NCBI GenBank assembly: GCA_903896535.1
Contig: CAITYE010000405.1
Coordinates: 1-36,613, forward strand
Origin: an uncultured Paracraurococcus sp.
GTDB taxonomy: Bacteria > Pseudomonadota > Alphaproteobacteria > Acetobacterales > Acetobacteraceae
Reading direction: 5' to 3'
DNA length: 36,613 nucleotides
The translations under genes were made by a program, and so were the position numbers. Every line of letters begins with the position of its first letter. Position 1 is the first letter of the stretch. The notes beneath the pieces were generated by a model. That model ran no database searches, was not told the DNA's origin, and saw only the letters and a list, made by a program, of their open reading frames with translations. Shown here in pieces: positions 1 through 36,613 of the stretch.

Positions 1-346
1 AGGCCCCCTTCGCCAAGAGGATGGCCACGAGGCGCGGCCACTCCTTATGGAGATAGTCTTCCAGGATAACTTGCAACCCCGCCGCCGTGTGATGGAAGGA
101 GAGCGCAATGCTGGCGAGCAACAGTAAGGCATTAAATGGGCGTCCGATCCAAGCCACAGTCTCGGCATGGGAGGCGCCCGCCAACGCCGCCACGGACAGC
201 GTGAACCACAACATCAGCGGCAGCAGCGCGACCGACGTCACGCGTTGCATGAACCAGTGATGCGTGCCGCCGCGCGCCGAGCCTTTGCCGCGTACCCGCC
301 CGAGCGCGCTGCGGAGCGGAACCCCCTGGAAAGCGTCTTGGGCCAT
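1..346 (-). CDS. sdhD: Succinate dehydrogenase hydrophobic membrane anchor subunit (SdhD), partial at window edge
   Basis: Membrane anchor of respiratory complex II, which together with SdhC holds heme and the ubiquinone site and passes electrons from the SdhAB catalytic part to the quinone pool in the inner membrane. The first 115 codons are in the window; the 3' end lies beyond base 1. The protein begins MAQDAFQGVPLRSALGRV, followed by a hydrophilic stretch with HHWFMQRVTS leading into the first membrane helix, as in SdhD proteins. A second helix is followed by HHTAAGLQVILEDYLH, matching the conserved His and the E-D-Y segment of the family. The ATG has a clear AGGAGG Shine-Dalgarno 8 bases upstream and lies 14 bases after the sdhC stop, so the two are co-transcribed. 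sdhA and sdhB are expected just outside the window. Confidence 0.9.
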   Translation of the reverse strand, partial: MAQDAFQGVPLRSALGRVRGKGSARGGTHHWFMQRVTSVALLPLMLWFTLSVAALAGASHAETVAWIGRPFNALLLLASIALSFHHTAAGLQVILEDYLHKEWPRLVAILLAKGA

Positions 347-360
347 ACGGGTAGCCTCCT

Positions 361-807
361 TCAAGCCCAGGCGGTCAGGGCGATGATCCAGGTCAGGATC
401 GTTGCCACCGCGGTGCCGATGATGACGGCACGGCCAGTTTTGTAAGTCGTTGGGATATCAAACCCAAAGCCCGCGTCATAGGCCAGATGCCGGACACCGT
501 TGAGTGTATGATACCAAGCCGCCGCGGTCAGCCCAAAAAGACCGAGGACGCCAAGCCAGGACGACAGGAACCAGGACACGGTGGCATAAGCGCGGGGCCC
601 CGCAGCGGCGGCCAGAAGCCACCAGACCAGGATCAGCAAGCCGACCGTCCAGATCACCCCCGTGATGCGCGAAGCGATCGAGGTGGCGCTCGTCATCTGC
701 GCCATGTCATAGACTTGGAGGTGGGGCGAGAGCGGTCGGCGGATCGGTGTGCCGTCAGTACGGCGGCCGATCATGGTCGCCTCACGGGCATCCGGCGAAT
801 GGGACAT
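361..807 (-). CDS. sdhC: Succinate dehydrogenase cytochrome b556 subunit (SdhC)
   Basis: Large cytochrome b anchor of complex II. About 148 residues with three predicted membrane helices (roughly residues 45-70, 80-105 and 120-145). The N-terminal part contains RPLSPHLQVYDM, the SdhC 'RPLSPHLxxY' signature, followed by TSATSIASRITGV, whose Ser and Arg correspond to the quinone-site residues. HTLNGVRHLAYD carries the conserved heme-ligand His region. I chose the ATG at 807 because GGGAG lies 11 bases upstream. A more upstream ATG (855) would add 16 residues not typical of the family, and an internal ATG at 774 is possible. First gene of the sdh operon as visible here, with sdhD 14 bases downstream. 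Confidence 0.92.
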   Translation of the reverse strand: MSHSPDAREATMIGRRTDGTPIRRPLSPHLQVYDMAQMTSATSIASRITGVIWTVGLLILVWWLLAAAAGPRAYATVSWFLSSWLGVLGLFGLTAAAWYHTLNGVRHLAYDAGFGFDIPTTYKTGRAVIIGTAVATILTWIIALTAWA

Positions 808-863
808 GGGTGGCTTTACTCCCGCTGCGGACCACATGAACCGGTGATGCCACACTGCGCCTC

Positions 864-891
864 TTTATGTTGCTGTGCGGCAAAGCGTCAA
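864..891 (-). promoter_or_regulatory. Candidate sigma-70-type promoter of the sdhC operon
   Basis: Reading the minus strand, TTGACG (886-891) is followed after 16 bases by CATAAA (864-869), about 57 bases upstream of the chosen sdhC ATG. The intergenic stretch 808-951 contains no other gene. This is pattern matching only; the -10 box is imperfect. Confidence 0.35.
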
Positions 892-951
892 CTCGAGCGG
901 TTGATGGACCAAATTTGCTGAGAAAATGCTCCTCTTTTTGTCTGCCGGCTT

Positions 952-2709
952 CTAGCTTTCTGTAAAGCTCTGGGTCCGCACCAGCCGCGCGTAGAGCCCA
1001 TTAGCCGCCATGAGCGCTGCGTGGTCGCCCATTTCCACCACCCGGCCCGCCTCCATCACCACGATCCGATCCGCCTCTCGCACCGTCGCGAGGCGATGGG
1101 CGATGACCAAAGTTGTGCGTCCCTGCCGGAGTCGGGCCAGCGCCGACTGGACCAGCGCCTCGTTTTCCGCATCCAGCGCACTGGTCGCCTCGTCCAACAA
1201 GAGCACCCGGGGATCACGGAGCAAGGCCCTCGCCAGCGCGACACGCTGCTTCTGGCCGCCCGAAATCCGGCTACCACCCGTCCCGAGCGGCGTATCGTAG
1301 CCCTGCGGCAGCGCTACGATGAAATCATGCGCCGCCGCTGCCCGAGCAGCGTCCTCGACCTCCGCCCGGCTCGCGTGGGGCCGGCCGCACGCGATATTGG
1401 CAAGGGCGGTATCGTCAAAAATCATCGCATCCTGGCCAACATAGGCGATCGCGTCGCGTAGCGAGACGAGCGTTACCTGCCGCAGGTCGACGCCGTCGAT
1501 CGTGACCGCCCCTGCGCTCACGTCATAAAGGCGCGGCACCAGCGCGAGTGCGGTCGATTTGCCGGCGCCTGAGGGGCCGACTAGAGCAACGGTCTGACCA
1601 GGTTCAGCGACAAAGCTGAGATCACGCAGCGCCGCATCAGGCGTACCAGCATAGCTGAAGCCGACATGCTCGAACGCGATCCGTCCAGCGCCCGCAGGCA
1701 GCGGGAAGGCACCCGGTAGGTCAGCGATATCCCGCGGTGCATCGATCACGCCATAAATGCTGGTAAGCCCGGCCAACCCTTCTTGCAGCGCCGCGTTCAG
1801 ACTGCCGAGTTGTCGTACCGGCTGCGCGGCGATCAACAGCGCGGCAGCAAAGCCGGTGAACTGTCCGACCGTCCCCTGCCCTGCCGCGACCCGCCAGCCG
1901 ACGAAGCCCAGCACCAGCGCGACCGTCAAGCCGCCCAGCACCTCCAGCACAGGGTCAAGGCGGGCCCGGGCCCGAGCAATGCGGAACAGCGCTGCCCTTT
2001 GCTCGGCAAAGCCTCGATTGGCTCGCGCCTCTTCGGCCTCCTCCATCCGGTAGGCACGCACCACCCGCGCCGCGGCAAAACTTTCGGTCAGCATGGCTGA
2101 GGTTTCACCGACGCGATCCTGCATGCCGCTTGAGGCACGTCGGATCCGTTTGCCGATCCAGAGGATGGGAACAGCGGCGAGCGGGTAGAGCAACGCCGCG
2201 AGCAGGGCCAGCGACCAGTCAAGCCACAGCATCGAGCCGACGAGACCGATGATGGTAAGGACATTCGCAAAGCCGGTGATCGCCCGGCTAAGCGCCTCCC
2301 GGATCTGATGCGCGTCGAGGTTGAAGCGGACCGCATGCCGGGCCGGCGCATCACGCGCGGCGACGGCAAGATCAGCGCGAGTGACGGCCGCAAACAACTT
2401 GCGTTGCAACCCCTCGATCACGCGCAAAACGGTGCCCTGGACCGCGAGCGCCTGACCGTACATGGCCACTGCACGCGCCGTAGTCACGGCAATGATCAAG
2501 GGTGGCAGGAGCCACACGACGCCAGGATCATTCCGGCTGAATCTATCAAAGGCCTGCTGGATGACGATCGGATACAAAGCTGTGATGCCAGACAGCGCGA
2601 GGGTGCAGATCAGCGCCACGACAATGCGGCCCCGATGCTGGGAGAGTTCGTCTCGCCAGAGCCGGCTCAGCAAGCTACGCGTGGTGGGGTCGGCAAACGG
2701 CTGGGCCAT
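952..2709 (-). CDS. msbA: ABC exporter, fused transmembrane and ATPase domains (MsbA/lipid A exporter family)
   Basis: Half-transporter of 585 residues that should work as an inner-membrane homodimer. Residues 1-320 form the six-helix ABC exporter domain. The C-terminal ATPase has Walker A GPSGAGKST (about residue 375), the signature ISGGQKQRVALARALL, Walker B VLLLDEATSALD and the switch His in LVIAHRLATV. The sequence is closest to the MsbA / lipid A flippase-type branch (ATP-driven flipping of a lipid or hydrophobic substrate). Distinguishing MsbA from a general multidrug exporter needs a phylogeny, so the gene symbol is tentative. It stands 54 bases downstream of the Bug-protein gene on the same strand. 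The start MAQPFADPT at 2709 has a weak AGAG ribosome site. Confidence 0.8.
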   Translation of the reverse strand: MAQPFADPTTRSLLSRLWRDELSQHRGRIVVALICTLALSGITALYPIVIQQAFDRFSRNDPGVVWLLPPLIIAVTTARAVAMYGQALAVQGTVLRVIEGLQRKLFAAVTRADLAVAARDAPARHAVRFNLDAHQIREALSRAITGFANVLTIIGLVGSMLWLDWSLALLAALLYPLAAVPILWIGKRIRRASSGMQDRVGETSAMLTESFAAARVVRAYRMEEAEEARANRGFAEQRAALFRIARARARLDPVLEVLGGLTVALVLGFVGWRVAAGQGTVGQFTGFAAALLIAAQPVRQLGSLNAALQEGLAGLTSIYGVIDAPRDIADLPGAFPLPAGAGRIAFEHVGFSYAGTPDAALRDLSFVAEPGQTVALVGPSGAGKSTALALVPRLYDVSAGAVTIDGVDLRQVTLVSLRDAIAYVGQDAMIFDDTALANIACGRPHASRAEVEDAARAAAAHDFIVALPQGYDTPLGTGGSRISGGQKQRVALARALLRDPRVLLLDEATSALDAENEALVQSALARLRQGRTTLVIAHRLATVREADRIVVMEAGRVVEMGDHAALMAANGLYARLVRTQSFTES

Positions 2710-2763
2710 GACGCTCTTTTGTAGCCGGCATGGCCGATGGGAGACAGGGGCCGTGCGCCGAAG

Positions 2764-3735
2764 TCATTCGGTCTTCAGATTGCGGGCGACGATGAGCCGC
2801 CGCCAGGCCGCGATTTCCTCGATCACCAGGCCACGGGTTGCCTTCAGCGCACTCGGGTCCACCTCGCCATCCGTGAGTTCTTCCAGCCGCTGGCGCGTCG
2901 CAGGTATGGCCAGCGCCTGGACAAGTGCCGCATGCAGCCCAGCCTGGACCGGCATCGGTGTCCCCGAAGGTGCGGCCAGACCTGCCCAGGTATAGCTGCG
3001 AAAGCCTGCACTTCCGGTCGCCTCGGCGACGGTCGGGATTGCGGGAAACCGCCGCGACCGTCGATCAGCGGTCACACCAAGACCCCGCAAACGCGGGTCA
3101 TCAAGCAGCCCCATCGCCCCCGCCAGCGTCGCGCACATCATCGGCAACTCGCCCGAGAGCACCGCGGTAAGGCCGGCATTATCGCCGCGATACGGGATTT
3201 GGGTCAGCTCGATTCCCGCCGCCTGGCTGAACAACTCGCCAGTGAGATGGTGCGACGATCCTGGACCGAGCGTGCCGTATTGAACCGCGCCCGGCTCTGC
3301 CCGGGCCACATCGATCAACGCGCGCAGATCAGGATATTTCGCGTTGTCGCTACGCACCACGAAGACAAAGGCATAGCGCAAGGCGATGCTAATCCAGGCG
3401 AAACTGTCCACCGGGTCGAACCCGCTGGTCTTGCCGAATGCCGCGGCGACCCCGTGACTGCCGGTCAGGAGACCGATCGTCTGGCCGTCCGGCGCGGCGC
3501 GTGCCAGGGCCGCCGAGGCGATATTGCCGCCAGCGCCAGGGCGGGCCTCGACGATCACCGGCTTGCCCAATGCCTCAGCCAGCGATGGCGCCAGGACGCG
3601 CGCGATCGTATCCGCTGCTCCGCCAGCGGCGAAACCGTGCAACAAAGTAACCGGGCGGTCCGGCACCCAGCCCTGGGCGCGGGCCAGCGCCGGGACAGCG
3701 AGCAGGGCAAGGAGTGGGCGGCGGGTCAAATACAT
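2764..3735 (-). CDS. Tripartite tricarboxylate transporter (Bug-family) substrate-binding protein
   Basis: Periplasmic solute-binding protein of about 323 residues. The N-terminus MYLTRRPLLALLAVPALARA is a signal peptide with a twin-Arg-like start and an A-R-A cleavage site. The mature protein follows the Bug fold: P-D-R-P-V-T-L, a glycine-rich GFAAGGAADTIAR loop that contacts the carboxylate ligand, then VIVEARPGAGGNIASAAL and the conserved 'DG' segment. Such proteins capture small carboxylates, and many are orphans used as sensors or with distant TctAB membrane parts. No tctA or tctB is next to it. An upstream ATG at 3759 overlapping yraN is possible, but the 3735 start leaves a cleaner signal peptide. 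Ligand unknown. Confidence 0.85.
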   Translation of the reverse strand: MYLTRRPLLALLAVPALARAQGWVPDRPVTLLHGFAAGGAADTIARVLAPSLAEALGKPVIVEARPGAGGNIASAALARAAPDGQTIGLLTGSHGVAAAFGKTSGFDPVDSFAWISIALRYAFVFVVRSDNAKYPDLRALIDVARAEPGAVQYGTLGPGSSHHLTGELFSQAAGIELTQIPYRGDNAGLTAVLSGELPMMCATLAGAMGLLDDPRLRGLGVTADRRSRRFPAIPTVAEATGSAGFRSYTWAGLAAPSGTPMPVQAGLHAALVQALAIPATRQRLEELTDGEVDPSALKATRGLVIEEIAAWRRLIVARNLKTE

Positions 3736-3751
3736 GGTTTTGTGGCTTAGC

Positions 3752-4132
3752 TCAGGCATCGCCGACACGGAACGCGTCAGCGATGCGCCGGACGCTGAAA
3801 TCCGCCGCGACCAGGAGCACATCGAAACGAATTCCTGCGCTCCCGTGGCCGGGATGCTCGGCCAGCCAGCACTCCGCTGCGGCCAGCAGGCGCCCGCGTT
3901 GGCGGGCAGACAGGGCCCACGCGGCTTCAGCCAAGCTGGGCCGCGCCTTCACTTCGATAAAGGCGAGCAAGCCCGCCTGCTCGGCGATCAAATCGAGTTC
4001 GCCGGCGGGCGTACGGACGCGCCGGCCTAACACCTGCCATCCTTGGTCAATCAGGGCCTGCACCGCCGCATCCTCGGCGGCGCGGCCGGCGGCTTCGGCG
4101 CGAGCGCCGCGTTGCCGCCGGACCGCGTCCAT
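3752..4132 (-). CDS. YraN family protein (UPF0102, predicted endonuclease-fold)
   Basis: A 126-residue member of the YraN/UPF0102 family, which has a Holliday-junction-resolvase-like restriction endonuclease fold. The recognisable core is 'AEDAAVQALIDQGW' followed by R-T-P-A-G-E-L-D-L-I-A and F-I-E-V-K-A-R, which supplies the E-D-ExK acidic/lysine triad of PD-(D/E)XK enzymes. A biochemical function has not been established for the family. Its ATG overlaps the stop codon of the threonine aldolase gene (TGATG), indicating translational coupling, and the Bug-protein gene follows. Confidence 0.88.
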   Translation of the reverse strand: MDAVRRQRGARAEAAGRAAEDAAVQALIDQGWQVLGRRVRTPAGELDLIAEQAGLLAFIEVKARPSLAEAAWALSARQRGRLLAAAECWLAEHPGHGSAGIRFDVLLVAADFSVRRIADAFRVGDA

Positions 4133-5196
4133 CAGGCGAGGATCGACTGGCGGATCAAGCCGACCACTTCTTCGATCATCGGCGCCGTCACATCCAAATG
4201 CGTACAGGCGCGCACCCGCCCGCCGAGGCCGCTGACCGAGACGCCCCGCAGCGCGAGCCGACGTTGCAATGTCGGTACGTCGACGCCAGCGCCGCGGACA
4301 TCGAAGAAGACCAGGTTGGTTTCAGGGTCCTCGACGACGACGCCCGGGATTTGGGCCAGGCCGCGGGCCAGAGCCTTGGCGTTGGCGTGGTCTTCGGCCA
4401 AGCGCTCGATATTATGCTCCAGCGCGTAGAGGCAGGCGGCAGCGCAGATCCCTGCTTGCCGCATAGATCCGCCCAGCCGCTGCTTCCAGCGCCAAGCCTG
4501 CCCGATGAAATCCGCCGAGCCGCAGAGCACGGCACCGAGCGGAGCCCCAAGACCCTTGGTGAAATCCAGCCAGACACTGTCATAGCCCGCCACCATGTCG
4601 CGCGGCGCGACAGCGGCAGCGACGCAGGCGTTCATCAGGCGCGCGCCGTCCATATGCGTCGACCAGCCCTCGGCATGCGCGACGGCTGCGACTTCGTTCA
4701 ACTGCTGCAACGGCCAGACCTTGCCACCGCCGATATTGGCCGTCTGCTCGACTTCAAGCAGACGTTGGGGCGGGTTGTAGCGGGTCTTCGGGCGGATGGC
4801 CGCGCGCACGTCATCGGCGGTGAACATCCCGCCGCCGCCCTTCAGCGGCATGATCTGCACCCCGGTGAAGGCCGCGTGCGCGCCACCTTCCGAGAACAGG
4901 ATGTGCGCCGTCTCGTGCGCCACCACTTCATCGCCTTTACCGCAATGAGTCAAAATAGCAACGACATTGCACATGGTCCCAGAAGGCAGAAAGATCGCGG
5001 CCTCCTTGCCCATGAGCGCCGCCATACGGTCGCACAGCGCGTGCACGGTCGGGTCGTCGCCATGCTGCTCATCGCCGACCGCAGCAGCCATCATTGCGGC
5101 CTTCATCGCCGGAGTCGGTCGCGTCTGGGTGTCCGAATACAGGTTGATTCGCGCGGGCGGCGCGCCCGCCGGCGGGCGTTCAGGGGCGTGGACCAT
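4132..5196 (-). CDS. ltaE: Low-specificity L-threonine aldolase (beta-eliminating lyase family)
   Basis: PLP-dependent enzyme of 354 residues that cleaves L-threonine or L-allo-threonine to glycine and acetaldehyde in the cytoplasm. Visible family features: N-terminal LYSDTQTRPTPAMKAAM, 'MGKEAAIFLPSGTMCN' with the cofactor phosphate-binding loop, the Asp of HMDGARLMNA (about D183) for the pyridine nitrogen, and the Schiff-base Lys in DFTKGLGAPLGA (about K214). The reading frame stays open far upstream of 5196, but that extension is antisense to the divergent DUF4337 gene and has no aldolase similarity, so I start at MVHAPERPP. yraN follows with a one-base overlap. Confidence 0.88.
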   Translation of the reverse strand: MVHAPERPPAGAPPARINLYSDTQTRPTPAMKAAMMAAAVGDEQHGDDPTVHALCDRMAALMGKEAAIFLPSGTMCNVVAILTHCGKGDEVVAHETAHILFSEGGAHAAFTGVQIMPLKGGGGMFTADDVRAAIRPKTRYNPPQRLLEVEQTANIGGGKVWPLQQLNEVAAVAHAEGWSTHMDGARLMNACVAAAVAPRDMVAGYDSVWLDFTKGLGAPLGAVLCGSADFIGQAWRWKQRLGGSMRQAGICAAACLYALEHNIERLAEDHANAKALARGLAQIPGVVVEDPETNLVFFDVRGAGVDVPTLQRRLALRGVSVSGLGGRVRACTHLDVTAPMIEEVVGLIRQSILA

Positions 5197-5322
5197 CGAG
5201 GGCTCCGAATTGAGAACTGCAAGCGTGTGGGGAGTAGCCTTCGCTGTCCAGCCCCATGGCCCCAATCGCCAAATGCAGCGACATGTGGCATGCCAGTGAC
5301 GGAACATCCGGCGAGGAGAAAC

Positions 5323-5937
5323 ATGGCACACGAGCATCCGCCCCACGAGGAAGCCGAGGAGGCCGCACACAATGGTGCTAGCGGTGGCACCAAGCGTTTG
5401 GCGCTTTTGATCGCCGTCCTGGCACTCTTTCTCGCGATCACCGAGACGCTTGGCAAAAGCGCCCAGACCCATGCCCTTTCGAGCAATATTGAGGCGTCGA
5501 ACCTGTGGGCGTTCTTCCAGGCCCGTACCGCCCGGCAGACGACCCTCCGGGCGGCTGCCGAACAGACAAATCTGCTTGTGCCCGGCCTCGACAGCAACGG
5601 GCGCACCGCAGCGGATAAGCAGATCGCCGCCTGGAACGCGACGATCGAGCGCTGGGAGAGCGAGCCATCGACCGGGGAAGGCCGAAAGGAACTGGCCGCG
5701 CGGGCGCAGTATGCGGAAACGGAGCGAGATAAGGGGCTGGCCGCTTACCATGCGTTTGAATACGCGTCCGCAGCCTTTCAGGTTGCGATCGTCGTCGCCT
5801 CGGCCTCCATCATCACCGGGGTACCGATACTCGCGCTCGGCGCGGTGGTGCTTGGCTGCGTCGGCGTAATCCTGGGTGGGATCGGTTACTTTGATCTGGG
5901 CCTGCTGCACACCGCGCATGGTGCCAAACCGCATTGA
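5323..5937 (+). CDS. DUF4337 family membrane protein
   Basis: A 204-residue protein of the DUF4337 type; function unknown. It starts MAHEHPPHEEAEEAAHNG, an acidic and His-rich head, followed by one membrane helix (about residues 25-42). A long soluble, partly coiled-coil middle (SNIEASNLWAFFQARTAR and an E/R-rich stretch) is followed by two closely spaced C-terminal hydrophobic helices (about 150-195) rich in Gly and Val. A strong GGCGAGGAG ribosome site precedes the ATG at 5323. It is divergent from ltaE (126 bases between the starts) and faces the ratA-like gene tail to tail. Its frame overlaps a long minus-strand open frame, but the ribosome site and domain architecture favour this strand. 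Confidence 0.82.
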   Translation: MAHEHPPHEEAEEAAHNGASGGTKRLALLIAVLALFLAITETLGKSAQTHALSSNIEASNLWAFFQARTARQTTLRAAAEQTNLLVPGLDSNGRTAADKQIAAWNATIERWESEPSTGEGRKELAARAQYAETERDKGLAAYHAFEYASAAFQVAIVVASASIITGVPILALGAVVLGCVGVILGGIGYFDLGLLHTAHGAKPH

Positions 5938-5939
5938 GG

Positions 5940-5953
5940 CGCTCCGCAGAGCG
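5940..5953. terminator. Short hairpin between convergent genes
   Basis: CGCTC / GAGCG, a five-base-pair stem with a CGCA loop, sits in the 24-base gap between the convergent DUF4337 and RatA-like genes. There is no U-run, so termination is only suggested by position. Confidence 0.25.
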
Positions 5954-5961
5954 TGCGGCAC

Positions 5962-6444
5962 TCAGCCCGCGGCTGGACTCGCCTTGGGCGGCGCACCTGG
6001 GACGGCCAAAGGGGGGCGCCCATATAGCTGCATCGCCCGCCGCTCGAAGGACCGCACCATCAGTCGCACCGCCTCGTTAAAGACAGTGCCAATCACTGCC
6101 TGGAGGAGGCGGGAACGGAACTCGAAATCGACGAAGAAATCGACCTCCGTGCCTTGCGGATGCGGCGAAAGCTTCCAGTGGTTTGTCAGGTAGTGGAAAG
6201 GCCCATTGAGGTAGCGGACCGTCAGGGCCTCTGGCCGGGACAAAGTAACGTGGCTTCGAAAGGTTTCCCGGAACATTTTGAACCCGATGGTGAGGTCCGC
6301 GGTGAGCTCTGCCTCACTCCGACTGAGCACGCGCGCGCCGACGCACCAGGGGAGGAATTCAGGGTACCGGTGGACGTCCGCCACCATGTCGAACACCTGC
6401 TCCGGCTGGTAGCGGAGGACCCGCTTCTCGGCATGGGTCGGCAT
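5962..6444 (-). CDS. RatA/COQ10-like START-domain protein (ubiquinone-binding chaperone)
   Basis: A 160-residue SRPBCC/START-fold protein of the RatA-COQ10 group. COQ10 homologs bind ubiquinone and help its respiratory use; the E. coli member was described as the RatA ribosome-association toxin. Motifs: [19 protein letters not shown], the typical 'VADVHRYPEFLPWC' segment (about residues 22-36), and the C-terminal long helix F-N-E-A-V-R-L-M-V-R-S-F-E-R-R-A. The start codon overlaps the last base of lipA, so it is the distal gene of the pdh-lipA operon. That location next to lipoate and PDH genes fits a respiratory role better than a toxin. Confidence 0.88.
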   Translation of the reverse strand: MPTHAEKRVLRYQPEQVFDMVADVHRYPEFLPWCVGARVLSRSEAELTADLTIGFKMFRETFRSHVTLSRPEALTVRYLNGPFHYLTNHWKLSPHPQGTEVDFFVDFEFRSRLLQAVIGTVFNEAVRLMVRSFERRAMQLYGRPPLAVPGAPPKASPAAG

Positions 6445-7379
6445 CAGGCGCGGGCCAGCCGGGCTGCCCTGAGCGCAGCGAAGTCGCGGTCGGCATGGTA
6501 ACTGCTGCGGGTGAGCGGCGTCGCCGAAACCAGCAGAAACCCTCGCGCCCTGGCCATACTGGCGTAGTCCTCGAATTCCGCGGGAATAACAAAGTGGGCG
6601 ACAGCGGCGTGCTTGACCGTCGGCTGCAGGTACTGACCGATGGTCAGAAAATCCACCTCCGCGCTGCGCAGATCGTCCATGACCTGAAGCACTTCGGATT
6701 TAGTCTCTCCGAGGCCGACCATGATCCCAGATTTGGTGAACAGGCCGGGATCGAGCTGCTTAGCCCGATCCAGGAGCCGCAGTGAGTGGTAATAGCGGGC
6801 CCCAGGCCGGATGGTCGGGTAAAGCTTCGGCACCGTTTCCAGGTTGTGGTTGAAGACGTCGGGCCGCGCAGCCACTACCACCTCCAGCGCACCGTCCTTG
6901 CGCAAGAAATCCGGCGTGAGAACTTCGATCGTGGTCTCCGACGCCGCAGCGCGAATCGCGCGGATGGTCGCCGCGAAATGCTCAGCCCCACCATCCGCCA
7001 GATCGTCGCGGTCCACGCTGGTCACCACCACATGCCTGAGGCCAAGGCGGGCGACGGCGTCGGCAACTCGGTTGGGCTCACCGCCATCGAGCGGCTGCGG
7101 CAGGCCGGTCTTCACATTGCAAAAGCTGCAGGCGCGCGTGCAGGTCTCACCCATGATCATCATGGTCGCATGGCGTTGTGACCAGCATTCGCCGATATTC
7201 GGGCAGGCCGCCTCCTCGCAGACGGTTACCAGCCGGTTGTCGCGCATCAGCTTCCGGGTCTCGTGATAGACCGGATGTGTCGGTGCCTTCACCCTGATCC
7301 AGGCGGGCTTGCGCTGGATTGGGTTGTCCGGACGATGCGCCTTCTCAGGGTGGCGGATGTCGATGCGGGTCGTGGCCAT
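6444..7379 (-). CDS. lipA: Lipoyl synthase (radical SAM)
   Basis: Inserts two sulfur atoms into protein-bound octanoyl groups to make lipoyl-lysine, the swinging arm of PDH and other complexes. The 311-residue protein contains the auxiliary-cluster cysteines (C54, C59, C65 in [12 protein letters not shown]) and the radical-SAM triad C80-x3-C84-x2-C87 (CTRACSFC). The conserved R-S-S-Y-H-A near the C-terminus contributes the serine ligand of the auxiliary cluster. It lies 36 bases downstream of lpdA on the same strand, so the gene that lipoylates E2 and the E1-beta lipoyl domain is made with its substrates. The next gene starts on its last base. Confidence 0.97.
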
Positions 7380-7415
7380 GCGTATTCCAGGCCCCGGCGG
7401 TAGCCGGGTTGCGAC

Positions 7416-8810
7416 TTAGATATGGATAACCCGGCCGTAGGCGTCCAGCACCGCCTCGTGCATGGCCTCAGAAATGGTCGGATGCGGGAAGACGGTCTCC
7501 ATCAGCTCAGCCTCGGTGGTCTCCATGGTCTTGGCGATGGTGTAGCCCTGGATCATCTCCGTGACCTCTGGACCGACCATATGAGCCCCAAGCAATTCAC
7601 CAGTCTTGGCGTCGAAGATCGTTTTGATCAGGCCTTCCGGCTCGCCCATGGCGATAGCTTTCCCGTTCCCGATGAACGGGAAACGGCCCACTTTCAGCTC
7701 ATGCCCGGCAGCCTTAGCCGCCGCCTCGGTGAGGCCGACGCTTGCGACCTGCGGCCGACAATAGGTGCAGCCTGGGATATTACGCACCTGCAGCGGATGC
7801 GGATGCAGTCCGGCGATCGCTTCGACACAAATGACGCCCTCATGGCTCGCCTTGTGCGCGAGCCACGGCGCGCCCGTCAGGTCGCCAATGGCATAAATGC
7901 CAGGCTCGCCCGTCCGGCATTGGGCATCGATCAGAACATGCGTCCGGTCAACAACGACGCCGGTCCCCTCAAGACCGATCTCCTCGACATTGCCGACAAT
8001 GCCAACCGCCGATATCAGCCGATCAGCGGTGATTTCCTGCACGCCCACATCCGTCTCGATGATGGCGGTCACCGTGTCGGGTCCCTTGCGCAGCCCCTGC
8101 ACTTTGGCGCCGGTGATGACCTGCATGCCCTGCTTGACGAAAGCCTTCTGGACAAAGCCTGAAATCTCGGCGTCCTCGACAGGAAGAATGCGGTCCACCA
8201 CCTCGACCAGCGTCACCTTGGCGCCGAGATTGAGGTAGAAGCTCGCGAACTCGCTGCCGATTGCGCCAGAGCCGACGACAATCAAGGATTTGGGCATAGC
8301 AGGCGGGACCATCGCTTCCTTGTAGGTCCACACCAGTTTTCCGTCGGGCTCGAGCCCCGGCGCTACGCGCGCCCGCGCACCGGTCGCCAGAATGATATGA
8401 GGCGCCACAAGATCGGCAACCGCCTTGCCGTCTTTAGTGACGCTGAGCTTGCCCGGGCCGGCAAGCCGGCCGCGCCCGTCGTAGACCGTGACCTTATTCT
8501 TCTTCAGCAGATGCTTAACGCCGCCCGAAAGCTGGCCTGCGACCGTCCGGCTGCGTTTGACGATCTTCCCGATGTCAAACCGGATATTGTCCACCGCGAA
8601 GCCGTAGGCGTCGAGCGTATGAAGCAAGTGATTGATCTCGGCGCTGCGGAGCAGCGCCTTGGTCGGGATGCAGCCCCAATTCAAACAGATGCCACCCAGA
8701 TGCTCCCGCTCGACCAGTGCGGTCTTCATCCCGAGTTGGGCCGCGCGGATCGCGGCGACATAGCCACCGGGCCCGCCACCAAGAACGATCAGATCGAAGC
8801 TATCGGCCAT
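7416..8810 (-). CDS. lpdA: Dihydrolipoyl dehydrogenase (E3)
   Basis: FAD enzyme that re-oxidises dihydrolipoyl groups with NAD+ in the PDH complex. 464 residues. FAD site GGGPGGYVAAIRAAQLG, redox disulfide C42/C47 in GGICLNWGCIPTKALL, NAD-binding GSGAIGSEFASFY (about residue 180), second FAD motif GIYAIGDLTGAPWLAHKA, and the catalytic His-Glu pair near the end in FPHPTISEAMHEA. The start overlaps the last bases of the upstream GNAT gene by 11 bases, indicating coupled translation. Fifth gene of the pdh operon. Confidence 0.97.
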   Translation of the reverse strand: MADSFDLIVLGGGPGGYVAAIRAAQLGMKTALVEREHLGGICLNWGCIPTKALLRSAEINHLLHTLDAYGFAVDNIRFDIGKIVKRSRTVAGQLSGGVKHLLKKNKVTVYDGRGRLAGPGKLSVTKDGKAVADLVAPHIILATGARARVAPGLEPDGKLVWTYKEAMVPPAMPKSLIVVGSGAIGSEFASFYLNLGAKVTLVEVVDRILPVEDAEISGFVQKAFVKQGMQVITGAKVQGLRKGPDTVTAIIETDVGVQEITADRLISAVGIVGNVEEIGLEGTGVVVDRTHVLIDAQCRTGEPGIYAIGDLTGAPWLAHKASHEGVICVEAIAGLHPHPLQVRNIPGCTYCRPQVASVGLTEAAAKAAGHELKVGRFPFIGNGKAIAMGEPEGLIKTIFDAKTGELLGAHMVGPEVTEMIQGYTIAKTMETTEAELMETVFPHPTISEAMHEAVLDAYGRVIHI

Positions 8811-9297
8811 GGGGGAACTCCTGGCTGGCGAGCGCGGTCAGCGCCTCTCCTGAGAGGCGTTGTAAGGTCCAGCCCTCGCGGGGTCGGGCGCCAATGGATC
8901 GGTAAAAGGCGATCGAAGGGGCATTCCAGTCGAGCACCGACCATTCCATGCCAGAACAGCCCGCCGCCAGGGCGCGGCGCGCGAGATCGGCAAATATGTG
9001 CCGGCCGATCCCACGGTTCCGATACTCAGGCTCGACGTAGACGTCCTCGATGTAGAGTTTCGTGCGCCCATCGAACGTCGACACTGAATAGAACCAAAAC
9101 GCAAACCCCACCGGGGCGCCATCCCATTCCACGAGCAGCGCCTCCGCACGCCGGGGGCTACCGAACAACAGGGCCCGAATATCGCCCTCCGTCGCTTCCA
9201 CCTCATGCAACAGCTTCTCGTACTGGGCGAGCGAACGGATGAAGACGAGAATGAGTCCCGCATCCTCGGGTACCGCGTCGCGCAGCGTGAGGCTCAC
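8800..9297 (-). CDS. GNAT N-acetyltransferase, diamine/SAT1-like, inside the pdh operon
   Basis: A 165-residue GNAT acetyltransferase that should use acetyl-CoA. The region [21 protein letters not shown] contains motif A with the R-G-x-G acetyl-CoA pyrophosphate loop. The flanking L-A-Q-Y-E-K near residue 25 and [15 protein letters not shown] are typical of the spermidine/spermine or thialysine N-acetyltransferase branch, so a diamine or lysine-like amine is a plausible acceptor (inference). It overlaps pdhC by 4 bases upstream and lpdA by 11 bases downstream, so it is firmly embedded between E2 and E3. Confidence 0.88.
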
Positions 9298-10571
9298 AGC
9301 ATCAGGCTCAGCGGATCCTGGATGATGCCCTTCAGCCCCTGCATGAACTCGGCGGCCAGCGCACCGTCGATGACGCGGTGATCGACCGAGAGCGTGCAGG
9401 TCATCACGGTGGCGATGGCCAAGGCGCCATCCCTCACCACCGGCCGCGGCTCCCCGGCGGCGACCGCCAGGATACCGGCCTGGGGCGGGTTGATGATGGC
9501 GCTGAACTCCCGCACGCCATACATCCCCATGTTCGAAATAGAGAATCCGCCACCCTGGAATTCCTCGGGCTTCAGCTTGCCCGCCTTGGCCCGGGCCGCG
9601 AGGTCCTTCATTTCATTGCTGATCGCCGCCAGGCCCTTCAGGTCAGCCTTGCGGATGATCGGCGTGATGAGCCCGGTTGGCGTGGCAACCGCCACGGCGA
9701 TATCGACATCGGCGTATTCCAGCATGGCGTCGTCCGTCCAACTGGCATTCACCTGCGGATAGCGCCGAAGCGCCACCGCCACCGCCTTGATCACCAGGTC
9801 GTTGACTGAAAGTTTAAAGGCCGCCGGCCCCTCCTTCGGGGATTTGGCGTTGAGCTCCGCACGCAGCTTGAGCAGCCCATCGATCTCGAAATCCATCGTC
9901 ACGTAGAAATGCGGGATGGTCTGCTTCGATTCCGACAAACGCCGGGCAATGACCTTGCGAATGCTGGTGTGGGGCACGGCGGTATGCGCCGGTGCGCCAA
10001 CGGCAGTCGGGGCGGGGGCGGTAACACGCGGGGGCGGGGCGGCTGCGGCCTTGTCCGGGGCCTTGCCGCGGGCCAAGGCGACTTCCACATCAGCTTTCAC
10101 GATGCGTCCGCCCGGCCCGCTGCCGCTGACACCCCCCAAGTCGAGACCCGCCTGCGACGCCATGCGGCGCGCCAGCGGCGATGCAAAGACCCGTGCCGCA
10201 GCGTCATGGCCGGCCGGCTGAGCCGCGGCAAGCAGCGCCATCGGGGCGATCGGCACCGCAGCCGGTGCGGCCGGGGCGGGCATTGCCGCGACCGGCTTAG
10301 CCGGCGCCGCACCGCCTGGCACGGCTTCGCCGGGAGCGACCAGGACGGCGATCGCCTCGTTCACCTTCACTGCCTCGGTACCGTCGGCAACCAGGATCTT
10401 ACCCAGCACGCCCTCATCGACAGCTTCCACTTCCATGGTCGCCTTATCGGTCTCGATCTCCGCGATCACGTCACCGGCACGGATGGAATCGCCTTCTTTT
10501 TTCAGCCACCGCGCGAGGGTGCCTTCGGTCATGGTCGGCGAAAGCGCAGGCATCAGGATGTTCGTCGCCAT
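9294..10571 (-). CDS. pdhC: Pyruvate dehydrogenase E2, dihydrolipoyllysine acetyltransferase
   Basis: Core of the PDH complex; transfers acetyl from lipoyl-lysine to CoA. 425 residues in the order lipoyl domain (1-78, modified Lys43 in [11 protein letters not shown]), Ala/Pro-rich linker, peripheral-subunit binding domain (about 128-166, [15 protein letters not shown] ... GRIVKADV), second linker, and catalytic domain (about 195-425) ending with the [13 protein letters not shown] motif that carries the catalytic His and Asp. A single lipoyl domain is usual in alphaproteobacteria. It starts 10 bases after the pdhB stop and overlaps the GNAT gene. Confidence 0.96.
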
Positions 10572-10581
10572 CGGCCGTCCC

Positions 10582-11934
10582 CTACTTATAGGTCACCTTG
10601 CGCACCGCCTCGATGATCTCGGGTACGGTGGGCAGAGCCAGTTTTTCCAGGTTCGCTGCGTAAGGCATCGGTACGTCCTTGCCGGCGATCCTCACCGGCG
10701 GCGCGTCCAGCCAGTCGAACGCCGCCTCCATCACCTGCATGGCCACCTCGGTGCCGATATTGGCGTAGGGCCACCCCTCCTCGACCGTGACAAGCCGGTT
10801 GGTCTTCTTGACCGAGGCGGCAATCGTCGCGGTATCAAGCGGCCGCAGTGAGCGCAAGTTCACGACTTCGGCGGATATGCCAAGCTGAGACAGTTCCTCA
10901 GCCGCTTGCATGGCCCAACTGACGGCGATGGAATAGGCGGCGATGGTCACGTCACTACCTTCGCGCTCCACCTTGGCTTTCCCAATCGGCAGGATGAAGT
11001 CGTCAGCCGTCGGGCAGTCGAAGGTATGGCCATAGAGAATCTCGTTCTCGAGCACGATCACCGGGTTGGGATCGCGGATGGCAGCGCGCAAAAGGCCTTT
11101 GGCATCGGCCGAAGACCAAGGCGCCACCACCTTAAGCCCAGGGACATGGGCATACCAACTGGCGAAGCATTGCGAATGCTGCGCCGCGACCCGCGACGCC
11201 GCCCCATTGGCACCGCGAAAAACGATCGGGCATCCCAGCTGACCGCCCGACATGTAGAGTGTCTTTGCCGCACTGTTGATGATGTGATCAATCGCCTGCA
11301 TCGAAAAGTTGAAACTCATAAATTCCACAATGGGCTTCAGGCCGGTGAACGCCGCGCCGACCGCCATACCGGTGAAACCGTACTCCGTGATTGGGGTGTC
11401 AATCACGCGCTTTGGGCCGAATTCCTCAAGCATGCCCTGACTGATTTTATAGGCGCCTTGGTACTGCGCGACTTCCTCGCCCAGCAGGAATACGTCCGGG
11501 TCGTTTCGCATTTCTACCGACATCGCATCGCGCAGCGCCTCGCGCACTGTCATCGGCCGGGTCGGCCCCCAGTCCTGCTCTGGACTACTGATCGGGAGGA
11601 AGGCGTGGGCAGGGGCAACCGCCTGCGGCGTGGCCGGCGCGACGGAAGGTGCCGCAGCGGGGCTGATGGTGGGCGTGGTCAGCGGCTTGCCGGCACCACC
11701 ATCGAGCTGAGCGATCGCCGTGTTCACCGAGACACCCTCGGTGCCTTCTGGCACAAGAATACGGGTCAGCTGCCCTTCATCGACGGCTTCGACCTCCATG
11801 GTCGCCTTGTCGGTCTCGATCTCGGCGATCACCTCGCCGGCCTTGACCCGCTCCCCTTCGGTCTTCAGCCAACGGGAGAGCTTGCCTTCGGTCATGGTCG
11901 GCGACAGCGCCGGCATCAGGATATCGACGCCCAT
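10582..11934 (-). CDS. pdhB: Pyruvate dehydrogenase E1 beta subunit with N-terminal lipoyl domain
   Basis: Beta subunit of thiamine-diphosphate-dependent pyruvate decarboxylation. 450 residues: an N-terminal lipoyl domain (1-78, Lys43 in [11 protein letters not shown]) closely resembling that of PdhC, an Ala/Pro-rich linker to about residue 120, then the transketolase-like beta core ([41 protein letters not shown]) and the C-terminal domain with [11 protein letters not shown]. The extra lipoyl domain on E1-beta is a known alphaproteobacterial arrangement and gives the complex additional swinging arms. It follows pdhA after a single base. Confidence 0.96.
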
Positions 11935-11935
11935 C

Positions 11936-12964
11936 TCAGCGGGCCCCCTCGATCAGCACATCGGTCCAGAGCTCGCTCGGCGACGGCTCCGGCGAGGATT
12001 GGGAGAAATCGGCGGCATCCTGGACGATGCCCTTTACCTCGTCATCCAAGCCCTTCAGCGCGGCTTCGGTTATGCCGAGGTCCAGCAGCTGCTTACGGGC
12101 ATTTTCGATCGGATCGGATTGCTCGCGCATGCGCTGCACCTCCTCGCGGGTGCGGTATTTCGCGGGGTCAGACATGGAATGGCCGCGATAACGATAGGTC
12201 TTCATCTCCAGCAGGTAAGGGCCCTTACCCTCACGGCAGTAGGCGACGGCGCGGTCTCCCGCCTCCTTCACCGCCAGCACGTCCATGCCATTCACCTGCT
12301 CGCCCGGGATGCTCCAGGGGGCCCCGTTCTTGGAGAGGTCGTGGGAGGCACTGGCCCGCTCCAGACTGGTGCCCATGCCGTACTTGTTATTCTCGATGAT
12401 GAAGATACAGGGCAGCTTCATCAACGCCGCAAGGTTGAAGCTTTCGTAGACCTGGCCCTGGTTCGATGCACCATCGCCGAAATAGGTCAGCGCGACATTG
12501 GGCTTGTCGCGATACCAATTGGCGAAGGCGAGGCCGTTGCCGAGTGCGACCTGGGCGCCGACGATGCCATGCCCACCGAAGAAGCCCTGCTCTGGGCTGA
12601 ACATGTGCATCGAGCCGCCCTTGCCCTTGGAATACCCGCCGATGCGTCCTGTGAGTTCGGCCATGACGCCGCGGGCGGCCATGCCGGTCGCCAGCATGTG
12701 GCCGTGATCACGATAGGCGGTGATAACCTTATCGCCCGCGCCAAGGCACATCTGCATGCCCACCACGACCGCTTCCTGCCCGATATAGAGGTGGCAGAAC
12801 CCGCCGATCAGCCCCATGCCGTAAAGCTGCCCGGCCTTTTCCTCAAAGCGGCGGATCAGCAGCATATCCCGATAGGCCCGCAGCAGCGTGTCGCGATCGA
12901 CCGCGGGGGCCTTCCCAGGCTTTGCGCGGCGTTTGACGCCTGTCGTCTCCACGGCGAGGGCCAT
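11936..12964 (-). CDS. pdhA: Pyruvate dehydrogenase E1 alpha subunit
   Basis: Alpha subunit of E1; decarboxylates pyruvate with thiamine diphosphate. 342 residues. The TPP motif GDG (163-165) ... NN (192-193) lies in [17 protein letters not shown] ... [32 protein letters not shown] and the loop YRGHSMSDP are family hallmarks. I start at [13 protein letters not shown] (12964) because of an excellent GGGAGG ribosome site; the frame remains open to 13132 but that extension is not PDH-like. First gene of the pdhA-pdhB-pdhC-GNAT-lpdA-lipA-ratA operon, divergent from the dioxygenase gene. Confidence 0.96.
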
Positions 12965-13238
12965 GCGCCTGCCTCCCTTTTCCGCTCTGAACTGTGCAAG
13001 ACTTACGCAGCCCGACGCCGTCGGCAAGGACCCGCAGCGATCAAAAAGCTCGATTTTGCAATGCAATACAACTATTAACCGAAATTCGATTAAGGCATTT
13101 TCCTCACCGCAATGAGGGCGTCCTGGATTCATTGCCGGCAGCCCCCGCGGACACGCAAGATTCTAAAAGCGGCAAGCGGTCCCCGAGTCACATCACCGCT
13201 GCTTGACCGAGCCCCCCCGCTTTCGCCTAGAGAAAGCC
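12965..13238. promoter_or_regulatory. Divergent regulatory region with TTGCA-A-TGCAA palindrome
   Basis: This 274-base gap between pdhA and the divergent dioxygenase gene has no gene. It contains an unusually A+T-rich patch (about 13040-13105) and the 11-base palindrome at 13056-13066 (TTGCA, centre A, TGCAA), about 92 bases before the pdhA start. The composition fits a promoter/operator. The palindrome resembles the TTTGC/GCAAA half-sites of acyl-CoA-responsive regulators (ScfR/PccR/RamB type), but that link is only by eye. Confidence 0.4.
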
Positions 13239-14264
13239 ATGGCGAACCCCCTCACCTGGCTCCTGGCGCCGGTGCACCTGCTGGCGCTCCTCGGACCGGC
13301 CAAGTCCTTCCGCGACAATCCCGTGCTGGGCTCGCCTGGGCTCAACCGCGCCGGACTGCATATCCTACGCAAGCGATTCGCGCTGCGCTCCGGCGCCAGG
13401 CGGCGCGCCTCTCTCTCGCATCTCCTCCCCAGGCCCGAACGGGAAGCCTTCGAGCGCGATGGTTTCCTGGTGCTGCCGGACTTCCTGCCGCCAGCCGAAT
13501 TCGCGGCACTGAAGGCGGAGATCCTGAACCTCTCGACCGCCGCGCGCGAGTTCGTCGATGGCTACACGATGACCCGCCTGATCCCGCTGGATGAGACCAA
13601 TCTGCGGCATCTGCCGGCGAGCCGGCGGGTGCTGCTCGGCTCGCGCTACCAGGCGTTACACGCCTTCATCGGCTCCCACCGTCAGCGCCCGCATCTCTTT
13701 GTGCAGAGCATCTTCAGCGGCGTCCGCGCCGCACCCGTGGATGTGCAGAGCCATTTTCACGTTGATACCTTCCACCCCACCGTGAAATCCTGGCTTTTCC
13801 TGAACGAGGTCGCACCGGGCGAGGCTGGCTTTACCTATGTCCCCGGATCGCATTGTCCCACCCGGCGGCATCTGGCCTGGGAGCGGCGGGTCTCGATCAC
13901 CGCGGCCCGGCACAACGATCGACTGACCGGCGAGGGCTCGCTCAGGATCGAGCCAGAAATGCTGAACAGGCTGGGCTACCCCGCCCCCCGCAAGCTCTCG
14001 GTCGCGGCCAATACCTTGGTGATCGCTGATACCTCAGGCTTCCATCGGCGCGGCATCTCGGAAGGGGCGGCTTCCCGCATCGCCATCTGGGCCTATGCCC
14101 GGGGCAACCCCTTCCTGCCCTGGGCGATCCCGACGCTGCGAATTCCGGGCGGGGTGCGGGCCTTCTGGGCGGCGCAGGATGCGCTCGCGCGGCTGACTGG
14201 CCGAGGCAATGGCTGGCGCTGGGCCGGCGTCCGCAGCCCGGCCACGGCGCCAGCCATCGACTAA
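13239..14264 (+). CDS. Phytanoyl-CoA dioxygenase (PhyH) family protein
   Basis: A 341-residue Fe(II)/2-oxoglutarate oxygenase of the PhyH family. The iron facial triad can be traced: H174 and D176 in HFHVDTFHP and the distal His near 269 in SGFHRRG, followed by an R-I-A-I-W segment that would bind 2-oxoglutarate. 'FERDGFLVLPDFLPPAEFAALK' (about residues 70-91) is the usual PhyH opening. The first ATG in frame is at 13239, preceded by AGAG; a TTG at 13203 would extend it by 12 residues. Substrate unknown. It converges with the racemase-like gene with only 13 bases between the stops. Confidence 0.85.
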   Translation: MANPLTWLLAPVHLLALLGPAKSFRDNPVLGSPGLNRAGLHILRKRFALRSGARRRASLSHLLPRPEREAFERDGFLVLPDFLPPAEFAALKAEILNLSTAAREFVDGYTMTRLIPLDETNLRHLPASRRVLLGSRYQALHAFIGSHRQRPHLFVQSIFSGVRAAPVDVQSHFHVDTFHPTVKSWLFLNEVAPGEAGFTYVPGSHCPTRRHLAWERRVSITAARHNDRLTGEGSLRIEPEMLNRLGYPAPRKLSVAANTLVIADTSGFHRRGISEGAASRIAIWAYARGNPFLPWAIPTLRIPGGVRAFWAAQDALARLTGRGNGWRWAGVRSPATAPAID

Positions 14265-14277
14265 AGGTGGCTCCGTT

Positions 14278-15024
14278 CTAAAACTCTTCCAGCAGCCGGC
14301 CGAAGCCGGCCACCTTGTCGGTGATGCCGTTGGCGCGCAGCGCGTGCCAATAAGTCGCGGTGTTGATCGCCACCACCGGCTTGCCCAGCCAGAGTTCCGC
14401 CGCCGCGGCCAGCCGGACCATGGAAAGGTTAGTCCCCACCTGGACCAGCGCATCCACGTCATCGCCATCCAGACGGCGCAGCGCCTCGCGGCACTGGGCG
14501 GTCGTCACCTCGGCGATCCCCGTCCAACTGCGGCATTGCAGCGCGATGTCGCGGACAGTGGTGAAACCCTGCTCGTCGAAATAGCCCCGCACCGCATCAT
14601 TCATCACGGGCCAGTAGGGCGACAGAATGGCGATACGGCGGACGCCGCCATAGGCCCGCAAGGCTGCCGCGGTCGCATGGCTGCCGATGCTGATCGACAG
14701 CCCCGAGACCGCCTCGACCGATTGGATAAAGGCATCCGCACCCTTGATGCCGCCGAAGAAGGTGATGGCCGACATGCCCATCACCAGATAATCCGGCCGG
14801 GACGTGCAGACACTGCGCACAGCATCCAGCACGTTGTCGCCGATCACCTGGATGCCGGCGCGGAAGCTCTCATTGGACAGCGCACCCGCATCCGGCGTGA
14901 AGATCCGGCTGTAGTGGTTGGTCACGCCGAACGGGCGCATGGCGTCGAAATCCGGCTGCACGATGGTATTGGTCGAAGGACCCATGACGCCGAATTTGCG
15001 CCGCCAGCCCTGGGCATCCGCCAT
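14278..15024 (-). CDS. Asp/Glu racemase superfamily protein (maleate isomerase / arylmalonate decarboxylase-like)
   Basis: A 248-residue protein with the two-domain Asp/Glu racemase fold. Visible: RKFGVMGPSTNTIVQPDFDAM at the N-terminus, YLVMGMSAITFFGG at the first active-site loop, and QVGTNLSMVRLAAAAELWLGKPVVAINTATYWHAL around the second. The two loops normally carry the catalytic cysteines of maleate isomerase (or one Cys in arylmalonate decarboxylase). Here the positions appear as Gly-Met-Ser and Val-Gly, so no catalytic Cys is evident. I start at 15024 because AAGGAGGT is a near-perfect ribosome site; the frame continues upstream across the tRNA gene and should not be used. Function unknown. 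Confidence 0.8.
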   Translation of the reverse strand: MADAQGWRRKFGVMGPSTNTIVQPDFDAMRPFGVTNHYSRIFTPDAGALSNESFRAGIQVIGDNVLDAVRSVCTSRPDYLVMGMSAITFFGGIKGADAFIQSVEAVSGLSISIGSHATAAALRAYGGVRRIAILSPYWPVMNDAVRGYFDEQGFTTVRDIALQCRSWTGIAEVTTAQCREALRRLDGDDVDALVQVGTNLSMVRLAAAAELWLGKPVVAINTATYWHALRANGITDKVAGFGRLLEEF

Positions 15025-15081
15025 CCCCACCTCCTTGATCGTTGCCCCCGCAGGGGGCATGACAGGCAGGCTGACCCGGGC

Positions 15082-15154
15082 GGGCCTGTAGCTCAATGGT
15101 CAGAGCGGACGGCTCATAACCGTTTGGTTGCAGGTTCGAGTCCTGCCAGGCCCA
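15082..15154 (+). tRNA. tRNA with CAU anticodon, probably tRNA-Ile2 (lysidine-type); tRNA-Met possible
   Basis: A complete 73-base cloverleaf: acceptor GGGCCTG/CAGGCCC, D stem GCTC/GAGC, anticodon stem GACGG/CCGTT with loop CTCATAA (anticodon CAU), variable TGGTT, T stem GCAGG/CCTGC with loop TTCGAGT, and discriminator A. The 3' CCA is not encoded. The loop CTCATAA and the following TTGGTTGC resemble bacterial tRNA-Ile2, whose CAU is changed to lysidine-AU by TilS to read AUA, rather than elongator Met. The assignment between Ile2 and Met is by resemblance only. Confidence 0.93.
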
Positions 15155-15155
15155 T

Positions 15156-15180
15156 CGGGGTGGCCGTGCCAACCGCCCCG
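15156..15180 (+). terminator. GC-rich hairpin immediately after the tRNA
   Basis: CGGGGTGG pairs with CCGCCCCG (eight pairs with one G-T) around a 9-base loop, starting two bases after the tRNA's last base. No U-run follows. It could mark the tRNA 3' end or a processing site. Confidence 0.3.
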
Positions 15181-15279
15181 CTGCGGGCCGGCCTTCCCTG
15201 GCCGCAACAGCCACGCGTGCAACCGCAGCACGCCCCTGCTAAGAGGCCGGCATCTCCGTAGTGCCGACAGGACAGCCCA

Positions 15280-16959
15280 ATGGCCTCGTACCAGTACGCC
15301 TATGTCATGAAAGACCTCACCAAGGCCTATCCGGGTGGGCGCGAGGTCTTCAAGGGCATCACCCTCTCCTTCCTGCCAGATGTGAAAATCGGCGTGCTTG
15401 GCCCGAACGGCGCCGGCAAATCGACGCTCATGCGCATCATGGCGGGCCAGGATAAGGAATTCGGCGGGGAGGCCTGGGCAGCGGAAGGCGTGCGCGTCGG
15501 CTACCTGCCGCAGGAGCCGCATCTCATCCCCGATCTGACCGTCGGCGAGAATGTCATGTTGGCCTTCACCGAAATGAAGGGATACCTTGATCGCTTCAAC
15601 GAAATCTCCATGAAATTCGCCGAGGAAATCTCTGAGGACGAGATGAATACCCTCCTCGCGGAGCAGGCCGATCTTCAGGAGAAGATCGACATCGGCAATG
15701 GCTGGGAAATCGATCGTACTGTCGAGATTGCCCTCGATGCGCTGCGCTGCCCGCCGGCGGACAGCCAGGTCACCACACTCTCGGGCGGCGAGCGCCGGCG
15801 CGTGGCGCTATGCAAGCTTTTGCTCGAAAAGCCCGAGATGCTGCTGCTCGACGAGCCGACCAACCATCTGGATGCCGAAAGTGTTTCCTGGCTGGAAAAG
15901 ACGTTGCGCGAATACCAGGGCTGCGTCCTGATCGTCACCCACGACCGCTACTTCCTCGACAACGTGACCAACTGGATCCTCGAAGTCGATCGTGGGCGCG
16001 GGATTCCCTACCAGGGCAGCTACTCCTCCTATCTGGAAATCAAGCGCAAGCGCCTGCAGCAAGAGGAGAAGGAGGAAAGCACGCGGCAGCGGCAGCTCGC
16101 TGAGGAGCAGGAGTGGATCGGCCGCTCCCCCGCCGCCCGTCAGGCCAAGAGCAAGGCCCGCATCTCGGCCTATGAGGACCTGCTGGCGAAAAGCCAGGAT
16201 CGCGCCACCGACCCGACCGAAATCCAGATTCCGCCGGCCCCCCGCCTTGGCAATATTGTCATCGTCGCCGAACAGCTGCGCAAAGGCTACGGCAATCGGC
16301 TGCTGATCGATGACCTCTCCTTCAAGCTGCCGCCCGGCGGCATCGTCGGCGTCATCGGGCCGAACGGCGCCGGCAAGACGACACTTTTCAAAATGATCAC
16401 CGCCGTTGATAAGCCAGACGGTGGCACGCTGACCGTGGGCGAGAGCGTGCAACTCGGTTATGTCGATCAGAGCCGCGACAGCCTCGACGACACGAAGACC
16501 GTCTGGCAGGAAATCTCCGACGGTATGGACCAGATCACCATGGGCAAACGGCAGGTGCCGAGCCGCGCCTATTGTGCCGCCTTTAACTTCAAGGGCGGCG
16601 ACCAGCAGAAGCCGGTCGGCGTTCTCTCGGGCGGTGAGCGCAACCGCGTCCATCTCGCAAAGATGCTGAAGCGCCCGCACAATGTGCTGCTGCTGGATGA
16701 GCCGACCAACGACCTCGACGTCGATACCCTCCGCGCGCTTGAGGAAGCGCTGCAAGATTTCGCGGGCTGCGCCGTGATCATCAGCCATGACCGCTGGTTT
16801 CTCGATCGGCTTGCGACGCATATTCTCGCCTTCGAAGGCGACAGCCATGTCGAATGGTTCGAAGGCAACTTCCAGGCCTATGAGGCGGACAAGCGACGTC
16901 GCCTTGGGGCGGCGGCAGATCAGCCTCACCGGATCAAGTACCGGCCGCTAACGCGGTGA
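15280..16959 (+). CDS. ettA: Energy-dependent translational throttle protein EttA (ABC-F)
   Basis: Cytoplasmic ABC-F ATPase of 559 residues that binds the ribosomal E site and gates the first peptide bonds according to the ATP/ADP ratio. Two ATPase domains: Walker A GPNGAGKST (residues 41-49) and GPNGAGKTT (about 360-368), with LSGGERRRVALCKLLL and LSGGERNRVHLAKML signatures. The EttA-type arm insertion is the helical stretch in the first domain (EMKGYLDRFNEISMKFAEEIS). The interdomain linker (about 240-310, Lys/Glu/Gln-rich) corresponds to the P-site-tRNA interaction motif. The following GNAT gene overlaps its stop (GTGA). Confidence 0.95.
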   Translation: MASYQYAYVMKDLTKAYPGGREVFKGITLSFLPDVKIGVLGPNGAGKSTLMRIMAGQDKEFGGEAWAAEGVRVGYLPQEPHLIPDLTVGENVMLAFTEMKGYLDRFNEISMKFAEEISEDEMNTLLAEQADLQEKIDIGNGWEIDRTVEIALDALRCPPADSQVTTLSGGERRRVALCKLLLEKPEMLLLDEPTNHLDAESVSWLEKTLREYQGCVLIVTHDRYFLDNVTNWILEVDRGRGIPYQGSYSSYLEIKRKRLQQEEKEESTRQRQLAEEQEWIGRSPAARQAKSKARISAYEDLLAKSQDRATDPTEIQIPPAPRLGNIVIVAEQLRKGYGNRLLIDDLSFKLPPGGIVGVIGPNGAGKTTLFKMITAVDKPDGGTLTVGESVQLGYVDQSRDSLDDTKTVWQEISDGMDQITMGKRQVPSRAYCAAFNFKGGDQQKPVGVLSGGERNRVHLAKMLKRPHNVLLLDEPTNDLDVDTLRALEEALQDFAGCAVIISHDRWFLDRLATHILAFEGDSHVEWFEGNFQAYEADKRRRLGAAADQPHRIKYRPLTR

Positions 16960-17489
16960 CCGGACGGCTCGGCCAAGCGGTGCCGCTGCCGGGCCGCCTG
17001 GTCCGCACCGCTCGGCTGACGCTGGCGCCACCCGGCCGGGAAAATTTGCCTGACCTGGCACGCCTCAAAGGCGATCCGCGCGTATTTGAATTTATGCTGC
17101 ACGGTGTGCGAACCCCCGAACGCGCCCGCGACGAGTTGGAGGACGACATCGCCTTCTGGGAGGTACGCGGCTACGGCACCTGGTGCGTGTTTTTGACCGA
17201 GACTGGCGATTTTCTCGGCATCGCTGGTCTAATGGAACGCCCAGATGGCCGCGGCGTGGCTCTACGCTTCGCGCTCTGGCCAGAATGTCGCGGCAAGGGC
17301 TACGCCCGTGAGGCCGGCTTGGCGGCGCTGGACTTTGGCCATCGCGCAGGCCTCAACCGGATCATCGCCGTCGCCTGGGTGGAAAATTTGGCCTCCCGCC
17401 AAGTGCTTCTGGATATCGGCATGGTTGAATGCGACGCGTTCAGCCGCCCCGATCGTCGCATGGTGGTCTACGAAAGCCGCCGTGGCTAA
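16956..17489 (+). CDS. GNAT N-acetyltransferase (RimJ/RimL-like)
   Basis: A 177-residue acetyltransferase of the RimJ/RimL-type GNAT branch. The N-terminal L-V-R-T-A-R-L-T-L-A-P is a typical opening, F-E-F-M-L-H-G follows, the acetyl-CoA loop is in RFALWPECRGKGYAREA, and the C-terminal part reads IAVAWVENLASRQVLLDIGM. The GTG start overlaps the ettA stop (GTGA), so it is translationally coupled to ettA. Targets of this branch are N-termini of ribosomal proteins or small amines; the target here is unknown. Confidence 0.85.
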   Translation: MTGRLGQAVPLPGRLVRTARLTLAPPGRENLPDLARLKGDPRVFEFMLHGVRTPERARDELEDDIAFWEVRGYGTWCVFLTETGDFLGIAGLMERPDGRGVALRFALWPECRGKGYAREAGLAALDFGHRAGLNRIIAVAWVENLASRQVLLDIGMVECDAFSRPDRRMVVYESRRG

Positions 17490-17539
17490 ATCCTAAAAGC
17501 ATATCCGGAGCGGGGCTTGGCCTAATGGTCCTATCCCGA

Positions 17540-17556
17540 CGCTTGGTACCCAAGCG
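17540..17556 (+). terminator. Hairpin downstream of the GNAT gene
   Basis: CGCTTGG / CCAAGCG, a perfect 7-bp stem with a TAC loop, 51 bases after the stop. No U-run is present, so it is a weak candidate terminator. It also gives the surrounding bases a superficial tRNA look, which does not fold. Confidence 0.3.
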
Positions 17557-17592
17557 CCGGGTGAATCTCCCCACAAAATCAATGGCTAGTGG

Positions 17593-17686
17593 TGCGTTGA
17601 GGCGGAATCGCCGAAGGCGCTGAATCCCGCGACCAAAAAGAGTTAGAGCAGGGTGCGTGAACGCATTTGAACGCAGCATGCTCTAG
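17593..17686. repeat. Dispersed hairpin repeat, copy 1
   Basis: A 94-base sequence that recurs almost exactly at 27926-28020. It starts with a short conserved block containing CGCC-GAA-GGCG. It ends with a long imperfect hairpin whose arms are TTAGAGCA/TGCTCTAG and TGCGT/ACGCA. It fills the gap between the ettA-GNAT pair and the phosphatase gene, partly overlapping the last codons of the latter. It resembles palindromic repeat families common between genes in alphaproteobacteria. Confidence 0.85.
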
Positions 17687-18252
17687 AGGCCGGCTGCGTC
17701 GATCTCACGACCACGTCCGGCGCGCCGCATGATTTCCGCAAGGTGAGGCCGGATACCAAGTTGGTGCCGGTAAAGTGCAGGCGAGGCCAAAGCCAACCGG
17801 TCGGCACGCCCCAGAATGACATCACCCAATTCAAGCATACGCAAATTCGGCCAAGCCTTTTCGCGCTGCGCGAGGATACGCCGCATCAGTGCGTCGGCGG
17901 ACTGCTCCGGATGCGCCTGGGCGAGGATCAACGCCATCGCCGCGGTCGAACGGGAGATGCCGGCATGGCAATGCACCAATAATCGGGCCTGTTCGGCCTC
18001 TGATAAGGATCGGCCAAAGGCAAGAATCCGGGCAACATCTTCGTTCTGGGGCGCCGTCTGCGCGGGCGTGTCCTCGATCACATCATGGAAGCGCAGTTCC
18101 AGGCGCGTATGTGGGTCATAATCGGCGAACGCCTCGGGCAAAAGATGCTCTGGGTCGAGGATCGAGACCACGTGGGATACGCCGCGCTTACCGTGAGAGG
18201 GTAACTCCTCAATGCCACAGATAGCGAGGTCGAAAGCGGTGACGATCTGCAT
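17683..18252 (-). CDS. Cysteine-dependent protein phosphatase (dual-specificity/tyrosine phosphatase-like)
   Basis: A 189-residue protein with the phosphatase signature HCHAGISRS (Cys95 to Arg101). Asp57 in FHDVIED is a candidate general acid. The N-terminal half MQIVTAFDLAICGIEEL and V-S-I-L-D-P-E-H correspond to the sensing strand and loop of this bacterial family, probably a tyrosine or phosphoinositide phosphatase. A GTG at 18267 with a GGGGG ribosome site 6 bases upstream is an alternative start adding five residues. Divergent from radA with about 96 bases between. Its last residues enter the repeat at 17593-17686. Substrate unknown. Confidence 0.8.
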   Translation of the reverse strand: MQIVTAFDLAICGIEELPSHGKRGVSHVVSILDPEHLLPEAFADYDPHTRLELRFHDVIEDTPAQTAPQNEDVARILAFGRSLSEAEQARLLVHCHAGISRSTAAMALILAQAHPEQSADALMRRILAQREKAWPNLRMLELGDVILGRADRLALASPALYRHQLGIRPHLAEIMRRAGRGREIDAAGL

Positions 18253-18348
18253 GCCACAGCAGACCACGCGTCACCCCCAACCGTCCAGCGTTGCGAATCT
18301 GGCCAGCTCGCCGCTAAGTTCACGTTTCGTCCCAGAAAGGCGCTCTGC

Positions 18349-19745
18349 TTGGCAAAAGAACGCACCCGTTTTGTCTGTCAGCAATGCGGCGGCGTCGCGC
18401 CGAAATGGCAAGGCCGTTGCGAAGCCTGCGGCGCCTGGAACACGCTCCACGAGGAAGCACCCGATCCGGGGCGCGGTCCGGGCATCGCCGCCAAGACCAG
18501 CGGGGGGCGGCGTGTCGCCTTCGTCGGCCTGCGCGGGGAAAACGCACCGCCGCCACGGATTCCCACCGGGCTTGCCGAACTCGACCGCGTTCTCGGCGGC
18601 GGGCTCGTGCCTGCCTCGGCGGTCCTGGTTGGTGGCGATCCTGGCATCGGCAAATCGACGATCCTGCTGCAGGCTGCCGCCAGGATCGCCCAGTCCGGGC
18701 GACGTGTCCTCTACATAAGCGGCGAGGAGGCTGTGGCGCAGGTCCGGCTGCGCGCCGCCAGGCTCGACCTCGCCGATGCTCCGCTTGCCTTGGCCGCTGC
18801 CACGGCATTGCGTGACATCGCGGCAAGCCTGGAAGCGGAGCAGGATGCAGCCCTTGTTGTCATCGATTCCATCCAAACCCTTTGGCTTGATGCGCTGGAC
18901 AGCGCCCCTGGTACTGTGGCGCAGGTGCGCAGTTGCGCAGCGGAACTCATCCGTCTTGCCAAGAGCCGTGGCTTCGCCCTCGTACTGATCGGTCACGTGA
19001 CAAAGGAAGGCACACTGGCCGGCCCACGTGTACTCGAGCACATGGTCGATGCGACGCTCTATTTCGAAGGCGATCGAGGCCATCAGTTCCGTATCTTACG
19101 CGCCACCAAGAACCGCTTCGGCGCCACGGACGAAATCGGCGTATTCGAAATGACCGAAGGCGGACTGGTTGAGGTGCCGAACCCCTCCGCCCTTTTTCTC
19201 GCGGAGCGAAGGGGCAATGTCTCCGGCTCCGCGGTTTTCGCCGGCATTGAGGGAACGCGCCCAGTGCTGGTGGAGGTGCAGGCGCTGCTCGCCCCCTCGG
19301 CCGGTGGCAGTCCCAGACGACAGGTGGTGGGCTGGGATTCCGGCCGGCTCGCCATGCTGATGGCGGTGCTGGAGGCGCGCTGCGGCATGACGCTCGGCAT
19401 GAACGACGTCTATCTCAACATCGCCGGGGGCCTGAGGATCGCCGAGCCCGCCGCGGATCTCGCGGTGGCCGCGGCGCTGGCCTCGGCGGCGACCGACCGA
19501 CCGACCCGGGCATGGTTTATTTCGGCGAAATCGGTCTCTCTGGCGAAATCCGTCAGGTGGCACAGGCCGAGGCACGCCTCCGGGAAGCGCAAAAGCTGGG
19601 CTTCTCAGCGGCCACGCTCCCGCGCCGGGCTGCGCGAGGCGGCCGTCCCCCGGCGGCACTGGAAGGATTTGGCCTATCTGAAATAGGCCATGTCGCTGAC
19701 CTGGTCGCCGCCTTCGCTGCAAAGCCGCGGCGACAGGCGGGTTGA
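18349..19745 (+). pseudogene. radA: radA, DNA repair ATPase RadA, frameshifted near the C-terminus
   Basis: RadA (Sms) is a RecA-like ATPase that drives branch migration during homologous recombination. The TTG start gives L/MAKERTRFVCQQCGG with zinc-finger cysteines C10, C13, C24, C27. Walker A GGDPGIGKST (about residue 97) and the RadA-specific KNRFG motif (about 253) are intact. The frame then shifts at the (GACC)4 tract, 19491-19506. Frame 1 runs to an unrelated tail stopping at 19686, whereas the expected Lon-like C-terminus (MVYFGEIGLSGEIRQVAQAE ... ending at 19745) lies in another frame. One extra GACC unit would restore TDRPTDPGMVYFGE. This is either a real mutation, a phase-variable state, or a sequencing error. 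Confidence 0.88.
19491..19506 (+). repeat. (GACC)4 tetranucleotide repeat at the radA frameshift
   Basis: Four perfect GACC units. Five units, or two, restore the radA reading frame, because each unit shifts the frame by one. Tracts of this kind change length by strand slippage. Confidence 0.9.
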
Positions 19746-19795
19746 GTCAAGAAGCTCATCGTTACATGCTGCGCGCCCCGCCTGAGGAAAACGCC

Positions 19796-20773
19796 ATGCT
19801 CATCGCCCGCCGCGCCGCACTGGCCGTGCCCGCGCTCCTGCTGGCCGGCTATGCTCGCGCCCAGACCTTCCCGGACAAGCCGCTCCGGTTGGTCGTACCC
19901 TTCGCGCCAGGTGGCAATTCCGATATCACCGCCCGCTCCGCGGCTCCGGCCATGGCGGCCGCCCTTAGCCAGCCTATCGTGGTTGAAAATCGGGCTGGCG
20001 CAGGCGGCAGTGTCGCCGCCCAGCAGGTCGCTCGGCTAAAGCCCGATGGCTATACGCTGTTCCTTTGCTCGAACGGGCCCTTCGGCATCAACCCGGCCAT
20101 ACAGAAAAACCTCGGCTACGATCCGCAACGGGACTTCGCACTCGTCGGCTTGCTGGTGCGCACCCCGATGACGATTACGGTGACCCGCAGCCTGCCGGTC
20201 CAAACAGTGAGCGAACTCGTGGCATACTCGAAGGCGAATCCTGGCAAGGTCAGCTTTGGGTCCTCGGGCATTGCCAGCACGGCGCATCTTGCTTTGGAAA
20301 TGTTCAACGCCGCGACCGGCGCGGGGATCACCCATGTGCCCTATGGCAGCGGCGGGGCGCTGACCCCGGACCTACTCTCCGGAACGCTGGCCGGGGCGGT
20401 GACCGAGATTTCGACCTCGTTGCCTCTGCACAAGGAAGGCGCGGCCCGCATCCTTGGCGTCGCGGCAGCGAGGCGCCTGGCAGTTGTGCCGGAGATCCCG
20501 ACCGCGACGGAGGCCGGCGTGCCGGGCTTCGAATCAGCGGCTTTTGTGGGCATCGCCGTGCCGGCGGGAATCGCTCCCGAACCGATGGCCGCGCTCGCCA
20601 GGGCGGTGGCCGCAGCGGTCGCCGATCCGGCGGTCCGCGGCCGTTTGGAGGCCATGGGCAGCGTCATGGCCTCACCTGAGGAGGCATCCCCCATCGGCTT
20701 CACCAGCTTTCTGGCCCGGGAGATCGCCTGGACCCGAGAGGCCGTTGCGCGGGCAGGGCTGGGCCCAGGCTAA
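19796..20773 (+). CDS. Tripartite tricarboxylate transporter (Bug-family) substrate-binding protein
   Basis: A 325-residue periplasmic binding protein, second of this family in the window. Signal peptide MLIARRAALAVPALLLAGYARA, then TFPDKPLRLVVPFAPGGNSDITARSAAP, the Bug opening with the carboxylate-contacting glycine-rich loop. VVENRAGAGGSVAAQQVA, DGYTLFLCSNGP and the HVPYGSGGALTPDLL segment are typical. The ribosome site GAGG is 8 bases upstream of the ATG. No TctAB genes are adjacent. It sits between radA and cvpA, an unusual insertion in a radA-cvpA-purF order. Ligand unknown. Confidence 0.88.
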   Translation: MLIARRAALAVPALLLAGYARAQTFPDKPLRLVVPFAPGGNSDITARSAAPAMAAALSQPIVVENRAGAGGSVAAQQVARLKPDGYTLFLCSNGPFGINPAIQKNLGYDPQRDFALVGLLVRTPMTITVTRSLPVQTVSELVAYSKANPGKVSFGSSGIASTAHLALEMFNAATGAGITHVPYGSGGALTPDLLSGTLAGAVTEISTSLPLHKEGAARILGVAAARRLAVVPEIPTATEAGVPGFESAAFVGIAVPAGIAPEPMAALARAVAAAVADPAVRGRLEAMGSVMASPEEASPIGFTSFLAREIAWTREAVARAGLGPG

Positions 20774-20844
20774 GGCAGCCAATCTAGCAGCGCCGATCAT
20801 AGCGCGTGGACTCCGCGGGAGTGGGCAGGATATAGGAAAGCATC

Positions 20845-21405
20845 ATGACCTGGGTTGATTGGTGTGTCATTGGCGTCATCGCCCTCTCGGCGCTGCTCGC
20901 CTTCACTCGAGGCCTCGTGCAGGAGGCCCTCGGCGTCGGTGCCTGGGTAGGCGCGGTCTTTCTTGCGCTTGGTTTGCGCAGCCAGGCACTTCCCCTAATT
21001 GCTGATAAGGTGGACCCGCCCTGGCTAGCTGAGGCGATCGCTGCGGGAGGGATCTTCCTGGTTGTCCTCCTCGTGCTGAAACTGGTGATCGGTTCGGTGG
21101 CACGGCTGGTGCAGGATTCGGTTCTCGGCGGCCCCGACAGAGCACTCGGCCTATTGTTCGGCGCAGCGCGTGGCGCCTTTCTGGTCGTTATCGCCTATGT
21201 CCTGGGCGCCATGGCGGTGCCGGCTTTCGACCGATGGCCCGAAGCCGTGCGCGCATCACGCTCCTTGCCATTCGTCATGGCCGGCTCCAATTGGTTGTTG
21301 GAGCGCCTGCCAGAGGAATATCGCCCGCGCCTGTCAGCGCCGGCGACCTCCCCGGGGCCAAGCTTGGAAGACTTGATCCGCCCACCGGCCCGCAACCGGA
21401 CATGA
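20845..21405 (+). CDS. cvpA: CvpA family membrane protein
   Basis: A 186-residue inner-membrane protein of the CvpA (colicin V production) family. MTWVDWCVIGVIALSALLAFTRGLVQEAL is the conserved first helix ending with R-G-x-x-x-E. Three further hydrophobic segments follow (about residues 30-50, 65-90 and 105-130). A proline-rich tail closes the protein. The family is needed for colicin V export and envelope robustness in enterobacteria; its molecular role is not settled. It precedes purF by 8 bases, a very common pairing, and is probably co-transcribed with it. Confidence 0.92.
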   Translation: MTWVDWCVIGVIALSALLAFTRGLVQEALGVGAWVGAVFLALGLRSQALPLIADKVDPPWLAEAIAAGGIFLVVLLVLKLVIGSVARLVQDSVLGGPDRALGLLFGAARGAFLVVIAYVLGAMAVPAFDRWPEAVRASRSLPFVMAGSNWLLERLPEEYRPRLSAPATSPGPSLEDLIRPPARNRT

Positions 21406-21413
21406 GGATCTAA

Positions 21414-22907
21414 ATGCCAGATAGCCAAGCCCCGCAGATCGTCACGACGCAACCGCATGATGACGACAAGTTCCACGAGGAATGCGGTGTCTTTGGTATC
21501 TGGAAAGCCACAGATGCCGCAGCGCTCACCGCACTCGGTCTACACGCTCTGCAACACCGCGGACAGGAAGCCGCCGGCATCGTCACGCTGGATGATGCAG
21601 GCATCTTCCATGCCCATAAGGGCCAGGGGCTGGTGGGGGACATATTTTCCGACGCCAAGGTAATGGCAAGTCTGCGGGGGACCGCAGCGATGGGGCACAA
21701 TCGCTACGCAACAACCGGCGAAACAGCACTCCGCAATGTGCAGCCGCTCTACGCTGATTTCGCCTTCGGCGGCTTTGCGGTCGCGCATAACGGCAACTTG
21801 ACCAATGCAACCCAACTGCACCGTAACCTCGTGCAACGCGGGTGCCTATTTCAATCGACCACAGACAGTGAAGTGTTTGTCCATCTGATCGCGATTAGCC
21901 TTTATTCGACTGTGGTCGATAGGTTGATTGATGCGTTGCGCCAGGTGCAGGGGGCATACAGCCTGGTCGCCCTCCACAACGGCGCCCTGCTCGGCGCACG
22001 GGATCCGCTCGGCGTCCGCCCCCTGGTGCTCGGACGTCTTGGGGGCGAGGGCGGCGGCCAGCCAGCTTGGGTCCTGACCTCTGAAACCTGTGCCCTTGAT
22101 ATCGTCGGCGCTGATTTCGTGCGCGACATTGATCCTGGTGAGATCATTGTCATCGACGATCAAGGCGTGCACAGCATCAAGCCATTCGGCAAGATCCAAG
22201 ATCGCTTCTGTATCTTCGAATATATCTATTTCGCCCGCCCCGACAGTGTGGTCGAGGGGACGCCGGTCTACGCGACACGTAAGCGTATTGGTTTGGAATT
22301 GGCACGAGAAAGCGGCGTTGACGCCGATGTCGTCGTGCCCGTTCCGGACAGCGGTGTCCCTGCTGCGATGGGCTATGCGACCGAAAGCGGAATCCACTTT
22401 GAGCTCGGCATCATCCGCAACCACTATGTCGGCCGGACCTTTATCGAACCGACCGACCAGATCCGCCACCTGGGCGTGAAGCTGAAGCACAGCGCCAATC
22501 GCGCGATCATCGCCGGCAAGCGGGTGATCCTCGTGGATGATTCCATCGTCCGTGGCACCACCAGCCGGAAGATCGTCGAAATGGTGCGCGCCGCCGGCGC
22601 ACGGGAAGTGCATATGCGCATCTCGTCCCCGCCCACGACTCATAGCTGCTACTATGGGATTGATACGCCCGAACGCTCCAAGCTCATGGCTGCCTGTCAC
22701 GATATCAGCGAAATGGCTCGTATCATCGGGGTCGACAGCCTGGCGTTCATTTCCCTGGACGGCCTCTACCGGGCGCTTGGCAAACCGGGGAGGGACCCTG
22801 CGCGGCCCAGCTATTGCGACGCCTGCTTCACGGGCGATTATGCAATCCCGCTGACCGATACGCATGATAGTAGCGACCGGCAACTCTCGCTGCTTCAGGC
22901 CGGGTGA
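21414..22907 (+). CDS. purF: Amidophosphoribosyltransferase
   Basis: First committed enzyme of purine synthesis; transfers the glutamine amide to PRPP. 497 residues. The N-terminal nucleophile is Cys24 in HEECGVFGIW, preceded by a propeptide removed on maturation, as in the B. subtilis type. The glutaminase part has GHNRYATTGET and VAHNGNLTN. The phosphoribosyl-transfer motif is VILVDDSIVRGTT (about residues 372-384). Cysteines in SCYYGIDT and C-D-A-C, plus FCIFEYIYFARPDS, are placed as ligands of the [4Fe-4S] cluster of this type. The next SDR gene begins on its stop (TGATG). Confidence 0.96.
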   Translation: MPDSQAPQIVTTQPHDDDKFHEECGVFGIWKATDAAALTALGLHALQHRGQEAAGIVTLDDAGIFHAHKGQGLVGDIFSDAKVMASLRGTAAMGHNRYATTGETALRNVQPLYADFAFGGFAVAHNGNLTNATQLHRNLVQRGCLFQSTTDSEVFVHLIAISLYSTVVDRLIDALRQVQGAYSLVALHNGALLGARDPLGVRPLVLGRLGGEGGGQPAWVLTSETCALDIVGADFVRDIDPGEIIVIDDQGVHSIKPFGKIQDRFCIFEYIYFARPDSVVEGTPVYATRKRIGLELARESGVDADVVVPVPDSGVPAAMGYATESGIHFELGIIRNHYVGRTFIEPTDQIRHLGVKLKHSANRAIIAGKRVILVDDSIVRGTTSRKIVEMVRAAGAREVHMRISSPPTTHSCYYGIDTPERSKLMAACHDISEMARIIGVDSLAFISLDGLYRALGKPGRDPARPSYCDACFTGDYAIPLTDTHDSSDRQLSLLQAG

Positions 22908-23635
22908 TGCCGGAGGCGCCTCTGGCCGGCGCGGTGGCCCTGGTGACCGGCGCCTCGCGTGGCATCGGCGCGGCCGTCGCGATAGAGCTCGCTCGGCTCG
23001 GCGCCCATTGCGTGCTGACCGCGCGAACCCAGGGTGGGCTGGAAGCGACCGATGATGCCATCCGCACACTCGGCGGGGCAGCGACGCTGCTACCGCTCGA
23101 CCTGCTCCGCGACGGCGAGAAGCTTGATATGCTCGGCCCTTCGATCGCGCAACGCTTTGGTCGGCTCGACATCGTGGTGCATGCCGCCGGCGTGCTCGCC
23201 AAGCTGACGCCGGTCGCACACATCATGCCGCAGGATTGGCAGGAGGCCGTAGCGGTGAACCTTGCCGCCACCTGGCGGCTGATCCGCACCGTCGACCCCC
23301 CGCTTCGCGCCGCGCCCGCCGGACGCGCTGTCTTCCTCACGGATCCGGTCGTTGAGACGCCACGCGCCTATTGGGGGCTCTATGGCTTCGGTAAGGCTGG
23401 CCAGGCACATCTCGCGCGCAGCTGGGCGGCTGAGGTTACGAACACACCGCTGCGCGTGAACCTCGCTGAGCCTGCAAGGCCGGTCGCCACCAAGCTACGC
23501 GCCATGGCGATGCCGGGCGAGGAGCAGGCTCAGTTGCTATCTCCTGCCGCGGTAGCGTCAGACATCGCCGCGCTCTGCCTGCCAACGGAAACCCGGCAAG
23601 GTGCCACCGTGCAGATCGCGGAAGGCCAGGCATGA
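22907..23635 (+). CDS. Short-chain dehydrogenase/reductase (YciK-like)
   Basis: A 242-residue SDR with the cofactor loop TGASRGIG (residues 14-21), VHAAGV and the active-site Y159-x3-K163 in LYGFGK. The sequence W-G-L-Y-G-F-G-K-A-G is reminiscent of the YciK group. The position of the usual catalytic serine reads L-T-D-P, so Thr145 may substitute for it or the enzyme may be weak. Substrate unknown. The ATG overlaps the purF stop, and its own stop overlaps the start of the FkbM methyltransferase (ATGA), so purF, the SDR and the methyltransferase are coupled. Confidence 0.85.
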   Translation: MPEAPLAGAVALVTGASRGIGAAVAIELARLGAHCVLTARTQGGLEATDDAIRTLGGAATLLPLDLLRDGEKLDMLGPSIAQRFGRLDIVVHAAGVLAKLTPVAHIMPQDWQEAVAVNLAATWRLIRTVDPPLRAAPAGRAVFLTDPVVETPRAYWGLYGFGKAGQAHLARSWAAEVTNTPLRVNLAEPARPVATKLRAMAMPGEEQAQLLSPAAVASDIAALCLPTETRQGATVQIAEGQA

Positions 23636-24729
23636 TGGGCGCGGGGCGTGCGGAGGTGATCGCCGCTTATCGCCTCATTCTCGGCCGGGAACCGGAGAGC
23701 GAGGCGGCCATCCAAGCCTTTCTTGGCGTGCCGCGGCCGCACTTGCTGACGCAGTTCCTTGCCTCCACCGAAGGCCAGATGGCCTGCCCAATGGTCCACT
23801 TCGCGGCCTTGCCTGTACATCTCCAAGAATATCAGGTGTTTCGTGGCTATAGCGAGGCAGATCTGGCGATTTTTCGGGCCTTTCCGCTTGTCACTCGGGC
23901 GCCAGAGCCCGGCTTCATCGTCGATTTCCTTGGCAACCGGACTCGAACTGCGGTCTCTACTGCCTTTGCAGCGCTCGACGGACAGGTGATGGGCTACCCG
24001 GTACCGGGAGATTATTTCGCAGATGCGTGCGAATGGCTTGGTTTGCTGAAGGCCGTCCTTGGAGCGACGAACCGTCTCAGAATAGCCGAACTTGGCGCCG
24101 GCTGGGGGCCCTGGATCGTCGCCGCTCACGCGGCCGCGCAACAGCGTGGCATCACCGACATCCGCCTCTACGCCCTGGAGGGCAACGCCGCGCATATGCG
24201 TTTCATGCGGCAACACTGCCAGGATAATGCGATCGATCCCGACGCCCATGTCTTGTTGACTGCGGCAATCGGTCCGGAGAGCGGCATCACCCGCTGGCCA
24301 CTGGTCGATGCCGCTGAAGCCGCCGCGCATTACGGCCTGCGACCGGTAGCAGCCGACGGACAGGATTATCACGGCCGGCTATTCGACGCCTTCGTGGACG
24401 TGCCGATGGTTGGCATTACCGATCTGCTAGCCCGCGAAGAAACCTGGGATGTGCTCCACATCGATGTGCAGGGGCTGGAAAGCACGCTCTGCGAGGTAGC
24501 CGCCGAGGTCCTGAGCCGGCAGGTGGCCTGGCTGATCATAGGGACGCATTCGCGCCGGATCGACGGCGACTTGATGGCGCTTTTTCACGCTCAGGGCTGG
24601 GTGCTTGAACATGACCGGCCAACGAGCATCCGCTGGAACGCCGACGCCGTTACGCTGGAATCCATGGCCACCACCGATGGTACGCAGGTGTGGCGGAACC
24701 CAAGGCTGGCGGCGCCGGTCCTGGGCTGA
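23632..24729 (+). CDS. FkbM family methyltransferase with DUF4214-like N-terminus
   Basis: A 365-residue putative SAM-dependent methyltransferase. Residues about 7-45 (VIAAYRLILGREPESEAAI) match the short 'YRLLLGREPD' type repeat of DUF4214. The central and C-terminal part has the SAM motif IAELGAGWGPWIVAAHAAA (about residue 146), then an acidic ALEGN, and the FkbM-type VLHIDVQGLESTLCEVAAEVL. FkbM enzymes usually methylate sugar or lipid hydroxyls; targets here are unknown. Followed three bases later by rlmJ. Confidence 0.82.
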   Translation: MMGAGRAEVIAAYRLILGREPESEAAIQAFLGVPRPHLLTQFLASTEGQMACPMVHFAALPVHLQEYQVFRGYSEADLAIFRAFPLVTRAPEPGFIVDFLGNRTRTAVSTAFAALDGQVMGYPVPGDYFADACEWLGLLKAVLGATNRLRIAELGAGWGPWIVAAHAAAQQRGITDIRLYALEGNAAHMRFMRQHCQDNAIDPDAHVLLTAAIGPESGITRWPLVDAAEAAAHYGLRPVAADGQDYHGRLFDAFVDVPMVGITDLLAREETWDVLHIDVQGLESTLCEVAAEVLSRQVAWLIIGTHSRRIDGDLMALFHAQGWVLEHDRPTSIRWNADAVTLESMATTDGTQVWRNPRLAAPVLG

Positions 24730-24732
24730 ACC

Positions 24733-25551
24733 ATGAACTATCGGCATGCGTTTCACGCGGGCAATTTCGCCGACTGCATGAAGCACGCGCTCCTCATCTC
24801 CTTGTTGCGCGCCCTGGCTGCCAAGCCAAAGGGCTTCGCGGTTCTCGACACCCATGCGGGGGCCGGGGCCTATGATCTCTCCTCGGCGGAAGCAGCCCGG
24901 ACAGGGGAGTGGCGACGGGGGATCGGTCGGCTGCATGGGATCACCGAAGCCCCACTGGCCGACTACGTCGCGCTGGCTGGGCCGACAGGACAGTACCCAG
25001 GGTCGCCATCCCTGGTGCGCGCTCTGCTCCGGCCGCAGGACCGCCTGATGTGCTGCGAGCTGCACCCGGCCGACGCGGCGAGCCTACGTGCCCTCTTCCG
25101 TCAGGATCCGCAGGTCGCCGTCCATGCCCGTGATGGCTGGGAAGCGGTCAAGGCGCTGACCCCCTTCCCCGAAAAACGGGGTCTGGTGCTGATCGATCCA
25201 CCCTTTGAAGAACCCGGCGAATTTGAACGACTGGCAGCGAGCATAGGCTTGCTTGCACATCGCTTTCGCGCCGCAGTGCAAGCCTGCTGGTATCCGATCA
25301 AGCATCGGGCCCCGGTGCGTGCCTTCCACGATGCATTGCGGACCAGCGGAGTGCGCGACCTGGTCGCAGCCGAACTCTGGCTACGCGAGCCAACTGATCC
25401 GCAGCGGCTGAACGGTTGCGGCCTTTTGGTCGCCAATCCGCCCTGGCGCTTCGAGGCCACAGCCAGTGATATCCTCGCCGCGCTGCTGGCGCAGCTGGGC
25501 GATGGCGAGCCTGGTCAGGGCTGGACCGTACTCCGCTTGGTGGAGGAGTAA
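24733..25551 (+). CDS. rlmJ: 23S rRNA (adenine(2030)-N(6))-methyltransferase RlmJ
   Basis: Methylates A2030 of 23S rRNA. 272 residues, the typical length. Starts MNYRHAFHAGNFADCMKHALL, the family signature (usually YRHAFHAGNFADVLKH). The SAM site is about residues 36-48 (VLDTHAGAGAYDL), followed by the acidic region E-A-A-R. The catalytic DPPFEEPGEF (about residue 155) is the D-P-P-F motif of N6-adenine methyltransferases. It lies between the FkbM-type gene and gpsA, with a 2-base gap to the latter. Confidence 0.95.
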   Translation: MNYRHAFHAGNFADCMKHALLISLLRALAAKPKGFAVLDTHAGAGAYDLSSAEAARTGEWRRGIGRLHGITEAPLADYVALAGPTGQYPGSPSLVRALLRPQDRLMCCELHPADAASLRALFRQDPQVAVHARDGWEAVKALTPFPEKRGLVLIDPPFEEPGEFERLAASIGLLAHRFRAAVQACWYPIKHRAPVRAFHDALRTSGVRDLVAAELWLREPTDPQRLNGCGLLVANPPWRFEATASDILAALLAQLGDGEPGQGWTVLRLVEE

Positions 25552-25553
25552 GC

Positions 25554-26537
25554 ATGGCCGAGATCGCTGTCCTCGGGGCCGGCGCCTGGGGCACCGCACT
25601 CGCCATCCAAGCCGCTCGCGCCAATGCGGCCAGCGTCGCGTTGTGGGCGCGCGACCCGGCGGAGGCGGCGATGATTGCGATGACGCGGGAGAATACCCGG
25701 CGTTTACCCGGTGCGATCCTGCCAGCCAGCGTCGCCATGACCTCCTCGCTTGATGAGGCCTTGTCGGGCGCAGAATTGGTTATCCTTGCGATACCTGTCC
25801 AGCATCTCCGGGGGCTCCTGGCGCGCCTGCCCGCAGCGTTGCCGCCAGTGTTGATCGCCGCCAAGGGTGTCGAGCAGACCACCTTGCTCATGCCGTTGGA
25901 GCTGGTTGCATCGCTTCGTCCCCAGCACCAAGCCATTATTCTGTCAGGTCCGAATTTCGCGCATGAGATTGCCGCGGGTCTCCCCGCTGCAGCGGTGGTC
26001 GCCAGCCCGGATACGTCATTGCACCAGAGCGTTATTGCCCGCCTGGGCACGCCCGCGTTCCGGCTTTACGGCAATCTCGATGCGATAGGCGTGCAGGTTG
26101 GCGGGGCCGCCAAGAACGTGATCGCGATCGCGGCTGGCATCGTCATCGGCGCCGGCCTCGGTGAGAATGCGAGGGCAGCCCTTATTACCCGAGGCCTTGC
26201 CGAAATCGGCCGCTTGGCGGCCGGGCTCGGAGGCCGGAGCGAGACGGTCGCAGGGCTATCGGGTCTTGGCGACCTGCTGTTGACGGCGACGAGTCTCGCC
26301 AGCCGCAACACCTCGCTCGGTGTTGCCCTAGGCAGAGGGCAATCGCTGACCGAAATCCTGGCTGCCCGGGAGGCTGTGACAGAGGGGGTGACCACCGCCC
26401 CAGCCCTGCTGGCTCGTGCCGCTGCGGAGGGGATAGAATTGCCAATCTCCGAAGCAGTGGCCGCCATTCTCGCCGGGCGCCTGCGGGTACGCGAAGCCAT
26501 GGAAACCTTGCTGGCGCGGCCGATGCGGCAGGAATAG
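25554..26537 (+). CDS. gpsA: Glycerol-3-phosphate dehydrogenase [NAD(P)+]
   Basis: Makes sn-glycerol 3-phosphate for phospholipid synthesis from dihydroxyacetone phosphate. 327 residues. The NAD(P) motif is VLGAGAWGTALAIQAA (5-20). AAKGVEQTT, SGPNFAHEIAAGLPAA and VGGAAKNVIAIAAGI (catalytic Lys) are all GpsA-specific, and the C-terminal GLSGLGDLLLTATS and SRN segment completes it. ATG at 25554, two bases after rlmJ. Followed four bases later by the flavodoxin-like gene, so it is one transcription unit. Confidence 0.96.
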   Translation: MAEIAVLGAGAWGTALAIQAARANAASVALWARDPAEAAMIAMTRENTRRLPGAILPASVAMTSSLDEALSGAELVILAIPVQHLRGLLARLPAALPPVLIAAKGVEQTTLLMPLELVASLRPQHQAIILSGPNFAHEIAAGLPAAAVVASPDTSLHQSVIARLGTPAFRLYGNLDAIGVQVGGAAKNVIAIAAGIVIGAGLGENARAALITRGLAEIGRLAAGLGGRSETVAGLSGLGDLLLTATSLASRNTSLGVALGRGQSLTEILAAREAVTEGVTTAPALLARAAAEGIELPISEAVAAILAGRLRVREAMETLLARPMRQE

Positions 26538-26541
26538 GGTC

Positions 26542-27027
26542 GTGAAATCCCTTCTGATTGTCTGGTATTCCCGCACCGGTGCGGCACGGCAGATGGCCGA
26601 TGCCGCTGCGGCGCACGAAGTGAACGGTGTCGCCATTCGCTTGCGCCAGGCCGAAGCAGCAGCACCCGATGATATTCTCAATGCCCATGGCCTGCTCTTC
26701 ATCACGCCGGAAACGCTCGGCAGCATGGCGGGCGCGATGAAGAGTTTTTTCGAGCGGTGCTACTACCCCGCGCTGGGTCATTTGAATGGCCGCCCCTACG
26801 GGTTGATGGTCGCGGCTGGCAGCGATGGTGCCGGCGCCGTGCGCGACATTCAGCGGATCGCGGCAGGTTGGCGGCTCCGCGAAGCGATGCCACCCCTGAT
26901 TATTAGCACAAACGCCCAAACGCCCGAGGCGATCAACGCCCCGAAGAACCTGGGTGCCGAGGATCGTGCACGCTGCGCGGAGATGGGCGCGACTTTCGCG
27001 GAAGGACTGGCGCTCGGAGTTTTTTGA
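26542..27027 (+). CDS. Flavodoxin-like (FMN-dependent) protein
   Basis: A 161-residue flavodoxin-fold protein starting with GTG. MKSLLIVWYSRTGAARQMADA carries the FMN phosphate loop S-R-T-G-A. The second FMN-contact loop is T-P-E-T-L-G-S-M-A-G-A-M-K-S-F-F-E. The C-terminus has Y-G-L-M-V-A-A-G-S-D-G-A-G-A. NADPH-dependent FMN reductase or flavodoxin/WrbA-like proteins share this fold. Directly follows gpsA. Confidence 0.8.
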   Translation: MKSLLIVWYSRTGAARQMADAAAAHEVNGVAIRLRQAEAAAPDDILNAHGLLFITPETLGSMAGAMKSFFERCYYPALGHLNGRPYGLMVAAGSDGAGAVRDIQRIAAGWRLREAMPPLIISTNAQTPEAINAPKNLGAEDRARCAEMGATFAEGLALGVF

Positions 27028-27153
27028 AACGCTGCACCGGAAGCGGCCAGCGCGCGCCCAAAGGCCGACCGGAACAAAACCAGTTAAATCCCCCCTGTTG
27101 CGGCCCCGCGGCGGATGTTACCGCTGCACGCGAAGACTCCGAAGGGACCCGCC

Positions 27154-27918
27154 ATGCAGTTGGAGAACGCCGTCGCAATCGTCACCGGAGCCGCCTCCGG
27201 GCTTGGCCTCGCAACTGCACGGCGCCTGCTCGCGGGCGGCGCGAAGGTGCTGCTCGTTGACCTGGAAAGCTCGGAAGGCGCCAAACTCGCCGCAGAACTA
27301 GGCCCTCATGCCGACTTCAGCGCAGCCGACGTGACCGATGGTCCGCAAATGGAAGCCGCCGTCAGCAAGGCGCATCGCCTTGGCGCTGTCCGCATACTTG
27401 TGCATTGCGCGGGGATCGGCGGGTCCCGCCGAATCGTGGATAAGGAAGGGGCGCCCATGCCGCTCGATCATTTCGCACGGATCGTAAATGTGAACCTGAT
27501 CGGCACCTTCAATGCGCTGCGCTGCGCCGCCGCGGCGATCAGCGAAGCGGCACCAATCAATGGCGAGAGGGGCATCTGCATCCTGACTGCGAGCATCGCA
27601 GGCTATGAGGGACAGATCGGCCAATCCCCGTATGCTGCGTCGAAAGCCGGCGTGATCGGCCTGACCATCTGTGCGGCCCGTGACCTTGCTAGCCGGCTCA
27701 TCAGGGTTTGCACCATCGCTCCTGGCATCATGGATACACCGATGCTTGGGCGCCTTCCGGAGCCGGTGCGTGCAGGATTGGCCGCCAGCGTGCCGAATCC
27801 AGCGCGGCTCGGCCTGCCGGAGGAATATGCGCTGCTAGCGAATCAAATTATCGACAACCCCTACCTAAACGGCGAGACGATTCGCTGCGACGGCGCCCTG
27901 AGGATGGGCTTCCGTTAG
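27154..27918 (+). CDS. SDR family oxidoreductase (3-hydroxyacyl-CoA dehydrogenase type-2-like)
   Basis: A 254-residue SDR with TGAASGLGLATARRLL (11-26), N-terminal strand V-L-L-V-D-L, VHCAGIG, catalytic S147 and Y160-x3-K164 in SPYAASK, and IAPGIMDTPM. The arrangement, including GLPEEYALLANQIIDNPYLNGETIRCDGALRM at the end, is that of HSD17B10 (type-2 3-hydroxyacyl-CoA dehydrogenase)-like enzymes of beta-oxidation. Its stop is the first triplet of the repeat region. Standalone gene with a ribosome site GAAGGGA; the 126-base gap upstream (27028-27153) contains nothing recognisable. Confidence 0.85.
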   Translation: MQLENAVAIVTGAASGLGLATARRLLAGGAKVLLVDLESSEGAKLAAELGPHADFSAADVTDGPQMEAAVSKAHRLGAVRILVHCAGIGGSRRIVDKEGAPMPLDHFARIVNVNLIGTFNALRCAAAAISEAAPINGERGICILTASIAGYEGQIGQSPYAASKAGVIGLTICAARDLASRLIRVCTIAPGIMDTPMLGRLPEPVRAGLAASVPNPARLGLPEEYALLANQIIDNPYLNGETIRCDGALRMGFR

Positions 27919-27925
27919 AGCGCGA

Positions 27926-28020
27926 TGCGTTGAGGCGGAATCGCCGAAGGCGCTGAATCGCGCGATCCAACAAAGGCTAGAGCGGGCTGCGTGAACGCAT
28001 GTGAACGCAGCATGCTCTAG
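27926..28020. repeat. Dispersed hairpin repeat, copy 2
   Basis: 95 bases nearly identical to 17593-17686. The 3' half folds into CTAGAGC / GCTCTAG, then TGCGT / ACGCA, with a 12-base loop. In copy 1 the outer arm contains A-T where this copy has G-T, a structure-preserving difference. It begins just after the SDR stop, and the IS3 remnant begins immediately at its end. Confidence 0.85.
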
Positions 28021-28490
28021 TATTTCGGTTCCGCGAAGTGGATCACCTGCCGGTTGATAGGCACTGTTTTGCGGATGCTGTGGCATCCCGCAGATCGGGC
28101 GCAGCGACCATCCGTGCTGAGCGAGATCGCCTGCTCCTGCCGCATCCCCGTAACACCCGCGCCGGTGAACTGGCTGCCCAGGTTGGTGTCGACGATCTCC
28201 GGCTTGCCATAGCGGGCCAATACCTCCCGCGTGGCATCGATGCCGAACTCGATCTTCAGCGTGATGGATGACCGCTAGGCCAGACCTTATCGGCTGAACC
28301 GGTCCACCGCCGCAGCCAGATAGACGAAGCCGCGCGCCATCGGGATATACTGGACGTCCATTGCCCAGACCTGGTTCGGCCGACCGGTCCGGACCTTGCG
28401 CGGCAGATACGGGTAAATCTTGTGGCCCGGTGAGGGCTTGGACATACTCCGCAAGCGACACAGCGCCTCTGTATCGATTTGCCACATATT
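28017..28490 (-). pseudogene. IS3-family transposase (OrfB, rve domain) remnant
   Basis: C-terminal part of an IS3-type OrfB integrase-core transposase, truncated and inactive. Upstream residues GRPNQVWAMDVQYIPMARGFVYLAAAVDRFSR match the first catalytic Asp segment of the rve domain. After two in-frame stops (TAA near 28287 and TAG) the same frame continues ARYGKPEIVDTNLGSQFT, where the second catalytic D has become N in D-T-N-L. The final residues after TDGR look unlike the family, including the expected E-rich end, so the 3' part is also rearranged. N-terminal half absent. Confidence 0.82.
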
Positions 28491-28879
28491 AATATGTCAC
28501 CATCGCCAGAGGGCAGGTCGTCAGCCCGCCCAACCGAAGCCTATCACGCAACATCTAGCTGCCCGCGAAGGGCTGCACGAGATGCGGCGCGTCTATCCGA
28601 TGCATGATCGCCGGCCGGGGCAGTCCACAGATCAGCAGCGCGAGCTTCCGGCGGAAGGCCAAGCGGCGTGCAGGCCGCATAGCCGAGCCGAAGCCTGCAT
28701 GGTGAGCCACGCCGTCCAGGGTGGGGCTCGCCCTACAGCGGGCGAAGGCGGGTCAGGTTTCAACCGGCGCACCGCGCCAGACTGGACCAGATTTCAACCG
28801 GCGTTGACATTCACGCATGTGGATACTGTGCGTTGCTCTTCCATCCGCGTCGGGGAACAGTGGATCGTGGCCGTCAGCC
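28491..28879. other. Gene-poor stretch with IS-end remnants
   Basis: No gene is supported here. The open frames are uneven in composition and match no family I recognise. The only organised features are the paired repeats 28751-28803. The stretch separates the IS3 and IS701 remnants and is probably all mobile-element debris. Confidence 0.55.
28751..28803. repeat. Two tandem 19-base repeats, IS21-like terminal repeats
   Basis: 28751-28769 and 28785-28803 match at 16 of 19 positions (GGTCAG... and GACCAG..., both ending TTTCAACCGGCG), 34 bases apart. Reading the minus strand, the outer copy begins within TGTCAACGCCGG, a TG-starting end. Multiple internal copies of such a repeat near a TG end are typical of IS21-family ends. 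No transposase from IS21 is seen. Confidence 0.4.
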
Positions 28880-30116
28880 TATGTGGAGACGCTTGGTGCC
28901 GCGCTTGGGCATCCTAACCGTATTGAGACTATTCGGCAATATTGCGCTGGGCTCCTGCTGCCTCGCGACCGCCAGACCATCCAGCCGATAGCGGCCGGGG
29001 TCGAGCCTGGCCGGGTTCAAGCGACGCACCAATCGCTGCATCACCTCATCGCCAAAGCCAACTCGCCCGATGCGACGATGTTCGCCTTGGTCCACGCCCG
29101 GGTGCTGCCCGCGATCCAGCAGCAGGCCCGATCCAAGCCTGGATCACCGACGATACCGACTTCCCGAAAAAGGGCCCGCACTCGGTCGGCGTCGCGCGGC
29201 AATACTGCGGTCAACGCGGCGAGCCGGACATTTGTCAGGTCGCGGTCAGCGTCTCGGTCGCCAACGAGCATGCGAGCCTGCCGGTGGCCTAGCGTCTCTA
29301 TCTGCCGCAGTCCTGCGCCGAGGAGACGGCCCGATGCAGCAGGGCCGGGGTGCCGGGGGCGCTGCCCTTCGCCACCAAGCCGCAAATTGCGCTTGAGCAG
29401 ATCCGCGCCGCGCAGGCCAACGGCATCCCACCCGGCGTCGTGCGGCCGACGCCGGCTACGGCCGGATTCTGGGTTCCGCGATGGCATCACCGCTGTCGGG
29501 CCCACTTACGTCGTCGGCATCCAATCCGCCGCCAACCTCTGGCCGCCAAGCCAGACGCCCCTACCGGTCAAACCTTGCGGCGGGCGCGGCCGACCCTCGA
29601 GCCGCGTCAGGCGCAGCCGATACCGCAAGCCTGTCTCCGTGAGAGAGCTTGCTGCAGCACTACCTGACACCGCCTAGAGCAGCCTCCGTTGAGCTGGCGC
29701 GAGGGCACAACTGCGCGGCGCGCCGAGGAATGGTGCCTAATCGATTGGCCGGTCGGTGTTGGCGTACCCAGCAAGTTCGGATTCTCCACGCTGCCAGCCG
29801 CCCCCAATCGCACCAAGCTGGTCCGCCACACCCTGCTGAGCGGGCGCATCGAGCGCCACTATCAGGAGCTAAAACAGGGAACGAACTTGGCCACTACGAG
29901 GGCCGTGGCTGGCGAAGCTTCGACCACCATGCCACCCCCTCCATCGCTGACCTCGAATCCCTGGTCATCGAACGGACGACGATTGCACCCTCCGCCGAAC
30001 GCTCCACGCCATGCTGCGCGGCGCCTGCCGTTCCGGCAACCTGGCGACCGCGAGGAGCCCCCGACCAGGACTGGGCGGCACGTCGTCAACACCATCGCGA
30101 CGATGCGGTCTCTCAT
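28880..30116 (+). pseudogene. IS701-family transposase, heavily frameshifted
   Basis: Decayed DDE transposase spread over three frames. In order: YVETLGAALGHPNRIETIRQ and GRVQATHQSLHHLIAKAN (frame from 28880), AWITDDTDFPKKGPHSVGVA and CQVAVSVSVANEHASLPVA, ending in a stop at 29292 (frame 2), then RLYLPQ and TKPQIALEQIRAAQANGIPPG, then FRDGITAVGPTYVVGIQS, then SGRIERHYQELKQGTN and lastly GHYEGRGWRSFDHHA. At least four frame changes and one internal stop are needed, so no functional protein can be made. The inverted ends of the element were not located. Confidence 0.88.
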
Positions 30117-30253
30117 TGAATCTGCGCTGACTCAATGAATACCCCGATGCCCGTGCTGACAGCGATTGACGTCACATCATCGGCTTATGACACGGGAGTT
30201 ATAGCGGCCTATTCGGACCTCCCGAGCTTACTCTCGGCCATCCGCCCGCACGA
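30117..30253. other. Intergenic debris between the IS701 remnant and the MBL hydrolase gene
   Basis: 137 bases without a gene. It contains a perfect TGACGTCA palindrome near 30168, which has no clear meaning here. Confidence 0.5.
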
Positions 30254-31231
30254 TTAGCCCTTGAGCTCACCCGAGCGTGCGGCCCCATGCTCCAACGCCT
30301 GCCACATCTCGACGTCGCGCTCAGCGGTCCAGATGCGCGGGTGATCGAGGCCCTTGGCCTCGTCATAGGCGCGACTGACGTTGAATGGCATGCAATGGTC
30401 GAAGATCACCCAAGCCCCATATTTCGGCCGCATGGACGCTATTGCCTCGTCATAAACCTGCTTCAGGGTCGCGCCCTTGGCAACGCCCGCCCTGGCGATC
30501 GCGAAAAGGTCCGAGGTAAAGGCCGCCGTCCCTGCCAGCCCTTCAGCGATATCGGTCTTGCTCATCAGGCTGCGGCCGCGTCCCGGTACCAGTTTCTCCG
30601 CGCCCAGGGCCTGCACCGCGGCCAAGGTCGCCGGCCAATCGGCAAAATGCGCATCGCCGCAATAAGGTGTCGCCCCGAATTCAACGATATCGCCGGCAAA
30701 GCAGACCTTTTCCTGCGGTAGCCAGACCACGGTGTCACCTGCCGTATGGCTGCGCCCGACATGAATGATCTGCACCTCACGCCGGCCCATCCATAGCGTC
30801 ATTCGCCGGTGGAAGGTGATATGCGGCCAGGTCAATCCAGGGATGCTCTCTTTACCCCGAAAGAGCCTGGGGAAACGGCCGATCTCGCTGTCCATGTCCT
30901 GCTGGCCGCGTTCGACGATCAAGGCACGCGTGACATCGGAGCAGATAATCTGTGCACCCTTGTAGCCGGAGGCGCCCAGCACGCGGACCGCGTGGTAATG
31001 GCTGAGGACCACATGGGTCACCGGCTTGTCGGTCACGCTGCGGACCTTGTTGATGACATCGGCGGCCATGTTCGGCGTCGCTTGCGCATCCACCACCAGC
31101 ACCCCGTCATCACCGATGACGATGCCAGAATTTGGGTCCCCCTCGGCCGTCCAGCCGTAGAGGCCCGGACCGAGCTCGTCGAAAGAGACGTTCTTCTCGG
31201 CGAGATCGTTGGCGCTTGCGAAACCTGACAT
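30254..31231 (-). CDS. MBL-fold metallo-hydrolase with modified metal motif
   Basis: A 325-residue metallo-beta-lactamase-fold protein. The N-terminal part GLYGWTAEGDPNSGIVIGDDGVLVVDAQAT is the MBL opening, where D-A-Q replaces the usual D-T. The metal motif HxHxDH appears as HYHAVR, keeping the first two His but not the Asp and third His. Downstream elements include HTAGDTVVWLPQEKVCFAGDIVEFG, which supplies a His and an Asp. This form is, as I recall, shared by a distinct MBL subfamily, including 'quinoprotein relay' type hydrolases; function unknown. Ribosome site GGGGGGAGGG precedes the ATG. It is divergent from the following SDR (152 bases). Confidence 0.82.
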   Translation of the reverse strand: MSGFASANDLAEKNVSFDELGPGLYGWTAEGDPNSGIVIGDDGVLVVDAQATPNMAADVINKVRSVTDKPVTHVVLSHYHAVRVLGASGYKGAQIICSDVTRALIVERGQQDMDSEIGRFPRLFRGKESIPGLTWPHITFHRRMTLWMGRREVQIIHVGRSHTAGDTVVWLPQEKVCFAGDIVEFGATPYCGDAHFADWPATLAAVQALGAEKLVPGRGRSLMSKTDIAEGLAGTAAFTSDLFAIARAGVAKGATLKQVYDEAIASMRPKYGAWVIFDHCMPFNVSRAYDEAKGLDHPRIWTAERDVEMWQALEHGAARSGELKG

Positions 31232-31383
31232 GGTCTGCCCTCCCCCCAGCGCGGCCTTGCCGCTTTTGCCTCACGCTAGCCCACCCGCACGGCGCCGGCA
31301 TCCCCTTCGGCACCGGCCAAGGCTTCGGCTTGACGGCGGCCTTGTGATTGTCAGGATGGCGCGAGGATGAGGGGGACGTACCG

Positions 31384-32133
31384 ATGGCGGGCCGGTTACA
31401 GGGCAAACGCTGCTTCGTCACGGCAGCCGGCCAAGGCATCGGCCGGGCCACCGCGATTGCCTATGCCGAGGCCGGCGCCAAGGTCATCGCGACCGACAAG
31501 GATTCTGACAAGCTCAAGGGCCTGATCGCGCTTGGCATCGAGACGCAGGCACTCGACATGCTGGTTGATGCTGCTGTGGCGAAGGCGGTCGCCACCGCGG
31601 GGCCGCTCGACGTGCTGTTCAACTGCGCAGGTTTCGTGCATCAGAACACGGTCGAGACCTGCACCGATGCCGAATGGGATTTCGCCTTCGCCCTCAATGT
31701 GAGAAGCATGTGGCAGAGCATTCGCGCGGCGCTGCCCGGCATGTTGGCGAAAGGCGGCGGATCTATCGTCAATATGGCATCGGCGTGTTCCTCGGTGAAA
31801 GGTGCGCCGGATCGCTTCCTCTATGGCACGACCAAAGCGGCGGTCGTCGGGCTAACCAAATCGGTGGCGACCGACTACGTGCGCCAGGGCATCCGGTGCA
31901 ATTGCCTCTGCCCTGGTACTGTGGATACGCCCAGTCTTGGTGAACGGATTGCAGCCAATGCCGCCGCTTCCGGGGGAATGGATCAGGCGCGCGCCGCCTT
32001 TGTCGCGCGCCAAGCCATGGGCAGGCTGGCGACGGCCGAGGAAATGGCCGCACTCGTTGTTTATCTGTCGGCGGACGAAAGCACCTTCGTCACAGGACAG
32101 GCGATCGTGATCGATGGCGGCTGGACGCTATAG
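31384..32133 (+). CDS. SDR oxidoreductase (BDH2/2-keto-3-deoxy-sugar-acid dehydrogenase-like)
   Basis: A 249-residue SDR: cofactor loop TAAGQGIG (13-20), Asp near 38 (V-I-A-T-D) suggesting NAD+ preference, catalytic S133, Y147-x3-K151 (FLYGTTK). RLATAEEMAALVVYLSADESTFVTGQAIVIDGGWTL closes it. The family includes BDH2 (type-2 3-hydroxybutyrate dehydrogenase) and 2-keto-3-deoxy-L-fuconate dehydrogenase. The neighbouring FAH-type hydrolase and UxaA-type dehydratase favour the sugar-acid role (inference). 122 bases separate it from the next gene, and 32134-32255 contains nothing recognisable beyond a ribosome site CAGGAGA. Confidence 0.85.
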   Translation: MAGRLQGKRCFVTAAGQGIGRATAIAYAEAGAKVIATDKDSDKLKGLIALGIETQALDMLVDAAVAKAVATAGPLDVLFNCAGFVHQNTVETCTDAEWDFAFALNVRSMWQSIRAALPGMLAKGGGSIVNMASACSSVKGAPDRFLYGTTKAAVVGLTKSVATDYVRQGIRCNCLCPGTVDTPSLGERIAANAAASGGMDQARAAFVARQAMGRLATAEEMAALVVYLSADESTFVTGQAIVIDGGWTL

Positions 32134-32255
32134 ATCAAGCTTTGGAGACACGCCGTCATATCAACCCGTCAGATCGATCTATGGGCGATGACACGGCCAC
32201 CGAACCCGCTGCCGCTGCCAATCGGCCGAGATAGAAAAGCCAGGAGAGACATCCC

Positions 32256-33107
32256 ATGAAACTGCTTCGCTATGGTTCCGCTGGCGCTGAGAAGCCCGGC
32301 TTGCTCGACGCCGGCGGTACGATCCGCGATCTCTCCGGCGTGATTCCCGATCTCGCCGGCGCTGCGCTTTCGCCGGCCGGCTTGGCAAAAATCGCAGCGC
32401 TCGACCCCACGACGCTGCCGGCGGTTGCCGGCAAGCCGCGCCTCGGATCACCGGTCTCCGGCATGACGAACCTCGTCTGCATTGGCCTGAACTACGTGGA
32501 TCACGCGAAGGAAACGGGTAACCCGATCCCGAAAGAGCCGATCGTCTTCCTGAAATCGCTCGGCGCCCTTTGCGGACCGAATGACGACATCATGATTCCG
32601 AAGAACAGCGTCAAGACCGACTGGGAAGTCGAGCTCTGCATCATTATCGGCACCCGGGCGAAGTGCGTGAGCGAGGCCCAGGCGCTCGATCACGTCGCCG
32701 GCTATGCCGTTGGGAACGATGTTTCCGAACGCGAATGGCAGATGGAAAAAGGCATGACCTGGGACAAGGGCAAGGGCTTCGACACCTTCGGCCCCGTCGG
32801 CCCCTGGCTGGTCACCAAGGACGAAGTGCCCGACCCGCAGAACCTGACCATGTTCTGCGATGTCGATGGCAAGCGGTATCAGGACGGGAATACGAAGACG
32901 ATGATCTTCGGCGTGAAGACCCTTGTCTCCTACGTCTCCCATTGCATCACCTTGCATCCTGGCGATGTGATCTTTACCGGCACGCCGCCCGGCGTCGGCG
33001 TCGGCATCAAGCCGATGCCCGTCTTCCTTAAGGCCGGGCAAACCATGCGCCTGGGCATCCAGGGCCTTGGCGAGCAGGTGCAAAAAATGATCGCCTATGC
33101 CGGCTGA
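32256..33107 (+). CDS. Fumarylacetoacetate hydrolase family protein (candidate diketo-acid hydrolase)
   Basis: A 283-residue enzyme of the FAH family, which cleaves or hydrates 2,4-diketo acids. The metal-binding residues can be placed: E124 and E126 in DWEVELCIII and D155 in GNDVSERE. CIGLNYVDHAKETGNPIPKEPIVFLKS and FTGTPPGVGVG are standard. The family includes 2,4-diketo-3-deoxy-L-fuconate and -L-rhamnonate hydrolases, which this resembles and which fit the adjacent SDR. Ribosome site AGGAGA 8 bases upstream. The next gene starts 11 bases before its end, so they are translationally coupled. Confidence 0.9.
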   Translation: MKLLRYGSAGAEKPGLLDAGGTIRDLSGVIPDLAGAALSPAGLAKIAALDPTTLPAVAGKPRLGSPVSGMTNLVCIGLNYVDHAKETGNPIPKEPIVFLKSLGALCGPNDDIMIPKNSVKTDWEVELCIIIGTRAKCVSEAQALDHVAGYAVGNDVSEREWQMEKGMTWDKGKGFDTFGPVGPWLVTKDEVPDPQNLTMFCDVDGKRYQDGNTKTMIFGVKTLVSYVSHCITLHPGDVIFTGTPPGVGVGIKPMPVFLKAGQTMRLGIQGLGEQVQKMIAYAG

Positions 33108-33429
33108 TCGCCCCGGTCAGGCGCTCACCCTGGTCATCTTCGATTTCCCGGCCCGCCCCCCTGGCGGGCCGGAGCAGGCGGCGGCCATGCGCGCCCTGGC
33201 CGAGAACATCGCCGCCGAGCCTGGGCTACACTGGAAGCTCTGGACCGAAAGTGCCCACGAAGGCCGTGCCGGCGGTGTCTATCTGTTCGAGACCCGCGCG
33301 GCGGCTGAAGCCTATCATCGCATGCATGCTGAACGGCTGAACCGGCTCGGCATCACCGGCATCACGGCGACCTACCGCACCCTTAACCTTGATCTATCAT
33401 CGATCACCCGGGGGCCGCTCTCGGTTTAG
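33097..33429 (+). CDS. YdhR-like putative monooxygenase (dimeric alpha-beta barrel)
   Basis: A 110-residue protein of the YdhR-like family (Pfam-type 'putative mono-oxygenase ydhR'). Motifs include GLHWKLWTESAHEGRAGGVYLFETRAAAEAYHRMH, as in small ferredoxin-like-fold monooxygenases. Biochemical role in this family is not established. Its ATG lies inside the FAH gene, whose last 11 bases overlap, so the two are probably translated together. Convergent with uxaA. Confidence 0.8.
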   Translation: MPADRPGQALTLVIFDFPARPPGGPEQAAAMRALAENIAAEPGLHWKLWTESAHEGRAGGVYLFETRAAAEAYHRMHAERLNRLGITGITATYRTLNLDLSSITRGPLSV

Positions 33430-33464
33430 CCCTCCTGGGAAACCGCCAGTACTGCGAGTGGAGC

Positions 33465-33492
33465 CCTGGGGCACGGCAGGCACCGCCCCAGG
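33465..33492. terminator. Strong hairpin between convergent genes
   Basis: CCTGGGGC / GCCCCAGG, a perfect 8-bp stem with a 12-base loop, between the YdhR-like gene and uxaA. A second, shorter palindrome (GGGCGC-AGCT-GCGCCC, 33526-33541) lies closer to uxaA. There is no U-run. Both are candidate bidirectional terminators by location. Confidence 0.4.
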
Positions 33493-33553
33493 ATATCGAT
33501 GTGGAAACGCTATGGCGTGGCGAGCGGGCGCAGCTGCGCCCTTCACCCGCGGT

Positions 33554-35086
33554 CTACATCGTCGCGCCAAGCACCCAGGGCGCGAATTCGGAAGCGCCGA
33601 AATCGAAGCTCTCGCTTTTCGTCTGTGCGCCGCTCGCGGTCGCCAGCATCTTTGCAAAAATCCGCTCGCCTACCTCCTGCACACTCTCCTCGCCGGTCAG
33701 GATGGTGCCGCAGTTGATGTCCATATCGTCTTCCATCCGCTGATACATCGGCGTGTTCGTCGCCAGTTTCAGCGAAGGGGTCGGCTTGCAGCCGAAGACG
33801 CTGCCGCGGCCCGTGGTGAAGCACAGCAGATTGGCGCCCCCCGCCACCTGCCCAGTGGCCCCCACCGGGTCATAGCCGGGGGTATCCATGAACACGAAGC
33901 CCTTGGCCGTCACCGGCTCGGCGTAGCGCACCACATCCACCAAATTGGTGGTGCCCGCCTTGGCCATGGCACCCAGCGATTTTTCCAGGATCGTGGTCAG
34001 CCCGCCGGCCTTGTTGCCGGGTGAGGGATTGGCATTCATCTCCGCCCCCTCCCGCGCGCAATACGCTTCCCACCAATGCATCACATCGACCAACTTCTGC
34101 CCAACCGCCTGGCTGACCGCCCGCCGGGTCAGCAGGTGCTCGGCACCATAGGTCTCTGGCGATTCGCTCAGGATCACCGTGCCGCCATGCTGCACCACGA
34201 GATCGGAGGCCGCGCCCAATGCCGGATTGGCGGTAATACCCGAATAGCCGTCCGAGCCGCCGCATTGCAGCGCAATACACAACTCGCTCGCCGGCACGGT
34301 CACCCGCCGTACCTGGTTCGCCTCCGCCAGCACCTCCCGCACGAAGTCGATGCCGGCCTGCACAGTCTTCCGCGTGCCACCCATCTCCTGGATATCCATG
34401 CTGCGGAGCCGACCCGATAGTCGCTGCTCCTCCAGCAAGCCGCCGATCTGGTTCACCTCGCAGCCCAGCCCGACACCAATCACATGCGCGAAATTGGCGT
34501 GCCGGGCAAAGCCGCCGAGGGTGCGGCGGAGCAGCCGCAGCGGCTCACCATCGGTCATGCCGCAGCCGGTCTTGTGGGTCAGCGCCACAACGCCGTCCAC
34601 GTTCGGCCAGGCGGCAAGCGGGTCCTCACCCGTCAACGGATTCCGACGAAAGGCCTGGGCGATCAGTTCGGCCACGTGCGCGGAGCAATTCACCGAAGTG
34701 ACGATACCAATGTAATTGCGCGTCGCGACCCGACCATCCGCGCGACGAATACCCTGAAAGCTGGCAGGCCCCGACACCGGCAGGGTCGGCCGCGCATCCA
34801 CACCCCAGGCATAGTCGCGGGCGAAATCCCCCATCGCCATATTGTGGGTATGGACCCATTGCCCGGGGGCGATCGCTTCGGTGGCGAAGCCGATGATCTG
34901 GCCATAGCGCCGAATCGGTGCGCCCTCGGCATGCGGCGCCACCGCTATCTTATGGCCTGGCGGGATGCGCGTGGCGGCATGGACGCCCGGCGCCACCGGC
35001 GTACCGGGCGGCAGCGCCTGGCGGGCGATCAACACGCCATCCTCGGCGTGCAGGCGGATGACGAGCGGCTGGGTGACGGCGTCCAT
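33554..35086 (-). CDS. UxaA-family dehydratase (altronate dehydratase-like), fused SAF and C-terminal domains
   Basis: A 510-residue sugar-acid dehydratase of the UxaA/GarD family. The N-terminal SAF domain (about 1-90) leads via a linker to the C-terminal catalytic domain, beginning 'GIRRADGRVATRNYIGIVTSVNCSA' (about residues 110-135) and including KTGCGMTDGEPLRLLRR, ALQCGGSDGYSGITANPA and MDTPGYDPVGATGQVAGG. The conserved Cys residues fit an Fe-dependent enzyme. Altronate, galactarate and L-fuconate/arabinonate-type substrates are known in the family; none can be chosen from sequence. It follows the TauD-type gene by 60 bases on the same strand, with ribosome site AGGGAGG. Confidence 0.88.
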   Translation of the reverse strand: MDAVTQPLVIRLHAEDGVLIARQALPPGTPVAPGVHAATRIPPGHKIAVAPHAEGAPIRRYGQIIGFATEAIAPGQWVHTHNMAMGDFARDYAWGVDARPTLPVSGPASFQGIRRADGRVATRNYIGIVTSVNCSAHVAELIAQAFRRNPLTGEDPLAAWPNVDGVVALTHKTGCGMTDGEPLRLLRRTLGGFARHANFAHVIGVGLGCEVNQIGGLLEEQRLSGRLRSMDIQEMGGTRKTVQAGIDFVREVLAEANQVRRVTVPASELCIALQCGGSDGYSGITANPALGAASDLVVQHGGTVILSESPETYGAEHLLTRRAVSQAVGQKLVDVMHWWEAYCAREGAEMNANPSPGNKAGGLTTILEKSLGAMAKAGTTNLVDVVRYAEPVTAKGFVFMDTPGYDPVGATGQVAGGANLLCFTTGRGSVFGCKPTPSLKLATNTPMYQRMEDDMDINCGTILTGEESVQEVGERIFAKMLATASGAQTKSESFDFGASEFAPWVLGATM

Positions 35087-35146
35087 AGCTTTCCTCCCTA
35101 ATTCTGGAATTCCGGGAAGACTAGCGCGGCCATCGCCAGCCGGACA

Positions 35147-36001
35147 TCACCCGGCGATCATCGTGCGAAACATCAGCCGGGTGTATTTTGTGTGATCGAA
35201 CAGCGTGGCGGTATGCAGCACCGCGCGGTTATCCCAGGCAACGAGATCGCCCGGCTGCCAGGCGTGCCGGTAGAGGAAACGCTCCTCGGTCGCATGCGCC
35301 ATCAGCGTCTCGATCAATGCGGCACTCGCCGCCAGACTCATGCCCTCGATATGACTGATCACCGCCGGGCATAGAAACAGCGAGCGGGCGCCGGTTACCG
35401 GGTGAACCCGGACCAAGGGTTGTGGCTGCGGCGGGAAGCGACGCCGGGTTTCCTCAGAGAGCGGCGGGCGACCTGGTGTATGCCGGCTGTTCCAGGCGTG
35501 CAGCGTGGCGATATCGTGGATCGCGGTCAGGCCCTCGATGCGCGCCTGCATCGCCGCGGGCAGCGCCATCCAGGTTGCCGTCGCGTCAAGGAACCAGGTT
35601 TCTCCTCCGACCGGCGGCACGATCGCGCCATAGAACAGAGAGGCTGCGCTGGGTACTGAACGGAAGCTGCTATCCGCGTGCCATTGTTCGACCCCGCGGG
35701 CGAAATTGGCGCGGATGCCATCGGCTTCGTAGTTGCCGACACAGAAGACCTCCGGGTGCACCGGGTGGGTGGCGGTCGACGCGGAGTGCAACTCCAGCGG
35801 GCCGAGCCGGCCGCTGAACGCAACGAGGGCCCCAGGATTGTTCGGCACGCTGCGCAGCAAAAGGATCCGGTGCCGATGCAGCGCCGCGCGAAAGCCATCC
35901 ATCGCAATCTCGGGCACATCGCCTGCGATGCGCCAGCCAGGCAATTCGGCACCGAAGCTGGCCCCCGGAATTGGTCGGGTGGCGGTGGTTTCGGCAAGCA
36001 T
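35147..36001 (-). CDS. TauD/TfdA-family Fe(II)/2-oxoglutarate dioxygenase
   Basis: A 284-residue oxygenase. Iron triad: H108 and D110 in EQWHADSSF and H263 in RAVLHTATL; R275 (T-K-Y-T-R-L) is placed to bind 2-oxoglutarate. TauD-like features include EVFCVGNYEADG and VGGETWFLDATATW. Members hydroxylate taurine, 2,4-D, alpha-ketoglutarate-linked small acids and similar substrates; the true substrate is unknown. I start at 36001, where GGAG lies 11 bases upstream; an ATG at 36040 would add 13 residues without a ribosome site. The gene precedes uxaA in the same direction and is divergent from the TPP-controlled transporter. Confidence 0.87.
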   Translation of the reverse strand: MLAETTATRPIPGASFGAELPGWRIAGDVPEIAMDGFRAALHRHRILLLRSVPNNPGALVAFSGRLGPLELHSASTATHPVHPEVFCVGNYEADGIRANFARGVEQWHADSSFRSVPSAASLFYGAIVPPVGGETWFLDATATWMALPAAMQARIEGLTAIHDIATLHAWNSRHTPGRPPLSEETRRRFPPQPQPLVRVHPVTGARSLFLCPAVISHIEGMSLAASAALIETLMAHATEERFLYRHAWQPGDLVAWDNRAVLHTATLFDHTKYTRLMFRTMIAG

Positions 36002-36118
36002 GGGCAAGGGCTCCGGTTGGTGTCGCCGCTGCGCGTTCATCCCATGGCTTGACCATGCCAGCGGCAGGGGCCGGCAGCAAACCTTGCGCCATGGCCGAGG
36101 AGACGCCACTCTCGGCCC

Positions 36119-36212
36119 ATCACCTGGGGGAGCCCGTTTGGTCGGGCTGAGAGGCGGGATCCCGCGACTCCTGGAACCTGATCCGGTTAGTACCGGCGAA
36201 GGGAGCGGTGTG
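36119..36212 (+). ncRNA. TPP riboswitch (THI element)
   Basis: Thiamine-pyrophosphate-binding leader RNA. The three conserved blocks are present in order: CTGAGAGG (36147-36154), ACCTGATCCGG (36176-36186) and GCGAAGGGAG (36196-36205). Stems: P1 CACC/GGTG (36121-36124 with 36207-36210), P2 AGCCCG/CGGGCT (36131-36136 with 36143-36148), the optional P3 arm GCGGG-AT-CCCGC, and P5 CCGG/CCGG around TTAGTA. It lies 62 bases before the ABC binding-protein start. Confidence 0.96.
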
Positions 36213-36249
36213 GGCTCGCCCAGCGGCATGGTACCGCGTGGCGCCACCG

Positions 36250-36269
36250 CCTCCTCGTCGTTGAGGAGG
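36250..36269 (+). promoter_or_regulatory. Shine-Dalgarno sequestering hairpin downstream of the TPP riboswitch
   Basis: CCTCCTC (36250-36256) and GAGGAGG (36263-36269) form a perfect 7-bp stem with a GTCGTT loop. The right arm is the Shine-Dalgarno sequence, five bases before the ATG at 36275. When formed, this stem blocks ribosome access, so the TPP-bound state probably represses translation. Confidence 0.85.
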
Positions 36270-36274
36270 AAACG

Positions 36275-36613
36275 ATGCTGGACCGTCGCCAGTTGCTGGG
36301 TAGCACCGTCGCCTTGCTGGCCGCCCCTGCCCTGGCGCAGCCAGCGCGGGCGCGCACCCTTCGCTTCATGCCACAGGCCGCGCTCGCCTCGCTTGACCCC
36401 ATCTTCAACCCTACAACGATCGTCACGACGCATGGCTACTGTGTCTTCGATACGCTTTACGGCTGCGACCGTTCGCTTCGACCACAGCCGCAAATGGCCG
36501 AGGGGCATAGCGTCTCAGCCGATGGTCTGACCTGGACGATTCGGCTGCGGGAAGGGTTGCGCTTCCACGATGGCCAGCCGGTCCGCGCGCTGGATTGTAT
36601 CGCCTCGCTCAAG
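36275..36613 (+). CDS. ABC transporter substrate-binding protein, family 5 (Opp/Dpp/nickel type), partial
   Basis: The first 113 residues of a family-5 periplasmic binding protein; the rest is beyond the window. A signal peptide MLDRRQLLGSTVALLAAPALA, with a twin-Arg-like start, is followed by RTLRFMPQAALASLDPIFNP, then TTHGYCVFDTLYG and G-L-T-W-T-I-R-L-R-E-G-L-R-F-H-D-G-Q-P-V, the SBP_bac_5 signature. Family members bind peptides, nickel, glutathione or other solutes. Control by a TPP riboswitch points to a thiamine-related ligand, precursor or salvage compound (inference). Confidence 0.93.
   Translation, partial: MLDRRQLLGSTVALLAAPALAQPARARTLRFMPQAALASLDPIFNPTTIVTTHGYCVFDTLYGCDRSLRPQPQMAEGHSVSADGLTWTIRLREGLRFHDGQPVRALDCIASLK

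Follow-up and report, generated by a model that had tools for sequence, protein, structure and literature searches.

The closest described regulatory system to the locus reported here is the TPP riboswitch (THI element, RF00059) with sequestration of the Shine-Dalgarno sequence (SD). In RegPrecise, TPP regulons are sorted into ortholog groups, 20 of them for biosynthesis and 19 for transporters (PMC3766115). The B1-vitamer transporters named in the accessible part of a second source are ThiB, ThiT, ThiY, ThiV, CytX, and YkoF, with no family-5 binding protein among them, and the NMT1-type ThiY is linked there to pyrimidines (PMC10881298). The transporters of FAMP and AmMP have been called unclear (PMC10470507). 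In C. difficile, a TPP-linked ABC operon is dissimilar to known thiamine transporters, and TPP-marked unknown ABC systems therefore have precedent (PMC11477304). Our literature search for a TPP riboswitch joined to a family-5 or peptide-type binding protein (SBP) returned no relevant paper, with most subscription journals and the RegPrecise group lists lying outside its reach.

The locus shares with these THI-controlled units a full aptamer, an SD-burying stem downstream, and a second TPP unit in the genome beside thiC. However, the gene under THI control here is neither a thi biosynthetic gene nor one for a known thiamine transporter, but codes for a family-5 SBP that stands alone. ThiXYZ, which is TPP-controlled in close relatives without an SBP of this type, has the same inferred role, but its binding protein belongs to PF09084 (NMT1) and it forms a full operon, whereas here we find a PF00496 protein and the binding protein only. 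ThiBPQ is likewise an ABC importer under thiamine control, yet the SBP has no match to the ThiB/TbpA model (TIGR01254), and none above cut-off was found in 24 genomes; weaker TIGR01254 matches in relatives, all below cut-off, were rejected as ThiB. Orphan cluster-C SBPs can borrow a shared permease, as MppA does with OppBCDF. Our locus resembles such orphans in being a lone gene of the Opp/Dpp fold and departs from them in its control by a vitamin-responsive RNA, and it differs from Opp, Dpp, and Nik operons in that no linked permease and ATPase stand beside it. As far as the accessible part of the B1-vitamer transporter lists shows, the SBP falls outside the B1 transporter families described so far.

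The window, by which we mean the whole 36,613-nucleotide stretch of Paracraurococcus sp. DNA that was analyzed, is the entire contig C405, one of 561 in the assembly. Two Rfam RNAs lie within it, one tRNA and one TPP aptamer. The features at its right end are as follows:

35147–36010, minus strand: divergent gene for a TauD-family dioxygenase (PF02668, E = 3e-58), which bounds the regulated unit on its left.
36116–36222, plus strand: TPP riboswitch aptamer (RF00059; cmscan 71.6 bits, E = 2.3e-12, model positions 1–105, that is, all 105).
36121–36124 with 36207–36210, plus strand: P1 of the aptamer, CACC with GGTG (coordinates from the projected alignment).
36223–36274, plus strand: expression platform, from aptamer to start codon (by sequence and folding).
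36245–36250, plus strand: CACCGC, complementary to the P1 3' strand GCGGTG at 36205–36210 (pairing in the best SD-unpaired fold).
36250–36256, plus strand: anti-SD strand CCTCCTC, the 5' half of the predicted 7-bp sequestering stem.
36263–36269, plus strand: SD GAGGAGG, pairing with 36250–36256 across a 6-nt loop; the ATG is at 36275.
36275–36613, plus strand: first 113 codons of the gene for the family-5 SBP (PF00496, SBP_bac_5, E = 3.2e-13).

A preliminary description, made from the letters of this DNA, had called a complete TPP aptamer, a 7-bp stem burying the SD, and a family-5 binding protein starting at 36275. All three calls hold: the aptamer is full-length and well above the RF00059 gathering score of 54.3 bits, the open reading frame matches PF00496, and the SD has a predicted pairing probability of 0.99 in local folding and 0.98 with the aptamer formed. 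In 40 shuffles of the upstream sequence the mean was 0.57, and none (0/40) reached 0.99.

Folding of the leader also suggests how the switch could work. With the aptamer held in its consensus fold, the SD hairpin is favored by 4.2 kcal/mol (−71.9 vs −67.7); with no such constraint, SD-paired and SD-free folds are equal in energy (−75.6 vs −75.5 kcal/mol). The fold that leaves the SD free has CACCGC at 36245–36250 paired with the 3' strand of P1, which makes CACCGC a candidate element of the alternative structure without ligand; the start codon is itself paired in this fold. The modeled folding thus fits translational repression by TPP, with the ON structure provisional. The stability of the whole leader is not unusual (z = −0.28), so stability alone is no evidence. 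Two other pairings fared poorly. The preliminary description had floated GAGGAG at 36097–36102 as an anti-sequestor for CCTCCTC, and its pairing probability of 0.001 speaks against the idea. A pairing of GAGGCGG (36151) with CCGCCTC (36247), when forced, gave −72.6 kcal/mol, whereas the best unforced folds reach about −75.6, and it is therefore a weak candidate only. We regard the identification as a riboswitch as strong, and a response to TPP is predicted by computation.

The SBP reading frame in the window runs for 113 amino acids to the contig end. Window positions 34809–36613 correspond to positions 1–1804 of a second contig, C381, at 95.5% identity, with the contig ends overlapping end to end, showing that the assembly holds two variants at the riboswitch-SBP locus. 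A true duplication into two near-identical copies was considered and rejected; given the end-to-end overlap at this identity, the contigs are most simply variants of one locus. A TPP aptamer is present on C381 too (74.1 bits), where the stem is shifted in register (TTCTCCTC / GAGGAGGA) with the SD still covered. C381 also holds the complete SBP gene (L024, 1466–3046, 526 amino acids). The preliminary description had suggested looking for permeases and an ATPase to the right of the window; C381 has instead a convergent eipB-like gene immediately 3' of the SBP gene, and no same-strand permease or ATPase was recognized next to it in L024. Because these neighbors are absent, we regard the SBP as an orphan binding protein.

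The SBP is not readily placed among characterized proteins of its family. Its AlphaFold2 model (pLDDT 90) matches peptide, opine, nickel, and sialic-acid SBPs in Foldseek searches, with TM scores of 0.56–0.79 to DppA, OppA, and NikA. The nearest solved structure is a family-5 SBP of Bordetella bronchiseptica (PDB 8vdx, 40% identity), for which no ligand or function is named. The SBP reaches none of the NCBIfam equivalog cut-offs for GsiB, NikA, DppA, and OppA, its best scores being 101.7 bits against a cut-off of 594 for GsiB, 71.2 against 393 for NikA, and 44.6 against 1005 for DppA. By these scores, therefore, it is not plainly a peptide protein, and not plainly a nickel protein either. Its N-terminus, read by eye, is signal-like and contains two arginines (MLDRRQLLG..., with MHRRSLLA... 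in orthologs). An RR-x-L/F-L motif is conserved at the N-termini of the window SBP and orthologs L065–L112 (MHRRSLLA, MQRRSLLKG), a sequence pattern that suggests export by the Tat pathway, which would be unusual for an SBP.

To place the locus among relatives, SBP homologs were collected by a GTDB-wide scan (78 loci), and upstream TPP elements were called by a THI consensus search, checked for many of those genomes by whole-genome RF00059 searches. The preliminary description had proposed surveying genomes for THI elements before SBP_bac_5 genes, and they do recur: TPP elements lie just 5' of the SBP gene in many named Roseomonas-like genera. In a maximum-likelihood tree the window SBP is one of 46 Roseomonas-like sequences that form a single clade (support 100/100), with a TPP element upstream in 33, none in 12, and one (L090) undeterminable because it lies too near a contig end. 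No sampled paralogue outside the clade has a TPP element. An additional TPP-linked ortholog, 71% identical and also matching PF00496, was found in Plastoroseomonas while examining other TPP sites, and in the plasmid collection SBP homologs were found only below 60% identity. Could the association be an annotation or assembly accident of a metagenome-like assembly? The window does end at the SBP gene and the locus was assembled twice at 95.5% identity, but isolates from several named Roseomonas-like genera carry the same arrangement in their genomes, which refutes the idea and leaves it with practically no weight.

Parsimony on the SBP tree counts six changes of TPP presence or absence, a pattern that fits one putative early gain of the riboswitch with several later losses (e.g. 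in Belnapia). The SBP gene stands alone in every ortholog locus examined, and the permease and ATPase must therefore come from elsewhere. The gene that follows is unrelated, in most cases convergent, and commonly eipB, aspS, or rnd (names read from sequence, eipB excepted); a TauD-like gene lies upstream in some orthologous loci too. Sequestration of the SD accompanies the aptamer across the clade. Mean SD pairing was 0.79 in TPP-linked orthologs against 0.66 in shuffles (Wilcoxon p = 3.5e-4) and 0.67 against 0.66 in loci without a TPP element (p = 0.34), and the two groups differ at p = 0.0096, all by tests that make no correction for relatedness between sequences. The stems vary in sequence between genera with the SD still covered in most, and a few orthologs (e.g. 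L089, L091) lack a strong SD stem. Of the suggestion that this is an under-described importer, the part that stands is a predicted TPP translational switch before a family-5 SBP across genera, assignable to no NikA, DppA, OppA, or GsiB equivalog; an importer operon was not found.

The genomes of relatives bear on what the SBP may do. Four genomes (G349–G352; three Pseudoroseomonas and Roseomonas sp. KE0001) have only paralogues of the SBP and encode an NMT1-type ThiY. In three of the four, those whose loci were read, an operon of ABC ATPase, permease, and ThiY lies directly 3' of a TPP site, and in KE0001 the sole TPP site of the genome is just upstream of the ThiY gene. The Pseudoroseomonas loci L151, L157, and L162 each hold a TPP-controlled ABC ATPase, permease, and NMT1 binding protein of the ThiZXY type (with Pfam run on L151 only). 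Conversely, none of 25 genomes that have the SBP clade encodes a ThiY ortholog, and none was found in the window's genome at 1e-20. This alternation suggests that SBP and ThiZXY are functionally equivalent, though the four ThiZXY genomes are close relatives and the exclusion may represent only one or two evolutionary events.

LuxE-like and LuxC-like genes, surprising members of a thiamine regulon, stand directly behind a TPP riboswitch at L156 (G329:C292, 266–5383) and L161 (G353:C19, 318–4408), followed by an ABC ATPase and NMT1 binding protein in Paeniroseomonas or by an ATPase and permease in Bosea, where LuxC was read by eye.

A rival idea is that the SBP keeps a peptide-type or other function and carries no B1 vitamer, the riboswitch merely coupling that nutrient to TPP status. 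In its favor, the SBP folds like peptide and nickel SBPs, and 12 orthologs have lost the riboswitch while their proteins remain close to the query (75–82% identical in most). However, the riboswitch is retained in most genera of the clade, and a long, fully supported branch separates the paralogues. Moreover, the genome has just two TPP-controlled units, this gene and thiC, and the SBP alternates with TPP-controlled ThiZXY. We consider an ordinary nutrient role distinctly improbable, and a role in B1-vitamer uptake probable.

The explanation that we favor, with a probability of roughly 60%, is that the gene encodes a TPP-repressed orphan SBP for a B1 vitamer, likelier a pyrimidine than free thiamine, which works with a shared Dpp-type permease encoded elsewhere and replaces ThiXYZ; the ligand is inferred. 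At high cellular TPP, the riboswitch would shut off translation of this lone periplasmic SBP of family 5 (cluster C): TPP binding would close P1, and the CCTCCTC strand would be free to pair with the SD. At low TPP the leader could refold and expose the SD. The protein would be exported and would bind a vitamer, with pyrimidines (HMP, AmMP, or FAMP, for example) the likeliest; it would pass this on to a Dpp-type permease whose genes lie at another place in the genome, thereby presumably substituting for the TPP-controlled ThiXYZ of close relatives. Two findings count against this explanation: the SBP gene has no linked permease, and the genomes of the 12 orthologs that lack the riboswitch (Belnapia and others) show no TPP-linked replacement transporter, Paeniroseomonas excepted.

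The preference for a pyrimidine is a lead that comes from the thiamine genes. No TPK (PF04263) was found in any of 24 genomes, the window's included, although the models may miss divergent thiamine kinases, and neither ThiK nor ThiM passes its cut-off in the window's genome. As no known thiamine kinase family is recognized there, pyrimidine salvage would be the more useful import, and a precursor appears likelier than thiamine. The preliminary description had left thiamine, a precursor, or a salvage compound as the substrate; the precursor now looks the more likely, and thiamine itself loses ground for want of a kinase family above cut-off. The competing possibility is that the SBP imports thiamine or thiamine phosphate, with phosphorylation by ThiL (of TMP) or by an unrecognized kinase. 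ThiL is present in the genome, TPP control suits thiamine uptake equally well, and kinases outside the searched models are possible. Besides the kinase results, the alternative system of the relatives is of the ThiY (NMT1) type, which the literature links to pyrimidines (PMC10881298). Overall, import of thiamine or thiamine phosphate seems to us unlikely, though a serious contender.

For the pyrimidine reading, other genes of the pathway give a mixed picture. ThiD (TIGR00097), which a cell requires to make use of HMP, is present in all sampled family members at more than 270 bits, but none passes the cut-off in the window's genome (best 44 bits), owing to either an assembly gap or a real loss; this weakens the case for HMP in this genome in particular. 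A TenA-family gene, assigned by family only, lies on C37 inside an isc/mnmA cluster. A further PF03070 match on C68, one of three in total, was rejected as TenA, since its cluster reads like pqq genes.

The orphan SBP, marked by a riboswitch and conserved in about 45 species, offers a specific candidate for B1-vitamer uptake that can be tested. If the proposal is true, ThiXYZ would here clearly have given way to a non-orthologous replacement, and a genome that is scored as having no B1 uptake may rely on an SBP that looks like an ordinary peptide-type protein. More tentatively, and short of even odds in our judgment, Roseomonas-like bacteria may have turned a cluster-C SBP into a receptor dedicated to a pyrimidine vitamer (HMP, AmMP, or FAMP), an orphan with a shared Dpp-type permease and under TPP control since the ancestor of the group. 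Such a route would be distinct from ThiBPQ, ThiXYZ, ThiT, ThiV, CytX, and YkoF.

Two minor features of the window deserve mention. Left of the riboswitch, a galactarate/altronate dehydratase-like gene (33554–35086) precedes the TauD gene (35147–36010), and similar genes occupy this place in several related genomes. Repeats of about 105 bp at 17593–17688 and 27916–28025 are 87–96% identical to L024 8120–8224 and 9644–9752, occur in both orientations, and by their sequence appear to be a dispersed repeat family.
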